A stretch of 64,000 bases of DNA, taken from assembly GCA_913055695.1 (NCBI GenBank), contig CAJXKF010000003.1, forward strand, positions 124,001 to 188,000. The letters are read 5' to 3'. Both the position numbers and the translations under genes were made by a program. Position 1 is the first letter of the stretch; each line of letters opens with the position of its first letter. The notes under the pieces were generated by a model. That model made no database searches. It worked only from the letters and a program-made list of their open reading frames with translations, and was not told the origin of the DNA. Shown here piece after piece: positions 1 to 64,000 of this stretch. The stretch is from an uncultured Methylophaga sp. (GTDB lineage Bacteria; Pseudomonadota; Gammaproteobacteria; Nitrosococcales; Methylophagaceae).

Positions 1-273
1 CACACCGGCCAGAGGCGTTTGCTGCCGGTCATTTGCCAGCTCCGGATCAGCACCGTTTTCCAGCAGCAGTTTAGTCATTGCATAGTGGCCGTTATAACTC
101 GCCAGCATCAGCAGACTGTCGCCGTTGCCATTTCTGAGATTTGCCGGCAGCCCCATTGCCAGTGGCTGCGCCAATTCGGCAGTCCGGCCTGACCGGACCA
201 GTTCAAAAACTGTCTGCGCCAGCTCCAAAGTCTGTTCGTCCATTTCTGAAATATCCGCTGTGTTTTCGTTCAT
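1..273 (-). CDS. Ankyrin-repeat protein, C-terminal part outside window
   Basis: Only the first 91 codons are present; the gene runs off the left edge. The visible part has an acidic start (MNENTADISEMDEQ) and then an ankyrin-type helix pair, with the typical pattern GDSLLMLASYNGHY followed by LLLENGADPEL. The ATG at 273 has a strong Shine-Dalgarno (AAAGGAGG) a few bases upstream. It is divergent from the catalase gene. Ankyrin proteins beside catalase genes are known in Pseudomonas (AnkB) and Campylobacter, where they support catalase activity or haem supply, so a periplasmic or cytoplasmic catalase-helper role is inferred. Total length and any signal sequence cannot be judged beyond the N-terminus shown, which has no hydrophobic leader. 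Confidence 0.8.
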   Translation of the reverse strand, partial: MNENTADISEMDEQTLELAQTVFELVRSGRTAELAQPLAMGLPANLRNGNGDSLLMLASYNGHYAMTKLLLENGADPELANDRQQTPLAGV

Positions 274-646
274 ATCGCCTCCTTTGCTATCCGTTCCTTT
301 ATGACCTGCTCAGTTAACTTTTTACGTCAGACACTAGTTACGATAACAGCGGTTCATAAAAACAGGGGGTCGAATTAGTCAATTTTGGGGCTTAAGTCAG
401 AAAAATCCTGATTCCATGACGGTAAATTTCCATAGAAGCCAATCACCAAACTGAAGTAGGGTGAATGGGTAACAAGCAACACCGTGATCCAATTCGATGG
501 CTTTATGAGCACAGAGACAGGATCAGCTTGGTGTCAGCACATTGCCAGCATCGTGCACGCTCCTGTCTCGTAAAACTTGCTTATGCAGCTGCCAGCCCGG
601 GCAGGAAAATCCTGTCTGACAACGGATTTTTGAGAGGAGACAATGA
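274..646. promoter_or_regulatory. Divergent intergenic region between ankyrin gene and katA
   Basis: A 373-base region that should hold the promoters of both the ankyrin gene and katA. A 9-base inverted repeat (GAGACAGGA at 514-522, TCCTGTCTC at 561-569) lies in the likely katA leader. A 61-codon ORF at 465-650 overlaps the katA start, but its composition is not protein-like. I could not recognise an OxyR or Fur site with confidence. Confidence 0.4.
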
Positions 647-2095
647 ATGAGCAAAGCCAATAAACCCACCACCAACGATGCCGGCATTCCTGTCAACAGT
701 GACCAGCACTCCCTGACAGTTGGACCTGATGGGCCAATTTTATTGCATGATCACTATCTCATCGAACAGATGGCCCAGTTCAACCGTGAGCGGATTCCGG
801 AGAGACAGCCTCATGCCAAGGGCGGCGGCGCTTTTGGTCACTTTGAAGTCACCAATGATGTCAGTGAGTACACCAAGGCAGCGGTATTTCAGCCCGGCAC
901 CAAAACTGATGTATTGATCCGCTTCTCCACCGTTGCCGGTGAGCGTGGCAGCCCTGATACGTGGCGCGATCCCCGTGGTTTTGCCGTCAAGTTCTATACC
1001 TCTGAGGGGAACTATGATCTGGTCGGCAACAACACGCCGGTCTTTTTTATCCGGGATCCGCTTAAATTCCAGCACTTCATCCGCTCGCAGAAACGCCGCG
1101 CCGATACCAACCTGCGTGACCACGATATGCAGTGGGATTTCTGGACGCTCTCCCCGGAATCAGCGCATCAGGTGACCTGGCTGATGGGCGATCGTGGCAT
1201 TCCTAAAAGCTGGCGGCATATGAATGGTTACGGCAGCCATACCTATATGTGGGTCAATGCTGAAGGTGAAAAATTCTGGGTTAAATATCATTTCAAAACC
1301 GATCAGGGTATCGATTTTCTGACCCAGGAAGAGGCCGATAAACTGGCCGGTGAAGATGGGGATTATCATACCCGTGATCTGTATCAGGCGATTGAGAACG
1401 GAGAGAATCCGAGCTGGACGCTGAAAATGCAGATCATGCCGATGGCTGATGCCGAAAAGTACCGCTTCAATCCGTTCGACCTGACCAAGGTCTGGCCGCA
1501 TGACGATTATCCGCTGATTGAAGTGGGCAAACTGACCCTGACCCGCAACCCGACCGATTACCATACCGAAATCGAACAGGCTGCATTTGAGCCCAACAGC
1601 CTGGTACCAGGTATTGGTGCCAGTCCCGATAAAATGCTGCTGGGTCGATTGTTTGCTTATTCTGATGCCCACCGCGCCCGGCTCGGCGTCAATTACAAAC
1701 AGATTCCGGTGAACCGCCCCAAAGTCGAGGTCAACAGCTACAGCAAGGATGGCGCGATGCGCGTGCAGAATGTCTCGGATCCGGTTTATGCGCCCAACTC
1801 CAAGGGCGGTCCGCATGCAGACTCCGAGCATTATCCGGAAGACACGACCTGGCCCATTGACGGCCAGATGATGCGACAGGCTTATACCCTGCATCCTGAA
1901 GATGATGACTTCGGTCAGCCCCGGACTCTGCTTCGTGAGGTGATGGATGACGCCGCGCGTGAGCGTTTCGTCAATAATGTGGCCGGTCACCTGTCCGACG
2001 GCGTTTCCGATGAAGTACTGGAGCGGGCGTTTGAATATTGGCGCAATGTTGATAAGGAGATCGGCGATCGCATCGCGCAAAAGGTCAAAGGCTGA
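647..2095 (+). CDS. katA: Catalase (small-subunit, clade 3 haem catalase)
   Basis: Monofunctional haem catalase that converts hydrogen peroxide to water and oxygen. The 482 residues fit the small-subunit class. The distal-site His is at about residue 56 ([13 protein letters not shown]), the conserved Asn about residue 129 (GNNTPVFF), and the proximal haem-ligand Tyr lies in [14 protein letters not shown]. There is no signal peptide, so it is probably cytoplasmic. The start at 647 follows GAGAGGAGAC; an overlapping ATG at 643 is in another frame. The divergent ankyrin gene suggests a catalase/ankyrin partnership. A hairpin terminator follows the stop codon. Confidence 0.96.
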
Positions 2096-2111
2096 ACCGT
2101 AAATCAGCCCT

Positions 2112-2139
2112 AAAAGGCCGCCGTTCAGGCGGTCTTTTT
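2112..2139 (+). terminator. Rho-independent terminator of katA
   Basis: A stem of AAGGCCGCC pairing with GGCGGTCTT (one G-T pair) with a 5-base loop, followed by TTTTT. It lies 16 bases after the katA stop. Confidence 0.85.
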
Positions 2140-2228
2140 ATATCCCGCGGCTGAAATTTTGCCTTATGGTGAACCTAGCGACAGGAATTGGCTCTAAGCA
2201 TAAATCGCCAATGGATCAGGAAAGAAAC

Positions 2229-2528
2229 ATGAAATTGCTGTCGTTTGTGACTGTATTGCTGCTGGCTTTACCGCTTCAGGCAGCAGATCTAGAAGAGTGC
2301 GAGGGCTGGAAACAAAAAGCCAATCTGTTTATGAACTGGCGCCAGCAGGGTGTACCGATTGCTGATGCGGTGAAGGAGACTGCCGGTAATATTTCCCGCG
2401 GGCTGTTACTGCGCGCCTACGCCGAACCACGCGTCACAGACTTTCAAGAACAGTATCAAGTCATTGATAAATTCAGTGAGCAGGTTTACCAGGAGTGTCT
2501 CGCTGAACAGCAGAGCCAGTCTGAATGA
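2229..2528 (+). CDS. Small secreted protein of unknown function
   Basis: A 99-residue protein beginning with a clear Sec signal peptide (MKLLSFVTVLLLALPLQAAD, cleavage probably after QAA), so it is periplasmic. The mature part has two cysteines (EECEGW near its start, YQECLA near its end) that could form a disulfide, and is otherwise helical and charged. An in-frame ATG at 2166 would put 21 residues before the signal peptide. I chose 2229 because of the leader and the AGGAAAG ribosome site just upstream. I do not recognise the family. It stands alone, upstream of the pqqA patch. Confidence 0.7.
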   Translation: MKLLSFVTVLLLALPLQAADLEECEGWKQKANLFMNWRQQGVPIADAVKETAGNISRGLLLRAYAEPRVTDFQEQYQVIDKFSEQVYQECLAEQQSQSE

Positions 2529-2538
2529 GTCATCAGGG

Positions 2539-2556
2539 GATCAGTAAAATCCTGAC
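2539..2556 (-). repeat. Dispersed intergenic repeat, copy 1
   Basis: Read on the minus strand this is GTCAGGATTTTACTGATC. Its first 16 bases match copies at 3915-3933 and 30774-30792. All three copies are intergenic. Confidence 0.5.
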
Positions 2557-2638
2557 GGCGATCCAGCATAAATCTGTATTGCCCGTTTGCTCGGCTGAGT
2601 AAGATAAAACTCAAGTCTAAACAAAAGGAGACTGCATC

Positions 2639-2710
2639 ATGTGGACTGCACCTGCTTATCAAGATATGCGTTTCGGTTTTGAAGTCACCATGTACATCTG
2701 CAACAGATAA
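2639..2710 (+). CDS. pqqA: PQQ precursor peptide PqqA, copy 1
   Basis: A 23-residue peptide with the PqqA signature: start MWTAPAYQD, central GFEVTMY and a C-terminal Arg. Glu15 and Tyr19 (E-x-x-x-Y) are the two residues that PqqE crosslinks and that become the pyrroloquinoline quinone skeleton. A good ribosome site (AAAAGGAG) lies upstream. The peptide is identical to copy 2 (2816-2887), with four synonymous base differences. No pqqB, C, D or E gene lies within the window, so the modifying enzymes must be encoded elsewhere. PQQ serves methanol and other quinoprotein dehydrogenases in the periplasm. Confidence 0.93.
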   Translation: MWTAPAYQDMRFGFEVTMYICNR

Positions 2711-2712
2711 TC

Positions 2713-2799
2713 ATGACTCATTATAAACAGACAGAAATGGGTTTAATGGATTGGCTGAAACACCCAATGCAGTGTAACTGCCCAATCTGTAGCGCTTAA
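2713..2799 (+). CDS. 28-residue Cys-rich small ORF between two pqqA copies
   Basis: An ORF starting two bases after the pqqA1 stop and ending 16 bases before pqqA2. It begins [10 protein letters not shown], has a short amphipathic middle (LMDWLKHPM) and ends QCNCPICSA, a C-x-C-x-x-C cluster. There is no ribosome site of its own, so expression would depend on translational coupling to pqqA1; internal ATG codons offer shorter forms. It could be a metal-binding peptide, a second modified-peptide precursor or a chance ORF. I recognise no family. Its exact fit between the two pqqA genes is the main argument for it being real. Confidence 0.5.
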
Positions 2800-2815
2800 A
2801 AAGAGGAGTGTCATT

Positions 2816-2887
2816 ATGTGGACTGCACCAGCTTATCAAGACATGCGTTTCGGTTTTGAAGTCACTATGTATATCTGCAACAGATAA
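2816..2887 (+). CDS. pqqA: PQQ precursor peptide PqqA, copy 2
   Basis: Encodes the same 23-residue peptide as copy 1. Four codons differ silently (Pro5, Asp9, Thr17 and Tyr19), which suggests selection to keep the peptide after duplication. Glu15 and Tyr19 are present. A strong ribosome site (AAGAGGAG) precedes the ATG. It is followed by a shared terminator at 2904-2937. Its 3' half and terminator are repeated in inverted orientation at copy 3. Confidence 0.93.
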
Positions 2888-2933
2888 TACAGTCAGCCGA
2901 ACCAAAAAAGCCCCGGATTTCCGGGGCTTTTTT
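2839..2933 (+). repeat. Left arm of 95-bp inverted repeat
   Basis: Covers the 3' part of pqqA2, its trailer and its terminator. It matches the reverse complement of 3705-3799 at 90 of 95 positions by hand alignment. The arms enclose 771 bases carrying two small genes. Confidence 0.9.
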
Positions 2934-2937
2934 TTTT
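2904..2937 (+). terminator. Rho-independent terminator of pqqA1-pqqA2
   Basis: A GC-rich stem (AAGCCCCGGA with TCCGGGGCTT) is flanked by an A-run and followed by ten T residues. It probably works in both directions, also ending the leftward gene at 2953. Confidence 0.93.
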
Positions 2938-2952
2938 AAACTTGAAACGCTG

Positions 2953-3162
2953 TCAGACTTTGATGTTGACGTTGTTGCCGACATTCGGGGAAGGTTGCGC
3001 CGGTGTAGCGGCACCGACAGCAGCCTGAATCAGCTGAATACTTGCCTGACCCTGGGCTTTGATGGCGTCATTGCTGAGTTTAACCGCTGCAATATTCTGC
3101 TGTGCAGCAATGCGCTCTGAGGACAGCACAGGTGACACGCTTTGCGTTCTTTCGATATCCAT
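2953..3162 (-). CDS. Small protein resembling YjfB-type putative motility family
   Basis: A 69-residue protein starting MDIERTQSVS. It has an Ala/Gln-rich amphipathic helix in the middle (IAAVKLSNDAIKAQGQASIQLIQAA) split around GQAS, and a C-terminal GNNVNIKV. This layout (MDI start, helix with K..xxxxGQA, Gly-Asn end) resembles the small YjfB-like 'putative motility protein' family. That assignment is tentative because it rests on pattern only. It has no signal peptide or Cys. It lies inside the 95-bp inverted repeat, divergent from the next small gene and convergent with pqqA2. A weak ribosome site (GAGAGCTGAG) lies just upstream. Confidence 0.6.
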   Translation of the reverse strand: MDIERTQSVSPVLSSERIAAQQNIAAVKLSNDAIKAQGQASIQLIQAAVGAATPAQPSPNVGNNVNIKV

Positions 3163-3337
3163 AACTCAGCTCTCGGTAACTGTTTGAATTGACTATAAAT
3201 CATATTTTTTGCGCTGTGAAGCTTTTGGTTAAAAAAAGCGTCATTTGACTGTGTCACAATGAATTCTGCCAGCGTGGAAACTTCGTCCTGCCCGGGCACG
3301 TCACAAAGATAAAGTCACAAATTCAAGGAGAACGGCC

Positions 3338-3673
3338 ATTACTACCAAAACGCTAAACGAACGACATGATGAAGCGGCACGGATAGATAAAGCCGCCCCG
3401 CCGTGTAAAACAGAATCGGATCTCCGCCAGGCTGCTGAAGACGGCGATGCCGAAGATATCCTGGCGCTGGCTCAGGCTCTGGTGAACAACACCATAGAGC
3501 ACCAGGATCCGGATGAAGCACTGGGCTGGCTGGAGAAGGCCAGACTGGCAGTGGGGCCGACAGCAGAACCGTTCCTGGAACGCGTTCTGGAGGTTGAAAG
3601 ACTGGCAAAGAAAAAACAGGAACATTTGGAGATCGCCCGGGAAATGGAATATACCCGCAGCGTCGATGCCTGA
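3338..3673 (+). CDS. Small acidic helical protein, apparently using an ATT start codon
   Basis: A 111-residue ORF with no ATG, GTG or TTG upstream in its open frame, which is closed by a stop at 3260. A strong ribosome site (AAGGAG, 3325-3330) sits seven bases before ATT at 3338, giving (M)TTKTLNERHDEAA. The frame has protein-like composition: repeated acidic Ala/Leu-rich helices (DLRQAAEDGDAEDILALAQ, WLEKARLAVG), reminiscent of small solenoid-type repeats, with a Lys-rich end. The first ATG-like option in frame does not appear, and the next GTG (3482) would remove 48 residues. The function is unknown. Either a real ATT start or a mutated ATG is possible. Confidence 0.6.
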   Translation: MTTKTLNERHDEAARIDKAAPPCKTESDLRQAAEDGDAEDILALAQALVNNTIEHQDPDEALGWLEKARLAVGPTAEPFLERVLEVERLAKKKQEHLEIAREMEYTRSVDA

Positions 3674-3704
3674 TATTGCATTCCCAGTTGCAACAGGCAG
3701 ACAT

Positions 3705-3734
3705 AAAAAAGCCCCGGATTTCCGGGGCTTTTTT
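3705..3734. terminator. Bidirectional terminator between the small acidic gene and pqqA3
   Basis: The same stem as at 2904-2937 (AAGCCCCGGA and TCCGGGGCTT), with A6 before and T6 after. It serves the rightward gene ending at 3673 and the leftward pqqA3. Confidence 0.92.
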
Positions 3735-3799
3735 GGTTCGGCTGACTATATTATCTGTTGCAGATATACATAGTGACTTCGAAGCCGAAACGCATGTCT
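3705..3799 (-). repeat. Right arm of 95-bp inverted repeat
   Basis: The reverse complement matches 2839-2933 with five mismatches in 95 bases. It spans the terminator, trailer and the 3' part of pqqA3. Two mismatches fall in the terminator loop, one in the trailer and two are silent changes in pqqA. Confidence 0.9.
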
Positions 3800-3822
3800 G
3801 AGTATTCTGGTTTAGTCCACAT
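3751..3822 (-). CDS. pqqA: PQQ precursor peptide PqqA, copy 3 (diverged N-terminus)
   Basis: A third 23-residue PqqA, encoded leftward. It starts MWTKPEYSDMR, so it differs from copies 1 and 2 at residues 4, 6 and 8, while the rest, including the Glu15/Tyr19 crosslink pair and the ICNR end, is identical. The first residues (MWTKP) are closer to the widespread PqqA consensus than those of copies 1 and 2. A ribosome site (AAGAGG) lies before the ATG. The near-identical 3' half and terminator show it shares a recent inverted duplication or gene-conversion history with copy 2. Confidence 0.92.
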   Translation of the reverse strand: MWTKPEYSDMRFGFEVTMYICNR

Positions 3823-3914
3823 GATAATCACCTCTTGTTAGAACTATTTGCAATATGCAGTTCATATATTAGTGGCTCGTATCATTCGCCAATAGCGTGA
3901 TTTGCTTGTTTGCA

Positions 3915-3933
3915 GTCAGGATTTTACTGAATC
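3915..3933 (+). repeat. Dispersed intergenic repeat, copy 2
   Basis: GTCAGGATTTTACTGAATC, identical over 19 bases to 30774-30792 and over 16 to the reverse complement of 2539-2556. It lies upstream of pqqA3 and of the gene at 4003. Confidence 0.55.
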
Positions 3934-4002
3934 GATTTTTATCACTTTACCGGGCGGCCTAATTCAGTAAGGATCAAAACAGTCAGCTATTTGGAGAACA
4001 CC

Positions 4003-4203
4003 ATGAAACCTCAAGCCAGTATTGAACAAACCGAGACCGGTTTCGTTATCAGTAAAGAGACTGAAGCAGAAACCGAACAGGTAGAAAAGACGTTTGACAG
4101 CTATCAGACAGCCTTGGATTACATTCTGGAACAGGGCTGGCAACTCAAACGCGAAAGCCCCAACAGCTCGCTTCATGTCGAAACGCGCTTTCTCAAACCC
4201 TGA
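4003..4203 (+). CDS. Small conserved-looking hypothetical protein
   Basis: A 66-residue acidic protein (MKPQASIEQTETGFVISKETEAETEQVEK...) with a predicted helix around SYQTALDYILEQGWQLKRE, and no signal peptide or membrane segment. The ATG at 4003 has GGAG six bases upstream; a TTG at 3991 is possible but overlaps that ribosome site. The stop abuts the stop of the convergent LysR gene (4204). I recognise no family. The domain feel (strand, acidic linker, helix, strand) suggests a small soluble alpha/beta protein. Confidence 0.6.
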   Translation: MKPQASIEQTETGFVISKETEAETEQVEKTFDSYQTALDYILEQGWQLKRESPNSSLHVETRFLKP

Positions 4204-5154
4204 TCAGAGTGTCTGTAAATCAGCAAAATGCTGATTGATTTGTTTCAGATGCGACTGGATATAATCCAGAAATGCCTGCATCACCGGCGTCGGATGCTTG
4301 CCTTTGGGATAAACCAGACACCAGCTTCGACGCAGTGGAAACCCTTTCAGGGCCGGACTGACCAGACTGCCCTGTCTCAGCTCAGCAAGCACACTGAGTT
4401 TGGGTAATATCGCAACACCCAGCCCTGCCAGCACACCATGCTTAATGGCATCATTCGAGCCCATTTCCATGTAAGAACGCAGGCTCAGGCGCTGCTGCTG
4501 GCAATGCTGCTCCAGTGCCAGCCGGTTGCCGGAGCCGGGCTCGCGTAACAGAAGCCCGGCATTAAGAAACTGCTGTGGTGTGGGCTGCCTTTTAGCGGCC
4601 AGAGGGTGACTGGCAGCCATCACAGGAATCAGTTCATTATCAAGAAACGGCAGCGAGGCCAGTGAGCGATCACTCGGGACCAACCCCATGACCACCAGGT
4701 CATCAGTATTGTTATTCAGTTGCTCTATCGCCCGCGCCCGGTTCATGACTTTCAAACTCACATTCACTGCCGGATGAAGACTGAGAAAGTTACGCAACAG
4801 ATGAGGAACTGCATACTGCGCTGTACTTACGGCACAGATACTCAAAGCACCGGATAACTGCCCCTGCAGACTATGCAGATCGGTTTGCAGCAATTCCACC
4901 TGGTCGAACACCGCACTGATCCGCTCGGCCACCTTTTCACCGGCACGGGTACAATAGAGCTGTCTGCCCACATATTCAAACAAAGGCTGTCCCAGCGCCT
5001 GTTCCAGCTTACGGATCTGTGAACTGACTGCAGGTTGTGTCAGGCCCAGCGCTTCTGCCGCACGGCCATAACCCTGATGCTGATATACCGCCTGAAAAAC
5101 CTGCATCTGACGGAAGGAGAGGCGATTTAATAATTGTTGTAAGCTCAGTGACAT
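4204..5154 (-). CDS. LysR-family regulator beside pyruvate carboxylase (PycR-like)
   Basis: A 316-residue LysR-type transcription factor. The winged helix-turn-helix is at about residues 12-70 (FRQMQVFQAVYQHQGYGRAA, LTQPAVSSQIRKLE), followed by a periplasmic-binding-like effector domain. It is divergent from pycA, and a dyad ATAA-N8-TTAT lies between them, which is the usual arrangement for LysR control of a neighbour. In Pseudomonas a LysR protein (PycR) next to pycA controls pyruvate carboxylase, so the same role is likely here. The effector is unknown. Confidence 0.88.
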   Translation of the reverse strand: MSLSLQQLLNRLSFRQMQVFQAVYQHQGYGRAAEALGLTQPAVSSQIRKLEQALGQPLFEYVGRQLYCTRAGEKVAERISAVFDQVELLQTDLHSLQGQLSGALSICAVSTAQYAVPHLLRNFLSLHPAVNVSLKVMNRARAIEQLNNNTDDLVVMGLVPSDRSLASLPFLDNELIPVMAASHPLAAKRQPTPQQFLNAGLLLREPGSGNRLALEQHCQQQRLSLRSYMEMGSNDAIKHGVLAGLGVAILPKLSVLAELRQGSLVSPALKGFPLRRSWCLVYPKGKHPTPVMQAFLDYIQSHLKQINQHFADLQTL

Positions 5155-5175
5155 ATGGGGCTTCCGGCTTAATCT

Positions 5176-5191
5176 ATAACTAATAGCTTAT
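5176..5191. promoter_or_regulatory. Candidate LysR operator in the lysR-pycA intergenic region
   Basis: The dyad ATAAC-TAATAG-CTTAT fits the AT-rich T-N11-A style of LysR operators and sits between the divergent regulator and pycA starts. The 11-mer ATAACTAATAG (5176-5186) recurs next to the metR start at 61404-61414. Confidence 0.45.
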
Positions 5192-5271
5192 TGCTGACAA
5201 AAATTATATCAATTTTTCATTATGACTGGCTTTATCTAAGCTAGGCGGCATCTGATTCAGGAGTCTGCACC

Positions 5272-6687
5272 ATGCTGAAAAAAGTTCTGATTGCCAATCG
5301 CGGCGAAATTGCCGTACGCATTGTGCGGGCCTGTGCCGAGATGGGCATTCGCTCCGTTGCCATCTACACGGAACCCGACCGCTATGCGCTGCACGTCAAA
5401 CGCGCTGATGAATCCTACTCATTGGGGGAAGACCCGCTGGCAGGCTACCTCGACCCCTTGCGTATTGTAAATCTGGCGATAGAAACCGGTTGTGACGCGA
5501 TCCATCCAGGTTATGGTTTTCTGTCGGAAAATGCTGAATTCGCGCGTCTGTGTGAAAAACACAATGTGACTTTTATCGGCCCCAAATCCAGTGTGATTGA
5601 GAAAATGGGTGATAAAACCGCTGCCCGCGACAGCATGCGCGAAGCCGGCGTCCCCATCACTCCCGGTTCGGAAGGCAACCTGGAAAGCCTGGAAGACGCT
5701 TTGAGTCTGGCTGAGGAAGTCGGTTACCCGGTGATGATCAAGGCAACTTCCGGTGGTGGTGGCCGCGGTATTCGCCGCTGTGACAGCGCGGCAGAACTCA
5801 AGCAGCAATATCCCCGCGTCATTTCCGAGGCGACCAAGGCTTTCGGTTCCGCTGAAGTGTTTCTGGAAAAATGCATTGTGAACCCGCGCCATATCGAGGT
5901 GCAGATCCTGGCTGACAGCCAGGGCAATGTGATTCATCTCTACGAGCGTGATTGCTCGATTCAGCGCCGGAACCAGAAGCTGATTGAAATCGCCCCCAGC
6001 CCTCAATTGACACCGGAACAGCGCGATTATGTCGGTGATCTGGCGGTGCGCGCTGCCCAGGCCGTGGGCTATGAAAATGCCGGCACGGTCGAATTCCTGC
6101 TCACCGGCAATGAAGTCTACTTCATGGAAATGAATACCCGGGTACAGGTCGAACACACCATCACCGAACAGATCACCGGTGTCGATATCGTTCGTGAACA
6201 ATTAAGAATCGCATCCGGCAAAGCGCTCAGCTATCGCCAGCAGGATATCAATTATCGTGGCTTTGCCCTGCAGTTTCGTATCAATGCTGAAGATCCCAAA
6301 AATGATTTCCTGCCCAGTTTCGGCCGTATTACTCACTACTACGCGCCCGGCGGTCCCGGTGTCCGCGTTGATACCGCCATCTATACCGGTTACGACATCC
6401 CGCCTTATTTCGATTCGATGTGTCTGAAGCTGGTTGTCTGGGCACTGGATTGGGAAGATGCGATTAACCGTGGCCGGCGGGCGCTTGATGATATGCGGCT
6501 ACACGGTATCAAGACCACCGCCAATTATTACAAGCAAATCCTCAATCATGCCGATTTCCGTTCGGGCCAGTTCGACACCAGTTTCGTGCCGGCCCATCCG
6601 GAACTGCTCGAGTATTCCGATAAACAACGCCCCAGCGCCGTAGCGCTGGCCCTGGCCACCGCAATTGCTGCTCATGCCGGCTGGTAA
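5272..6687 (+). CDS. pycA: Pyruvate carboxylase subunit A (biotin carboxylase)
   Basis: Carboxylates the biotin of PycB with ATP and bicarbonate. The 471 residues fit the biotin carboxylase family: N-terminal MLKKVLIANRGEIAVRIVRAC, ATP-grasp glycine loop GGGGRGI at about 161-167, the catalytic stretch MEMNTRVQVEHTITE, and a C-terminal biotin carboxylase domain. The 27-base gap to pycB marks an operon. Pairing with an OadA-like PycB, rather than AccB, marks it as the two-subunit anaplerotic pyruvate carboxylase rather than acetyl-CoA carboxylase. It supplies oxaloacetate. The start has AGGAG upstream. Confidence 0.94.
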   Translation: MLKKVLIANRGEIAVRIVRACAEMGIRSVAIYTEPDRYALHVKRADESYSLGEDPLAGYLDPLRIVNLAIETGCDAIHPGYGFLSENAEFARLCEKHNVTFIGPKSSVIEKMGDKTAARDSMREAGVPITPGSEGNLESLEDALSLAEEVGYPVMIKATSGGGGRGIRRCDSAAELKQQYPRVISEATKAFGSAEVFLEKCIVNPRHIEVQILADSQGNVIHLYERDCSIQRRNQKLIEIAPSPQLTPEQRDYVGDLAVRAAQAVGYENAGTVEFLLTGNEVYFMEMNTRVQVEHTITEQITGVDIVREQLRIASGKALSYRQQDINYRGFALQFRINAEDPKNDFLPSFGRITHYYAPGGPGVRVDTAIYTGYDIPPYFDSMCLKLVVWALDWEDAINRGRRALDDMRLHGIKTTANYYKQILNHADFRSGQFDTSFVPAHPELLEYSDKQRPSAVALALATAIAAHAGW

Positions 6688-6714
6688 GCCGCCTTCAAGC
6701 TGGAGAATTTCCGT

Positions 6715-8511
6715 ATGAAAAAAATACAAGTCACCGATGTCATTCTGCGCGATGCCCACCAGTCGCTTATCGCCACCCGTATGCGCACCGACGATATGCT
6801 GCCGATTTGCGATAAGCTCGATAAGGTCGGTTTCTGGTCGCTGGAAGTCTGGGGCGGTGCAACCTTCGATGCCTGTGTCCGTTATCTGAAAGAAGATCCC
6901 TGGCAGCGTCTGCGCCAGCTGAAACAGGCCTTGCCCAACACCCGTCTGCAAATGCTGCTGCGTGGTCAGAACCTTCTGGGTTACCGTCATTACGCAGATG
7001 ATGTGGTCACCGCTTTTGTCGAACGCGCAGCGGAAAACGGCATTGATGTGTTCCGGATTTTTGATGCACTGAATGATCTGCGTAATCTCGAAACAGCCAT
7101 GCAGGCAGTCAAAAAAGCCGGCAAGCATGCCCAGGGTACCATCGCCTATACCACCAGCCCGGTTCATACACCGGAGCTGTTCGTACAGCAGGCTAAAGAT
7201 CTGCAGAATATGGGCGCCGACTCGATTGCGATTAAAGACATGGCCGGCCTGCTCGCGCCTTATCCGACTTATGATTTAGTCAAAGCGATTAAATCCGAAG
7301 TTGATTTGCCGCTGGTCATTCACAGCCATGCTACTTCGGGTCTGGCCGCACAATGTCAGCTCAAAGCGATTGAGGCCGGTGCCGACCGCATTGATACCGC
7401 GATCTCCTCATTCGCCTGGGGTACCAGTCATCCTGCCACCGAATCACAGGTCGCAGCACTGAAGAACACCGACTATGACACGGGACTGGATTTAGTCCTG
7501 TTATCCGAAATTGCTGATTATTTCAACGAAGTTCGCAAAAAATACCACCAGTTTGAGAGTGAGTTCACTCGCGAGGATGTCTCGGTACAGATTAATCAGG
7601 TACCGGGCGGCATGATGTCGAATCTGGCCAATCAGCTGAAAGAACAGAACGCACTGGACCGGATCCGAGACGTGTTTGCTGAAATCCCGCGGGTACGTGA
7701 AGATCTGGGCTATCCACCACTGGTCACCCCGACTTCACAAATTGTCGGCACCCAGGCCGTCTATAACGTGCTCGCCGGTGAGCGCTACAAAACCATCACC
7801 AATGAAGTGAAGCGCTATCTGCAGGGCGGTTACGGTCAGCCGCCGGCTGCTGTCAATCGCGACCTGCAGAAGAAAGCGGTGGGCAATGAGGAAATTATCG
7901 AGTTCCGCCCCGCTGATGCGCTGAAACCGGAACTGAATAAACTGCGCGCGGACATTGGTGAACTGGCGCAAAGCGAAGAAGATGTGCTGACTTACGCGAT
8001 GTTCCCCGATCTGGGTCGTGAATTTCTGCAGCAACGCCGCGATGGCACCCTGAAACCGGAACCGCTGCTGCCTGCTTCACAAGCCAGCTCGGGCAGCAAG
8101 GAACCGATAGCCACGGAATTTAAAGTCGACGTGCATGGCGAGAGCTATGATATCGCGATTACCGGTGTCGGTGATGTCGGCGGCGGTAAACGCAAATTCT
8201 ATATTTCTCTGGACGGCATGCCGGAGGAAGTCACCTTTGAAGCGCTCAATGAATACGTCAGTGAGAGCGGTGGCGGTGGCCGCAAAAAAGCCGCCAATCC
8301 CGGTGATGCCAGCGCACCGTTGCCCGGTAATGTGGTTGATGTGCTGGTCAAGGAAGGTGACAGCGTCGAAGCAGGCCAGGCACTGCTGGTGATGGAAGCC
8401 ATGAAAATGGAAACCGAGCTGATGGCCAATATTGCCGGTACTGTTCAGGCTGTCCATGTTAAGAAGGGAGACCGTGTCACCCCCGGTGAAACCCTGATTG
8501 AAATTGCCTGA
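6715..8511 (+). CDS. pycB: Pyruvate carboxylase subunit B (carboxyltransferase and biotin carrier)
   Basis: Transfers CO2 from carboxybiotin to pyruvate. The 598 residues hold a carboxyltransferase TIM barrel (DVILRDAHQSL at residues 8-18; metal/active-site stretch IHSHATSG), a conserved PYC/OADA domain, a Ser/Gly/Lys linker, and a C-terminal biotinyl domain with biotin-acceptor Lys564 in MEAMKM. It resembles the alpha subunit of oxaloacetate decarboxylase, but no membrane beta or gamma subunit gene is nearby. Together with pycA next door, carboxylase direction is favoured. A 13-bp hairpin follows. Confidence 0.93.
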   Translation: MKKIQVTDVILRDAHQSLIATRMRTDDMLPICDKLDKVGFWSLEVWGGATFDACVRYLKEDPWQRLRQLKQALPNTRLQMLLRGQNLLGYRHYADDVVTAFVERAAENGIDVFRIFDALNDLRNLETAMQAVKKAGKHAQGTIAYTTSPVHTPELFVQQAKDLQNMGADSIAIKDMAGLLAPYPTYDLVKAIKSEVDLPLVIHSHATSGLAAQCQLKAIEAGADRIDTAISSFAWGTSHPATESQVAALKNTDYDTGLDLVLLSEIADYFNEVRKKYHQFESEFTREDVSVQINQVPGGMMSNLANQLKEQNALDRIRDVFAEIPRVREDLGYPPLVTPTSQIVGTQAVYNVLAGERYKTITNEVKRYLQGGYGQPPAAVNRDLQKKAVGNEEIIEFRPADALKPELNKLRADIGELAQSEEDVLTYAMFPDLGREFLQQRRDGTLKPEPLLPASQASSGSKEPIATEFKVDVHGESYDIAITGVGDVGGGKRKFYISLDGMPEEVTFEALNEYVSESGGGGRKKAANPGDASAPLPGNVVDVLVKEGDSVEAGQALLVMEAMKMETELMANIAGTVQAVHVKKGDRVTPGETLIEIA

Positions 8512-8524
8512 GCAGGGGCAGTAA

Positions 8525-8556
8525 GCCGGATTCAGCAGGATCTTGCTGAATCCGGC
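8525..8556. terminator. Hairpin between convergent pycB and slp
   Basis: A perfect 13-bp stem (GCCGGATTCAGCA with TGCTGAATCCGGC) and 6-base loop, without a T-run. It is placed where convergent transcripts end. Confidence 0.6.
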
Positions 8557-8567
8557 GCTCACTCGCT

Positions 8568-9113
8568 TTACCAGTAGTATCCGTGGCGATAGTACCAGTG
8601 CGATCGCCAATGCGGATAAGTCACACCGTAGCCGAAGCGATCGTAGTAATAGGGATAGTCATACCAGTAGGGATCACGATAATAGTTCTGTGGCTGCCAG
8701 CGATACATATCAGCGATATCAATCACCGGCACCGTCATCGATTTTTTATCGATATTGATGGTTTTCTGCCCGGCGATATTGCCTGCAATGGTTACCAGGG
8801 TGCCGGATTTGTAAATATACGGGTCGATAAAATCGTCAGTCCTGGCCAGGAAACGCCCCTGACTGCGGCTGTCATCATCAGGACGGGCATAGCTGTTGAG
8901 TGGAAACTGAACCACATGCAGTGTCGAGCCCTTTTCATCATTTTCCACTTTGACGATCTGGCCGCCCCAGCGAACCGGTTCACCCAGATGGCTATCTGCC
9001 TTGCCTTTAATCTGGGCCAGTTGCCAGTCAGGCTGAGGTGCTTCTTTGATAGCAACGGGCAAACTGCTGCAACCCGCCAGCATAAGAAATAAAACAGGTA
9101 TAAGCGCTTTCAT
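8568..9113 (-). CDS. slp: Slp-family outer-membrane lipoprotein
   Basis: A 181-residue lipoprotein. The start at 9113 gives a short signal with lipobox LMLAGC; a start at 9191 would add 26 non-signal residues. The body resembles Slp/YeaY starvation-inducible lipoproteins (DSHLGEPVRWGGQIVKVEN, SQGRFLA, a strand-rich OB-like fold). The C-terminus is unusual: about 35 residues very rich in Tyr, Trp and His (YYRDPYWYDYPYYYDRFGYG). Slp proteins sit on the inner face of the outer membrane and are induced in stationary phase; the exact role is unclear. Confidence 0.85.
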   Translation of the reverse strand: MKALIPVLFLMLAGCSSLPVAIKEAPQPDWQLAQIKGKADSHLGEPVRWGGQIVKVENDEKGSTLHVVQFPLNSYARPDDDSRSQGRFLARTDDFIDPYIYKSGTLVTIAGNIAGQKTINIDKKSMTVPVIDIADMYRWQPQNYYRDPYWYDYPYYYDRFGYGVTYPHWRSHWYYRHGYYW

Positions 9114-9200
9114 TTGGCCTCCAGCTCTGATGCGCAAAGAATCAGTATTCTTGCTGCTTTGACTGTTGACCGGGCTGGGGAGTTTCCGCAAGCTTAGTCT

Positions 9201-10064
9201 TCAGAATCCACCGAACTGGCCATGATAGCTGTCCAGCAAATCGGCCATCATTTCATCGAAATCGATATCACTCATGCCCAGATGTGTCAGCACCAGTTCC
9301 GAGGTCATCGGCCATTCACTGTCGGTTTTGCCGTATTTGTAGCGGGTGGCAGCAGCCGAGGCAATCTTCATCAGGGCATACAAATCCTGCTGCTGTTCCG
9401 TAGTCAGTCTGTCTGTCAGAAAGTTGGGGTCATGGTGACGCAGAATCAGCTCACACAATGATTTGGGCAGATGCCAGGATGAGGCGACAAAATAACCGAC
9501 GATGGCATGATTGGTCTGATAATGCGCTTCCTCCACCTCGGTAAAACAGTGATGCGGGGAGTGATTGGCTTCATACAGGACATCACGGTAATTGCTGTAT
9601 TTCATCGCCATCAGGGGGATACCGCAGTCACGGAATAAACTCAGCGCATAGAGGGCGTCTTCATCAACGTCGACCTTGGCGGACAAATATTCCAGCACAA
9701 AACGCGACATCGTCGCGACTTCCATCGTGTTATCCCAGAACTTCTCCAGCGAGATCGAGGCCTTGCCGCTGCTCGACTGGCGCAGTGCGAAATAAGTCAC
9801 CAGGTGCGTCAGCCGGTCTGCACCGAGCATAACCACCGCCTGCCGAATATCAGACAATTCGCGTTTGAGACCGAACACCGGAGAATTGACCGTTTTCAAA
9901 ACCACTGCAGCCAGTGCCACATCCTGGCTGATGAGTTCCGCATAAACCCGGGGATCCTGATCTTCTTTCGCCAGTTCCTGTTGCAGTGAAATCAGCAATG
10001 CCGGTTTGGGTGGGATGCTGAAACTATCGATAATGTTTTTGGCTTTGCTGTCGGTAATTTGCAT
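9201..10064 (-). CDS. HDOD-domain signalling protein
   Basis: A 287-residue protein made mainly of one HDOD domain (SIPPKPALLISLQQELAKEDQDPRVYAELISQDVALAAVVLKTVNSPVFG). HDOD is an HD-related fold without the full metal-binding set and usually acts as an output or scaffold in signalling. It lies five bases after the 1126-residue GGDEF/EAL gene, so the two are probably co-translated and act in the same cyclic-di-GMP circuit. The partner and molecular activity are unknown. Confidence 0.85.
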   Translation of the reverse strand: MQITDSKAKNIIDSFSIPPKPALLISLQQELAKEDQDPRVYAELISQDVALAAVVLKTVNSPVFGLKRELSDIRQAVVMLGADRLTHLVTYFALRQSSSGKASISLEKFWDNTMEVATMSRFVLEYLSAKVDVDEDALYALSLFRDCGIPLMAMKYSNYRDVLYEANHSPHHCFTEVEEAHYQTNHAIVGYFVASSWHLPKSLCELILRHHDPNFLTDRLTTEQQQDLYALMKIASAAATRYKYGKTDSEWPMTSELVLTHLGMSDIDFDEMMADLLDSYHGQFGGF

Positions 10065-10069
10065 GTTCT

Positions 10070-13000
10070 TTAATCTAAGACTTCCTGCTGGGGATGATTA
10101 TCTTCTTGCTGCGGCTGGCTGGCAATCTGTTTGAGTGAGGCTTGAGCACTGTTGATGATCTCCTGCATCGCCTCGAAGCGAGCGACCATGTCATCCAGAT
10201 ACTGGCGGCTTTTTGCCGCCTGTCCGGTCATGCTCAGTTCCCGGATTTTAATGGCAATCTGATGCCAGGCTGTGTGGGCCTGTTCCAGTCGGGCCAGCCA
10301 CAAGGCATCGAACAGCCCCTGGCTTTTGACCCGCTGTATCCAGCTGCCACAGTGACATTTACGCTGATCGATGATAGGCCAGCTCTCGGCCTCTTCACCG
10401 GCGTGGTTCATGGCCGTCACAAACTGCTGATACCAGCGCTGGGAAGTCAGCTCGAACAGATACAAAGCCTGTTGTCTTGCGGTCAGCGGTCTGGCGGCAC
10501 ATTGTATCCACTCAGGCTCAGCCTGATAGTGTTTAAGCCAGTCCGGGACTTTGTCAGCGGCCATCGGCCTCGCAATCCCATAGCCCTGGGCATGTTCGCA
10601 GCCGATCATCAGCAACATCAGACCATGCTCAACCGTCTCGACCCCTTCTGCGATGACCTGCCGGTTAAAGGCTTCAGCCAGCCCGCTGACACCATCAACT
10701 ATCGTGTAATCCTGCGGGTCATCCAGCATATCGCGGACAAAGCTCTGATCAATTTTGATAGTACTCGCGGTCAGGTGCCGCAGATGGGTCAATGAGGAAT
10801 AACCGGTACCGAAATCATCCAGAGCCACCGAAACGCCCAGCACATCACGGCATAACTTGATGACCTTGGAAATCGCGGCAATATCACCCAGCGCACTGGT
10901 TTCGACAACTTCCAGCTGCAGGTAACGGGAATCCAGCTGAGGATGCTGGGCCAGTGCTATCTCGACATCGTCAATGAAATGGACTGACTGCAGGTGTGAA
11001 GTCGAAATGTTAACGCTCACTTCTATTTTCAGCCCATTCTGATGCCATGCCTCAAGCTGGGAAAGCGCTTGTTTCAATACCCACTGACCCATTTCAATTT
11101 CAATTTCGGTGTCCGCTATCAGTGGCAGAAAATGTGATGGCGATAATAAACCACGCTCGGGGTGCTGCCAGCGAATCAGGGCTTCCATGCCGAATACATG
11201 GCCGCTGCGCATATTCAGTTTGGGCTGATAGAACAGGCAGAACTGTTCATCATTAAGGGCCTGACGGATTTGTTGCTGCCATTGCTGCTTTTCCATGGTC
11301 TGGCGGTTATGTGCCGGATTGAACAGCTTGTAGGTGTTGCGGCCCGACATTTTCGCCTGGTACATGGTCTGATCAGCATGACGCAAAAGCGTATCCAGAT
11401 CGGCATTATCACTGGGATAGAAGGTCACACCACTGGAAGCACTGATTTCCAGCCTCAGGTCATTAACGCTGTATGGCTGTGACAGAGACTCATGAATTCG
11501 CCGCAGCAGGAATTCACATTCATCCTGCGAATCAATATCACGGAACAGAATGGCAAACTCATCACCGCCAAAGCGGGAAATGGTGTCTTCATCTCTGACA
11601 TTGGCCCGCAGCCGCATGGCAACTTCGATCAGCAACTGGTCACCCACTTCGTGGCCGTAGGTATCATTGACCGGCTTGAAGTTGTCCAGGTCCAGAAAGC
11701 AAATTGCCAGCAGGGTCTCGGTACGTTTGCTGTGTGCCATGGCCTGGGTGAAACGATCGGCAAACAGCACACGATTGGGCAGCTTGGTCAGCACATCGTA
11801 GTGGGCCATCAGTTCCAGCGTTTCCTGCTGCTGCTTGGTCTGGGTAATGTCCGAAAACAGGCCGACAAAATGCCGGCTCTGACCATCATCATCGGTCAGC
11901 GCGGAAATGGTCAGCAATTCGGCATACAGTTCGCCGTTTTTACGCCGGTTCCAGACTTCGCCCTGCCAGTAGCCATGTTCACTAATCGCGGCCCACATGC
12001 GGCTGAAAAATTCCGGCGTATGTCTGCCCGAATTCAGAATATGCGGGCCTTTGCCAATCACTTCCTCGCGGCTATAACCGGTGATTTCGCAGAATGCCGG
12101 ATTCACATCGGTAATGATCCCGTCCATATCGGTGATGATGATGCCTTCATGTGCCTGATTGAACACCCGTGATGAAAATCGCAACTGTTCTTCTGCTTCC
12201 TTGCGCACCGTGATGTCATAGACTACCAGCAGCATTTCAGGCTCCAGCGTGTCCTGCAGCATGGAAATACTGAGTAAAGCCACCTTGCGCTGGCGGTTTT
12301 TGGTCAGCAGTTCCAGTTCCATCGGTTCAACCGTGGTATCCGTATCCTTGAGCTGTGAACGGCGTTTGCCCAGATAGTTTTTGAACTCATGCTGATAATA
12401 CTTGGGCTGGGTGGTCATTTCCCACCAGCTGTTCATCGACTGAATTTCCTCCAGATCGAAGCCGTAGGTATCAGTGAACGCCTGATTGATAAAGCTGATC
12501 TGCTTGTTCTCATTGAGCAGCATATAGGGCACAGGAGAACTTTCAATCAGGTTCTGGAATTTGATATTGGCCAGTGACGCCGCAAAGATGAAACGGATAA
12601 ACAGTGCCAGCAGCAGGAACAAAGCAGAAGCAATGCCATAGATCAGTATTCTTTTCTGCCAGTAATCCGGCGGTAACTGTGACCAGCCACCGACCGGTTC
12701 CGCTGCCAGCAGCCATTCACCCTCGGGCAGCTTCAATGTCTGTACCAGGCTGTTGTCATCAAACAGGGCAGGATCACCATAAAACACCTTGCCCAACCGT
12801 CCCAGACTGTCAGCGCCACGGATAGCGAGGTTAATGGGCATATCAGCATCCAGCAGACCGCTTTTTTCAAAAAAGCGCTGGATATCAATGACCGCCGAGA
12901 TCAGTCCCCAGAAATAATCTTCGCCGCTGTCTTCATGCTGCAGAAAAACCGGAATACGGGTGATTAATCCGACACCGCCCTGTTTGAGATCCACCGGTCC

Positions 13001-13450
13001 CGCCAGCACCAGGTTGCCGGTGCGTCTGGCACGGTCGGCAGCCTCGAACTGATCAGCCACTTCGCGGTAATCGAGTCCAATTGCAGCTTCGTTGCCCGCC
13101 ATCGGATACATATAGCGGATCACCATATCGGGGGCAGCAGCGATATTTCGTATTTCCGACTCACTGTTAACCAGATGTGCCACCGCACGGGCATATTGCG
13201 CCTGGCTCAGATCAGGATTAATCGCAAACAGGCCCGGCAGGCCTCTGACGATCTGAATATGGTTCTGCAGATTGGTAAACAGCCGGTTGTGATAGCGACT
13301 GAGATGAGTGCGGGTCTCGTTCAGCAGTTCCGCCCGGTAACTCTGAACCAGACTATGGCTGACATAGGCTGCAGCGATAAAAAGCATCACCGCCAACACT
13401 GTCAGGATGCTGTAAAAAGCGAGTTTGGTAGAGATATTTACTTGCATCAA
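10070..13450 (-). CDS. CHASE-PAS-GGDEF-EAL protein with C-terminal zinc-binding CZB-like domain
   Basis: A 1126-residue inner-membrane protein for cyclic-di-GMP turnover. In order: membrane helix (about 11-32), periplasmic CHASE sensor (DMVIRYMYPMAGNEAAIG... LVLAGPVDL), second helix (about 268-290), two PAS domains, GGDEF (RFGGDEFAILF, with I-site R-x-x-D as RDED), EAL (MEALIRWQHPE, DDFGTGYSSL), then a C-terminal segment with CHCGSWI and HTAWH. The last two fit the Cys and H-x3-H ligands of the chemoreceptor zinc-binding (CZB) domain. Both catalytic motifs look intact. Zinc or redox sensing in addition to the CHASE ligand is inferred. It is first gene of an operon with the HDOD gene. Confidence 0.9.
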   Translation of the reverse strand: MMQVNISTKLAFYSILTVLAVMLFIAAAYVSHSLVQSYRAELLNETRTHLSRYHNRLFTNLQNHIQIVRGLPGLFAINPDLSQAQYARAVAHLVNSESEIRNIAAAPDMVIRYMYPMAGNEAAIGLDYREVADQFEAADRARRTGNLVLAGPVDLKQGGVGLITRIPVFLQHEDSGEDYFWGLISAVIDIQRFFEKSGLLDADMPINLAIRGADSLGRLGKVFYGDPALFDDNSLVQTLKLPEGEWLLAAEPVGGWSQLPPDYWQKRILIYGIASALFLLLALFIRFIFAASLANIKFQNLIESSPVPYMLLNENKQISFINQAFTDTYGFDLEEIQSMNSWWEMTTQPKYYQHEFKNYLGKRRSQLKDTDTTVEPMELELLTKNRQRKVALLSISMLQDTLEPEMLLVVYDITVRKEAEEQLRFSSRVFNQAHEGIIITDMDGIITDVNPAFCEITGYSREEVIGKGPHILNSGRHTPEFFSRMWAAISEHGYWQGEVWNRRKNGELYAELLTISALTDDDGQSRHFVGLFSDITQTKQQQETLELMAHYDVLTKLPNRVLFADRFTQAMAHSKRTETLLAICFLDLDNFKPVNDTYGHEVGDQLLIEVAMRLRANVRDEDTISRFGGDEFAILFRDIDSQDECEFLLRRIHESLSQPYSVNDLRLEISASSGVTFYPSDNADLDTLLRHADQTMYQAKMSGRNTYKLFNPAHNRQTMEKQQWQQQIRQALNDEQFCLFYQPKLNMRSGHVFGMEALIRWQHPERGLLSPSHFLPLIADTEIEIEMGQWVLKQALSQLEAWHQNGLKIEVSVNISTSHLQSVHFIDDVEIALAQHPQLDSRYLQLEVVETSALGDIAAISKVIKLCRDVLGVSVALDDFGTGYSSLTHLRHLTASTIKIDQSFVRDMLDDPQDYTIVDGVSGLAEAFNRQVIAEGVETVEHGLMLLMIGCEHAQGYGIARPMAADKVPDWLKHYQAEPEWIQCAARPLTARQQALYLFELTSQRWYQQFVTAMNHAGEEAESWPIIDQRKCHCGSWIQRVKSQGLFDALWLARLEQAHTAWHQIAIKIRELSMTGQAAKSRQYLDDMVARFEAMQEIINSAQASLKQIASQPQQEDNHPQQEVLD

Positions 13451-13543
13451 CCGACTGTTGCAGGATCAGTGCTTAAGGGCATTACGATTGCCATGATGAG
13501 CTCCATGCTGAGCCAGTGCTCATTATATGCACGGCTGTGATTA

Positions 13544-14758
13544 TTATGTCGATTCAGTTTTTAGCCCCGGCGCTTCAGGCGAAAGGCCGGCCACTACAAC
13601 CTGATTTCTTCCCTGTTGCTTGGCCTGATAAAGCGCGTTATCAGCCAGGGTAACCGGGTCGGAGAGACTGTCGACGTTGCTGGCATCGATAATCACTGCG
13701 CCAATACTGATGGTGCACTGTATCGTGCTCCGCTGATGATGAATGATCGTCTTGGCAGCAATCTGCCTGATCCGCTCACTGACTTCCAGCAGTTGTTCAT
13801 AACTGGTATCGGGCATCACAATCAGAAACTCTTCACCACCATAACGGCCGATATAGGTATCTTTTCGCAGCGCACTTTCCACCGCGTCGATGATCTTGCT
13901 CAGCACTCTATCACCAACCCGGTGACCATAGTTGTCATTCACGCGCTTGAAATGATCCAGATCAATCATCATCAGTGCCAGAGGTCGACCGGTCCGGGAT
14001 ACTTTGGCGATGGACTTATCCAGCAGATCCAGAATCACACGGCGAGTCAGCACTCCGGTGAGCGCATCATAAGAGGCCAGCCTCTCCAGATCCCGCCGCA
14101 GATTATCCTGTGTCATCACAATCAGGCCAAAGGCGATAAATACCGTCGCCAGCAGATTAACGGTCAGATAATGTGCCTGCGCGCCCTGATAGCTCAGTAT
14201 CGACATTGCTGCTGTGGTTTCCGGCTCCACCAGCGCAGTCAAAGCCCTTAATATCGCGGCTATCACCGACATCATCAGCGATACTGACAGAATCCATTCA
14301 CCCAGGCGCCAGCTTCTCATTGACTGACGACTGATCATGATCAGCACCCAGCAGAAAATCGCCACCGTGCAGATGATAGTTACCATCACCCGTGCCGAAA
14401 AACTGGGGTTGAGGAAGGTGAAATAGATAAAAGCCACCAGACAGAAGCTGAGATACCAGCGGTAAAAGCCACGTCGAACCGGCTGGTTTTTAAGCCTGCT
14501 GACGCCATCAGCAATCATCAACACAGCGAGACAGAGCGCCGTGTCAGCCAGTACTACGGTAATAAGCGGGTGCAGCAGCCCCCGCATCAGCAGCAGCAAA
14601 GCAAACAGCGTGAAAAAACCGTAGGCCCAGGCGAAGGATAAAACGCCATTGACTACCGCATACACGCCCCTGTGGATGGAAAAAAACACCACTGTGATGA
14701 GCCCGGTAAACATCCCTGTGAGCACAAAAATGGTTTTCGCATCAAGGAATTCAGTCAT
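13544..14758 (-). CDS. Membrane-bound diguanylate cyclase (GGDEF)
   Basis: Makes cyclic-di-GMP from two GTP. A 404-residue protein from the ATG at 14758, chosen because GGAGG lies five bases upstream; longer starts up to 14869 lack this. Several hydrophobic helices (about residues 8-220, starting FVLTGMFTGLITVVFF) precede the GGDEF domain with active motif RYGGEEFLIVMPD. The position of the inhibitory I-site reads R-x-x-T (RKDT), so product inhibition may be absent. It is divergent from the MotB-like gene. Confidence 0.87.
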   Translation of the reverse strand: MTEFLDAKTIFVLTGMFTGLITVVFFSIHRGVYAVVNGVLSFAWAYGFFTLFALLLLMRGLLHPLITVVLADTALCLAVLMIADGVSRLKNQPVRRGFYRWYLSFCLVAFIYFTFLNPSFSARVMVTIICTVAIFCWVLIMISRQSMRSWRLGEWILSVSLMMSVIAAILRALTALVEPETTAAMSILSYQGAQAHYLTVNLLATVFIAFGLIVMTQDNLRRDLERLASYDALTGVLTRRVILDLLDKSIAKVSRTGRPLALMMIDLDHFKRVNDNYGHRVGDRVLSKIIDAVESALRKDTYIGRYGGEEFLIVMPDTSYEQLLEVSERIRQIAAKTIIHHQRSTIQCTISIGAVIIDASNVDSLSDPVTLADNALYQAKQQGRNQVVVAGLSPEAPGLKTEST

Positions 14759-14916
14759 GCCAGCCTCCATTGCTTCAGCATAGCATAGCTTATTTACAGC
14801 GGTTTTATGCCAGACCCACACTGTCATTCTGCTATAAAATACGGAACTGAACTGATTGTATTTTGACAAAAAATCAAAACACGCTAGCCTGATAAAAACT
14901 CTCGATACTTTGCACT

Positions 14917-15726
14917 ATGAGCGTAGCCGAACCGGATGCTGATCGTCCCGCCCCCCGCACTGCGGCCAAGGACATCATTATTCCACGATATATGGGCACT
15001 TTTGCCGACTTGATGACCCTGTTGCTGTGCTTTTTTGTGCTGCTGGTGGCCATGGCAGAAATCGATGCCCTTAAATACAAAATGGTCGTCAAATCCATGG
15101 AAGATGCCTTTGGTGTTGACCGCCCCAAGCCGGAAGGTATCGTCAAGGCTACCAGTGTGATACAGCAGCGCTTTTCGCCGACACCGATTGACCCCACGCC
15201 GGTTGAGTCGGTGCGTCAGGCCTCGGTAACCGACAGTGAAGTATTGAAAACAGAAGATGCCGAGCTCTATCGCACTGCCAGAGCCAATAGCATCAGAGAC
15301 CGGCTGCAAAGCGCCCTGAAAACGGCTCTGGCGCAGGAACTTATCAGTCTGGAAACATTGCAGGACCGGGTCCTTATCCGCATCAATGAGCAGGCCTCTT
15401 TCCCCTCCGGCAGCGCTGCCTTGAAACCGGCCTTTACGCCGGTACTGCTGCAAATTGCGGAGGCTCTTGCCGAGATGGAAACCGAGTTTGTGGTCGCTGG
15501 TCACACTGATAATGTGCCTCTTCGCTCCGGGCTTTATCGCTCTAACTGGGAATTGTCCGGTGCCAGAGCCACTTCGGTGGTGCATGCCCTGCTCAATGAC
15601 CAGCGTCTGCGGGAAGACCAGTTCCGGATTGAAGCCTATGCCGACACCCAACCGCTGGAATCGAATGAAACCGCGGCCGGCCGCGCAATGAACCGTCGGG
15701 TTGAAATCGGCATCATAAACACATAG
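14917..15726 (+). CDS. MotB/OmpA-like stator protein without adjacent motA
   Basis: A 269-residue protein with MotB architecture: a short cytoplasmic N-terminus, a single membrane helix with Asp31 (TFADLMTLLLCFFVLLVAM) matching the proton-carrying Asp32 of E. coli MotB, a linker, and an OmpA-type peptidoglycan-binding domain (VVAGHTDNVPLRSGLYRSNWELSGARA). MotB normally pairs with MotA, but no MotA-like gene adjoins it. The upstream neighbour is a divergent diguanylate cyclase. It may be a second stator unit or an anchored accessory protein. The ribosome site is weak. Confidence 0.82.
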   Translation: MSVAEPDADRPAPRTAAKDIIIPRYMGTFADLMTLLLCFFVLLVAMAEIDALKYKMVVKSMEDAFGVDRPKPEGIVKATSVIQQRFSPTPIDPTPVESVRQASVTDSEVLKTEDAELYRTARANSIRDRLQSALKTALAQELISLETLQDRVLIRINEQASFPSGSAALKPAFTPVLLQIAEALAEMETEFVVAGHTDNVPLRSGLYRSNWELSGARATSVVHALLNDQRLREDQFRIEAYADTQPLESNETAAGRAMNRRVEIGIINT

Positions 15727-15804
15727 CCGTCAGTCAAATCATGGCGATATAATCGACTTAACGGCATCGATGAGAACCTTGCAACACAACGATAAGGACG
15801 CATC

Positions 15805-17445
15805 ATGAAAACATCTGACCTGCTCGTCAAAGCACTGGAAAACGAAGGGGTCGAGTATATTTTCGGGATACCGGGTGAAGAGAATCTGGACTTTATCGAC
15901 TCGCTTCAGCACTCATCGATAGAGCTCATCATCACCCGTCACGAGCAGGGTGCCGGCTTTATGGCCGCTAACTACGGCAGGCTGACCGGCAAGCCGGGGG
16001 TCTGTCTTTCCACGCTTGGGCCCGGTGCCACCAATATGGTCACCCCTGCGGCCTATGCTCAGCTGGGTGGCATGCCGATGCTGATCATTACCGGTCAGAA
16101 ACCGATTAAAGCCAGCAAACAGGCCTTGTTTCAGATCGTTGACGTGGTCAATATGATGCGACCTATCACCAAGTTCACCAAACAGGTCGTACATGGCAAT
16201 ACGGTGGCCGCTGTGGTGCGTGAGGCGTTCCGGGTCGCCGTCGAAGAGCGGCCGGGCGCGGTGCATATTGAACTGCCGGAAGACATTGCCGCCGAAGAAG
16301 CACATGAACGTATCTATACCGTCGAGACCATCCGCCGGCCGGATGCTGATAACCGCACCATTCAGCATGCCCTGAAAATGATCGAAGAAGCGTCGATGCC
16401 GCTATTGCTGATAGGCGCCGGCGCCAATCGCAAACGCGCCAGTGTCGCACTGACCAAGTTCGTCGAGCATACCGGCATTCCGTTTTTTAATACGCAGCTG
16501 GGTAAAGGCGTGATTGATGAGCGCCATGACAGTTATCTTGGCACTGCCGCCTTATCCGAATCCGATTTTCTGCATTGTGCCATCGACCGCGCCGATCTGA
16601 TCATCAATGTCGGCCATGATGAGGTCGAGAAACCGCCGTTTTTCATGAAAGACGGCGGTGCCCAGGTCATTCATATCAATTTCCACGCCGCTGAAATTGA
16701 TCCGGTATATTTCCCGCAGCTGGATGTGGTCGGCGATATCGCCACCTCGATTAACCGCCTTCGGGCAGGCCTCTCACCACAGCCACACTGGGACTTCTCC
16801 TACTATTACCGGGTCAAGCAGGAAGTCCGTGATCGTCTGTCCAAATACAGTGATGACGAGCGTTTCCCGATTCTGCCCCAGGCGGCGGTGCAGATTATCC
16901 GTGAGGCTATGGGAGAAGAGGATATTCTGGCACTGGATAACGGCGTCTACAAAATCTGGTTTGCCCGTAACTACCCCAGTTACTACTACAACTCGATACT
17001 GCTCGATAATGCACTGGCGACCATGGGCGCCGGCCTGCCCACCGCGATGACGGCCAAGCTGCTGCATCCCGAGCAGAAAGTGATGGCTGTCTGCGGTGAT
17101 GGCGGCTTTATGATGAATTCACAAGAGCTGGAAACTGCGGTCAGGCTGGGTCTGGATCTGGTGGTACTGATTTTCAATGACAGTGCCTACGGCATGGTAC
17201 GCTGGAAACAGGAAGGCATGGGCTTTAAAAACTATGGTCTGAGTTTTAACAACCCGGATTTTGTTAAGTATGCCGAAAGCTATGGCGCTACCGGTCACCG
17301 ACCGGCCAGTCACACGGAGTTTGCCAAAATCCTTGATACCGCCCTCAATTCAAAAGGGGTTCATCTGATTGATCTCGCGGTCGACTACTCACTGAATTAC
17401 TCAATTCTGAGCGAGGGATTGAAACAGAAAATCTGCATTTTATAA
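15805..17445 (+). CDS. Thiamine-diphosphate enzyme of the acetolactate synthase family
   Basis: A 546-residue ThDP enzyme. It has the N-terminal PYR domain with catalytic Glu (RHEQGAGFMAANYGRLTGKPG), a central domain, and a C-terminal PP domain with the ThDP motif GDGGFMMNSQELETA...FNDSAYG. The family includes catabolic acetolactate synthase and 2-oxo-acid decarboxylases such as the AruI type. There is no regulatory small subunit (ilvH) nearby, so it is not the amino-acid biosynthetic enzyme. The tight linkage to an aldehyde dehydrogenase (11-base gap) favours decarboxylation of a 2-oxo acid to an aldehyde, or carboligation; the substrate is not readable from sequence. GATAAGGACG precedes the start. 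Confidence 0.82.
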   Translation: MKTSDLLVKALENEGVEYIFGIPGEENLDFIDSLQHSSIELIITRHEQGAGFMAANYGRLTGKPGVCLSTLGPGATNMVTPAAYAQLGGMPMLIITGQKPIKASKQALFQIVDVVNMMRPITKFTKQVVHGNTVAAVVREAFRVAVEERPGAVHIELPEDIAAEEAHERIYTVETIRRPDADNRTIQHALKMIEEASMPLLLIGAGANRKRASVALTKFVEHTGIPFFNTQLGKGVIDERHDSYLGTAALSESDFLHCAIDRADLIINVGHDEVEKPPFFMKDGGAQVIHINFHAAEIDPVYFPQLDVVGDIATSINRLRAGLSPQPHWDFSYYYRVKQEVRDRLSKYSDDERFPILPQAAVQIIREAMGEEDILALDNGVYKIWFARNYPSYYYNSILLDNALATMGAGLPTAMTAKLLHPEQKVMAVCGDGGFMMNSQELETAVRLGLDLVVLIFNDSAYGMVRWKQEGMGFKNYGLSFNNPDFVKYAESYGATGHRPASHTEFAKILDTALNSKGVHLIDLAVDYSLNYSILSEGLKQKICIL

Positions 17446-17456
17446 GGAGAGCCCGA

Positions 17457-18908
17457 ATGAGCAACATACCGCATTTCCCGTTGATGATCGCGGGACTTTC
17501 CAAATCTGACGCTGAGAAGGCGGAAGTCTACTCCCCCTACAACGACCAGTTAATCGGCACCGTCGATCAGGCCAATCAGGCCGATATCGACCAGGCGCTG
17601 GAAACCGCCTATGGTCTGTTCCGGGATCGCTCTAAATGGCTGTCCACGGTAGAGCGAATCGACATCCTGGAAAAGGCCATCGCCATGATGAAAGACCAGG
17701 CTGATCTGCTGGCAGCCGGCGCTGCAGAGGAAGGGGGGAAACCGCTGGCTGACTCCAAGGTGGAAATGGCGCGTTGTATCGACAGCCTGCGGGCCTGTGT
17801 CGACGGGCTCAGAAACGATGCCCCCGCGACCATACCGATGGGCATTAATCCGGCTTCACAGCATCGTCTGACTATGATGCGCAAGGAACCCATCGGGGTG
17901 GTGGTGGCTATCAGCGCCTTTAACCATCCACTGAATCTGATTGCCCATCAAATGGGGCCGGCGATTGCCACCGGTTGTCCGGTCATTGTCAAACCCGCTG
18001 AAAAAACACCCTTGTCCTGCTACCGACTGGTGGAAATCTTCCATCGTGCCGGCCTGCCGCCGGAATGGTGTCAGGCCCTGCTGACCGAGGACCATCACCT
18101 GGCAGAATATCTGGCTACTGATTCCCGGGTCGCCTTCCTGAGCTTTATCGGCAGCGCCCGGGTCGGCTGGCACCTGCGCTCTAAACTGGCAACGGGGGCC
18201 CGTTGTGCGCTGGAACATGGCGGTGTTGCCCCGGTTATTGTCGCCAAAGACGCCAATCTCGACGCTGCTGTTCCAGGGCTTGCCAAGGGCAGCTTTTATC
18301 ATGCCGGTCAGGTCTGCGTTTCAGTACAGCGCATTTACGCCGAGCGCGGTATTGCCCGTGATCTGGCAGAAAAACTGGCTGCAGCAGCCAATAAGATGGA
18401 AGTAGGCGATCCCTTGTCCGAGAAAACGGATGTCGGCCCTATTATCACCAAAAGCGAGCTCAACCGGATTGCTTCCTGGGTTCAGGAAGCCGTGGATAAG
18501 GGCGGCGAACTGCTTTGCGGTGGTCAGACTTTACCTTATAACAGCTATGCGCCGACGGTGCTGTATGATCCGCCGGCCACTGCAAAAGTATCCAATGAAG
18601 AGGTATTCGGTCCGGTGGTCTGTGTCTATCCGGTCGATGATATCGAGGAGGCGCTCAATAAGGCCAACGGGCTGGAATTTGCCTTCCAAGCATCGGTCTA
18701 CAGCAGCAATATCGACACCGCGATGCTGGCGGCAGACCGGCTCGATGCTTCTGCGGTCATGATCAATGAACACACGGCATTCCGTGTAGACTGGATGCCT
18801 TTTGCCGGGCTCAAACATTCCGGCCTTGGTACCGGCGGTGTGCCTTACACCATGCATGATATGCAGGTCGAAAAAATGATCGTCTTGACCTCAAAAGGCA
18901 TACACTGA
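17457..18908 (+). CDS. NAD(P)-dependent aldehyde dehydrogenase
   Basis: A 483-residue ALDH-superfamily enzyme that oxidises an aldehyde to a carboxylate. The Rossmann motif, general-base Glu (ALEHGGVAPV) and nucleophilic Cys (HAGQVCVSVQR) are present, with the EVFGPVV motif near the end. It lies 11 bases after the ThDP enzyme with AAGGAG upstream, so the two are an operon and the aldehyde probably comes from that enzyme. The C-terminus (LKHSGLGTGGV...MTHDMQ-like) resembles the phosphorylating-independent succinate-semialdehyde/lactaldehyde group. The substrate is unknown. Confidence 0.88.
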   Translation: MSNIPHFPLMIAGLSKSDAEKAEVYSPYNDQLIGTVDQANQADIDQALETAYGLFRDRSKWLSTVERIDILEKAIAMMKDQADLLAAGAAEEGGKPLADSKVEMARCIDSLRACVDGLRNDAPATIPMGINPASQHRLTMMRKEPIGVVVAISAFNHPLNLIAHQMGPAIATGCPVIVKPAEKTPLSCYRLVEIFHRAGLPPEWCQALLTEDHHLAEYLATDSRVAFLSFIGSARVGWHLRSKLATGARCALEHGGVAPVIVAKDANLDAAVPGLAKGSFYHAGQVCVSVQRIYAERGIARDLAEKLAAAANKMEVGDPLSEKTDVGPIITKSELNRIASWVQEAVDKGGELLCGGQTLPYNSYAPTVLYDPPATAKVSNEEVFGPVVCVYPVDDIEEALNKANGLEFAFQASVYSSNIDTAMLAADRLDASAVMINEHTAFRVDWMPFAGLKHSGLGTGGVPYTMHDMQVEKMIVLTSKGIH

Positions 18909-18958
18909 CACTGCGGCTGACAGGCTGGTGAGCAGACATCGCCGCCAGCCAGAATCAG

Positions 18959-19861
18959 CTAATGTCGGCTGACAAAGTCTTTAATGACCTGCAACAGACG
19001 GCCTTCGCCCCTGAGTGGCTTAGCCAGCTTGGCGACCATCGCCACATGGCCGTAATCCTCAAAGGCCTCAAGCTGTACATACCCCCCTTTTTCACGGATT
19101 TTCGCCGCAAGATTGTAGCTGTTTTTCGGCAAAACCGTTAAATCATCCTCACCCACCAGCAATAACATCGGCGGCTTGCCGGCAGCGGCATAATTTATCG
19201 GTTGACTGCGCCAGCGCTCCGATTCGGGTCCGAATATGGTCTTCAGGGTCTCACTCTCCAGCGGCAGAAAGTCATAAGGACCGGCCAGCCCGATCATGCC
19301 GTTGAATACCGAAGGGCTCAGTTGCTCCCGAGCCAGATAAGCCGGGTCCAACGTCAATAAAGCTGCGATATGGGCACCGGCCGAGTGTCCGGCCACAAAC
19401 AGACGATCATCACTGGCACCGTAATCAGCAAGATGCTGTTTGACCCAGGCAACCACACTGGCACCATCTTCAACAAAAGCCGGAAAGCGCACCTGGGGAT
19501 AAACCCGATAGTCGGGAATCACCACATCATAACCTTGTGCGGTCAGGGCTTCAGCCACAAATTTATAGTCTTTTTTATTACCGGACTCCCAACTGCCACC
19601 GTAAAAGAAAATAATCGTGCTGGGCTGGCTGACCTTATCCCGTGCCTTGGTCAGATAAATATCCAGCTTCTGCCGTTCCTTCTCACCGTAGGCAATATCT
19701 GTCAGCCGCTGATATCCGTTTTCAGGCACCATTGCATTAAGCACCGTCACTGGAGAACAGGCACTGCTGAGCCAGACCAGCGCGGCTGATACCGCGCCAC
19801 GAACCGACCTTTTAAGATTGATTACTGGTAGCTCCACGACAGGAAATCTCTTTGCTGACAA
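18959..19861 (-). CDS. Alpha/beta-hydrolase lipoprotein (esterase/BD-FAE-like)
   Basis: A 300-residue serine hydrolase. The oxyanion region reads FYGGSWESG in place of HGGxW, the nucleophile elbow is GHSAGAH, and an acid (GEDDLTV) and His (YGHVAM) complete the triad. The N-terminus has positive residues, then VRGAVSAALVWLSSAC, a plausible lipobox, so it is probably a membrane-anchored esterase. It is convergent with the aldehyde dehydrogenase gene and divergent from the WG-repeat gene. The natural substrate is unknown. Confidence 0.8.
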   Translation of the reverse strand: MSAKRFPVVELPVINLKRSVRGAVSAALVWLSSACSPVTVLNAMVPENGYQRLTDIAYGEKERQKLDIYLTKARDKVSQPSTIIFFYGGSWESGNKKDYKFVAEALTAQGYDVVIPDYRVYPQVRFPAFVEDGASVVAWVKQHLADYGASDDRLFVAGHSAGAHIAALLTLDPAYLAREQLSPSVFNGMIGLAGPYDFLPLESETLKTIFGPESERWRSQPINYAAAGKPPMLLLVGEDDLTVLPKNSYNLAAKIREKGGYVQLEAFEDYGHVAMVAKLAKPLRGEGRLLQVIKDFVSRH

Positions 19862-19959
19862 GGCTTTGTTCTGTTAGTTTGATTTGAGTACAGTCTTTTC
19901 CGGTTCACGTGAAATTCACGTAAATCCGCTGACACTCAACCTCACACTCCGGAGGTTTT

Positions 19960-21084
19960 ATGTATTTCCCTCGTCCCGCCTCAAAGGCACTTCTGCCTTG
20001 TCTGCTGATGCTGTTCTTCTCTATCTCCTCACTGGCTGATCCCGGTGATCTGGTGATTAATTACGACTTCGATGCTGCCAACAGTTTCAATCAGGGGGTT
20101 GCAGCGGTGATCAAAATAGAAAAAGGTCGACCCCAGACCGGGCTCATTAATCGTAATGGAGACATGCTCTACGGTCCTGAGCCCAATACGAAGCTTTATG
20201 ACTTTCATGAGGGACTGGCCCCGCTGCTGAAGGATATCCGCTGGGGCTTTATCAACACGGATGGCAAGATCGTCATCAACACGCAATTTGCCAGGGTATT
20301 ACCCTTTTATTCTGGCCTGGCAGCAGTGTTGCAGGATGGAAAATGGGGTTATATCAATCAAAATGGTGACTGGCAGGTAGAACCAAGTTTCTCTGAGGCC
20401 AAGCTTTTTAATGAAGGTCTTGCCAGCGTCAAACACCATGAATTGTGGGGCTTTATCGATAAACAGGGAAACTGGGTTATTGAACCGCAATACCAGGATG
20501 CCCTGAGTTTCAGTCACGGACTGGCGCCGGTCAAAACTGATGAGGGCTGGGGCTATATCAATAAAACGAAGCAATTTGTTATCAAACCCCAGTTTGAACG
20601 GGCGATGGAATTTGATAATGGTTTTGCCATCGTCAATCAGGATCAAGACTGGTGGTTTATCAAAACAGATGGCACGGCACTCAGCAGGCTTCACTACGAC
20701 AAGGTACTGCCGTTTAGCGAGGGACTGGCGGTGGTGGTCAAAGATGATCGCTATGGCTACATCAATGACAAAGGCGAAGAAGTCATTACACCGTCAATGG
20801 ATAATGCCTGGTCATTTCATGAAGGCATGGGCCGCATCGAGATGGATGCCAAAGTCGGTTACGTCAATAAAAGCGGCAAAATGGCGATACCTCCCCAGTT
20901 CAAATGGGGGCATTCATTCACTGAAGGCCTTGCTGCGGTCACTGTCGACTACTGGAAATACGGCTACATCAATAAAGACGGCGTAATGATTATCGAACCA
21001 CGCTTCGACGATGCCCAGCCCTTTCAAGACGGTCTGGCACGGGTACAGTCACAGGGACGCTGGGGTTATATCTCCCGCGATTGA
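19960..21084 (+). CDS. Secreted WG-repeat protein
   Basis: A 374-residue exported protein: signal peptide (LPCLLMLFFSISSLAD) followed by about eight WG repeats, each near 45 residues, of the form KWGYINQNG...V.P.F..A..F.EGLA.V. WG repeats build beta-rich binding folds; their ligands are mostly unknown. GGAGG lies just upstream of the ATG. The last 19 bases overlap the convergent MscS gene, so the two may be expressed under different conditions. Confidence 0.85.
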   Translation: MYFPRPASKALLPCLLMLFFSISSLADPGDLVINYDFDAANSFNQGVAAVIKIEKGRPQTGLINRNGDMLYGPEPNTKLYDFHEGLAPLLKDIRWGFINTDGKIVINTQFARVLPFYSGLAAVLQDGKWGYINQNGDWQVEPSFSEAKLFNEGLASVKHHELWGFIDKQGNWVIEPQYQDALSFSHGLAPVKTDEGWGYINKTKQFVIKPQFERAMEFDNGFAIVNQDQDWWFIKTDGTALSRLHYDKVLPFSEGLAVVVKDDRYGYINDKGEEVITPSMDNAWSFHEGMGRIEMDAKVGYVNKSGKMAIPPQFKWGHSFTEGLAAVTVDYWKYGYINKDGVMIIEPRFDDAQPFQDGLARVQSQGRWGYISRD

Positions 21085-21986
21085 GTCGAGGCCGTTTCCA
21101 GCATCTTGATATCAAAGGGTTTGCTGGCTTCCCCAAAATAGACGGTGCTGTGCGGAAACGGAATCTCGATGTCGCGCTCATCAAATGCCAGTTTGATACG
21201 GCGTAAAAACTCACGCCCTACCTTCCATTGCATAATCGGCTTGGTCTTGATTCGTCCCTTGATCACCACCGATGAATTATCCAGCTTGTCGACGCCGAAA
21301 ATTTCCGGTGGCTCTATAATGAGGTTGCCGTATTCCTCATCCGCCATCATTTCGTCTATCACTGTCTGAATGACCCCGGTGACAGTATCGGTGTTTTCTT
21401 TGTAGGCAACGCCGATATCAAACACATAGGCTGACCATTCGGTCGTCATATTGCTGAGCGTGGTGACGGTGCCGTTGGGAAAGAAATGCACGGTACCGGA
21501 CAGGTCACGTAATACCGTGGTGCGGAAGTTGATGGCTTCGACCAGACCGCCGGTGCCATTGATGATGGCGACATCACCGACGCGGATCTGATTTTCCAGA
21601 ATCATAAAAAAGCCGGAAATCACATCTCGAACCAGATTCTGCGCACCAAAGCCAATAGCCAGGCCGGCAATACCGGCGCTGGCGAGTACCGGGCCTATCT
21701 CGACACCGACTTCCCGCAATATCACCAGGAAAATCGTGATCCACAACGCCAAAAGGCCTGCCTGTTTCAGAAGACGAATCAGCGTCTCTATGCGTTTCTG
21801 AGATTCGGCTGAGGACTCGCCTCTGGCCAGACTGCGTGCGACCAGCCTGGCTTCAAAACGCTGTAAACCGGTTTTCAGTAATTTGCTGACAAGCCAGGCG
21901 AATAACAGAATAAAAACCAGCCTGAAACAGGTGCTGATGACCTCCGCCCAGCTGATGGTCTCAAAAAATTGTCTGAGTACATCCAT
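21066..21986 (-). CDS. Small-conductance mechanosensitive channel (MscS family)
   Basis: A 306-residue MscS-type channel that opens under hypo-osmotic shock. Three N-terminal membrane helices end in the pore-lining helix (VLASAGIAGLAIGFGAQNLVRDVISGFFMILENQIRVGD), followed by the beta domain and the C-terminal alpha/beta domain. The ATG at 21986 is preferred because AAGGAA lies upstream; an ATG at 22001 would add five residues. It matches the osmotic theme of the window (betT, CmpX-like channel). Confidence 0.9.
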   Translation of the reverse strand: MDVLRQFFETISWAEVISTCFRLVFILLFAWLVSKLLKTGLQRFEARLVARSLARGESSAESQKRIETLIRLLKQAGLLALWITIFLVILREVGVEIGPVLASAGIAGLAIGFGAQNLVRDVISGFFMILENQIRVGDVAIINGTGGLVEAINFRTTVLRDLSGTVHFFPNGTVTTLSNMTTEWSAYVFDIGVAYKENTDTVTGVIQTVIDEMMADEEYGNLIIEPPEIFGVDKLDNSSVVIKGRIKTKPIMQWKVGREFLRRIKLAFDERDIEIPFPHSTVYFGEASKPFDIKMLETASTQSREI

Positions 21987-22156
21987 GACAGATTCCTTCA
22001 TTTCGATCCGGCATTGGCCCCGAAATTATTCAAGCCCTTGTTAGATAAGAAACAAACCAGAATCAGCGACAGTGGCGATAGAAAGCATTACAGCGATCTG
22101 CTATGACAGCGACAAAACAGCGCCAACCGGGTTCCACCGGAATCAGCAGCCTTTAC

Positions 22157-23170
22157 TCAATGATTCTGTTGCAGCCAGCGATATAAAGTCCGGCGACCGA
22201 TACCGAGTATTTCTGCCGCACGCTGTTTGTTACCATTCACTTCGGTCAAGACAAGCTTCAGATAACGGCTCTGTAATTCATGCATTGTTGGCAGGCCGGA
22301 TCCTGTCAGCAACTTTTTTTCCTCAGTTTCGCCCGGATACGGTGCCTGACTGTGTTGAATAGCCGGCAACAGGTGGGCAGCTTCCAGCTGCTCTCCTTCA
22401 CAAAATGCGACGGCACGCTCTATCAGATTTTGCAGTTCACGCACATTACCTGGAAAGTGATAATCCAGCAGGACCTGCCGGGCTTCCTCGCTGATCCCCA
22501 GATCGGGCTTATTCTGTTCACGACAGAAAGTATCCAGAAAATTTCTGGCCAGCAGCAGCTTGTCATCGCCACGTTCGCGCAGTGGTGGAATCAGAATCTG
22601 AAAAGTATCGAGTCGATAGAACAGATCTTCACGAAACTCTCCGCGTGTCACTTTTTTACTGAGGTTATCATGGGTGGCGGCGATGATTCTGACATCAACA
22701 TGATCTTCCTCATTACGTCCGACCGGTCTCACCGCACCGTCCTGCAGGGCCCTTAACAACTTTGCCTGAAGTGACACCGGCATATCACTGATTTCATCCA
22801 GGAACAGGCTGCCACCATTGGCCTGCTGAAGCATGCCCGGACGGGCTTCATTGGCACCGGTAAAGGCGCCTCGGGTATGGCCAAAGAACTCGGCCTCAAG
22901 CAAGTCACCGGGTATGCCGGCACAGTTGACCACCACAAACGGTCCGTTCGCGCGTTCACTCTGCTGATGCAGGGCATGCGCCACCAGCTCTTTACCGGTT
23001 CCGCTTTCACCGGTGATGAGTACCGGCCCCTGAGCTTTGGCCACCACTTCAATCTGCTCGAATAATGCCTGCATGGCGCAGCTTTGCCCAAGCATGCCGA
23101 AGCGACCGGCAAAGCGATGGGTGAAATGGCCTTCGATATGTCGGCTAAGCTGCGAGATAGTGGATGTCAT
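22157..23170 (-). CDS. Sigma-54-dependent activator lacking a sensory domain
   Basis: A 337-residue bacterial enhancer-binding protein. AAA+ domain with Walker A GESGTGKE, the sigma-54 contact loop GAFTGA (RGAFTGANEARPG), Walker B LFLDEI, and a C-terminal Fis-type helix-turn-helix (QRAAEILGIGRRTLYRWLQQ). There is no receiver, GAF or PAS domain; only about 30 residues precede the AAA+ core, as in PspF, so control must come from a partner protein. The gene upstream on the same strand encodes a 213-residue unknown protein. ATG 23170 is chosen over the upstream TTG. Confidence 0.87.
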   Translation of the reverse strand: MTSTISQLSRHIEGHFTHRFAGRFGMLGQSCAMQALFEQIEVVAKAQGPVLITGESGTGKELVAHALHQQSERANGPFVVVNCAGIPGDLLEAEFFGHTRGAFTGANEARPGMLQQANGGSLFLDEISDMPVSLQAKLLRALQDGAVRPVGRNEEDHVDVRIIAATHDNLSKKVTRGEFREDLFYRLDTFQILIPPLRERGDDKLLLARNFLDTFCREQNKPDLGISEEARQVLLDYHFPGNVRELQNLIERAVAFCEGEQLEAAHLLPAIQHSQAPYPGETEEKKLLTGSGLPTMHELQSRYLKLVLTEVNGNKQRAAEILGIGRRTLYRWLQQNH

Positions 23171-23251
23171 AAACAAGCCGTCCTTGTGAGTCAAACTGGC
23201 ACAGTAGCTGACTCATCTCCGTGCTCAGGGTTCCTCAACAGCCGGAATAAC

Positions 23252-23893
23252 TTAATGAAACAGCATCGATTTGACCATGCCATTGATGATTTTGGCGGCA
23301 TTGCGGTCACGGGTGCCACGGAAAGTCGATACCAGCAGCTTGGCTTCATTAAAGGCGCTGTCGATATCTTCACGAAACAGTTGATTAAAGCGGTTGACGC
23401 CCATGATATACACAGCACCCGCTGTGGCTGTCTGTGCGATAATTTCCTGCTCAGCCTCGTTATGGCGGCGGGTGATAAAACTTCCCAGCAACTGACTATA
23501 GAGCGGAATGCCCATCATAAATGTCAGCAGCTTGTTGACCTCGCGCGGGTTGCGGTCCCGCCAGTACTGGGCATAAGCAGAGATCCGCCGGAACCGGGTC
23601 CAGTCCACGTGTTTCAGTTCAGAGACCGGTCCTGATGGCTGGCTGCCGTGAAAAATCGCTTCGATATCCTGACAAAAGCCATGAAAGTCCGGTAAAGCGG
23701 CATCAATGAGCGTGCTGGAAACCAGGGCTATATCCGCTTCCAGTTCTTCCAGTGCCGGCAATGGCGCGTCATACAGCTCTACTTTGGCGTGCAGCTCTTG
23801 CTGCTCATCCCGCCAGAAACGCAGTGCCTTGGCCTGCGGATGGAACTCAGCAAGCACAGCGACAGATGAAAACAGGCTGGCATGTTCAGTCAT
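23252..23893 (-). CDS. Uncharacterised 213-residue soluble protein
   Basis: I do not recognise this protein. It starts MTEHASLFSSVAVLAEFHPQ, has no signal peptide or membrane helix, and is mostly alpha-helical with aromatic and Arg-rich patches (WTRFRRISAYAQYWRDRNPREVN) and a C-terminal stretch (STFRGTRDRNAAKIINGMVK). It lies 81 bases upstream of the sigma-54 activator on the same strand and could be its control partner, in the way PspA controls PspF, but this is only positional inference. A weak ribosome site (AAAAGAAC) precedes the ATG. Confidence 0.6.
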   Translation of the reverse strand: MTEHASLFSSVAVLAEFHPQAKALRFWRDEQQELHAKVELYDAPLPALEELEADIALVSSTLIDAALPDFHGFCQDIEAIFHGSQPSGPVSELKHVDWTRFRRISAYAQYWRDRNPREVNKLLTFMMGIPLYSQLLGSFITRRHNEAEQEIIAQTATAGAVYIMGVNRFNQLFREDIDSAFNEAKLLVSTFRGTRDRNAAKIINGMVKSMLFH

Positions 23894-23981
23894 AAGTTCT
23901 TTTTATCTTATTTTTTGCCTTCAATTCAATGACAGGAGATAACAGCGGCAAATTCATCAATAGATACAAACTGACAGGCAT

Positions 23982-24011
23982 AAAAAAGCCCCGGAGTGCG
24001 GGGCTTTTTTT
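23982..24011 (-). terminator. Terminator downstream of tpx
   Basis: A stem AAAAAGCCCCG with CGGGGCTTTTT and a short loop, with A- and T-runs on either side. It lies directly after the tpx stop on the minus strand. Confidence 0.9.
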
Positions 24012-24030
24012 CACGCAAACTTAAAAAGGC

Positions 24031-24525
24031 CTAGCTCAGTGCGGCCAGCGCTTTGTCATAATCAGGTTCATCGGCGATTTCTGCAACCTGTTCGGTATAA
24101 ATCACCTTGCCTGAATCGTCCAGAATCACGACGGCGCGTGAACACAGTTCCGCCAGCGGACCTTCCTGCATTTTAAGACCATAGTCTTCAGCAAAGCTGG
24201 AACGGAATGCGGAAGCGGCAACGACATTATCAAGACCTTCGGCACCGCAGAAACGATCCAGCGCAAACGGCAGATCCTTGGAAACACACACGACTGTCGT
24301 GTTATCCAGCGAAGAAGCCTTGCTGTTGAACTGGCGTACCGAATTGGCGCAGGTCGGCGTATCCACGGAGGGGAACACGTTCAGTACTACCCGTCCGGAC
24401 AGGTCGGATGAATTCAGATCCGACAGATCGGTTTTGGTCAGGGTAAAGGCCGGTGCCTGACTCCCCACTGCGGGCAGTTCACCGACGGTTTTAAATGGAT
24501 TGCCTTTGAGTGTGACTGTTGCCAT
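24031..24525 (-). CDS. tpx: Thiol peroxidase
   Basis: A 164-residue atypical two-Cys peroxiredoxin that reduces peroxides with thioredoxin. Peroxidatic Cys59 in [16 protein letters not shown] and resolving Cys93 in DRFCGAEG are spaced 34 residues apart, as in E. coli Tpx. The start ([18 protein letters not shown]) is typical, and AAGAGGAT precedes it. It is a single gene with its own terminator. Confidence 0.96.
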
Positions 24526-24598
24526 ATGAATATCCTCTTGAATGATAATAGTGCGATGAGACTTACATTAGACCGGCTGACTGTCAACAGCCGTGTTG

Positions 24599-25024
24599 TT
24601 ATTGCTGACTGCGATTTTGCAAATGCTGGCAAAGATGCTGATAGACACGGATGGCATCGACCAGATTGCGTCTGGCGGTTTTAACTCGCTTATCCTCAAT
24701 CATCGCGATCAGCGCAACCACCCCGATAATGCTGGATAGAACCCCCACCAGTCCGCCAAATTGCCAGGCCAGGTAAGTGGCAAAGCTGATGAAGGCAATG
24801 ACCTGAATGATCATCCACTGGGAGGCCAGTTTTTCCTTGCGGCAGGTGATTGTTTTTCGTTGCCAGAGACTCAGGAGCAACTCAAGTTCTTCTTCGCTGA
24901 GAACGGACAGCCTGTTGTAATAATCAATGCCTATCAATTCATCATTATGATTGCGCGAAACAAGGTGAATGTCTTCGGCCATCTCCCTGAGTGCGGAATA
25001 GGTATCCTCGTCACGTTCGACCAT
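24599..25024 (-). CDS. Small membrane protein of unknown function
   Basis: A 141-residue protein with an acidic soluble N-terminus (MVERDEDTYSALREMAEDIH), a Leu/Glu-rich helix (LSEEELELLLSLW), two adjacent membrane helices at about 70-108 (IIQVIAFISFATYLAWQFGGLVGVLSSIIGVV) and a basic cytoplasmic tail. No known motif was seen. It lies upstream of tpx on the same strand with a 73-base gap that holds the tpx ribosome site, so co-transcription is possible. Confidence 0.65.
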   Translation of the reverse strand: MVERDEDTYSALREMAEDIHLVSRNHNDELIGIDYYNRLSVLSEEELELLLSLWQRKTITCRKEKLASQWMIIQVIAFISFATYLAWQFGGLVGVLSSIIGVVALIAMIEDKRVKTARRNLVDAIRVYQHLCQHLQNRSQQ

Positions 25025-25340
25025 GCTTTTCCCTGAGACTCTTCCCGTCTTTACTATGACCGACAGCCGGCGCCACTAACAGGGACAAATTTCCTGAAGT
25101 TGAAAGCGAGCCTTCAATGACAGTAGCTTATGCAGCAAAAAGCGGCGTGGTGTAGCAGATTCATACCGTTCAGAAGCGACAAATAGCTAGCGGATCACCA
25201 ATCACAGAATATAAAATTCTGAGGATCACAAATAGAATCTGCCTGCCTGAAAAACAAGACATCGATTATCGACACCGGCAAAGCAAAGAAAAGCCCCGTT
25301 ATCGATGATAAAGGGGCTTTGGGATTAATCTTGCAAGCTT
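25025..25340. other. Intergenic region without genes
   Basis: About 316 bases with no credible ORF. A short inverted repeat CAGAAT...ATTCTG is near 25206-25222, and the terminator of the TolC-type gene is at 25289-25320. Confidence 0.5.
25289..25320 (-). terminator. Terminator of the OmpA/TolC-type operon
   Basis: A stem AAAGCCCC with GGGGCTTT and, on the minus strand, a T-rich tail (TTTCTTTGC). It lies 21 bases after the stop at 25341. Confidence 0.8.
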
Positions 25341-26684
25341 TTATTCAACAGGCTCGGGACTGGCTACCGTAATGGCTGCTTCCGGCGCTTCCAGATCCAG
25401 ATGTTCAAGCAGTTTGCCCATGGTCTCTGACAGCCAGTAACAGGCATAGAGGTGGTCATAATAGGCATTGGTGTAATCAGCGCTGGCTGTCAGTACCTCA
25501 TTCTCGGTATCCAGCAGATCCAGCAGTGTGCGTTGTCCCAGGTTGAATTGTTCCTGGTAGGCATCGCGGGTTTTCAGGGCCGACTCCATCCGCTGCTTGA
25601 GCACCGGCAGCTGTTGCGACAGGTTGTCGAGTGAATTCCAGGCCAGACGGACGTCACGCTCGATATCACGGATTGCGATATTGGCTTCTTCACGGGCCTG
25701 CTGGCTTAAAAAGCCGGTCTCTTCCAGACGGGCTATGTCTGCACCACCATTGAGCAGGTTATAACGCAGGCGGACCATGGCCAGAATTTCTTTTTCATGG
25801 CCTTTTTCACCGTCCAGGTTGTTATCAGCACGGGTGCTCATTTCAAAATCCACACGGGGATGGAATGGGGCTTCCGCACCTTGTTCCTGAGCCAGTGCCG
25901 CTTCATGCTGTGCCATGGCAGAACGTAAAGCCGGGTGCTGGTGATAGGCAATAGCCAGAGCTTCATCCACTGTTGCAGGCGCTTTATTACAGCAATCCAG
26001 CCCCGGGTCGCTGAGTGATTGCGGCATATGACCAACCACACGATTGTAATTGCTGAGGGCATCATCAAGGTTGCCGACGTTGGAAGTCAGGTTAGCCTGT
26101 GACAGGGCCAGACGTCCCTTGGTCTGTTCCAGGTTGGCACTGTTACCGACCCCGCTCTCAAAGCGTTGTTCGATTTGCGAATAAATACGCTCATGACTTT
26201 CCAGGTTGGCCTCGGTCAGTTTCAGCAGGTCCTGTCTGCGTAACACATCAAGGTAAACCTGAACGGCGCGAAGTGAAGTGGTTTCTGCAGTATCGAATAC
26301 GCTGTAACCGGCAGATTCGGCCTGAGACTGAGTTTGCTCAACCGCGCTCTTGGTGGCAAAGCCGTCATACAGCATCTGTGAAGCTGTCAGACCTGCCTCC
26401 CCGCGAGTGAGATGAGTGTGGTCGGGGGCAGTGGCATTGTTTTCAGCTCGTTCCCGACCGATACCCAGATTCAGATCAACCTTAGGATAATAGCCGGCAC
26501 GGGCCTGATCTATCGTTTTATCGACACTACGTCTAAAACTGGCTTCAGCCTGGATATTGGGGTTAGTTTTAATTGTTTTATCAACCGCTTCAGTCAGGGT
26601 CTCCGCCGAGGCTGACTGAGCCATCAGCAAGGTCGCGCCCATGAGAGAAGCCGTTAATGTCAGCAGCTTGAATTTATGTACCAT
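25341..26684 (-). CDS. TolC-family outer-membrane channel of a type I secretion system
   Basis: A 447-residue TolC/LapE-like protein. It has a signal peptide (LLTLTASLMGATLLMAQSASAET), then the duplicated helical-hairpin and beta-barrel repeats (EAVDKTIKTNPNIQAEAS; GEAGLTASQMLYDGFATKSAVEQTQSQ; GQRTLLDLLDTENEVLTASADY). The DLLD-E pattern is typical of AggA/LapE-type channels that export large adhesins. No ABC transporter or membrane-fusion gene is next to it. It lies 16 bases after the OmpA-like gene. An operon partner set elsewhere is inferred. Confidence 0.88.
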   Translation of the reverse strand: MVHKFKLLTLTASLMGATLLMAQSASAETLTEAVDKTIKTNPNIQAEASFRRSVDKTIDQARAGYYPKVDLNLGIGRERAENNATAPDHTHLTRGEAGLTASQMLYDGFATKSAVEQTQSQAESAGYSVFDTAETTSLRAVQVYLDVLRRQDLLKLTEANLESHERIYSQIEQRFESGVGNSANLEQTKGRLALSQANLTSNVGNLDDALSNYNRVVGHMPQSLSDPGLDCCNKAPATVDEALAIAYHQHPALRSAMAQHEAALAQEQGAEAPFHPRVDFEMSTRADNNLDGEKGHEKEILAMVRLRYNLLNGGADIARLEETGFLSQQAREEANIAIRDIERDVRLAWNSLDNLSQQLPVLKQRMESALKTRDAYQEQFNLGQRTLLDLLDTENEVLTASADYTNAYYDHLYACYWLSETMGKLLEHLDLEAPEAAITVASPEPVE

Positions 26685-26700
26685 TGCTTAACTCCGTCAA

Positions 26701-27246
26701 TCAGCGTGCGTTGATTTCGACGCGACGATTTCTTACTTCGACCGTATCATCCGGGGTCGATACCAGCAGCCGGTATTCACCCTCTGCAGAGATTCGGATA
26801 TTCTCGGCAGGGACACCGTAAGCGATCAGATCCTGACGTACTTTCTGGGAGCGACGTAGCGACAGGGCTTCATTGTAAGCGTTCGACGCAGAGGTGTCAG
26901 TATGACCGCTAATCACTATCTCACTGAACTCACGATCTACAATTTCCTGATAGATTTCTCTGGACTCCACTTTGGATTCTTCAGTGAACTCTGTTTTATC
27001 CAGAAGGAAGAAAAGTTTGGCCGAGAACGGTTCCGGTGCAGTGACCAGTTTAGGGGTTTCCGGAATCTGCATCGGTGGGACCTCACAGAATGGAGATTCA
27101 CCACCACTCAGCTGATACGGCGCTTCGACTGACTCACGCAAATCCGATCGCTCTTGATCCGGTCCGATAGTGTTGTGGATTGGACTACACCCGACCGCCA
27201 CCAGCGTGACGAGCAGTGGCAGACACAAACGGCATAAATTAATCAT
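26701..27246 (-). CDS. OmpA-family lipoprotein
   Basis: A 181-residue lipoprotein: signal with lipobox VAVGC (MINLCRLCLPLLVTLVAVGC), a linker of about 70 residues, and a C-terminal OmpA-like peptidoglycan-binding domain (IVISGHTDTSASNAYNEALSLRRSQKVRQDL, ending RNRRVEINAR). It precedes the TolC-type gene by 16 bases. OmpA-like lipoproteins with TolC channels occur with adhesin export systems, so an envelope anchor for that machinery is likely. The start is an ATG at 27246, with GAGAGGCATC just upstream. Confidence 0.85.
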   Translation of the reverse strand: MINLCRLCLPLLVTLVAVGCSPIHNTIGPDQERSDLRESVEAPYQLSGGESPFCEVPPMQIPETPKLVTAPEPFSAKLFFLLDKTEFTEESKVESREIYQEIVDREFSEIVISGHTDTSASNAYNEALSLRRSQKVRQDLIAYGVPAENIRISAEGEYRLLVSTPDDTVEVRNRRVEINAR

Positions 27247-27638
27247 CCTGATGCCTCTCCGTTAAACGGTGTTAATAATTAGCCTGGTAACAAGGCCGGA
27301 CACAGCATCAGCCGGTCTGCCTGACCCGCGTATAACTGTCGGGGGAAAAGTCGACCCGAGGGCCGCCTGGTGCGTCACTTCCGTCATCATCCATTTCTCC
27401 CTGAAATGCCGACTCACTTGCGTGAAAAACTCTGTAATTGAAGTATCGATGGTTATTCAGCGCAAGTCAACTTAATATCGCTTACATTACAGCTGTTTAG
27501 CGCCTTTTTATCAAACAGCTTATCAGCCGTCTCCATGATCTGTTTCGATCAATTAAAGAACTGCAGCTATTAAACACTAACGGCCACAAAATGTGAACAG
27601 CATCACATTTTGTGGCCGTTAGCTGAAGAAAAGGCCGC
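27247..27638. other. Intergenic region between ompA-like and gpx genes
   Basis: About 390 bases without a credible gene. It holds the promoter of the OmpA/TolC operon and the perfect 20-bp inverted repeat at 27577-27622. A 68-codon rightward frame at 27269 does not look like protein. Confidence 0.5.
27577..27622. repeat. Perfect 20-bp inverted repeat
   Basis: The arms 27577-27596 and 27603-27622 (CTAACGGCCACAAAATGTGA and its exact complement) enclose a 6-base loop. No T-run follows on either strand, so it is not a standard terminator, although it lies just after the gpx stop. Confidence 0.85.
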
Positions 27639-28169
27639 TCAGAGTAATTCGTCAATGGCTTGAGTCAGGGCCTCATCATCCGGCTCAATACGGCTGCTGA
27701 AATGTTTTACAACCTTGCCTTGAGGGCTTATCAGGTATTTATTGAAATTCCAGCCGGGCGCCTCGCTCTGCCGGTTGATTTCGCGAAACACGGGGTTAGC
27801 ACGCTGGCCTTTGACATAGCTCGGCGCAATCATGGTAAAAGTGACACCGAAGTTTTCCCGGCAGACACGCGCTGCCTCCTCTTCTGTTTTCGCTTCCTGG
27901 TTGAAGTCATTGCTGGCAAAACCCACCACCATCAGATTTTTATCCATATAACGCTGATGTAAGGCTTCCAGTCCCTCAAACTGACGGGTGAAACCACAGT
28001 GACTGGCAGTATTAACGATGAGTAATGCCTTGCCTGTGGCAACTTCACAGAGATTAACAGTGTCATTGGCATGCAGTCTGGGTAAATCATAATCGAGAAA
28101 CTCAGGGCAGTCATTGGCCCAGGCCGGTGCAGATAACAACGTCAGCATCATTAAGATCAGTGCGCGCAT
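27639..28169 (-). CDS. Secreted glutathione peroxidase-family protein
   Basis: A 176-residue thiol peroxidase of the glutathione peroxidase family with a signal peptide (MRALILMMLTLLSAPAWAND), so it acts in the periplasm. Active-site Cys58 lies in NTASHCGFTRQFEGLEAL (Cys rather than selenocysteine), and the Trp/Asn motif is WNFNKYLI. The usual FPxNQF reads FASNDF. ATG 28169 has AGGAG upstream; longer forms lack a signal. Periplasmic versions probably use thioredoxin-like donors. A 20-bp inverted repeat lies after the stop. Confidence 0.87.
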   Translation of the reverse strand: MRALILMMLTLLSAPAWANDCPEFLDYDLPRLHANDTVNLCEVATGKALLIVNTASHCGFTRQFEGLEALHQRYMDKNLMVVGFASNDFNQEAKTEEEAARVCRENFGVTFTMIAPSYVKGQRANPVFREINRQSEAPGWNFNKYLISPQGKVVKHFSSRIEPDDEALTQAIDELL

Positions 28170-28381
28170 GATGAACTCCTGTGACAGGGTGGTTTCAGAT
28201 GATAATAGCCCTGCTGCATCAAAAATATGTGATGAAGCGATGAGCTGACAGCCCCTGCCATGACAGAAGTTGGTGGCTCTGAGCATATTTTGTTAACGTG
28301 TCAGTAACACTTGCCGATAATTAAATTTTGAGAGCATATGTGAAAACTCGCCCCATGTTAAAACATCAACGGTGATGTCCT

Positions 28382-28840
28382 ATGAGCCAAGCCATTCATA
28401 AAATCATGTATTCAAGTTCAGCAATCGAATTGTTCAGTGCTGAGGATTTGGATCAGCTGATGCTCAAGGCCCGTCACAAGAATGCCCATTTCGGCGTCAC
28501 CGGCTGTCTGATTTATCACGACGGTAACATCATTCAGTACCTTGAAGGCAGCAAAGCCTCTGTCGATTTCATTTACGGCTCCATCGTTAAAGACAGCCGT
28601 CATCATGATATTCATCTGTTGTGCAATGATAAGGTCGACAAACGCGCCTTTCGCGACTGGAGCATGGCTTTACGATACATTCCGGAAAACCGTCTGCGGG
28701 ATTATCGTACGGTCTATGATTTATTCGAAGACATGATGGAGACCGACACGATTGATCAGCTGTGTCGCCAGGCCCGCATCTTTTTTGAGACTTTTTTGGA
28801 TGTCAGCCGACTACGCGCCGGCAACATGAAGCTGAGCTAA
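28382..28840 (+). CDS. BLUF blue-light photoreceptor
   Basis: A 152-residue stand-alone BLUF protein that binds FAD and senses blue light. The key residues are present: Tyr in HKIMYSSSA, Asn in ARHKNAHFGVTGCLIY, Gln in NIIQYLEGS, and Trp/Met in RDWSMALRY. About 55 helical residues follow the BLUF fold and could serve as an output surface. Its stop overlaps the stop of a convergent EAL-domain gene, which suggests a two-protein light/cyclic-di-GMP switch like fused BLUF-EAL proteins (BlrP1 type). Confidence 0.92.
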   Translation: MSQAIHKIMYSSSAIELFSAEDLDQLMLKARHKNAHFGVTGCLIYHDGNIIQYLEGSKASVDFIYGSIVKDSRHHDIHLLCNDKVDKRAFRDWSMALRYIPENRLRDYRTVYDLFEDMMETDTIDQLCRQARIFFETFLDVSRLRAGNMKLS

Positions 28841-29607
28841 TCCAGCCCCAGCTTGCTGAAATCAACCTCGGGCAGAGCTTCAAAAGCCGGTTTGGCAAAC
28901 AGGAACCCCTGGAACAGCGAGACTTTCATTTTTTCCAGCACGCTCAGTTCTTCAATCGTTTCCACCCCTTCACAGATGATTCTGATACCCACTTTATGAG
29001 CAAAATCCACCACTGAGCTCACCAGATGTTGACGCGTCTGATCCTTATCGATATTACGAATCAGGTTCATATCCAGCTTAACGATATTCGGCTGCCAGTC
29101 AGAAATCAGATTGAGGCCGGAAAAGCCGGCACCAAAATCATCAATCGCAGTGATAAAGCCTTTCTGGTTGTAATAATCAAAAATATTTTTCAGATGCTGG
29201 CGATCTTCGATACGTTCTGATTCGGTGACCTCAAACATGATTTTTTCGATTGGAAAACCATACTCTTCGCAGGCATTGAGTGTGGTTCTGATGCAGGTTT
29301 CCGGGCGATAGACCGCGTTGGGGAAGAAATTAATCGACAACACAGCGTCAACTTCCAGCGCGACCGCGGTTCGGATCGCTTTTACCCGGATAGCCTGGTC
29401 AAAATAGTAACGGTTATTGTCATTGAGCTTATCCAGAACAAACCCGGCAGGTTCCTGATTCGGCCCCCTGACCAAAGCCTCATAGCCGAAAATCTTTTTT
29501 TGATGAATGTCGACAATCGGCTGAAACGCCATCGAGAAATCAATTTCCGCGCCGTTCGTATCCAGACATTGACTGCAACCACTCGGGAATGATGAGAATT
29601 CTGACAT
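28837..29607 (-). CDS. EAL-domain cyclic-di-GMP phosphodiesterase
   Basis: A 256-residue protein that is essentially one EAL domain. The signature is YEALVRGPNQEPAG (not followed by the common WxHP), then FEVTESERIED, DDFGAGFSGL and the catalytic EGVETIEEL. The variations YEALVRG and FGAGFSG match the subgroup fused to or regulated by BLUF domains. An N-terminal C-x-x-C (SGCSQCLD) might add redox or metal control. It is convergent with and overlaps the BLUF gene by three bases at the stops. Confidence 0.88.
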   Translation of the reverse strand: MSEFSSFPSGCSQCLDTNGAEIDFSMAFQPIVDIHQKKIFGYEALVRGPNQEPAGFVLDKLNDNNRYYFDQAIRVKAIRTAVALEVDAVLSINFFPNAVYRPETCIRTTLNACEEYGFPIEKIMFEVTESERIEDRQHLKNIFDYYNQKGFITAIDDFGAGFSGLNLISDWQPNIVKLDMNLIRNIDKDQTRQHLVSSVVDFAHKVGIRIICEGVETIEELSVLEKMKVSLFQGFLFAKPAFEALPEVDFSKLGLD

Positions 29608-29904
29608 AGATAAACCTGTTGCTTAAGGTGATTTGAGTATAACAAGCAAGTCAACAAAAGCATCAAACTTTGGACGCCGCTTGGGGTCCGGCATGCTGTT
29701 TTTTCACGCTTTGCCTCGTCCTAATTTGCTTTTGTCTCAGCCACTTAGCTTTTCTCTTATCCTCATGACAACTTCACTGCTGCACAATTAAAGTGCACGC
29801 TACAGTTTTGAGTAAATGCGAAAACCAATGGCGGATTTCGCAGGACCAGAGGCATCACAGACAAGCTAAGCTGAAAAAAATTCTCAGTTACTAACCGTTA
29901 TCAC
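29608..29904. other. Intergenic region before chemoreceptor relic
   Basis: About 300 bases that hold the EAL-gene promoter and no credible ORF. Its right end may include further unrecognisable remains of the chemoreceptor pseudogene. Confidence 0.4.
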
Positions 29905-30518
29905 CTGATTGAGGACCTGGCTAAAGCCGCTCGGCAGTCGACAGATTTTGCAGCAAGTCGGACAAAGCATCAGTGAAGCCCGTCAATTGTTCGGAAAACT
30001 GGAAAGCGTCGGGTTTACCTTTAATGCGTCGAACCGGGATATCGCTTCCATCTACGTCGCCATTGAGTTCATCACCGAAATTTCCAACCAGAGCAGCCTG
30101 TTATCCCTCAATACCTCTATTGAGACAACCAGAGCCGGAAAACACGGATGCAGTTTTTCGGCCGTCGCAGCGCAAGTGAGACAGCTCGCCGAAAAGTGCA
30201 AACAGGCGACGTCGTCGAACATGATTACGGCTGAACGGATTGCGCGTCAGTTAAGCTTGTCATTTCTGAGATCGGGGCTTGTCATGACAGTGACAAACAA
30301 ACGATAAGCAGCGACACAATGTGTAGGCTGCTGAGCGTTCGCAAGCCACCAGCAAACTCAACCGGCAGATTGCCGAAATGATGGAAGAACAAAGCCTGGT
30401 CTCAGCAAAGATCAGTCAAGCCATTCATGAATTGTTTAATACCAGCAGCGGGGTGATTACGGCCATAGTAGATTCCGTCAATCAGAGCCGGCAGACACAA
30501 TCACAGGCTAGCAATTGA
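29905..30518 (+). pseudogene. Remnant of a methyl-accepting chemotaxis protein
   Basis: The cytoplasmic hairpin tip of a chemoreceptor is recognisable but eroded: ITEISNQSSLLSLNTSIETTRAGKHGCSFSAVAAQVRQLAE against the consensus [38 protein letters not shown]. The frame closes at 30307, while a helical continuation (MMEEQSLVSAKISQAIHELFNTSSG...) runs in another frame from 30378 to 30518. The upstream piece (EDLAKAARQST) is in a third frame. The sensor, membrane helices and HAMP domain are missing. At least two frameshifts and a 5' truncation make a functional product unlikely. Confidence 0.8.
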
Positions 30519-30568
30519 CTGGACCGAACCAATCAGTTTGATAGTTTGACCAGCTGAAAAGCGGGCAT

Positions 30569-30602
30569 AAAAAACCCGGCCGATAATACGACCGGGTTTT
30601 CA
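30569..30602. terminator. Terminator after chemoreceptor relic
   Basis: A stem AAAACCCGG with CCGGGTTTT and an A-run and T-run on the two sides. Confidence 0.8.
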
Positions 30603-30773
30603 AAGCATGTAGCCTCAGCGTTAATCAATCCATAGAGACAAAGTGCTGAAATGCCAGCTTGTTCCTTGCCAGTTAATTTCAGCCTGTAAAGATTGAGGAA
30701 AACTTTATCATCGCTGAGAGTTACAGGCTAAAGCTTCTTTTTCCTTACTGACACGGTGTCTTTCCCTGTTCCG

Positions 30774-30792
30774 GTCAGGATTTTACTGAATC
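30774..30792 (+). repeat. Dispersed intergenic repeat, copy 3
   Basis: GTCAGGATTTTACTGAATC, identical to 3915-3933. It lies just beyond the stop of the leftward gene at 30807. Confidence 0.55.
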
Positions 30793-30806
30793 CTTTCGGG
30801 CCCCTG

Positions 30807-31250
30807 TCAGCAGTCATCAGACTGGCTCTGGCTGAAAGATTTCAACAATGCCCGGGCTTCATCACTGTAACCCACCAGAACACCGGCTATGAGGGTTGTA
30901 GCGATGGATCTGCCGGGGTGTTTCTTGATGTAATCAGCCAGCGCCGGATTTTCCAGACAACGGCTCAGGGCTTCCACTTCATCAGACGGTCTTTCGGCAG
31001 TGTTGCCGGATGCCGGACGAGGCGGTTTGTTAATTAAAATCGCCACGCCCGTTACCAGCAAACCCAGCGCGAGATAACTGCCGGCGGTGATGAGCGCTGC
31101 CAGAGAGCTGGGAAAATGCTCTGCCAGTGCCAGGTACACCGCCACGCCGACAAACACCAGGGCCAGAAAGCCGGTTATGAGCGTCAGCATTACAGCTATC
31201 GTGCTGTACTGAAGTCTCGACCGCCAACTCATGCGCGTATGTGCAGTCAT
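30807..31250 (-). CDS. Holin-like membrane protein (phage holin family, host-encoded)
   Basis: A 147-residue inner-membrane protein with two close hydrophobic helices (about 17-43 and 47-72) and a soluble C-terminus (YIKKHPGRSIATTLIAGVLVGYSDEARALLKS). The pattern matches the chromosomal 'phage holin family' proteins usually found beside DUF883/ElaB proteins, and here the DUF883 gene lies 11 bases upstream. No other phage gene is nearby. A role in envelope stress or stationary phase is inferred. The C-terminal HPGRS...GVLVGY echoes the DUF883 membrane anchor. Confidence 0.75.
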   Translation of the reverse strand: MTAHTRMSWRSRLQYSTIAVMLTLITGFLALVFVGVAVYLALAEHFPSSLAALITAGSYLALGLLVTGVAILINKPPRPASGNTAERPSDEVEALSRCLENPALADYIKKHPGRSIATTLIAGVLVGYSDEARALLKSFSQSQSDDC

Positions 31251-31261
31251 GTGGTCAGGTC

Positions 31262-31564
31262 CTATCTGTCCAGAATTTTACCAATCAGCATTCCTACACC
31301 AAAGGCCACGGCCAGACTGCTGAAAGGGTGATTTTCCACCCCTTCCTGGGCCTGATGCGCTGCATCCCGTGCGTAGCCTCTGGCCTGTTCTGCGGTATCC
31401 CGGGCTTGTTGCCGGGCCTGTTCTGCTGTCTGGCGAAGTCTGTTCTGGCCTTCGCTGGCATAGTCTTCAGACAGCTTTTTCATTGTTTTAGTCAGCTCGC
31501 TGAAATCATTGCGTAGCGCTTTGATTTGCTCTTGTAGGTCTTGCTCGTTCGATTGAGTTGCCAT
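31262..31564 (-). CDS. DUF883/ElaB-YqjD-type membrane-anchored protein
   Basis: A 100-residue protein with a long charged helix rich in Gln, Ala and Arg (RQTAEQARQQARDTAEQARGYARDAAHQAQEG) and a C-terminal membrane anchor (HPFSSLAVAFGVGMLIGKILDR), the layout of the ElaB/YqjD/YgaM family. In E. coli these proteins bind ribosomes at the inner membrane in stationary phase. AGGAGG lies upstream of the ATG. It is in an operon with the holin-like gene. Confidence 0.85.
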   Translation of the reverse strand: MATQSNEQDLQEQIKALRNDFSELTKTMKKLSEDYASEGQNRLRQTAEQARQQARDTAEQARGYARDAAHQAQEGVENHPFSSLAVAFGVGMLIGKILDR

Positions 31565-31614
31565 GAGTAAACCTCCTTGAGTAATAATTAAAAAGTCAGA
31601 GTCATGCTCTCTGT

Positions 31615-31821
31615 TTACTGCATTTCATCCTGAGCTTCGTCAGCAGCATCTTCAACCGCATCACCGGCATCTTCCATTGTCTCGCCCATTTGTTCAGCCG
31701 CATCTTCAGCAGGATCCTGGTTGTCGCAAGCTGCCACCAGACTAAAGCCCGACAAAGCAAACATCAGCATCAACACACGGGCTAGCACTGAATAGGTTTT
31801 GGAATCAAATATCGATTGCAT
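31615..31821 (-). CDS. Small acidic lipoprotein, entericidin-like tail
   Basis: A 68-residue lipoprotein: lipobox SLVAAC after a signal (VLARVLMLMFALSGF), then an acidic mature peptide with repeated DA/ED units (EDAGDAVEDAADEAQDEMQ). The repeated 'G-x-AVEDAA' resembles the two entericidin-like lipoproteins encoded divergently at 32200 and 32420. ATG 31821 has GGAGG upstream. It lies upstream of the DUF883 and holin-like genes on the same strand, 50 bases away, so it may head that operon. Confidence 0.72.
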   Translation of the reverse strand: MQSIFDSKTYSVLARVLMLMFALSGFSLVAACDNQDPAEDAAEQMGETMEDAGDAVEDAADEAQDEMQ

Positions 31822-32199
31822 TACACACCTCCATGAGAACAAGTCTTAACGGTGGTTATGAGGAACCGTTTCCTCTGATTGTGATGACAAAGATGGCTGC
31901 CGTTGGTTCAGTCCGTCATGTGCTTACTGCGAACTCTGTCGCAAAGACATAGCGACAGCGATTCATTTCCTTGCCATCCCGATTGTTTCGATTCCACCAT
32001 AACATACTCAAGGATTGAGTAAATTTATCAATCAGTGAAAACCCGAAAATCAACAAACTGTGATATTGCTATTGAACTTTTGCTGATAACTGCCATCGTA
32101 AATAATGAAAACTATCAGTCGGGAAAAATTGAATCAAAACACCGATTGTTTAAGATAATGGCCAGCAGGCCTTATTCAAAAACGATAAAGGAGATGCAA
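31822..32199. promoter_or_regulatory. Divergent promoter region between small-lipoprotein genes
   Basis: About 380 AT-rich bases that should carry promoters for the leftward lipoprotein/DUF883/holin genes and the rightward entericidin-like pair. No specific operator was recognised. The open frame from 32035 is upstream of the true start at 32200. Confidence 0.4.
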
Positions 32200-32328
32200 A
32201 TGAAATTCATGACATCAGCCATTCTGGGACTGACTTTTGCCTTTGCTGTATCAGCCTGTAATACCATTGAAGGCGCCGGTGAGGATGTTGAAGCAGCCGG
32301 CGAAGCTGTCGAGGATGCAGCAGAATAA
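32200..32328 (+). CDS. Entericidin-like lipoprotein, copy 1
   Basis: A 42-residue lipoprotein with signal MKFMTSAILGLTFAFAVSAC and mature CNTIEGAGEDVEAAGEAVED. The CNT-x-x-GAG-x-D pattern marks the EcnA/EcnB entericidin family. AAAGGAG precedes the ATG. In E. coli the EcnA/EcnB pair forms a stationary-phase, osmolarity-responsive antidote/toxin pair acting at membranes; the role here is inferred only from family. A near-identical copy follows 91 bases downstream. Confidence 0.85.
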   Translation: MKFMTSAILGLTFAFAVSACNTIEGAGEDVEAAGEAVEDAAE

Positions 32329-32419
32329 CGTTGCTGTTACTGACTGTCAGGTAAGTAGAACAGGGAAAAGCGTTTTACTTTCCTGACCTCTTTCCCCAAA
32401 CCATCAAAAGGACATGCTT

Positions 32420-32563
32420 ATGAAATTCATCACTTCAGCCATTCTGGCTCTGACTTTTGCATTCACACTGTCGGCCTGCAATACCATTGAAGGCGCCGGT
32501 GAGGACATTGAGGCAGCCGGTGACGCCATCGATGATAGCGCAGAAGAAAACACCGACTATTAA
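32420..32563 (+). CDS. Entericidin-like lipoprotein, copy 2
   Basis: A 47-residue paralogue of the previous gene: MKFITSAILALTFAFTLSAC, then NTIEGAGEDIEAAGDAIDD and a short tail ending ENTDY. The sequence around the signal and lipobox is almost the same at base level, so this is a tandem duplication. AAAAGGAC precedes the ATG. The divergent C-terminal tails suggest the two have begun to specialise, as EcnA and EcnB do. A terminator follows. Confidence 0.86.
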   Translation: MKFITSAILALTFAFTLSACNTIEGAGEDIEAAGDAIDDSAEENTDY

Positions 32564-32577
32564 TCCAGTAACACGAC

Positions 32578-32606
32578 AAAAGCCCATCTCCGGATGGGCT
32601 TTTTTT
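32578..32606 (+). terminator. Terminator of entericidin-like pair
   Basis: A stem AAAGCCCATC with GATGGGCTTT, a 4-base loop and T7. Confidence 0.92.
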
Positions 32607-32732
32607 GGGCAAAAAGAAGCCGGGCCACAACCCAGCTTAATGAACTACAGAAGGTGAGTGAGAAGCTGAAACCACATCACTTACTTAGTATGTCGGTATC
32701 AATGGCAGCCGCTTGAATTTATTTACTGCGCA

Positions 32733-33374
32733 TTACGGTGCCAGCCGCTGTTTCAGCCACTCGCCTCCTTCTGTCAGCGTATAAGCGATGCGATCATGTA
32801 ATCGCGATGGCCTGCCCTGCCAGAATTCCCAATAATCCGGGATCAAACGATATCCGCCCCAGTGCGGTGGTCGTGGCGGGTGTAGACCATATTCAGCGCC
32901 ATAACGTGCGGCATTGGCAACGATGGTTTTGCGACCGGCAATAACCTGGCTCTGCGGCGAAGCCCAGGCGCCGATACGATGGCTCAATGGCCTTGAGTTG
33001 AAATAATCATCCGACGCCTGTGCATCAATTTTCTCGACCCGGCCTTCAACCCGAATCACCCTTTCCAGTTCCGCCCAGTAAAACTGCAGAGCGGCGAACG
33101 GGTTCTGCGCCAGGTGCTCACCTTTACGGCTCTGATAATTGGAAAACCAGACAATACCCCTCGCATCGTAATCTTTAATCAGCACCGGTCGGCAGGCGGG
33201 ACGACCTCGTTCATCGACCGTAGCCAACGTCATCGCATTGGGCTCGAAAAAGCCGTATTTCAGCGCTTCATCGAACCATTTTCGAAACTGATCATAAGGC
33301 TCGCTGGAGGTCTCATTTTCATCCAGCTGGCCTTTTTCATAGGTCTTACGTAAATCCTGTAAGGATCTGTCCAT
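32733..33374 (-). CDS. pdxH: Pyridoxamine 5'-phosphate oxidase
   Basis: A 213-residue FMN enzyme that oxidises pyridoxine or pyridoxamine 5'-phosphate to pyridoxal 5'-phosphate. Typical motifs are [51 protein letters not shown] and the C-terminal [17 protein letters not shown]...RLAP. The start [12 protein letters not shown] matches the family length; a longer form from 33437 adds 21 residues with no support. It is a single gene. Confidence 0.95.
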
Positions 33375-33501
33375 TAGCGTGTCGCCTGTGCTTGCATCAA
33401 TGCCATGAGTTGAAGTCCGTGTTGTTGACTGTGACAATTTTCACTTAGTTATCACTGCCTTTGTGAATAATCTGTGATACGTTTTCATTGAAACAGCCGC
33501 T

Positions 33502-33717
33502 ATGAATCAGGTTCATCCCAACAAACTGGCCTTGTCAAAATGGACGGCACGTCAGCCGCTGAACCGGGAGAAACATTTTCTGGTCACAAAAATCATGCGC
33601 GATGAACAGGGCCGCATAACAGACTGCCAGTTAGAAGCGGTTATCAGCAAAAAAATCTATCACATCGACTGGCACCAGTTAAAAGACAGCGAAAGCTGGC
33701 AGCAAGGCTGGCACTGA
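33502..33717 (+). CDS. Small conserved protein of the TIGR02450 type
   Basis: A 71-residue protein with the pattern NKLALSKWTARQPLNREKHFLVTKI..DEQGR...CQLEAVISKKIYHIDWHQLKDSESWQQGW. This matches the short Trp-containing TIGR02450 family common in marine gammaproteobacteria. The function is unknown. It is divergent from pdxH. No strong ribosome site precedes the ATG. Confidence 0.8.
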   Translation: MNQVHPNKLALSKWTARQPLNREKHFLVTKIMRDEQGRITDCQLEAVISKKIYHIDWHQLKDSESWQQGWH

Positions 33718-33806
33718 GTCGATATCAAAATATGCGCCACGGCCAACAGTGGCGTTTCAATTTTTAACCACACCATGGAGAACCCGCTCAAGAAACAGGA
33801 GAATTT

Positions 33807-34877
33807 ATGAGCTTTACCAAGACCTATAGCCCGATAGCATTATCCTCGCTCGCTTTAAGTCTTCTCTCTCCCTCGCTATCGGCCCAGGAAGCTGAGCTAA
33901 GCGACCCTTTCCGTTACGATTTTTATCTGTCCCTGCGCATGCAGGCGGAATCGGTACATCCCGACAATGAAACCGCCATGAATGATTATCGTGGTCTGCG
34001 TGATGCCTTTTCACGCATCGGCGTTAATGCGGCCTACCGCTTCTCTGAAGATTACCGCCTCTTCGGTCAGTTGGAAGTGCCGTTCGATACCGCCAATTTC
34101 CGCTTCGGCGACCCTTATGATCAGGGTGGTGCCGGTCGTGATGACAGAGAAGATTTACGGGTCGCCCGTATCGGTTTGGAAAGCCCGATGGGGACGGTAG
34201 TCGCCGGTCAGCAGTGGATGCCTTACTACAACACCATCACTTATCCGGTAGATCAGTTCAGTACCTTTTACAGTGGTTTTGCCACCTATACCACCTTCCG
34301 CGTCAAGGAGACACTGAGTTACGTCAGCCCGACCATGAAAGGCTTCAGCTTTGGTGGTTCCTATTCTTCGGCAGCCGGTAATGAACGCTCTCCGTCACGG
34401 ATTGATGACCGCAGGATCCAGACCTTTGCCCGTTACAGTTATAACGGCACCGTACTGGCCATCGGTATGGATGATCGCGGCAATACGGATGGCTACAAGG
34501 ACCGTCTCTACGGCTTTTCAGCGGCCAAGCGCTTTAATAACTGGAGCGTGGTATTCAAATACGAAACCACGGATACCGACAATCCCAACAGTTTCTATGG
34601 CGACGGTGCCGAGGCCTTTAACCTCTATACCGAATACCGTCACGGCAAGAATACCTACAAAGCGATGATTGCCGATATCGAGTCCTACGGCGAGACCGTG
34701 CTGCATCTCGGCATCGATCATCAGTTCAGGGAAGATCTGATCCTGTTTGCCGAGTACTACCAGGAGCAGGAAACCGCCGCCTTAACCGGCAAACACGAGG
34801 GTCTGGCCGGCTTTAACAGCGGCATCAGCGGCGGCAAAGTCTTCGCCGCCGGTTTCCGCTATCACTTTGGTTTCTAA
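33807..34877 (+). CDS. Gram-negative porin
   Basis: A 356-residue outer-membrane beta-barrel. It has a signal peptide (ALSSLALSLLSPSLSAQE), alternating amphipathic strands, porin hallmarks (RIGLESPMGTVVAGQQWMPYYN; VKETLSYVSPTMKGFSFGGSY), and a C-terminal Phe (FRYHFGF) needed for barrel insertion. AGGAG lies upstream of the ATG. The stop overlaps that of the convergent betT by four bases. It may admit small polar solutes, though its selectivity cannot be read here. Confidence 0.88.
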   Translation: MSFTKTYSPIALSSLALSLLSPSLSAQEAELSDPFRYDFYLSLRMQAESVHPDNETAMNDYRGLRDAFSRIGVNAAYRFSEDYRLFGQLEVPFDTANFRFGDPYDQGGAGRDDREDLRVARIGLESPMGTVVAGQQWMPYYNTITYPVDQFSTFYSGFATYTTFRVKETLSYVSPTMKGFSFGGSYSSAAGNERSPSRIDDRRIQTFARYSYNGTVLAIGMDDRGNTDGYKDRLYGFSAAKRFNNWSVVFKYETTDTDNPNSFYGDGAEAFNLYTEYRHGKNTYKAMIADIESYGETVLHLGIDHQFREDLILFAEYYQEQETAALTGKHEGLAGFNSGISGGKVFAAGFRYHFGF

Positions 34878-36937
34878 TGTTTCTCGAGATCAGAGGCTAG
34901 GGATTCGCCGTTGAGCATATCGTCATGTTCCTGCATCTTCCACGGCAGAATGCCGGGGGAGATATGCAGGAAGTGCAGATATTTCTCAAACTGGTGCAGG
35001 ATATCCTCAATGATTTCCTCTTCCTCGTAGCCATAGATGTTGTATTGCTGACCACCCCGGCGCAGGAAGACTTCAGCGCGGTAATAGCGCTCATCCCCGT
35101 CAGGGTCTCTGGGCCGCTCGGGGTAGGCAAAACTCGGCCGTGCATAGGCCCGCATACGGATGTCATAAATGAAGTCGAGCTGGTCCTTCAGCACCACTTC
35201 GATATAGGCCCGGTGATGAGTTTCATCATGGGCCACGACCACCGGCCAGCCTTTTTCCTTGATGACTTCCTCAACATAATGCATCGCTGGATGCACGGTC
35301 TTGGTAATGAAGTCGGCGACTTCATCGTAGCCCGGATAATCGATTAAGCCTGACAGTCGCTGCCGCCACCCACGTTTACTGGCAGGCCCCGCCGACTGCA
35401 TATGGGCCTGCAGACTCACCTCACGATGGCCTTCAATAATCAGCGCCCGCCACATACCTATCGCTGCCAGCACCAGGATAATAGCAAAAGGCAGCGCACT
35501 GGTGATGCTCATCGTCTGCAAGGCGCCCAGACCACCGGCAATCAGCAAAGCGGCCGCCAGCACGCCCTCCAGTGAGGCCCAGAAAACGCGTTGCCAGATC
35601 GGTGTCACACTTGCCCCCCCGGAGGCCAGTGAGTCGATGACCAGCGAGCCTGAATCCGATGACGTCACAAAGAACGTCATGATCAGAATCACCGTGATAA
35701 ACGACACAATCGAAGTCAATGGCAGCTGTTCATACAGCTTGAACAGTGCAATCGCCGTATCCTGCTGCACTTCAGTAATTAGCGACTTATATCCCTCATT
35801 CATAATCAAATGCAGTGCGGTATCGCCGAAGATAGAGAACCACAGAAAAGTGAAAATGGTCGGCACCAGCAGCACACCAAACACAAACTGACGAATGGTC
35901 CGGCCACGGCTGATTTTGGCGATAAACAGACCTACAAACGGCGCCCAGGCGATGGTCCAGCCGAAGATAAACAGGGTCCAGTTACCGATCCAGTCGCTTC
36001 TGGAATAGGCCTGCAGGTTAAAGGTGCGCTCAACGATATTGTTCAGATAGCTGCCGGTGTTCTGCAGGAAGGCCTCCAGGATATTGACCGTAGGCCCTAC
36101 GATAAACACAAAAGTCATCAACACCACCGCCAGCAGCATGTTGAGTATCGACAGTCGTTTTACCCCTTTATCCATACCGGCCACAACCGAGAAAATCGCA
36201 AGGCCGGTAATAAAGGCGATGGTAATGACCTGCACCGTGGTGCTGACCGGAATCGATGACCACAGATAATTCATCCCGGCATTGATTTGTGCGACCGATA
36301 AACCCAGCGTGGTCGCGATACCGAATAAGGTGCCCAGAATCGCCACCACATCGACGGTATGGCCGATAGGCCCGTGGATCCGCTCCCCGATAATCGGATA
36401 CAAAGCAGAGCGCATCGACAGCGGCAGTCCATGACGGAAAGCGAAATAAGCCAGTAACAGGCCGGTCAGGCCATAGATACCCCAGATATGAAAGCCCCAG
36501 TGGAAAAAGGCAATCTGCATTGCCTGCTTGGCGGCATCAATCGTTTCAGGGGCGCCCTGCGGCGGCGTCGAGTAATGCAGTACCGGTTCAGCCACACCAA
36601 AGAACAACAGGGCAATGCCGTAACCGGCCGAAAACAGCATCGCGAACCAGGCAGGGAAACTGTATTGCGGCGCCGCATGATCAGGGCCCAGTTTGATTCG
36701 CCCCCAGGGCGAGACTGCCAGCGCCACAATAAACACCAGAAAAAACGCCACTGCCAGCATATAGAACCAGCCGAAATTCTGGGTGAGGTATGCGAGGGTC
36801 TGATCAAAGGCCCGACCGGCAAGCTCGGGATTACTGATGGTGCCTATCACCAACAGCAGAGTGACCACAACGGCAGGGAGAAATACAGGAATCAGAACAG
36901 TCGATTTGGCTGCTTTCGGCGATTCGGCAGTGGCCAT
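34874..36937 (-). CDS. betT: BetT-type choline/betaine BCCT transporter
   Basis: A 687-residue member of the betaine/choline/carnitine transporter family with 12 membrane helices. The substrate-site aromatic motif GWTIAWAPFVGLFIAKISRGRT and the long hydrophilic C-terminus (about residues 510-687) are typical of BetT, where the tail senses osmolarity. It uses the proton gradient (Na+ is also possible) to import choline for glycine betaine synthesis. betA and betB are not in the window. A ribosome site AAGGAA precedes the ATG. Confidence 0.88.
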   Translation of the reverse strand: MATAESPKAAKSTVLIPVFLPAVVVTLLLVIGTISNPELAGRAFDQTLAYLTQNFGWFYMLAVAFFLVFIVALAVSPWGRIKLGPDHAAPQYSFPAWFAMLFSAGYGIALLFFGVAEPVLHYSTPPQGAPETIDAAKQAMQIAFFHWGFHIWGIYGLTGLLLAYFAFRHGLPLSMRSALYPIIGERIHGPIGHTVDVVAILGTLFGIATTLGLSVAQINAGMNYLWSSIPVSTTVQVITIAFITGLAIFSVVAGMDKGVKRLSILNMLLAVVLMTFVFIVGPTVNILEAFLQNTGSYLNNIVERTFNLQAYSRSDWIGNWTLFIFGWTIAWAPFVGLFIAKISRGRTIRQFVFGVLLVPTIFTFLWFSIFGDTALHLIMNEGYKSLITEVQQDTAIALFKLYEQLPLTSIVSFITVILIMTFFVTSSDSGSLVIDSLASGGASVTPIWQRVFWASLEGVLAAALLIAGGLGALQTMSITSALPFAIILVLAAIGMWRALIIEGHREVSLQAHMQSAGPASKRGWRQRLSGLIDYPGYDEVADFITKTVHPAMHYVEEVIKEKGWPVVVAHDETHHRAYIEVVLKDQLDFIYDIRMRAYARPSFAYPERPRDPDGDERYYRAEVFLRRGGQQYNIYGYEEEEIIEDILHQFEKYLHFLHISPGILPWKMQEHDDMLNGESLASDLEKH

Positions 36938-37109
36938 AATTCGTTTCCTTCTTATTTGGTTATTTCAGTTGGTACGACTGGCACGGCAGACGCTTAAACG
37001 CTTGGATAAGCCTGATTCATTCTGTTGGACCAGGCTGAGGCTGTCAAACCGGCATCAGGCAAACATGGCGGGCATGAAATCTGCGTAAAAACCGGTTTAA
37101 CTTAAGGAA

Positions 37110-39098
37110 TCAGACCCGGTTGGCACCCCAGCTTTTAATGATGCGTTGGGAGACCAGCTCCAGCACATCGAGCGGAACGGCTTCGGGCCTCCCTGGCTCC
37201 AAAGGGTCGAAATGAAAGATATAAAGTCGTGACGCAAACTGCTCAAAAGGCAGAGAGGCTTCGCCGGAACGCTCAGAATAACCGGCGGTGCTGACCTGAA
37301 TATCGTCTCCCCAGTGCTGACCGCTGTCATTGTTGGGGTTATAGAAATAAACCCGCATGACATTTTCCTGATCCAGCGCCACACGCAGGATCGTGATTGC
37401 ATGCCAGCCGATGAAGCGCATTGCACTGTCTGTAATCGCGACCCCGGCCGGCTGCGGATGAATCAGCGGCTGATTACCGTTATAGAAAGGATGATAGCTG
37501 GCGTAGAACTTCTTCAGAAAATCTTCCAGCTGATGCAGCTTTCCGGTGGCCACATCGACATTAATGGCAAAACCCCGGCCACACCACCAGCCATGAAACT
37601 CGGGATTAACCCAGCGATGCGGATCGCCTTCACGCTCAATGCAGCGCCTGCCCATCTCGGCATAAATACGATCCAGATGGGGTACCAGAATCAAAGACAC
37701 CGGGTCCAGATCCATCGGCAGTTCTTTGGCAATACCTGCCACGCTGTCCCGGGATGAAATCGCCTGCCCTTCAAAGTGCATGATGACCTCATCATCCCGT
37801 GCCGCACTAACTACCAGTTGCAGCAAATAGTCAGGATCACTATAAGCCCACATGGAAATGGCACGGGCTGACTGACAGGTCGGGTTGTTGCCCTGCCCCA
37901 CGCCCAGCGGCAGCCCCAGCACACACAAAACGCCTTCAAGCAGCCTTGCTTCAGGACCCGGTTCATCACCGAATAGCAGGCTTAAACGCTGGCTGGCAGC
38001 GGCTGATAACTTCAGCGACAACTGTCGCCACAATGAGGGGGCGACGGCAGGCTGATAAAGAATGCAGCGCTCCAGCATCAGTGACAGGCCATATATCGCC
38101 TGCGCTGATTGAGGATGAACCACCTTGTCGATGAGCGCTCGTACCAGGTCAATAAAAGTCAGCAGACAATCCCGGCCGGTCGATGACAAACCCAAAGCTT
38201 CAGAAAGTAAGTGGTCACTGTTATCGCAAACGAAGCGCAACAGAACCGCATGATAGGGAGAGACCAAGCCAGTGTCATGCATCGCGCGGGCAAAACCGGT
38301 GGCCTCATACTGCAAAGTGGGTGCATCCATAGTTTGCAGACGCTGCAGATAAATGTCCACACCCGGATCTTCCCTAGAAGCCTGAGTCGCACCGTAAAGA
38401 CTGCTGATCAGCCGATCAGCGCCATGTCCGCTCTGCCCCAGATCAATCTCCGGGTTTTGCTGACAAATCGCAATCTGGGTCACCATCTGCTTGATCTGAT
38501 CCACCTGAATGGGCCTTTGCTGCAAAATACGCCAGATCTCATCAATCAGCTGTTCGATAATATGCTCATAGCCGACACGCTGCGCCAGATACTGCAGCAG
38601 ATTACGACTAATTTGCGCCAGCTTTCCCTGGCTTTCGCGTTCCGCCTCAGTGGGCACCGAAAACAGCATTTGCAGGTTGACGGCAAGAATATGGGTCAGA
38701 TGATGGTGAGCCTGCTCAGCAGAAATGGCTTGATGCCGGTAAATACCATTAGCAACGGCAAGCAAACGCAAATCACTCAAAGCCTCAATGAGGACAATAT
38801 CGGCCTCAGGGCTTTTGAGCGCATGGACACTGAGAGAAGGCACCAGAATCTGCGGCTGGGCATAATCGGTGTTATTAAAAACACCCGCCCGCTCGATGCG
38901 CTCAATATAGCGTTCAAGCAGTGCGCAGCCGCCCTCTAACTGTATAATCCGCTTAGCCGTATCGTAAAGACGCCGTACTTTTGTTGACTTGGAAAAGCCA
39001 GGTGCCTCATCCAGTGCCGTGATCGCGTCTTCCAGCCTGGCCACCAGATGCGGTTGTGTCATCTCAATGCTGTTGGCTTGAGTAGCTGATTCAACCAA
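37110..39098 (-). CDS. 662-residue protein with possible papain-like Cys/His/Asn site, paired with ATP-grasp ligase
   Basis: I do not recognise a named family. Residues 1-390 are helical and repeat-like. The C-terminal third holds NPTCQSARAIS (Cys408), IGWHAITILRVAL (His566) and VYFYNPNNDSGQHWGD (Asn587-590). This Cys, then His before a hydrophobic strand, then Asn/Asp after an aromatic strand, is the order of papain-like and C58-type thiol peptidases. There is no signal peptide. It starts 28 bases after the ATP-grasp gene, so the two form one operon. It could cleave or transfer the peptide bond made or used by the ligase; a non-catalytic role remains possible. Confidence 0.55.
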   Translation of the reverse strand: MVESATQANSIEMTQPHLVARLEDAITALDEAPGFSKSTKVRRLYDTAKRIIQLEGGCALLERYIERIERAGVFNNTDYAQPQILVPSLSVHALKSPEADIVLIEALSDLRLLAVANGIYRHQAISAEQAHHHLTHILAVNLQMLFSVPTEAERESQGKLAQISRNLLQYLAQRVGYEHIIEQLIDEIWRILQQRPIQVDQIKQMVTQIAICQQNPEIDLGQSGHGADRLISSLYGATQASREDPGVDIYLQRLQTMDAPTLQYEATGFARAMHDTGLVSPYHAVLLRFVCDNSDHLLSEALGLSSTGRDCLLTFIDLVRALIDKVVHPQSAQAIYGLSLMLERCILYQPAVAPSLWRQLSLKLSAAASQRLSLLFGDEPGPEARLLEGVLCVLGLPLGVGQGNNPTCQSARAISMWAYSDPDYLLQLVVSAARDDEVIMHFEGQAISSRDSVAGIAKELPMDLDPVSLILVPHLDRIYAEMGRRCIEREGDPHRWVNPEFHGWWCGRGFAINVDVATGKLHQLEDFLKKFYASYHPFYNGNQPLIHPQPAGVAITDSAMRFIGWHAITILRVALDQENVMRVYFYNPNNDSGQHWGDDIQVSTAGYSERSGEASLPFEQFASRLYIFHFDPLEPGRPEAVPLDVLELVSQRIIKSWGANRV

Positions 39099-39126
39099 AC
39101 CGGTTCCTTATTGCACCGCTGGTGCT

Positions 39127-40368
39127 TTATACATAAAAGTCCAGAGACTCTTGATGTTTCAGTAAATCACGCATGGTTTCTGCGTCGCTGCCGAAAAAGT
39201 ATACCAAACCCCAGTGAGTGCCGAAGGCGGTACGCTTGGTCACGGTCTCTTCCAGTGGCGCGGTCAGTTCGTGGTAATCAAAATAGGGATGGTCTTCAGT
39301 CTCATCGGGGATTTCCAGCTTACTGACCACCCGGCGGCGAGGATAGACGCCGAAGCAACCCGCATGGCCTTTGGCATCGACAACCTCTTCAGGGAAGAAT
39401 GCCTCGATTTCCTCTTCGCTGGCTTTGGGATCGAAAGCCAGAATCAGTCCCTGGTAGGCGTTGAAGCCGTAAGCCTGTTCCAGCAACTCAAACACCTTGA
39501 AACCAGGTGGACGATAGGCAACTTCACCGAAGTACATTTCCCCATCGCTGGTGACAAAGTACTCAGGATGCACAAAGCCGAAATCGATATCAAAGGTTTT
39601 TATCAGCTTCTCAATCTGTGACTTGATTTGTGGTCGATATTGCTCCAGCTCCGGGGACGCCGGCACAAACACCGAGTAACCCAGCGTGACATACTCGGAA
39701 ATGTTGAGAAACTGTATCTTACCGTTATGGATCCAGGCTTCAACGGCGAATTCCCAGCCATCCAGATGTGACTCCATCAGTACCGGGAATTCTTCATCCG
39801 GAATCATATCGACTTCATCCGGTGTGCGTATAACCCTATGTCCCAGGCAACCGGCCTTATCAAAAGCCTTGAGATGAATAGGATCATTCGGATCACCATC
39901 GAGCTTGAGCAATGTCTGGTTTACCCTTTTGAGAAAACGGATGACATCGTCTTTATCATGGGCTTCTTCAAAAATCCCCACCCGGATACCACCGAGTTGT
40001 GCCCGGCGTTTCATCAACGCTTTATCGCGCAGCAACATCGATTGACCAAAGAGTCTGGGATTATCCAGCAGCACCGAGTTAATCGCCCCGGCCCACTCAA
40101 CGGTTTCCTCAAATAAGGGAATTGCCACATCCACTCCACGCTCTTTCAGGGTCTGCGCGATCTCCATGGAACGGTCATTAAGCCGCTCAAAATTCCACTT
40201 GATGTAAGGAATATTGTGCGTTTCACAATACTCCTCCGCCCAATCAGGCGCGACGACAACATAGCGTCGGTCGAATTTTTCTGCGGCTTCGACGGCGTTC
40301 AGACTCCAGCCTAAAAAGGCGACGTAACCCTTGTCGGGGTTTTTTGTTCTGCTTTTGACTTCAGACAT
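39127..40368 (-). CDS. ATP-grasp carboxylate-amine/peptide ligase
   Basis: A 413-residue ATP-grasp enzyme. It has a Rossmann-like pre-ATP-grasp part (GYVAFLGWSLNAVEAAEKFDRRYVVV), then DKALMKRRAQLGG, GWEFAVEAWIHNGKIQF and the metal-binding end HPEYFVTSDGEMYFGEVAYRPPG. The last motif, E-x-x-x-R, replaces the common E-x-N-x-R. This kind joins a carboxylate to an amine through an acyl-phosphate; the substrates are unknown. ATG 40368 has GGGAG upstream; 40407 would add 13 residues. It precedes the 662-residue gene in an operon and is not linked to purine or cell-wall genes. Confidence 0.82.
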   Translation of the reverse strand: MSEVKSRTKNPDKGYVAFLGWSLNAVEAAEKFDRRYVVVAPDWAEEYCETHNIPYIKWNFERLNDRSMEIAQTLKERGVDVAIPLFEETVEWAGAINSVLLDNPRLFGQSMLLRDKALMKRRAQLGGIRVGIFEEAHDKDDVIRFLKRVNQTLLKLDGDPNDPIHLKAFDKAGCLGHRVIRTPDEVDMIPDEEFPVLMESHLDGWEFAVEAWIHNGKIQFLNISEYVTLGYSVFVPASPELEQYRPQIKSQIEKLIKTFDIDFGFVHPEYFVTSDGEMYFGEVAYRPPGFKVFELLEQAYGFNAYQGLILAFDPKASEEEIEAFFPEEVVDAKGHAGCFGVYPRRRVVSKLEIPDETEDHPYFDYHELTAPLEETVTKRTAFGTHWGLVYFFGSDAETMRDLLKHQESLDFYV

Positions 40369-40566
40369 ACTTTCTCCCTCTGATTTACGGAAATTAGAGG
40401 CATGCACCAGACAGCGTTAATATGCATGACGATTAAGATTGAGCACTGACATACGGGTCACAAAGGCCCGGCTCCTTGCGAGCTTGGATGAGACGTGTTG
40501 TTACGTCGTGTCACTGAGATGACGCGCCAAACGGAGACGCGTCTTGTAGTTGAAAATGCTGGTACA

Positions 40567-40588
40567 GCCCTGCCCTGGAGGGCAGGGC
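40567..40588. terminator. GC-rich hairpin downstream of the CmpX-like gene
   Basis: A perfect stem GCCCTGCCC with GGGCAGGGC, 4-base loop, no T-run. It lies 12 bases past the stop at 40601 on the minus strand. Confidence 0.55.
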
Positions 40589-40600
40589 CAGCCGAAATTA

Positions 40601-42046
40601 TTACCTTTTCAGTTTCTCCAGCATTGCCTCGACCTCACGGCCGGCAATGTCTTTACTACCCAGACCAATCGCCAGTGCAGTACCTACCGCTACCGCTCCT
40701 AACATAAGACCAAAGGCAATATTGATAATATCCTGAGCCAGACCCAGCTGGCGTAATGCCATGGCGATAGTCAGGAACAGAATGGCCACGCTTGCCAGTG
40801 AGGCTGCGGCGTTAGGCAAACCGGCTTCAGTAATGAGACTTTTGACTTTTTTTGCCACCAGAATACCCACCGCCAGGATGACAGCAGCCAGGATAACCTG
40901 CACTGCGAACTCAATCATCGCTGTGACCAACTGGCTCAATGGTTCAAAGTTCAACAACTCCGTGGCACCGAGAACGGCAAATAGAATCACACCTAGCAGA
41001 ACCAGACTCCCGGCATACTGGCTCGGTGTACGTTCCGTTTTCATCTCAAAGCCCAGATTCGTCAGCATTCTGTTAAACCCGGATGCAGTCAGTAAATCAG
41101 TCACCAGTTGGGCGACCAGTTTACCGATGTAGTAAGAAATGCCGATGACCAGTGCCGCAGCCAGAATGCCCGGTATAGCGGCGAAGATCATTTGAATCAT
41201 CGTCTGCGCCGGCATTGATACGGCTGCAATTTTAAGCGCGTCCAGAGACTGCACAATCACCAGCAGCAGAATAAAGGTATATACCACCGTGCCCAGCAGT
41301 GATGAAAACTTGTTTTCCAGGCCCACACGATCGCTGAATTTATCGATACCTGCCGCTGCAGAAAGACTGGTCACAACCTGCTTGACGAGACGCGCGACAA
41401 AATAGCCCACTGCAAATATCAATGCTGCCGAGATGATATTAGGCAGGTAACTGAATAGCTTGGCAAACATGTCCTGTAATGGTGTAACCAGGCTTTCCAT
41501 CTGCAATACGCCCAGCACCATTGGCAGGAATAACAAAAATACCAGCCAGTATCCTGCACGACAGAATGATTTGCTGACAGAAAGCGGTTCGCCGCCTTCT
41601 TCCAGATTATTCAACCGCTCATCAAGCTTGGCCATAGAGGAGGCTTTTTCTATACCTTTCTCCAACAGGGAGGCCAGAATCCAGGCAATGATCAAGAGCC
41701 CGACTGCAGCGCCCAGTTTGGGCAGGTAAATAAAGATTTCTGTCAGTAAGGCATTCAGTGGCTGGGTGACAGAGTTCAGCTCCAATCTATCGAAAAAGGT
41801 GACCAGGCCGAACACCATGACCAGCCAGAATGCGGTATTAGAAATAACCTTCTCTATCGGAAAGCTTTCATCCAATCCCACCGTTTTGGTAAAGCGGTTA
41901 TCCAGCTGCGTCTTGAGCATTAATCGGTGTGACACACTCTTGACCACCCTGGCCACAATATAAAAGCCAATCAGGTATAACACCGCGACCAGGAACTGTA
42001 ATACTGAACTGTCGTATTGGTTCCAGAAACCAGCTATCTCGTCCAT
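40601..42046 (-). CDS. CmpX-like mechanosensitive channel-family protein
   Basis: A 481-residue inner-membrane protein with about 10 or more hydrophobic helices built as repeats of the 'conserved TM helix' motif (LLIIAWILASLLEKGIEKASSMAKLDERL; ALIFAVGYFVARLVKQVVTSLSAAAGID; VIGISYYIGKLVAQLVTDLLTASGFN). The C-terminus (GLMLGAVAVGTALAIGLGSKDIAGREVEAML) resembles the MscS pore region without the large cytoplasmic cage. This matches Pseudomonas CmpX. A role in osmotic or membrane-tension response is likely. The start is ATG 42046 with GGAGAGG upstream. Confidence 0.82.
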   Translation of the reverse strand: MDEIAGFWNQYDSSVLQFLVAVLYLIGFYIVARVVKSVSHRLMLKTQLDNRFTKTVGLDESFPIEKVISNTAFWLVMVFGLVTFFDRLELNSVTQPLNALLTEIFIYLPKLGAAVGLLIIAWILASLLEKGIEKASSMAKLDERLNNLEEGGEPLSVSKSFCRAGYWLVFLLFLPMVLGVLQMESLVTPLQDMFAKLFSYLPNIISAALIFAVGYFVARLVKQVVTSLSAAAGIDKFSDRVGLENKFSSLLGTVVYTFILLLVIVQSLDALKIAAVSMPAQTMIQMIFAAIPGILAAALVIGISYYIGKLVAQLVTDLLTASGFNRMLTNLGFEMKTERTPSQYAGSLVLLGVILFAVLGATELLNFEPLSQLVTAMIEFAVQVILAAVILAVGILVAKKVKSLITEAGLPNAAASLASVAILFLTIAMALRQLGLAQDIINIAFGLMLGAVAVGTALAIGLGSKDIAGREVEAMLEKLKR

Positions 42047-42208
42047 CTAACCTCTCCTTTATTTGCTTGTGTGCAACTTAACCCTATCGGCTTTGCAGAG
42101 AAATGTCCAAATTGACGGTTAGAAAAATCACTTTATTTTCAGGTGCTTTATTTAAAAAAGAGTACAGTGACTGACTCTCTAATGCGCGTGGTTTTTTGAA
42201 GATGGCTT

Positions 42209-42248
42209 AAAAAAACCCCGAGATCTTGATTGATCTCGGGGCTTTTTT
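42209..42248 (-). terminator. Terminator after tRNA(CAU)
   Basis: A stem of ACCCCGAGATC with GATCTCGGGGC-type pairing, A-run before and T6 after. It is eight bases beyond the tRNA 3' end on the minus strand and may close the rpsU-yqeY-dnaG-rpoD-tRNA unit. Confidence 0.9.
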
Positions 42249-42255
42249 AAATGAT

Positions 42256-42332
<77 letters not shown>

Positions 42333-42341
42333 TGGACTAGA

Positions 42342-44180
42342 TTAGCTTTCTGAGTCGAGGAAGCTTCTCAGTTGATCGGAGCGTGAAGGATGACGCAGCT
42401 TACGCAGCGCTTTGGCTTCTATCTGACGGATCCGCTCACGGGTGACGTCGAACTGTTTACCGACTTCTTCCAGCGTGTGGTCGGTGTTCATATCAATACC
42501 GAAACGCATACGCAGGACTTTAGCTTCTCTTTCGGTCAAACCGTTCAGCACGCCCTGAGTCGCTTCACGCAGACCTTCGATGATGGCTGAATCAGAAGGT
42601 GAAATGACGTTAACGTCTTCCACGAAATCACCCAGATGGGAGTCTTCATCATCACCGATCGGGGTTTCCATCGAGATGGGCTCTTTGGAGATTTTCAGTA
42701 CCTTACGGACTTTGTCTTCCGGCATATCAACGCGTTCTGCCAGTTCATCCGGCGTCGGTTCACGGCCCATTTCCTGCAACATCTGACGGGCCACACGATT
42801 CAGTTTGTTGATGGTCTCAATCATATGAACCGGAATACGGATGGTGCGGGCCTGGTCGGCAATTGAACGGGTAATCGCCTGACGAATCCACCATGTGGCA
42901 TAAGTCGAGAACTTGTAACCGCGCTGGTATTCGAACTTGTCGACCGCTTTCATCAGACCGATGTTGCCTTCCTGAATCAAATCCAGAAATTGCAGACCCC
43001 GGTTGGTGTATTTCTTGGCAATCGAGATAACCAGACGCAGGTTGGCTTCCACCATTTCTTTCTTGGCACGGCGGGCCTTGGCTTCGGCAATCGACATCTG
43101 ACGTGAGATTTCTTTGATTTCGGCGATAGAAATACCGCGACCGTCGGCGATCTCCGCCAATTTGCTTTGGGCGGCCTTGATTTCGTCGTGATGTTTCTTG
43201 ATTGTCGACGAGTAGTGTTTCTTGGCACGGATATGTTTTTCCGCCCAGTCGACATTGCTTTCATTGCCCTGGAATGAGTCGATAAAGTCACGGCGGTTCA
43301 TGCGCGCCTGTTCGACCACGATATCCATAATGATTTTTTCCTGCTTACGGATTTCGTCGACGGTCTCCGACATCAGATCATTAAGGATGACAAGCGTTTT
43401 CGGTGTCAGCTTAAATTCCATAAACAGGTTACTGGCCTGTTCACGGGCCGCTTCGGCGGCATCACCTTCGCTCTGGATGTAATTCTTGTGTGCTTCACGC
43501 AGCGCTTCGAAACGGGCGCGGGCTTCTTCCGGATCGATTTCACCGGAGTCATCGTCGTCGCTGACATTGTTGACGTTATCGTCATCATCGTCATCGTCGT
43601 CGGAGTCGACGTCTGAATCATCATCGACAGAATCGCTGACATCGTCATCCTGCTCTTCGACGACTTCCTCGGCAGAGGCAAAGCCTTTGATGACTTCATT
43701 CAGGCGCATTTCACCGGCTTCCACCATGTCATACATGGCCAGGAAGGAAGAAATACAGGCAGGATAGGTCGACAGCATCTGCAGGCTCTCGCGCAGACCG
43801 GCTTCGATACGTTTGGCGATAACAATCTCGCCTTCACGGGTCAGCAGTTCCACCGAACCCATTTCACGCATGTACATGCGGACCGGGTCGGTGGTACGGC
43901 CGAACTCACCATCTGAACTGGCTAATACTGCAGCCGCTTCTTCATCAGACACTTCATCATTGGAAGAGATGGCTTCAGCGAGGCGCTCCATCTCGTCGGT
44001 ATCCATGCCATCTTCGTGGACCATGATACCGAGGTCGCTGAACATGCTGACAATGTCTTCAACCTGATCAGCATCAACCAGGTCTTCTGGCAGGTGATCG
44101 TTAATCTCACCGTAAGTGAGGTAACCACGTTCTTTACCTAAGGCGATCAGTTCCTTAACGCGTGATTGTTGATCTTTCAT
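42342..44180 (-). CDS. rpoD: Primary sigma factor, sigma-70
   Basis: A 612-residue housekeeping sigma factor. Region 1.1 is at the N-terminus, region 1.2 around [21 protein letters not shown], a non-conserved insert with a long Asp-rich run at about 171-215, region 2 ([39 protein letters not shown] and the -10-reading [15 protein letters not shown]), region 3, and region 4.2 with helix-turn-helix [27 protein letters not shown]. It is the last protein gene of the macromolecular-synthesis cluster, 91 bases after dnaG. Confidence 0.97.
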
Positions 44181-44271
44181 GCGGCCCCTTTAACCCTCGA
44201 CGCTACTTGACGTGAACACTTCATTATACCGAAGCGACCAGTGCATTGCATCAAATTAAACTTAAAAACAT

Positions 44272-45990
44272 TCACTTATAGGACTTCACTTCAGCCTTTT
44301 CTGCTTCGGTGAGTTCACTGAACGGCTTGCTGGTCAGCTCATGAATTCGCTGTTGTCTGGCTTCTTTAATAAGACGAGAGACGATGCCCGTGAGTTCATG
44401 TTTGAGTGCATCCGCTGACAAGGTTAGCGGTTGCAGGGCAAGTTTCTGAAGATGCGCCCCGTTTTCCTTGTCGCGCCAGCGTTCCAGCAGGGCCGCAGTG
44501 GTTAAGTGGGGGTGTTGATGCAGGGTTTCAACCAGTTCGATAAAAATATTTATACCGGGCTGATTGACCTGGGCGAGTGCTTCAAGCTTATCGATTTCCC
44601 TTGCCAGAATCGGATATTGCAGCACCATGGTGATCGCCATCCGGATCGGCGTCATCGTTGCCGTGCTTGGCTTTCTGGTGGTTTTTCTGGCTGGCTGCGC
44701 CGGCTTTTCCAGATGCCGGTTCAGAGTCGCCATATTGGTTTTGGTAATTTCTGCCAGCCGCTGTTCCAGCATATCGCGGTAGACACCGGCCGGTACATGC
44801 TTAAGATAGGGCTTAGTCATCTCCACCAGTCGGGCACGACCATCCATCGAATTCACATCGACGCGGCTGCAGAGGGTTTCGAAAAAGAAATCAGAATAAT
44901 TCAGCGCCATTTCCACCCGGCGGTTGAAGGCTTCCGGTCCCTGATTTCTGACCAGGCTGTCCGGATCTTCACCTTCAGGTAGAAACATAAACTTCAATTG
45001 CTGATTACCGCCCAGCATGGGTAAGGCATTTTCTGCTGCGCGCCAGGCGGCATCGCGCCCTGCCCGATCACCATCAAAACAGAACACCACTTCCGGCGCG
45101 GTTCGTAATAGAACACGTAAGTGATCGGCTGTAGTCGAGGTGCCTAAGGTGGCGACGGCGTTGTTGATACCGAATTCTGCCAAGGCAATGACATCCATAT
45201 AACCTTCCACAATCAGAATGCGTTCCAGCCGGCGATTGGCTTTGCGCGCCTGATACAGACCATATAACTCGGTGCCTTTATGGAAGATTGGTGTTTCCGG
45301 CGAGTTCAGGTATTTGGGCGTGGAATCATCCATGACCCGGCCACCGAAACCAATCACCCGGCCGCGGCGGTCGCGAATGGGGAACATGATGCGATTGCGG
45401 AAACGATCGTAGGTGCGGCCCTTGTCGTTTTTAATCAAGAGGCCGCCATCCAGTAATTGCTTGGTCACCTGGGGATTACTGCCGAAGGTTTTGAGCACAT
45501 TGTCCCAGCCATCCGGCGCCATACCCAGACCGAAAGTTTCAATGGTCTTGGCAGAGAGGCCGCGCTGTTTCAGATAATCGACAAAAGGCTGTCGCTGTGG
45601 ATGATTGTGGAGCTGATGAACATAATAGCGCCCCACTTTATCCATCAGATCATAGAGATTCTGTTTGGCCGGTGATAAATTGGCCTGCTGGGTAGTCGGC
45701 ACAGTCATGCCCACCTGATCCGCCAGCTCCTGGATGGCTTCGGGGAAACTGAGCTGATCGTACTCCATCAAAAAGCCGATGGCCGTACCGTGGGCACCGC
45801 ATCCAAAGCAATGATAGAACTGCTTGTCAGGGCTGACTGTAAAGGAAGGTGTTTTTTCGTTATGGAAGGGGCAGCAGGCGTGCAGATTTTTGCCCGCTTT
45901 TTTGAGTGCTACCCGCGCATCGATAACATCAACGATATCGATGCGCGCGAGCAGTTCATCAATGAATTGTGTGGGGATCTGACCAGCCAT
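44272..45990 (-). CDS. dnaG: DNA primase
   Basis: A 572-residue primase that lays RNA primers for replication. The zinc-binding domain is at residues 38-65 (HACCPFHNEKTPSFTVSPDK...YHCFGCGAHG), the TOPRIM catalytic core follows (ILIVEGYMDVIAL, FCFDGDRAGRDAAWRA), and the C-terminal helicase-binding domain ends at about 570. The length fits the family. It lies between yqeY and rpoD in the usual gammaproteobacterial order. Confidence 0.96.
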   Translation of the reverse strand: MAGQIPTQFIDELLARIDIVDVIDARVALKKAGKNLHACCPFHNEKTPSFTVSPDKQFYHCFGCGAHGTAIGFLMEYDQLSFPEAIQELADQVGMTVPTTQQANLSPAKQNLYDLMDKVGRYYVHQLHNHPQRQPFVDYLKQRGLSAKTIETFGLGMAPDGWDNVLKTFGSNPQVTKQLLDGGLLIKNDKGRTYDRFRNRIMFPIRDRRGRVIGFGGRVMDDSTPKYLNSPETPIFHKGTELYGLYQARKANRRLERILIVEGYMDVIALAEFGINNAVATLGTSTTADHLRVLLRTAPEVVFCFDGDRAGRDAAWRAAENALPMLGGNQQLKFMFLPEGEDPDSLVRNQGPEAFNRRVEMALNYSDFFFETLCSRVDVNSMDGRARLVEMTKPYLKHVPAGVYRDMLEQRLAEITKTNMATLNRHLEKPAQPARKTTRKPSTATMTPIRMAITMVLQYPILAREIDKLEALAQVNQPGINIFIELVETLHQHPHLTTAALLERWRDKENGAHLQKLALQPLTLSADALKHELTGIVSRLIKEARQQRIHELTSKPFSELTEAEKAEVKSYK

Positions 45991-46060
45991 AAGCGCTATT
46001 ATGGCTGAAATTCAGTGGAAAGATTAATCCCGTGTTTGCGGACAACGCACAGCAAGGGAA

Positions 46061-46522
46061 TTACTGGTTCAGCGCTGCCTTGACTTTGCCACTGACCGCG
46101 CCCATGTCGGCACGACCCTGTAACTTGGGACGCAGCACATTCATCACTGCGCCCATATCTTTCACACTGCTGGCGCCGGTCTCCTGGATGGCGGCGTCGA
46201 CGGCTTGTGCGACTTCTTCATCGCTGAGTTGAGCCGGCATGAACTCTTCAATGATTTTCAGTTCAGCTTTTTCAATTGCCGCCAGGTCATAGCGACCGGC
46301 CTGCTCGTATTGATCCAGCGCTTCGCGGCGCTGCTTGGTCATTTTCGTGAGAATGACCACAATATCGTCATCAGACAGATCAACGCGATTGTCGACCTCT
46401 ACCTGCTTAATCGCTGCCGTGATCTGGCGCAGAACACTGAGGCGCTCTTTTTCTTTAGCGCGCATCGCGTCCTTGACGCTGTCCATGATGGTGACTTTCA
46501 GTGGGCTGGCTTCTGCAGGCAT
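46061..46522 (-). CDS. YqeY/GatB-domain protein
   Basis: A 153-residue YqeY-family protein related to the C-terminal domain of the GatB amidotransferase subunit (DAMRAKEKERLSVLRQITAAIKQVEVDN; KMTKQRREALDQYEQAGRYDLAAIEKAELKIIEEFMPAQLSDEEV; GAVMNVLRPKLQGRADMGAVSGKVKAAL). It is all helical and likely binds tRNA or ribosomes; its precise role is unknown. It sits between rpsU (21-base gap) and dnaG. An alternative start at the internal Met (MDSVKDAM) is possible. Confidence 0.9.
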   Translation of the reverse strand: MPAEASPLKVTIMDSVKDAMRAKEKERLSVLRQITAAIKQVEVDNRVDLSDDDIVVILTKMTKQRREALDQYEQAGRYDLAAIEKAELKIIEEFMPAQLSDEEVAQAVDAAIQETGASSVKDMGAVMNVLRPKLQGRADMGAVSGKVKAALNQ

Positions 46523-46543
46523 CGTCAGTGTTACCGGGTTCGA

Positions 46544-46759
46544 TTAGTAGAGGCGAACGCGGCTGGCGTTTTCGCGGGCCAGTTTCTTCTGGTGACGTTT
46601 AACTGCCGCTGCTGCAGCGCGTTTGCGGGCAGTAGTTGGTTTCTCGTATGCTTCACGGGCACGTGCTTCTGCAACGGTACCGGCTTTTTCACATGAGCGT
46701 TTGAAACGACGCAGTGCAACGTCAAATGGCTCGTTTTCTTTAACTCGTACTGATGGCAT
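46544..46759 (-). CDS. rpsU: 30S ribosomal protein S21
   Basis: A 71-residue basic S21 protein ([26 protein letters not shown], ending in an Arg/Lys-rich helix [18 protein letters not shown]). The length matches the family. It heads the rpsU-yqeY-dnaG-rpoD cluster and is divergent from tsaD, as in most gammaproteobacteria. Confidence 0.97.
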
Positions 46760-46895
46760 TAATTATTCCCTACTCAATTCATGTTTGGAAAACCTCCAAT
46801 TGTACGAAATATCAACAAGAAAGCAAACAGTTAAATCACTTTAATTTCAAAAAAGGCATAATAGTGTCTGTTCTCAAAATGAAAACGGATTAGCA

Positions 46896-47903
46896 ATGCG
46901 TGTTTTAGGCATCGAATCTTCCTGTGATGAAACCGGCGTCGCCCTTTACGACACTGATAAAGGGCTACTGGCCCATGCTTTATTCAGCCAGATCGACATG
47001 CACGCTGAGTACGGCGGCGTCGTGCCGGAACTGGCCTCACGGGATCACATCCGCAAAACCCTGCCTTTAATTGAAGAAGTACTGGAGCAGGCGGAGCTCA
47101 CACGGGACGATATTGATGCCGTTGCCTATACCTCTGGACCGGGTCTGGCCGGGGCCTTGCTGGTTGGCGCCGCTATCGGCCGCAGTATCGCCTGGGCGCT
47201 GGATAAGCCGGCACTGCCAATCAACCATATGGAAGGCCATTTGCTGTCACCGCTGCTGGAAGACCGCGCACCGGAATTTCCGTTTGTCTCCTTGCTGGTT
47301 TCGGGGGGGCATACTTTGCTGGTCGATGTGAAAGCAGTCGGTGAATATGAGCTGTTGGGCGAATCGATTGACGATGCGGTAGGTGAAGCCTTTGATAAGA
47401 CTGCCAAGCTGCTGGGCATGGATTATCCGGGCGGGCCATACCTTGCGGCCAAAGCCGAGCAGGGTAAACCGGATCGATATGAATTTCCGCGGCCGATGAC
47501 CAATCGCCCCGGTCTCGATTTCAGCTTCAGTGGCCTCAAAACCTTCGCCATGAATACCTGGCTCAACAGCGAGCAGCATGAACAGGACAAAGCCGATATT
47601 TCTCTGGCTTTCCAGACCGCGGTTGTCGATACGCTGACGATTAAGTGCAAGAGGGCGCTCAAGCAGACCGGCCATAAACGCCTGGTGGTGGCCGGCGGCG
47701 TTAGTGCTAATAAAGCCTTACGTGAAAAGCTGGATGCGATGCCCGGCGTTGAAGTGTTTTATCCACGACAGCAGTTCTGCAGTGATAATGGGGCGATGAT
47801 TGCCTTTGCCGGCGCGATTCGAAAACAGGCGATGCAGCTGCAGGACAAGCCGACTTTCAGTGTCAGACCACGCTGGCCGCTGGATGAATTAACCCCGCCT
47901 TAG
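46896..47903 (+). CDS. tsaD: tRNA threonylcarbamoyladenosine synthesis protein TsaD
   Basis: A 335-residue ASKHA-fold enzyme that, with TsaB and TsaE, transfers threonylcarbamoyl to A37 of tRNAs reading ANN codons. Start [19 protein letters not shown], metal ligands in [12 protein letters not shown], the nucleotide motif [11 protein letters not shown] and the C-terminal [19 protein letters not shown]. The stop overlaps the convergent plsY stop by four bases. Confidence 0.97.
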
Positions 47904-48493
47904 GACTTGCCTTCCTGTCCGCTCAGCAGACGGCGGATATTGCCGTGGTGACGGGCAATCAGCATCAAGGCCGTGGCCAGGATCACCCAGCGCGCCGGCA
48001 CGCTGTCGATAATCCATAAACTGTAAACCGGCGTCAAAGCTGCTGCTGTCAGAGCTGACAGGGACGAAATCCGGCTAATCGCGAAGACCAGCAGCCAGGT
48101 CAGCAGACCGGCGCCGGCCAGGGCAGGGGAGAGGGCAAGAAAACCGCCCAGTGCGGTGGCCACGCCTTTGCCACCCTGAAACTGAAAAAAGACCGGAAAC
48201 AGGTGGCCGACAAAGGCCGCAAAGGCAGTGGCTGCCACCCAGACCATATCCAGCCCCAGCAGATGGGCAATCACCACCGGAATCACGCCCTTGAGCACAT
48301 CAAAGAACAGCACGGTTGCTGCCAGTTTCTTACCGCCGAATCGCAGCACATTGGTGGCACCCGGGTTGCCGGAGCCCTGCGTACGCGGGTCAGGCAAACC
48401 CGCCAGCTTGCACAGCACAATGGCACTATTGAGTGAACCGAACAAATAAGCAATCAGCAAAAGGCTAATGGGTAAAGCGTACGTTTCCAGCAT
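47900..48493 (-). CDS. plsY: Acyl-phosphate:glycerol-3-phosphate acyltransferase PlsY
   Basis: A 197-residue inner-membrane enzyme that makes lysophosphatidic acid from acyl-phosphate. Motifs: [34 protein letters not shown], a phosphate-binding loop, and [20 protein letters not shown]. About five to seven membrane helices. It is divergent from folB. Confidence 0.95.
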
Positions 48494-48570
48494 GATATGA
48501 TGCGACCTGTTATGACTGTTGCGACATTATAGGTCGCGAACCGGATTGCCACCAGCAAGCAGCTTGATTC

Positions 48571-48921
48571 ATGGACAAAATATTTCTAAACGACCTGAAA
48601 ATTGACACGATTATCGGCATTTACGACTGGGAACGCCAGACGCAGCAAACGCTGAGCTTTGATCTGGAAATGGACTGGGATATCAAACCCGCCGCCGAAT
48701 CAGATGACATCAGCAAAACCCTTGACTACGGGGCTGTCGCCCAGCGCATTGTCGCTTTTGTCAAAGCCAGCGAATACCTGCTTATCGAGACACTGGCAGA
48801 AGATCTCTGCGCCATGCTGCTGGATGAGTTTGCCATTCCCCGGCTCAAATTAACGCTGAGCAAACCGGTTGCCCTGCATGGCCAGAATACCGCCCGTATT
48901 GTCATTGAGCGCAGCCGCTGA
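48571..48921 (+). CDS. folB: Dihydroneopterin aldolase
   Basis: A 116-residue enzyme of folate synthesis that splits dihydroneopterin (MDKIFLNDLKIDTIIGIYDWERQTQQTLSFDLEMDWD; DYGAVAQRIVAFVKASEYLLIETLAEDLC; LTLSKPVALHGQNTARIVIER). Its TGA overlaps the folK ATG by one base, so the two are translationally coupled. Confidence 0.94.
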   Translation: MDKIFLNDLKIDTIIGIYDWERQTQQTLSFDLEMDWDIKPAAESDDISKTLDYGAVAQRIVAFVKASEYLLIETLAEDLCAMLLDEFAIPRLKLTLSKPVALHGQNTARIVIERSR

Positions 48922-49427
48922 TGGCAGAACTGGCAGGCGGCTATCTGCTCGGACTGGGCAGCAATATCAATCCACAGCATAATTTCGCGGCGATTATCAG
49001 GCAGCTACTGGGTCACTTTGATGCCTTGCATATGAGTCGGGTGCTGCATATTCCGCCGGTTGGTATGAACAGCCACCGGGATTTTCTCAATGCCGTGGCC
49101 TTTCTGGAAACTGACATGGCAGAGGCGGAGCTGAAAGCGATCTGCAATCAGATCGAAATTACGCTGGGCCGCGACCGTGATGATCCGGACAGCAAACTCA
49201 AAGACCGCCCGGCTGATATCGATATTCTGGCTTATTTCAGCGATGCTGATGACTGGCAGCGCACAGCCAGCAGTATTACCGATGAATATTTTCTATATCC
49301 GCTGATTAACGAACTCTGCGCCTTTCTGACTGGTGCTGTCACAGCGCCGATTATGCAAAAAGGGACACTGGTCAGCATCGACGGCCTAACGTTTGGAGAG
49401 ACGGCGGCCACCATCCACCGGAATTGA
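48921..49427 (+). CDS. folK: Hydroxymethyldihydropterin pyrophosphokinase
   Basis: A 168-residue HPPK that activates 6-hydroxymethyl-dihydropterin with ATP for folate synthesis. The signature is GLGSNINPQHNF, HRDFLNAVAFLET and LGRDRDDPDSKLKDRPADIDILAYF with the metal-binding Asp pair. It is coupled to folB. Its last 42 bases overlap antisense with the 3' end of folM. Confidence 0.91.
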   Translation: MAELAGGYLLGLGSNINPQHNFAAIIRQLLGHFDALHMSRVLHIPPVGMNSHRDFLNAVAFLETDMAEAELKAICNQIEITLGRDRDDPDSKLKDRPADIDILAYFSDADDWQRTASSITDEYFLYPLINELCAFLTGAVTAPIMQKGTLVSIDGLTFGETAATIHRN

Positions 49428-50105
49428 AACCCCGGTCAGGAAGGGATTATCCAGGATGCTTTTCAGCGCCAGATAAACCGGCTCAGCGCCGCCTTCACAA
49501 GCCAATGGCGTTTCCGCCATCATCGCCTGCCTGACTTCCTCACTGTGGGATTCGGTAAACAACACCGGCCCTGGCGCCACCGCATTGACCTTGATTCCCG
49601 GCGCAAATTTCTTGGCCAGCGCCAGCGTCATATTATGCAGACCCGCCTTGGTGGAGCCGTAGATATCAAAACGCGGCGTCGGGTTTTCCACATTGATATC
49701 GGTGATATGAATAATATCCGCCGGCGAGCCGTTATCGCCCTGCATACGGTCATGCAGCCCCTGATTAATCAGGAACGGGGCCATCATATGCACATAAAAA
49801 AACTGTTCGTATTGCTCAGCGGCGCGGGCCAGTTCTCCGTCAGTCGGGGTAAAACTCGAAGCGTTGTGAATAATCGCCCGAAGGCCCCGGTATTGCTGAC
49901 GAAGACGAGTGACAAAATCGAGAATGTTGTCGCGGCTGTCAAAATCAGCCTGAATCGTTTCAATGCCCAGCGCTCTTAATTCTTGGACACCTTCGGTCTC
50001 GCTGCGGTAATGTGCCAGAACGGCATAGCCATCCTGGTGCAGACGCCTGGCGATATGCAGGCCTATCCGGCGGCTGGTGCCGGTGACCAGAACCTTTTTT
50101 TGCAA
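49386..50105 (-). CDS. folM: Dihydromonapterin reductase-like SDR (FolM)
   Basis: A 239-residue short-chain dehydrogenase with the pteridine-reductase form of the cofactor loop (TGTSRRIGLHIARRL), Asn-Ala (IHNASSF), the catalytic Tyr-x3-Lys (DIYGSTKAGLHN) and C-terminal PVDGGRRLSKR. The TGxSRRIG motif and the neighbouring folB/folK genes favour FolM, which reduces dihydromonapterin and dihydrofolate with NADPH. It is convergent with folK and divergent from the MidA-like gene. Confidence 0.86.
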   Translation of the reverse strand: MQKKVLVTGTSRRIGLHIARRLHQDGYAVLAHYRSETEGVQELRALGIETIQADFDSRDNILDFVTRLRQQYRGLRAIIHNASSFTPTDGELARAAEQYEQFFYVHMMAPFLINQGLHDRMQGDNGSPADIIHITDINVENPTPRFDIYGSTKAGLHNMTLALAKKFAPGIKVNAVAPGPVLFTESHSEEVRQAMMAETPLACEGGAEPVYLALKSILDNPFLTGVSIPVDGGRRLSKR

Positions 50106-50121
50106 GGCTTTATCCTCTTCA

Positions 50122-51294
50122 ATGACTGATTCAGTAACGATAGCGGCGGATGACCCGCTGGCGCAAGACTACAGTGACCAGCTCAAACGGCAGATTACTG
50201 CCCAAATAGCAGCGCAGGGCGGCTGGCTCAGCTTCGCTGACTATATGCAACTCTGCCTGTATGCGCCGGGCCTCGGTTATTACAGTGCCGGCAGTCACAA
50301 GCTGGGGGCAGGCGGCGACTTTAGCACGGCCCCGGAAATATCGCCCCTGTTTGGCCGGGCGCTGGCAGTTCATATTGCAGATGCTGCCAGCCAAATTGAT
50401 GGGTTTGAGATACTTGAATTCGGTGCCGGTAGCGGCAAGCTGGCTGTGGATATACTGCAACAGCTGCACAGGCTCAATAGCTTACCGGCGCGCTATCTCA
50501 TTCTGGAAGCCAGCGCTGATCTGCAGCAGAGACAGCGTGACCGGATTGAAACACAATTACCGGCGCTGGCGCACCGCGTTAACTGGCTGAGCCAAATGCC
50601 CTCTGGCTTCAAAGGCATTATGCTCGCTAATGAAGTCTGCGATGCAATGCCGGTGCATCTTTTGGATTTCAGTGAAAACGCGGTGATGGAGCGGGGCGTG
50701 AGTGCCGGTTCGCAAGGATTTAACTGGCAAAACAAAGCCATTGAAGACCTAAGACTGCTCAAGCCTGCCGCTGAAATTCGCAAGCAGATAGGCCATCAGC
50801 ATTATCTGACTGAGGTGAATCTGTTTGCTTCAGACTGGATGCGGAGCCTTGCTGACAGTCTGTCTCAGGGGGCGGCCTTCATTATCGACTACGGTTACCC
50901 TTTCAGCGAATATTACCGCCCGGAGCGCACACAGGGAACGCTGCGCTGTTATTACCGCCAGCAGGCACATGACAACCCGCTCGTGCTGCCGGGCCTGCAG
51001 GATATCACTGCCCATGTCGATTTCACCGCACTGGCAGAACAGGCGCTTGCTGCAGATCTTGATGTCGCGGGCTTCCACGAACAAAGTGATTTTCTGCTGG
51101 CCGGTGATATCACGGTGCTCGCCGCTGAAATGGAACAGCAGCTGGGTACCATCGACTGGCTTCCCCACAGCAGCGCTCTCAAACAGCTCATGATGCCCGG
51201 CGCCATGGGTCATCAATTCAAGGTGCTGTCTTTGACCCGTGATCTCGATTTATTACCCCGGCTGCAAATGCAGGACCGGCGCTATCAGCTCTGA
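50122..51294 (+). CDS. SAM-dependent methyltransferase of the MidA/NDUFAF7 family
   Basis: A 390-residue protein of the NDUFAF7/MidA family. The N-terminal part (WLSFADYMQLCLYAPGLGYYSAGSHKLGAGGDFSTAPEISPLFGRALA) and the AdoMet motif EFGAGSGKLAVDILQQL are typical, followed by YGYPFSEYYRPERTQGTLRCYYRQ. In mitochondria, its relative methylates an Arg of a complex I subunit; the bacterial substrate is not established. The start at 50122 is chosen because 50077 would overlap folM. A terminator follows. Confidence 0.87.
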   Translation: MTDSVTIAADDPLAQDYSDQLKRQITAQIAAQGGWLSFADYMQLCLYAPGLGYYSAGSHKLGAGGDFSTAPEISPLFGRALAVHIADAASQIDGFEILEFGAGSGKLAVDILQQLHRLNSLPARYLILEASADLQQRQRDRIETQLPALAHRVNWLSQMPSGFKGIMLANEVCDAMPVHLLDFSENAVMERGVSAGSQGFNWQNKAIEDLRLLKPAAEIRKQIGHQHYLTEVNLFASDWMRSLADSLSQGAAFIIDYGYPFSEYYRPERTQGTLRCYYRQQAHDNPLVLPGLQDITAHVDFTALAEQALAADLDVAGFHEQSDFLLAGDITVLAAEMEQQLGTIDWLPHSSALKQLMMPGAMGHQFKVLSLTRDLDLLPRLQMQDRRYQL

Positions 51295-51297
51295 AAC

Positions 51298-51325
51298 AAA
51301 AAAGGCGCCCTGAGGCGCCTTTTTC
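51298..51325. terminator. Bidirectional terminator
   Basis: A stem AAAGGCGCC with GGCGCCTTT, 4-base loop, A-run before and T-run after. It serves the convergent methyltransferase and lipoprotein genes. Confidence 0.93.
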
Positions 51326-51342
51326 TTGCTTTGAGTGCGGAT

Positions 51343-52212
51343 TTATTCCGACTTCATTGCATCCAGCTCTTTTTGCAGCTTGTCGAGCTTGTCGCTCATT
51401 TCAAACAGGACTTCTTTGATATTCGCCATATCTTCACGCAGGTTGCTGGTTTCCTGCTTGTTGCGGGCGATATCTTCACGCAGTTCCGGACTCAGTGTGC
51501 CGTCCTGAGTGCTGGCTTCACGTTCTGCCATTGTCGCCAGGACGGTCGGGATATCAATCACGATCCAGTCAGTACGTTCTTCACCGGTTTCCGGATCGAT
51601 GTAGTAGGACTGGCCATTATCCAGTGCGATACGCACTTCCGGCTCTGAGTCCACACGACGGGTACCCGGACGCAGCGGGTTCACACGACGGTCGATTTCC
51701 TGCCCGGTGTAGGGGTCCTTATCCAGGTATTCTTCACGAACCTTGCCGAAGATGATATTCAAACGACCATTGCTGTAGAAGACACGACCGGTATTGGTTT
51801 GCTTTTCTTTGGCCAGCGCGCCCTGGTGGGCACCGATGGTGACGAAGGTGACGTCTTCATTGCTCTCGGCACGGGCCAGACCGGAAGACAGGCCTGAACT
51901 CAGGATTTGCAGCTCAAACGGCGAGAACAGCGGCGCCTGACGCTCATTGAACAGCACGGTTTCGGTCACATACAGTGATTCCAGAATGATGCGCATATTG
52001 GCCGAGGAAATCGAAAACGGATGATCATTGGCCACACCCGGTACATCACGCTCGACGACTTTGACGTACTGCAAACCGGCTTCAAATACGGTTTTACCCT
52101 CTGCTGTAATCTCGGGCTCATCTTTCTTGAGCGGATTACCACAGCCGCTCAACCCCAGGCTGAGCATGACGACCGTCGCAATCGTCGCACTGTACTTAAG
52201 AATGCCTCGCAT
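51343..52212 (-). CDS. Uncharacterised lipoprotein with C-terminal coiled coil
   Basis: A 289-residue lipoprotein: lipobox LGLSGC (MRGILKYSATIATVVMLSLGLSGC), a central mixed domain (FSISSANMRIILESLYVTETVLFNERQAP; YYIDPETGEERTDWIVIDIPT), and about 60 C-terminal residues that form a coiled coil (LREDIARNKQETSNLREDMANIKEVLFEMSDKLDKLQKELDAMKSE). I do not recognise the family. It lies 31 bases after gpsA on the same strand and may be the last gene of that operon. AAAAGAGGAAC precedes the ATG. Confidence 0.75.
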   Translation of the reverse strand: MRGILKYSATIATVVMLSLGLSGCGNPLKKDEPEITAEGKTVFEAGLQYVKVVERDVPGVANDHPFSISSANMRIILESLYVTETVLFNERQAPLFSPFELQILSSGLSSGLARAESNEDVTFVTIGAHQGALAKEKQTNTGRVFYSNGRLNIIFGKVREEYLDKDPYTGQEIDRRVNPLRPGTRRVDSEPEVRIALDNGQSYYIDPETGEERTDWIVIDIPTVLATMAEREASTQDGTLSPELREDIARNKQETSNLREDMANIKEVLFEMSDKLDKLQKELDAMKSE

Positions 52213-52243
52213 AAGATTGTTCCTCTTTTAATTAACCTGGTTG

Positions 52244-53263
52244 TCAGGCAGGCCGCCTGACCTCCGCTTTCTGTTCTCTGCACAACAAAGCTTGCACTGA
52301 CTCGCGCGGATCGTAACCCTCAAACAGGATTTTGCATACCTGTTCTACAATGGGCATCTCCACGCCAACCTGTTTAGCCCGCAGTAATACTTCACGGGCA
52401 GCATGCATACCTTCTACTGTTTTGCCAACCTGTTTAACCGCCTCATCCACCTTGAGACCACTGCCCAGCGCCAGCCCCAGCTGCCGGTTGCGGCTCTGGT
52501 TGTCGGTACAGGTCAGAATCACATCACCAATACCGGCGAGGCCGAACAGGGTTTCCGATTCAGCGCCCAACGCCGCCGCCAGCCGGCGAATTTCCGCCAT
52601 TCCGCGGGTGATAAGCGCCGCCCGGGCATTGGCACCGAACCCCAGACCATCCGAAATACCGGCGGCGATGGCCAGCACATTCTTCACTGTGCCACCGATT
52701 TGCACCCCGACGATGTCGTGGGTGGTATAGATGCGTAAGGTCTGCGAATGCAGCAATTCTACCAAGGCATCGGCAAAAGCCTGATCCGGAGAGGCCACAG
52801 TCACCGCTGTCGGCAGATTGGCAGCAACCTCAGCCGCAAAAGACGGCCCGGATATTACGGCCAGCGGATGCGATTCGCCCAGTACGTCGCGCGCGGCATC
52901 ATGCAGGAACTGACCTTTATCAACAGTGAGGCCCTTGGTCGCCCAGCTCACTGGAACGTCCGACTGCAACAGCGGCCTGATAGTCCGCAGCATGTCGACA
53001 AAAGACTTGCTGGGGACAGAAATCAGCACATGGCGTGCTTCACGCACCGAGCTTTCCAGATCCGTGCTCAGAGTCAGGGGATCAGGGAAACGGATATCGG
53101 GCAGGTAGCGCGTATTAGTGCGGCTGGCCTGCATCTGTTTGATTTGCTCAGGGTCTCGCGCCCACAGGCGGACATCGTGACCTTTACGGGCAATCGCAAT
53201 GGCCAGTGCCGTTCCCCAGGCACCGGCACCGATAACCAGCGTCGGTAAAAGCTTTTCAGCCAC
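52244..53263 (-). CDS. gpsA: Glycerol-3-phosphate dehydrogenase [NAD(P)+]
   Basis: A 339-residue enzyme that reduces dihydroxyacetone phosphate to glycerol-3-phosphate for phospholipids. The Rossmann motif is VIGAGAWGTALAIAIARKGHDVRLWARD, the active Lys lies in GTVKNVLAIAAGISDGLGFGANARAALITRG, and it ends in the usual helical domain. The supply of glycerol-3-phosphate complements PlsY encoded near 48 kb. It follows secB by 14 bases. Confidence 0.96.
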   Translation of the reverse strand: MAEKLLPTLVIGAGAWGTALAIAIARKGHDVRLWARDPEQIKQMQASRTNTRYLPDIRFPDPLTLSTDLESSVREARHVLISVPSKSFVDMLRTIRPLLQSDVPVSWATKGLTVDKGQFLHDAARDVLGESHPLAVISGPSFAAEVAANLPTAVTVASPDQAFADALVELLHSQTLRIYTTHDIVGVQIGGTVKNVLAIAAGISDGLGFGANARAALITRGMAEIRRLAAALGAESETLFGLAGIGDVILTCTDNQSRNRQLGLALGSGLKVDEAVKQVGKTVEGMHAAREVLLRAKQVGVEMPIVEQVCKILFEGYDPRESVQALLCREQKAEVRRPA

Positions 53264-53277
53264 GTGCCGTCCTGTTA

Positions 53278-53772
53278 TCAGTGAGTCGCTTCAGACTGCG
53301 CCTGTTTAGCGGCTTGTTGCGCTCTTTCTTTGTTGTGCAGATACATGGCATCGAAATTCACCGGCGCCAGTACCAGTTGCGGGAAACCGCCCTTGGTGAC
53401 GAGATCAGACACCACTTCACGCACAAACGGGAACAGCGTGTTGGGGCAGTAGCTGCCCAGCAGCGGGCCCATTTCTTCGTTGCTGTATCCGGTCAGGGTA
53501 AAGATACCGGCCTGTTTGACTTCAACCAGGAAAGCGACTTTATCATCGACCTTGGCGGTGACCATGACGGTCAGAATGACTTCGTGATTGTCATCATCAA
53601 TGCGTTTGTAGTCGTTACCCAGTTGCAGGTCGAGCTTGGGTCGCCATTCATCACGGAAAATATCCGGTGAGTTAGGTGACTCGAATGAGACGTCTTTGGT
53701 GTAAACCTTCTGGATGACAAAGCGTGGTTTTTGCTGCTCTTCACCCGTTGCTGTTGCGTTTTCTTCAGCCAT
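53278..53772 (-). CDS. secB: Protein-export chaperone SecB
   Basis: A 164-residue SecB that holds pre-proteins unfolded and hands them to SecA (PRFVIQKVYTKDVSFESPNSPDIFRDEWRPKLDLQL; QAGIFTL; GSYCPNTLFPFVREVVSDLVTKGGFPQLVLAPVNFDAMYLHN). ATG 53772 is chosen because it gives the family start MAEEN and has GAAGGAAG upstream. It is part of the rhodanese-grxC-secB-gpsA cluster. Confidence 0.95.
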   Translation of the reverse strand: MAEENATATGEEQQKPRFVIQKVYTKDVSFESPNSPDIFRDEWRPKLDLQLGNDYKRIDDDNHEVILTVMVTAKVDDKVAFLVEVKQAGIFTLTGYSNEEMGPLLGSYCPNTLFPFVREVVSDLVTKGGFPQLVLAPVNFDAMYLHNKERAQQAAKQAQSEATH

Positions 53773-53785
53773 CTTTCTTCCTTCT

Positions 53786-54043
53786 CTACGATTGTGCCAG
53801 GAGACTATCCAGCTTGTTGGCGCGATCAATCGCCAGCAGGTCGGTATAGCCGCCTATAGCTTTATTATTAATGAAAATCTGAGGTACGGTGCGCTGCCGG
53901 CTCTTCTGCATCATTTCCTCGCGACGGGATGGATCCAGATCAACGCGGATTTCCTCGTACTTAACGCCTTTGCGATCCAGCAACTGCTTGGCCATGACGC
54001 AATAAGGACAATGTGCGGAAGAATAAACGATTACATTAGCCAC
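53786..54043 (-). CDS. grxC: Glutaredoxin 3
   Basis: An 85-residue glutathione-dependent thiol oxidoreductase with the dithiol motif Cys12-Pro-Tyr-Cys15 (SSAHCPYCVMAKQLL), the cis-Pro TVPQIFINN and the GG motif (GGYTDLLAID). It lies between secB and a rhodanese gene, as in E. coli and many gammaproteobacteria. Confidence 0.95.
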   Translation of the reverse strand: MANVIVYSSAHCPYCVMAKQLLDRKGVKYEEIRVDLDPSRREEMMQKSRQRTVPQIFINNKAIGGYTDLLAIDRANKLDSLLAQS

Positions 54044-54067
54044 AATAACACCCTGCTTATGTTCGGA

Positions 54068-54487
54068 TTAACTGAACAGCGGCAGCTTGGCCTCTTTCCA
54101 GGCATGCAGGCCGCCGGATAAAACATAGACTTGTTCAAAGCCCTGACGACGCAGTTGTTTGACTGCACTGCGAGAACGCTGCCCGCTGGCACAGACAAGC
54201 ACCACCGGCTGCGCTTTATTTTTCAGCTCACCGGCCTTATCGGCCAGTTCAGACAGGGGCAGGTTAATGGAGTCAGCGATGTGCTCTTTGTCGAATTCCG
54301 CCTTGTCGCGGACATCAACAAACGAGCCTTTGTTCTGATTGACCAGACGCACCGCCTGGTTCGGGCCCAGCATCTGCAGGCCGCTCAACTTGCGGTTTAT
54401 TGAGTCGGAAAAGACCAGCCAGGCCAGCACCACGAAGGCTGTCACCAGAATCCAGTGATTAACAATAAACTCACCCAAGTTTTCCAT
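54068..54487 (-). CDS. Membrane-anchored rhodanese (YibN-like)
   Basis: A 139-residue protein with one N-terminal membrane helix (FIVNHWILVTAFVVLAWLVF) and a cytoplasmic rhodanese domain. The active loop is VLVCASGQRSRSA, with the persulfide-bearing Cys, and DVRDKAEFDKEHIADSINLPL is the usual conserved entry. Rhodaneses move sulfane sulfur between thiols. It is next to grxC and 25 bases from an ArsR regulator whose Cys pair resembles persulfide sensors. ATG 54487 is chosen for the membrane-helix start. Confidence 0.9.
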   Translation of the reverse strand: MENLGEFIVNHWILVTAFVVLAWLVFSDSINRKLSGLQMLGPNQAVRLVNQNKGSFVDVRDKAEFDKEHIADSINLPLSELADKAGELKNKAQPVVLVCASGQRSRSAVKQLRRQGFEQVYVLSGGLHAWKEAKLPLFS

Positions 54488-54512
54488 TTTACCCCTACTT
54501 AAATACGCTGAA

Positions 54513-54884
54513 TTAATGTTGTTTTGCCGGGCAGAATACATCACGCATCATCTCTATCAGACGCAGCGTGCGTTCATCATTGACCCGGTAATAAATGCGG
54601 TTGGCATCACGCCGGGATGCCAGAATTTCCTTGTCCCGCAGCTTGGCCAGATGCTGGGACACATTACTCTGTGTGGTACCCACACAGTCGACAATATCCT
54701 GTACCGACAACTCTTTCTCACCGACCGCGCACAGAATCTTCAGTCGCAGGGGATGCGACATGGCTTTGAGCGCAAATGCTGCACGTTCGATATCGTTGTC
54801 GAACGCGATGAGGTCGAGGTTTCCGGCTTGTGCCACGATATTTTCCGCTGTTACCTGTGACTGTATTTCATCACAAAAGCCCAT
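54513..54884 (-). CDS. ArsR-family regulator, likely SqrR/BigR-type persulfide sensor
   Basis: A 123-residue winged-helix repressor. The recognition helix is TTQSNVSQHLAKLRDKE, then the beta wing RRDANRIYYRVND. It lacks the ArsR metal motif ELCVCD. Instead, Cys52 (RLKILCAVGEK) and Cys118 (MRDVFCPAKQH) are 66 residues apart, the same spacing as the two sensing cysteines of SqrR (41/107) and BigR (42/108), which form a polysulfide bridge. The adjacent rhodanese supports a sulfur-stress role. ATG 54884 is preferred over GTG 54893. Both lack a clear ribosome site. Confidence 0.82.
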   Translation of the reverse strand: MGFCDEIQSQVTAENIVAQAGNLDLIAFDNDIERAAFALKAMSHPLRLKILCAVGEKELSVQDIVDCVGTTQSNVSQHLAKLRDKEILASRRDANRIYYRVNDERTLRLIEMMRDVFCPAKQH

Positions 54885-54974
54885 ATAATACACGGCTGAT
54901 ACGTCGAATTATATATAAAGACACCGGTCAGCCGTGAGAGAGCCCGACCACACATCGTTTCAAGGATTTTTTCA

Positions 54975-56510
<1,536 letters not shown>

Positions 56511-56518
56511 AGCCTGTA

Positions 56519-57754
56519 GTGCTGAAACGTCTCGCTCCGGCCTGTTTTCTGCTGCTGTTCTCTGCCGGCCTTGAGGCCGGCGGGAACTCTGCTGAACGGC
56601 TCGATACGGTCCGCGGTGAAATCGAGGATCTCAGTGCCGATCTGAGCCAGAAAAAAGCCAGTCGCGAAGAGATGTATGCCCAGCTCAAGCAGCAAAGTCG
56701 CAAAGTCTCTGAACTCAACCGTGAACTGCGCTCCCTGGAGCAACAGATCGCGGAAAAGAACCAAACCCTGAAACAACTGCGTGAAGTCGCCGGCATCAAA
56801 GAGGCTGAGCAGAACCAGCAACTGGACGCACTGTATGAGCAGATGCGTGCGGCTTACATCAACGCCGAGCCCAGCTATCTGGAAATGCTGCTGAACCAGC
56901 AGGATATCGCCACCATCAGCCGTGGCAGCACTTATTTCCGTTATTTCCACGAAGCACGCAAGGCCCAGCTGGAGAGCATCAATCAGATCCTGACCCAGCT
57001 CAATGAGGAACAGAAAGCCATTCTGCTGGCACAGCAGTCGCTGGAAATGGCTAAGCAAGAACAACTACTGAAACAGCAGGCGCTGCAACAGGAAACTGAG
57101 AAACGTAAAGCGACTCTGGCCGCGCTCGATAAAACCATTTCCGGACAGGATGCAAAACTGGCCGCCCTGAAGGAAGAAGAGAGTAATCTGCAGGCACTGC
57201 TGGATCGTCTTGCCCGCGAGCGTGAACAGCGGATCGCCCGCGAGCAAGCCGCACAGGAAAAAGCTGCACGCGACAAAGCCAAACAACAGCAGCAGAAGCC
57301 CCCCGCAGCAACAAAATCGGCAGCGATTGCTCCGCCACCGAAACCAAATACCCCGTTTTCGCGTCTGAATGGTAAATTGAACTGGCCGGTCAGCGGAAAA
57401 GTGCTGGCGCGCTATGGCAGCCCCCGAAATCTTGGTAAACTCAAGTGGCAAGGTATCGTCATCGACTCCCCTACCGGAAACGATGTCAGAGCCACGGCTA
57501 CAGGCCGGGTGGTATTTGCTGACTGGTTACGGGGATTCGGCCTGCTGATTATTGTTGATCACGGCGAACAGTACATGACGCTCTACGGCAACAATGAGAC
57601 TTTATTGAAACAAGCCGGTGATACTGTTCAGGCAGGTGAAGTCATTGCCCAGTCAGGCGAACAGGGAATTCGCGGTCTGACCGGTCTTTATTTTGAAATC
57701 CGCCACCGCGGTGCGCCGACCAACCCGTTAAAATGGTTGGCCAGGCAGGGCTGA
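56519..57754 (+). CDS. envC: Murein hydrolase activator EnvC
   Basis: A 411-residue periplasmic protein: signal peptide (LAPACFLLLFSAGLEAGG), a long coiled coil (about 25-250), a Pro/Lys linker and a C-terminal LytM domain. The zinc ligands of active M23 peptidases are not conserved: the first His is replaced (GKLKWQGIVID) and the last motif reads YFEIRHRG. This is normal for EnvC, which activates AmiA/AmiB amidases at the division site rather than cutting itself. It starts with GTG, nine bases after gpmI. Confidence 0.9.
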   Translation: MLKRLAPACFLLLFSAGLEAGGNSAERLDTVRGEIEDLSADLSQKKASREEMYAQLKQQSRKVSELNRELRSLEQQIAEKNQTLKQLREVAGIKEAEQNQQLDALYEQMRAAYINAEPSYLEMLLNQQDIATISRGSTYFRYFHEARKAQLESINQILTQLNEEQKAILLAQQSLEMAKQEQLLKQQALQQETEKRKATLAALDKTISGQDAKLAALKEEESNLQALLDRLAREREQRIAREQAAQEKAARDKAKQQQQKPPAATKSAAIAPPPKPNTPFSRLNGKLNWPVSGKVLARYGSPRNLGKLKWQGIVIDSPTGNDVRATATGRVVFADWLRGFGLLIIVDHGEQYMTLYGNNETLLKQAGDTVQAGEVIAQSGEQGIRGLTGLYFEIRHRGAPTNPLKWLARQG

Positions 57755-57780
57755 GGTGTGCCAACCACTAAGGAAACGAT

Positions 57781-59145
57781 ATGAGCTTTTTTAAACGCGA
57801 TTTCGGATTGATTACAACTGGCATTATTCTGGGGGCGACCCTGGTATTCGGCCAGATGGTCTTTGCCGAGCGTGAGTCAGCGCAGCCGGATCTGCCGCTG
57901 GAAGACCTGAGGACTTTTTCTGAAATCTTCGGTCGCATTAAAAGCAGCTATGTCGAACCGGTTGAGGATAAGCAACTGCTGGAAAACGCCATCCGCGGCA
58001 TGCTTTCCGGTCTTGATCCTCATTCCACTTATCTGGACCTGGATGAATTCCAGGAATTACGTGAGGGCACCTCGGGTGAGTTTGGCGGTCTGGGGATCGA
58101 AGTCAGTATGGAAGATGGCTTTGTCAAAGTCGTTGCACCGATTGATGATACCCCGGCAGCGGAAGCCGGCATTCAGCCCGGTGACCTGATTATCCGTCTT
58201 GATGAAACACCGGTTAAAGGCATGGCGCTCAATGATGCGGTCGATATCATGCGTGGTGAACCGGGAACAAAGTTAACACTCACTATCATTCGCGAAGGGG
58301 CAGATAAGCCACTCAAAGTCGAACTGACCCGCGCTATCATCAAAGTTGAAAGCGTGAAGAAAAAAATGCTGGAGCCGGGTTATGGCTACATCCGCATCAC
58401 CACTTTCCAGTCACGTACCGGTGCCAGCCTGCGTGAGGCCATCAGCGAATTGAAGCAGCAAAGCAATGGCAATCTGAATGGTCTTGTGCTGGATCTGCGC
58501 AATAATCCAGGTGGTGTTTTGGAAGCCGCTGTCGATGTGGCTGACGCCTTCCTGCAAAAAGGCCTGATTGTGTATACCGATGGTCGCATTGCCGACGCTG
58601 ATCAGAAGTTCCATGCCACACCGGATGACTTGCTCAAGGGGGCACCTCTTATTGTTCTGGTCAACGGTGGTTCTGCCTCAGCTTCTGAGATTGTCGCCGG
58701 CGCGCTTCAAGATCACGAACGTGCCATTATTCTGGGTAGCAAAACCTTCGGTAAGGGCTCGGTCCAGACTGTCATGCCACTGACCAATAACACGGCTGTT
58801 AAAATGACTACCGCGCGTTATTACACGCCGTCAGGCCGCTCTATCCAGGCTGAAGGCATTGTGCCGGATATCAAAATCAGTGGTATCCGTGTTGCCTCGG
58901 TCGACGATAATGAATTTACACCATTACGTGAACGCGATCTGGCACACCACTTGGAAAATGGCAAAGCCGAAGAAAAACCTGAAAGCCAGAACCAGGAACA
59001 AAACGGCGAAGAATCGGTGATACCAGAGACGGTTGGCACCGCTGCCGAAGAGAAAGAAAAGAAAGAACAGCCACTGGAAGTGACTGACTACGTATTGTCA
59101 CAGGCGCTGAACCTGTTGAAAGGCATGACTATCCTCAATCGATAG
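57781..59145 (+). CDS. ctpA: C-terminal processing peptidase, S41 family
   Basis: A 454-residue carboxyl-terminal protease. It has an N-terminal membrane anchor (FGLITTGIILGATLVFGQMVFA), a PDZ domain (GGLGIEVSMEDGFVKVVAPIDDTPAAEAGIQPGDLIIRLDE), and the Ser/Lys catalytic core (VNGGSASASEIVAGALQDHERAIILGSKTFGKGSVQTV). The C-terminal tail is Glu/Lys/Gln-rich. It degrades or trims periplasmic proteins. AGGAAACGAT precedes the ATG; 26 bases separate it from envC. Confidence 0.95.
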   Translation: MSFFKRDFGLITTGIILGATLVFGQMVFAERESAQPDLPLEDLRTFSEIFGRIKSSYVEPVEDKQLLENAIRGMLSGLDPHSTYLDLDEFQELREGTSGEFGGLGIEVSMEDGFVKVVAPIDDTPAAEAGIQPGDLIIRLDETPVKGMALNDAVDIMRGEPGTKLTLTIIREGADKPLKVELTRAIIKVESVKKKMLEPGYGYIRITTFQSRTGASLREAISELKQQSNGNLNGLVLDLRNNPGGVLEAAVDVADAFLQKGLIVYTDGRIADADQKFHATPDDLLKGAPLIVLVNGGSASASEIVAGALQDHERAIILGSKTFGKGSVQTVMPLTNNTAVKMTTARYYTPSGRSIQAEGIVPDIKISGIRVASVDDNEFTPLRERDLAHHLENGKAEEKPESQNQEQNGEESVIPETVGTAAEEKEKKEQPLEVTDYVLSQALNLLKGMTILNR

Positions 59146-59156
59146 GCAGGAGCATT

Positions 59157-59711
59157 ATGGCCAGTGTATTAATTCCCCTGGCAGAGGGTTGCGAGGAGCT
59201 GGAAGCGGTCACCCTGATCGACCTGTTACGACGGGCCGGTATCACGGTGACCACGGCCAGCCTCGGTCATCAGAGAACGCTGACAGCAAGCCGTCAGGTC
59301 GGTCTGGTTGCAGATACGCTGCTGGACAATGTGCTTGATGATGATTTCGATATGATGCTGATGCCCGGCGGACAGCCGGGTACCGATCATCTCAATAATG
59401 ATCACCGTGTTCATGCCCTGATTAAACGTTTACAGCATGAAGGCCGCTATCTTGCGGCGATCTGCGCCGCCCCGATGGTGCTGGCTAGCGCCGGCATCCT
59501 GGATGGCAAGCGCGCCACCAGTTATCCGGGCGCACTGAATAAGGAAAAATGGCCAGCGATTGAAATAAGCGCTGAACCGATAGTCACTGATGGCAAGGTG
59601 CTGACCTCGAGAGGACCGGGTACCGCCATGGACTTCGCACTCACCATCATTGAGCTGCTGACTGATAAAACCACCCGCGACAAGGTCGAAGCCGGCCTGG
59701 TCCGTCCCTGA
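59157..59711 (+). CDS. yajL: DJ-1/PfpI-family protein (YajL-like)
   Basis: A 184-residue member of the DJ-1 superfamily. The nucleophile-elbow Cys103 (AAICAAPMVLASAGIL), conserved Glu (LAEGCEELEAVTLIDLLRRAG) and ending match YajL, an oxidative-stress chaperone and glyoxalase/deglycase-like protein. It lies 11 bases after ctpA with CAGGAG upstream and is followed by the double receiver gene after nine bases. Confidence 0.9.
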   Translation: MASVLIPLAEGCEELEAVTLIDLLRRAGITVTTASLGHQRTLTASRQVGLVADTLLDNVLDDDFDMMLMPGGQPGTDHLNNDHRVHALIKRLQHEGRYLAAICAAPMVLASAGILDGKRATSYPGALNKEKWPAIEISAEPIVTDGKVLTSRGPGTAMDFALTIIELLTDKTTRDKVEAGLVRP

Positions 59712-59720
59712 GGGCAGCGT

Positions 59721-60509
59721 ATGTCATTGACTGCAGCTGATCTGTCTATTCTTCTGGTTGAACCCTCTGCGATGCAGCTCAAGCTCATCATGCGCCATCT
59801 TGAGCAGGAAGGTATCAATAAAATCGATGGCGTCAGTAATGGCGAGGAAGCACTGGCCCATATCGCTCAATATCCGCCTGATCTGGTCATTTCGGCCATG
59901 TATCTGCAGGATATGACCGCCGACGAACTCATTAACGCTGTGCAGGCGATCGACAATGAGATCGCATTTATGTTGATTTCCAGCGAGACCGGTCAGCAGG
60001 CACTGGAACCCATCCGCCAGGCCGGGGTTATGGCGATTCTCCCCAAGCCTTTCGATTCCAGGGATTTACGACGCGCGATTCGTGCCACGCTGGATGTCAT
60101 AGACCCCAGTGAAATCGAGCTGGAAAGCTATGATGTCAGCGAACTGAATATCCTGCTGGTTGATGACAGCTTTACTTCCCGCAATCACCTTTCCCGTGTT
60201 CTCGGCAGTCTGGGCATTAAGCATATCGATCTGGCGGAAAACGGCCGGGAGGCAGTCAGCCTGCTCGGCAGTCACAGCTATGATCTGGTGGTGACCGATC
60301 TCAATATGCCGGAAATGGATGGCCACGAGCTGACCCGCTATATCCGCGATGAAATGGGCGATGTCGTGCTGCCGATTCTGATGGCGACCACTGAAAACAA
60401 TCAGGCCCGGCTGGGGAATGTTCAGCAGGCCGGTGTTTCGGCCATTCTCGATAAACCATTTGAACCGCAAACCATCCGCGAAATGCTGTTTCGTGTACTG
60501 GATGCCTGA
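59721..60509 (+). CDS. Double receiver protein with one degenerate REC domain
   Basis: A 262-residue protein of two receiver domains and no output domain. REC1 (residues 8-125) has ILLVEPSAM and LVISAMYLQD, so Ala59 occupies the phospho-acceptor site and the acidic pair is incomplete; it cannot be phosphorylated normally. REC2 (140-260) has ILLVDDSFT, acceptor Asp193 (LVVTDLNMPEMDG) and the switch Lys in LDKPFEP. It is a CheY-like adaptor, possibly with REC1 as a docking domain. The partner kinase is unknown. Confidence 0.85.
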   Translation: MSLTAADLSILLVEPSAMQLKLIMRHLEQEGINKIDGVSNGEEALAHIAQYPPDLVISAMYLQDMTADELINAVQAIDNEIAFMLISSETGQQALEPIRQAGVMAILPKPFDSRDLRRAIRATLDVIDPSEIELESYDVSELNILLVDDSFTSRNHLSRVLGSLGIKHIDLAENGREAVSLLGSHSYDLVVTDLNMPEMDGHELTRYIRDEMGDVVLPILMATTENNQARLGNVQQAGVSAILDKPFEPQTIREMLFRVLDA

Positions 60510-61403
60510 TTATTTTTCTGCCACCGCTTTCTGTTGCCCCAGCGCCACAAAACGCTGCATATAGGGTACCGTTTCTTCACCTTCCCGCATTGCTGCAAAC
60601 AGCGTCTTCATCACCCCTTTTTTACCCAGACGCAGTGTACTTACAGGCAGACTGTCACTGTAATGCCGTGCCAGCCAGTCAGGCAGAATGGTAACGCCGC
60701 GATTGAGCGCTGCCATCTGGATCATAATATCCAGCGAGGCCATCGCCTTGTGCCTGGGACTGATTCCCGCCGGCATCAGAAACTGGGTATAGATATCCAG
60801 TCTTTCATGAGGCACAGGGAAAGTAAGTAATAACTCACCTGATAAATCCTGTGCCTCAATAAAGAGCTTACTCGCAAGCGGGTGCTCCCTGGCCACCAGC
60901 AGCACCAGTTCGTAATCAAATAAGGGCGCATAAACCACCCCTTGCTGCTTCACTTTATCCGGGGTGACCAGCAGATCAATATGATAATTAAGCAGGCCCT
61001 GCAGGCCTGAAAACTGGAACTTGTGCACGATATCAACATCCATTTTCGGCATTGTCACCAGATAATCTGCCAGCACCCCTTTAAGCCACTCATAACAGGG
61101 ATGGCATTCCACCCCCAGCCGCAAAATACCCTGCTTGCCATCGGCATAGGCTTTCAATGTATTTTCGGTCTGCTCCAGCACCGGCAAAACCTGTCCAGCA
61201 ACCCGCAGCAGAAGCTGACCGGCCTGCGTCAGACGCAATTTCCGCCCCTGACGTTCCCATAAACTCACTTCCAGTTTCTGCTCCAGATAACGCATCTGAT
61301 GGGAGAGGGCCGGCTGAGTGACAAACAGGGCATTGGCAGCTGCGGTCAGGCTGCCATGTTCGGCCAGCGCCTGAATGATTTTGAGGTGGCTGCGCTCAAT
61401 CAT
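60510..61403 (-). CDS. metR: LysR-family regulator MetR
   Basis: A 297-residue LysR regulator that is divergent from metE. Helix-turn-helix at about 5-60 ([39 protein letters not shown]) with a substrate domain resembling MetR ([18 protein letters not shown], where homocysteine is the coactivator). Gene order and homology strongly favour control of metE. Confidence 0.93.
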
Positions 61404-61499
61404 CTATTAGTTATTCTCATGGATAAGGTAAAAAATATCATTATTCCTCATTTCACTGTGTCCTTACAATGGCTGCCATCTGCAAACAAAGGACGAATC
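61404..61499. promoter_or_regulatory. metR-metE divergent promoter region
   Basis: A 96-base intergenic region that should contain the MetR site. It opens with CTATTAGTTAT (61404-61414), the reverse complement of the ATAACTAATAG found in the LysR-pycA region. The metE ribosome site AAAGGA lies at 61488-61493. Confidence 0.5.
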
Positions 61500-63779
61500 A
61501 TGATTAGCACCCATAATCTCGGTTTCCCGAGAATCGGCAAACGCCGCGAACTGAAATTTGCCCTGGAACAGTACTGGCGGGGCGAATCATCTTTGCCTGA
61601 ACTGGAAGTCACCGCCAGAACTCTGCGTCAGACACACTGGCAATATCAGCAGAAACTGGATTGGCTGCCGGTAGGAGACTTTTCTCTGTATGACCATGTG
61701 CTCGACACCAGTCTGCTGGTGGGTAATTTACCGGACCGCACTGACCGCCGACTGGCTGAAACCGACCAGTATTTTCAGGCAGCACGCGGGCAATCTTCAA
61801 AGCAATTGCAGCAGACTCCAATAGCTGCAGCAGAAATGACCAAATGGTTTGATACCAATTATCATTATCTGGTCCCTGAATTCAGTGCTGATACGCAATT
61901 TGAACTTAATGCCGAGCGGCTGCTGGCACAGTTCCGTGAAGCGGTGAGTCATGGCTTTCAGGCAAAACCCGTCATTCTCGGACCGGTCAGCTATCTCTGG
62001 CTGGGTAAAGCCAAAGATGACAGCCGTAAGCTCGATCTGCTGGCAGATTTACTGCCTGTCTACGAGCAGTGTCTGCTGACGCTGGCAGAAGCGGGGGCTG
62101 ACTGGGTGCAGATTGATGAACCGGTACTGTCGACCGAGCTGGATCAGGACTGGCAACATGCATTGACCCAGGCCTACTTTGCCCTCAACAAAACCCCGGT
62201 ACGTTTACTTCTGACGAGTTATTTTGCGCCGCTGCGTGAAAACCTGAATCTGGCCTGTGAACTGCCTGCAGCAGGCTTGCATATCGATGCCGTCAATGCC
62301 CGCGAAGAAGTCATTAAAGTGATTGACTGGCTGCCCGCGCACAAGACGCTGTCCCTGGGCGTTATTAACGGCCGCAATATCTGGAAAAGCGATCTGAACA
62401 GTCTGCTGGACTGGCTGGAACCGCTGCATCAGCGTCTCGGCGATAGGCTGTGGCTGGCGCCATCCTGCTCATTGTTACATGTGCCGGTCGATCTGGAGCA
62501 GGAAAAGGAACTCGATAGCGATATCAAAAACTGGCTGGCTTTTGCGGTGCAGAAACTGGATGAACTGAACTGTCTCGCACTGGCGCTGAATCACGGTCGT
62601 GATAGCGTTAAAGCTGAACTGGCTCAGAATGCCGATGCGATTCAAAGCCGTCGTGCGTCGGAAAAAGTGCATAACCCCCAGGTACGCGATCGCCTTCAAA
62701 CCGTCACTGAAGACTGGGGTCAACGCCGCAGTGCCTATGCCGAGCGCAGCAAGATCCAGCGCGCCAGGCATGCTTTGCCGCTATTTCCTACCACCACGAT
62801 CGGCTCTTTCCCGCAAACGACGGCTATCCGCCAGAGCCGCTTGCAATACCGCCGTGGTGAGCTTGATGAACAGAGCTACCAGCGCGATATGCAGCAGCAG
62901 ATCGAATATGCCATTGCCGAACAGGAAAAAGTCGGTCTTGATGTGCTGGTCCATGGCGAAGCCGAACGCAATGACATGGTCGAGTACTTCGGTGAGCAGC
63001 TGGAAGGTTATGCTTTCACCCGTTTCGGCTGGGTGCAGTCCTATGGCTCTCGCTGCGTCAAACCGCCCGTGATTTTCGGTGATGTTGAGCGCCCCAAAGC
63101 GATGACCGTGGAGTGGATTGCTTACGCCCAGTCACTGACTGACAAACCGGTCAAAGGTATGCTGACCGGTCCGGTAACCATGCTTAACTGGTCTTTTGTG
63201 CGTGATGATCAGCCACGTTCACAAACCTGTCTGCAACTGGCACTGGCCATCCGTGATGAAGTGCAGAATCTGGAGCAGCAGGGCGTCAGCATCATTCAGA
63301 TTGATGAGGCCGCTTTGCGTGAAGGCCTGCCATTACGGCGTGCTGACTGGCAGCATTATCTCGACTGGGCGGTGAATTGTTTCCGGATCAGCGCCAATGG
63401 GGTTAAGGATGAAACACAGATCCATACCCATATGTGCTATTCCGAGTTTAATGACATTATCGAGTCGATTGCAGCGATGGATGCGGATGTCATTACTATC
63501 GAAACCTCGCGCTCGGATATGGAACTGCTGGATGTGTTCAATGCCTTTGACTACCCCAATGAGATCGGGCCCGGTGTTTATGATATTCACAGTCCCAATA
63601 TCCCTGACGTTAATCAGATTCGCTATTTGATGGAAAGGGCGGCTGAACGGATTCCACCCGAACGTCTGTGGGTCAACCCGGACTGCGGTCTGAAAACGCG
63701 GCAGTGGAACGAAGTCAAACCGGCGCTGGCCGCCATGGTTCAGGCTGCCGGAGAACTCAGGCAGGATGCCGCCGCCTGA
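61500..63779 (+). CDS. metE: Cobalamin-independent methionine synthase
   Basis: A 759-residue enzyme that methylates homocysteine using 5-methyl-tetrahydropteroyl-triglutamate. Start [23 protein letters not shown]; zinc ligands in [12 protein letters not shown] and [10 protein letters not shown] frame open from 61299 would add 67 residues that lie over metR, so I use 61500. A GC hairpin is 20 bases downstream. Confidence 0.97.
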
Positions 63780-63799
63780 AGCCGTTTTCCTCTCAGCAA

Positions 63800-63819
63800 G
63801 CCGGGCAGGGAAGCCCGGC
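63800..63819. terminator. Short hairpin between metE and the next gene
   Basis: A 7-bp stem GCCGGGC with GCCCGGC and 6-base loop, no T-run. It is a weak terminator candidate for the convergent genes. Confidence 0.4.
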
Positions 63820-63827
63820 CACTGCTG

Positions 63828-64000
63828 TTACTGTCGCCAAACCGCAGGCAGATGGGTAGACAGATAATCATAAAGGGCAGTGACTTTCGGGGTGCGTGCA
63901 TAGCGGTCGGTGACACAGAAATAAAACTCCAGCGGTTCTGCCTCAACCTCGACCTGCGGCCCCTGCTCAAACAGCGGTATCAGCTCCCCTTTCTGCAGAT
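63828..64000 (-). CDS. LysR-type regulator, C-terminal fragment at window edge
   Basis: The last about 57 codons of a leftward gene. The peptide LQKGELIPLFEQGPQVEVEAEPLEFYFCVTDRYARTPKV...LYDYLSTHLPAVWRQ looks like the end of the effector domain of a GcvA/TrpI-like LysR protein, where the final strand and helix (RTPKVTALYDYL) are typical. The rest is outside the window, so the target is unknown. Confidence 0.65.
   Translation of the reverse strand, partial: LQKGELIPLFEQGPQVEVEAEPLEFYFCVTDRYARTPKVTALYDYLSTHLPAVWRQ

Follow-up and report, generated by a model that had tools for sequence, protein, structure and literature searches.

An ATP-grasp amide ligase and a papain-like thiol amidase are combined in glutathionylspermidine synthetase/amidase, a single chain with a CHAP domain that acts on a polyamine conjugate. 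The broader notion that an ATP-grasp ligase may stand next to a thiol peptidase was reportedly set out in the survey of amidoligase-peptidase neighbourhoods by Iyer et al. in 2009. L-amino-acid ligases of known structure include 4wd3, which we take to be RizA, and 3vot (BL00235, ATP-grasp_4), whereas Alr0975 (2bu3) is presumably a phytochelatin-synthase-like enzyme of papain fold, for which we know of no ligase partner. In Pseudomonas, the Rlo/Rim loci likewise hold an ATP-grasp protein and a peptidase, and the Rlo peptidases act in osmotic tolerance; these are aspartic retropepsins, accompanied by an inactive transglutaminase protein, and no papain-like enzyme is described (PMC12239564).

Here we describe a gene pair from Methylophaga, a methylotrophic bacterium of marine type, encoding an ATP-grasp ligase and a larger protein, termed BIG. 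Like glutathionylspermidine synthetase/amidase, the pair combines a ligase with a predicted thiol amidase, but in two genes; membership in that group was rejected, since neither BIG nor the ligase gave a CHAP or synthetase match in Pfam at E≤1. The best reading is that the pair resembles known kinds of enzyme, an ATP-grasp ligase and a papain-like thiol enzyme, while the BIG family itself is unnamed. Among the best-ranked literature matches, from a coverage that leaves out most subscription journals, we found no described member of the pair.

The locus and its ATP-grasp ligase

The gene pair occupies positions 37110-40368 on the minus strand of the window, the whole stretch of 64,000 nucleotides analysed. 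Both open reading frames lie where the preliminary description had placed them, and its end coordinate, 40368, is the ATG of the ligase (39127..40368, minus strand; 413 aa from this ATG). The frame itself opens with a GTG at 40407 and ends with the stop at 39127, giving 426 aa in full, and ligase residues are numbered here on that 426-aa frame. A plausible ribosome site (gagggagaaagtATG) precedes the ATG at 40368, which is thus a plausible start in place of the GTG. After an intergenic gap of 28 bases follows the gene for BIG (37110..39098, minus strand; 662 aa), which has a TTG start and an in-frame ATG at 39062; the 80 matches kept for locus work (see below) begin between residues 1 and 22. 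Around the locus, Rfam matched a tRNA alone, and promoter and terminator scans gave scores within the range of shuffled sequence.

The ligase matches Pfam family PF13535 (E = 9.8e-6) with 25.7 bits, below the family cut-off of 27, and its closest sequences in the PDB are the L-amino-acid ligases 4wd3 and 3vot and the PurK structure 3orq (E = 0.006-0.0074); when 38 close ligase rows were combined into a profile, the PDB yielded no relative at E≤0.01. Glu282, Glu295 and Arg299 align with the corresponding residues of 4wd3 and 3vot, and at least 94 of 95 alignment rows retain them, so that the two metal-binding glutamates and the arginine typical of the ATP-grasp family are present. The family assignment made earlier is therefore real, with weak library support (PF13535 under its cut-off). 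The metal-site end GEVAYRPPG (39502..39528, minus strand; residues 294-302, including Glu295 and Arg299), previously called unusual, proved to be closely paralleled by GEIAMRIGG in an L-amino-acid ligase (4wd3), with which it aligns, and by NEIAPRPHN in PurK. The L-amino-acid ligases thus share with the Methylophaga enzyme the metal and phosphate residues, the GE(I/V)AxR end and a similar length (chains of 413 and 425 aa); they differ in that the sequence relation reaches an E of only about 0.006 and in the constant papain-like partner found here. The ligase probably forms amide bonds.

Conservation and putative catalytic residues of BIG

A scan of genome contigs returned 555 pattern-matching stretches, 550 of which encode a BIG relative; 80 of these were kept for locus work and include many from Halomonas and its relatives, Chromohalobacter, Marinobacter and Alcanivorax. 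Among the whole-genome matches listed, identity is 41-92% over nearly the full length, which, together with the 550 of 555 stretches, places the conservation of BIG far beyond chance. The label "unrecognised" given to the protein earlier holds, as neither Pfam nor NCBIfam provides a name: BIG matches no Pfam family at E≤1, 22 diverse members gave only strays (best 0.011) and NCBIfam gave one stray match (0.086). PDB searches with BIG and BIG profiles gave no result, and none of 150 pattern matches in viral contigs was a BIG relative. A plasmid system was rejected, since BIG occurs in 1 of 72,556 plasmid records, a Halomonas replicon of 1.8 Mb.

By prediction, BIG consists of a long helical N-terminal region (residues 1-383; 37950..39098, minus strand) with no diagnostic fold match and a C-terminal papain-like domain (residues 384-640; 37179..37949, minus strand). 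Over 257 gap-free columns, the C-terminal domains of 22 diverse members share 54-81% identity, which, with the constant co-occurrence of the ligase, indicates strong selection. When a profile of this domain was run against 299 genomes of the phylum, with at most 8 candidates scored per genome, full copies scored at E≤1.9e-139 and one 34-residue fragment at 6.9e-9, with the next best at 0.036; given this gap, no family bridges the BIG domain to others in these genomes.

Four residues, Gln402, Cys408, His566 and Asn587, stand in papain order and are each present in 105/105 aligned relatives. By position, the motif QGNNPTC (37875..37895, minus strand) would supply the oxyanion glutamine and the nucleophilic cysteine, Gln402 lying six residues before Cys408, a spacing that we take to be that of Gln19 and Cys25 in papain. 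Cys408 is also the only BIG cysteine above the 98.5% conservation line. His566 (37401..37403, minus strand) begins a predicted strand (WHAITI) or immediately precedes it, and Asn587 (37338..37340, minus strand) directly after the next predicted strand, YFYNPNNDSGQHWG. A strict papain-type pattern, drawn up after BIG had been inspected, was found in 91/91 BIG sequences, in 0/787 other open reading frames and in 2 of 20,000 shuffles, while a looser Q-C-H-N pattern is common (33/787 frames; 1,643/20,000 shuffles). The residue order and papain-type spacing are thus those of clan CA, and the Cys408/His566 pattern put forward in the preliminary description stands, both residues being conserved throughout the relatives.

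In the full-length model, pLDDT is mostly good as far as residue 395 or so, apart from a weaker part at 190-240, and mostly below 50 in the C-terminal domain; a separate model of the last 280 residues was also poor (mean pLDDT 61.3, pTM 0.60, with the cysteine region below 50). With this poor C-terminal model, 48 of the top 50 Foldseek rows were papain-like chains, at a best E of 5.8e-3 and none at E≤0.001, the rows repeating a few proteins such as calpain-3, cathepsin B and Pd_dinase. In a VIA search with the same poor model, the 50 rows listed were all papain-fold entries by title or known fold, with a best Z of 5.6, a range commonly reached. One of these was Alr0975 (2bu3, by its entry title an acyl-enzyme with glutathione), matched over 97 aligned residues of the poor model at Z 4.6; no sequence match to BIG accompanied it. 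In BFVD the best E was 1.4e-3, and papain or cathepsin names stood in 3 of 50 rows, the others being mostly unrelated. The full-length model gave mostly helical proteins as its best VIA rows (Z≤6.3) and no clear match for the N-terminal region.

Sequence comparison found no relation of this kind: no curated clan CA family such as PF00112 matched BIG or the 22 diverse members in Pfam, and hhalign of the domain against a five-sequence C1 alignment gave nothing (probability 0.4, similar to the 0.1-0.3 of the controls). BIG resembles C1 (papain, cathepsin), C2 (calpain) and bleomycin hydrolase in the glutamine six residues before the cysteine, the histidine at a strand start, the asparagine after the next strand and the matches of its poorly predicted structure, but differs from them in the undetected sequence relation, the long helical N-terminus, the absence of a signal peptide by eye and the ligase partner. 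A papain fold for the C-terminal domain, as modelled, is supported but not proven, and a papain-like thiol enzyme is probable. Of the earlier papain/C58 reading, the papain-like part is retained on the residues conserved in 105/105 relatives and the structure matches. Peptidase C58 (YopT/AvrPphB), which has a Cys-His-Asp triad, was rejected: the third residue is Asn in 105/105, no C58 family appeared at E≤1, and the structure matches are of C1, C2 and bleomycin-hydrolase types.

Pairing of ligase and BIG

The ligase is present in 33/33 BIG-bearing genomes tested. The same 12 of 369 genomes of the class carry BIG and a strong ligase match, and among 23 Methylophaga relatives the two likewise fall in an identical set of 9; nine of nine further BIG genomes hold the ligase, and no strong ligase match without BIG occurred in the 369 class genomes or in 24 Methylophaga. 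The ligase lies directly upstream of BIG in 77 of the 80 kept loci, and in the distant set the two also adjoin in divergent, convergent and reversed orders. The constant pairing that the preliminary description asked to be checked holds for genomes and less strictly for single loci, as some BIG copies have no adjacent ligase (3 among the 80 and 6 in the distant set); in 3/3 Halomonas of this kind the ligase lies elsewhere in the genome. Ligase and BIG are partners and, always found in the same genomes, probably make and remodel one molecule.

No other gene was constant beside the pair among the loci read, and no constant open reading frame of at least 60 aa was found at 91 loci, or of at least 80 aa in the distant set. 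In graspetide synthesis, peptides are cross-linked by ATP-grasp enzymes (PMC8939145), and a similar role, with BIG maturing a ribosomal peptide that the ligase cross-links and whose precursor is encoded elsewhere, could be imagined for the pair. The missing constant frame and the 28-base gap, too small for a precursor gene in the window, make this very improbable.

Copy number bears on another alternative, reversible protein tagging, in which the ligase would extend a protein by one amino acid or a short tail. BIG, holding the protein by its helical region, would remove or transfer this addition, much as RimK-type ligases and peptidases do. A Marinobacter genome carries five full BIG copies and two ligases, an excess of BIG that suits this reading, as does the long predicted helical N-terminus, which would fit a protein partner. 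RimK, moreover, polyglutamylates RpsF, and in Pseudomonas an ATP-grasp protein and peptidases (RloC, RloA) act in osmotic stress (PMC12239564). The nearest sequence relatives of the ligase are nevertheless L-amino-acid ligases and PurK, not RimK, and where relatives have informative neighbours, these are genes that deal with small molecules (ectC, HDAC-type and putrescine permease-like); we consider protein tagging unlikely.

Genomic setting and proposed function

The ectoine synthase gene ectC was found in 30/30 BIG genomes tested, from 14 genera, and in 0/10 other genomes of the class, these controls being unmatched for habitat and salinity. In one draft genome, BIG, an HDAC-type gene, the ligase and ectC stand in line on one contig, this ectC being the only match in the genome; the ligase (E≤1e-30) was absent from 157 other genomes drawn as relatives of this draft, only one of those listed belonging to its family. 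A tie of the pair to ectoine producers is supported but not proven. The association might instead reflect habitat alone, the pair serving another amide metabolism in ectoine-making halophile lineages, which would be compatible with a ligase/thiol-enzyme function. The unmatched salinity of the controls leaves room for this, and of about 100 loci read a single one has ectC next to BIG or the ligase. The gene also occurs in 9/9 BIG-lacking Methylophaga tested, so the pair is not required for ectoine. Set against the 30/30 genomes in 14 genera and the gene order of the draft contig, shared habitat is a serious possibility that we place somewhat below an even chance.

Our preferred reading, held tentatively and at a little less than even confidence, is that in halophiles a ligase and a thiol amidase (or transferase) make and remodel an amide linking an amino acid to a diamine. 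Building on the genes, conservation, constant pairing and catalytic-residue pattern observed, the two proteins would form a stand-alone, presumably cytosolic module. As in L-amino-acid ligases, the ATP-grasp enzyme would convert a carboxylate to an acyl-phosphate with ATP and join it to an amine. The papain-like domain of BIG may then take the acyl part of the amide onto Cys408 and pass it to water or a second amine, thereby trimming or transferring the ligase product, if the reaction runs in this direction; the helical N-terminal region probably holds the substrate or a partner. Context points to life in salt and to a diamine or diamino acid as the amine, possibly diaminobutyrate from ectoine synthesis, or else a polyamine.

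More speculatively, and in our view doubtful as a whole, the pair may represent an undescribed branch of compatible-solute metabolism, in which the ligase and a new papain-like acyltransferase/amidase family, joined in some lineages by an HDAC-type deacetylase, would attach and release diaminobutyrate, acetyl-diaminobutyrate or a polyamine. In halophiles that make ectoine, such conjugates would serve as an osmolyte or as a store adjustable to salt. If the ectoine or polyamine tie is true, the pathway for which well-studied ectoine producers are best known has a branch that is still unmapped. The solute N-carbamoylglutamine amide, which occurs in halophiles, was considered and set aside, as nothing links it to the ligase or BIG genes.

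Within the window, nothing near the pair indicates a pathway, as had been remarked before; the remark applies less to relatives, in which an HDAC-type deacetylase neighbours the pair at 5 loci and ectC once. In a Marinobacter-like genome, one BIG gene lies 3 bases downstream of putrescine permease-like genes.

A conserved gene pair and its family

BIG, the 662-residue protein, and the ATP-grasp ligase are encoded by conserved genes that occur as a pair. On the reverse strand of the window, ORF reading places the ligase gene between an ATG at 40368 and a stop at 39127, and the BIG gene, with a TTG start, from 39098 to 37110, leaving a spacing of 28 bases. An ORF scan also lists opposite-strand ORFs over both genes, which are irrelevant because the protein frame of the ligase and BIG is the conserved one.

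BIG matches no family at a useful score in Pfam or NCBIfam and has no Pfam match or PDB match by sequence; a set of 22 diverse members likewise supported no family. Among genome contigs, 550 relatives were found and 80 were kept (loci L011-L090), named as Methylophaga, Halomonas and relatives, Chromohalobacter, Marinobacter, Alcanivorax, Marinimicrobium, Guyparkeria, Ectothiorhodospiraceae, Saccharospirillum and others. The distribution in whole-genome samples is rare and patchy (12/369 class genomes, 11/398 phylum genomes and, counting the window's own, 10/24 genomes of the same genus). The lowest identity is about 40%, beyond which the family ends: across 299 genomes, a profile of the C-terminal domain recovered full BIG copies at E<=1.9e-139 and one 34-residue fragment at 6.9e-9, with nothing else better than 0.036. 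One genome, G464, carries five full copies, and the fragment belongs to a sixth (L184, contig 10 near 1017443), which suggests paralogue turnover.

The same 12 of the 369 class genomes contain both BIG and the ligase, the latter at E<=4.4e-222; four other class genomes gave generic ATP-grasp matches only (1e-13 to 1e-18). Both genes likewise occur in the same nine of 23 same-genus relatives, the ligase is present in 9/9 further BIG genomes, and overall it was found in 33/33 BIG genomes tested. It lies directly upstream of BIG on the same strand at 77/80 loci, with ORF gaps of 0-94 bases; at L079 it is cut off by the contig end. Adjacent ligases are missing at L022, L030 and L078 among the kept 80 and at L108, L109, L113, L150, L152 and L154 in the distant set, and in every genome concerned by these nine loci the ligase is encoded elsewhere; in three Halomonas lacking it at the BIG locus, the copy elsewhere shows 77-78% identity. 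Gene order varies in distant genomes, but the two genes remain close: they are divergent in L149, L151, L155 and also L153, where an ORF separates them, and convergent at L112 and L114; BIG comes first in L110 and L111 and the ligase in L156 and L157. In G326, BIG and the ligase are approximately 55 kb apart, and the gene ahead of the ligase (L148:7998-10917) scores above cut-off as an L-piperidine-6-carboxylate dehydrogenase match. A second ligase copy, 77% identical, occurs in G402, a genome with one BIG, on a fetched stretch devoid of BIG (L147:8001-9377).

A probable papain-like domain in BIG

Residues 1-395 of BIG are predicted, mostly with confidence, to be helical, and in structure comparison this part matched nothing but helical proteins without an evident relationship to it. 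An alignment of 22 members shows no gap over the C-terminal 257 residues (384-640), and the lowest pairwise identity is 46% in this domain versus 29% in the N-terminal part. Gln402, Cys408, His566 and Asn587 are kept in 105/105 BIG rows, drawn from 129 ORF hits after removal of identical and short ones. This Gln-Cys-His-Asn order is that of papain, and so is the spacing, with Gln six residues ahead of Cys. In the predicted secondary structure, Cys408 starts a helix, His566 lies at or just ahead of a strand start, and Asn587 directly follows the next strand.

By sequence, an hhalign comparison of the BIG domain with five sequences of the papain-like peptidase family C1 was negative. The structure model of the C-terminal 280 residues, built from 72 close rows, was poor (pLDDT 61.3, pTM 0.60); the strands were modelled better, whereas pLDDT fell below 50 around the Cys. 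In a Foldseek search with this model, papain-like chains, many of them repeated, filled 48 of the best 50 rows, cathepsin B, calpains and Pd_dinase among them; the remaining two were 5ysu and 5j3q. The best E was 5.8e-3, and none reached 0.001. VIA, which only re-aligns Foldseek matches, gave Z of 4.3-5.6 for 50 rows, which we take, in part by title, to be papain-fold proteins; one chain, 9l5u_B, comes from a papain-like toxin and its immunity partner and could be either of the two. The viral-model search was less clear, naming papain or cathepsin in 3/50 rows. A strict papain-type pattern, composed after the BIG sequences were known, matched 91/91 BIG proteins, 0/787 other ORFs (>=150 aa), 2/20,000 domain shuffles and 3/5 true C1 proteins, and a looser one matched 33/787 ORFs and 1,643/20,000 shuffles. 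These data support a papain-like active site, and in our judgement the C-terminal domain probably adopts a papain-like fold.

The ligase and the putative joint function

The ligase is an ATP-grasp protein with a Pfam score just below cut-off. Its nearest PDB sequences are the L-amino-acid ligases 4wd3 and 3vot and PurK 3orq (E 0.006-0.0074), and a profile of 38 close rows gave no PDB match reaching 0.01. Two metal glutamates and an arginine align with those of these structures, and at least 94 of 95 ligase rows retain them. The preliminary description regarded the metal-site end GEVAYRPPG as unusual; it falls within the known range, since it pairs with GEIAMRIGG in 4wd3 and NEIAPRPHN in PurK.

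We propose that the ligase would form an amide on a small molecule, which BIG, as a thiol enzyme, may trim or transfer; we infer the chemistry, the substrate, the direction of the BIG reaction and the cellular location of the pair. Glutathionylspermidine synthetase/amidase, a system to which the pair does not belong, offers the nearest working analogy. The general kind of system, in which a thiol peptidase accompanies an ATP-grasp ligase, is already known as an idea, reportedly from Iyer et al. 2009; among the papers listed by the literature searches, none was seen on the BIG family, its helical N-terminus, the constant pairing or the link to ectoine producers.

Genomic setting and candidate substrates

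Apart from the ligase, no neighbour is constant across 91 loci. The main rival to a small-molecule amide is reversible tagging of a protein. A salt setting of the pair is supported, and the neighbours found in relatives and in the window agree with amines and osmotic life while leaving the substrate unproven. Ectoine synthase is encoded in 30/30 BIG genomes examined, from 14 genera, in 0/10 BIG-lacking genomes of other genera, and also in 9/9 BIG-lacking Methylophaga (14 in total, five, all <90% complete, being left out of this count); the co-occurrence may reflect habitat alone. In the draft genome G298, a 5.6-kb contig carries on one strand BIG, a histone-deacetylase-like (HDAC-type) protein whose start overlaps the BIG stop as ATGA, the ligase and, 104 bases further, ectC, the sole ectoine synthase match of that genome. 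The four genes have a G+C of 0.61-0.68; the contig is possibly a chimera, and 157 other genomes drawn as relatives lacked the ligase at E<=1e-30.

An HDAC-type protein adjoins BIG or the ligase at five (L111, L110, L107, L155 and L020, the first four from different families) of about 100 loci read (80 + 11 + 9, some places counted twice). These neighbours share 45-49% identity with that of G298 (itself aside), and three were confirmed as PF00850; weaker matches (32-33%) lie further away in L064, L080 and L087. Bacterial HDAC-type proteins include acetylpolyamine deacylases. Two single cases come from genomes of the Marinobacter-like family. In G527, a BIG paralogue starts 3 bases behind genes that match PotH and PotI, putrescine permeases, each scoring slightly below the curated cut-off (L154:5852-9896). 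In G562, a protein of the GCS2 type (glutamate-cysteine ligase family 2) follows another BIG copy in place of the ATP-grasp ligase (L152:7983-11532), as if the ligase type were exchangeable.

A mechanosensitive-channel gene of one cluster, of which one member was family-scanned, lies a few genes downstream at 38/91 loci, a count inflated by shared ancestry. In the window, the pair is flanked on the ligase side by a mechanosensitive-channel-like gene (PF05552; 40601-42046, reverse strand) and on the BIG side by a BCCT betaine/carnitine/choline transporter gene (34874-36937, reverse strand). Further along the high-coordinate side, positions 42259-47903 hold a tRNA gene, a sigma-70-like ORF recognized by eye, and matches to DnaG primase and TsaD.
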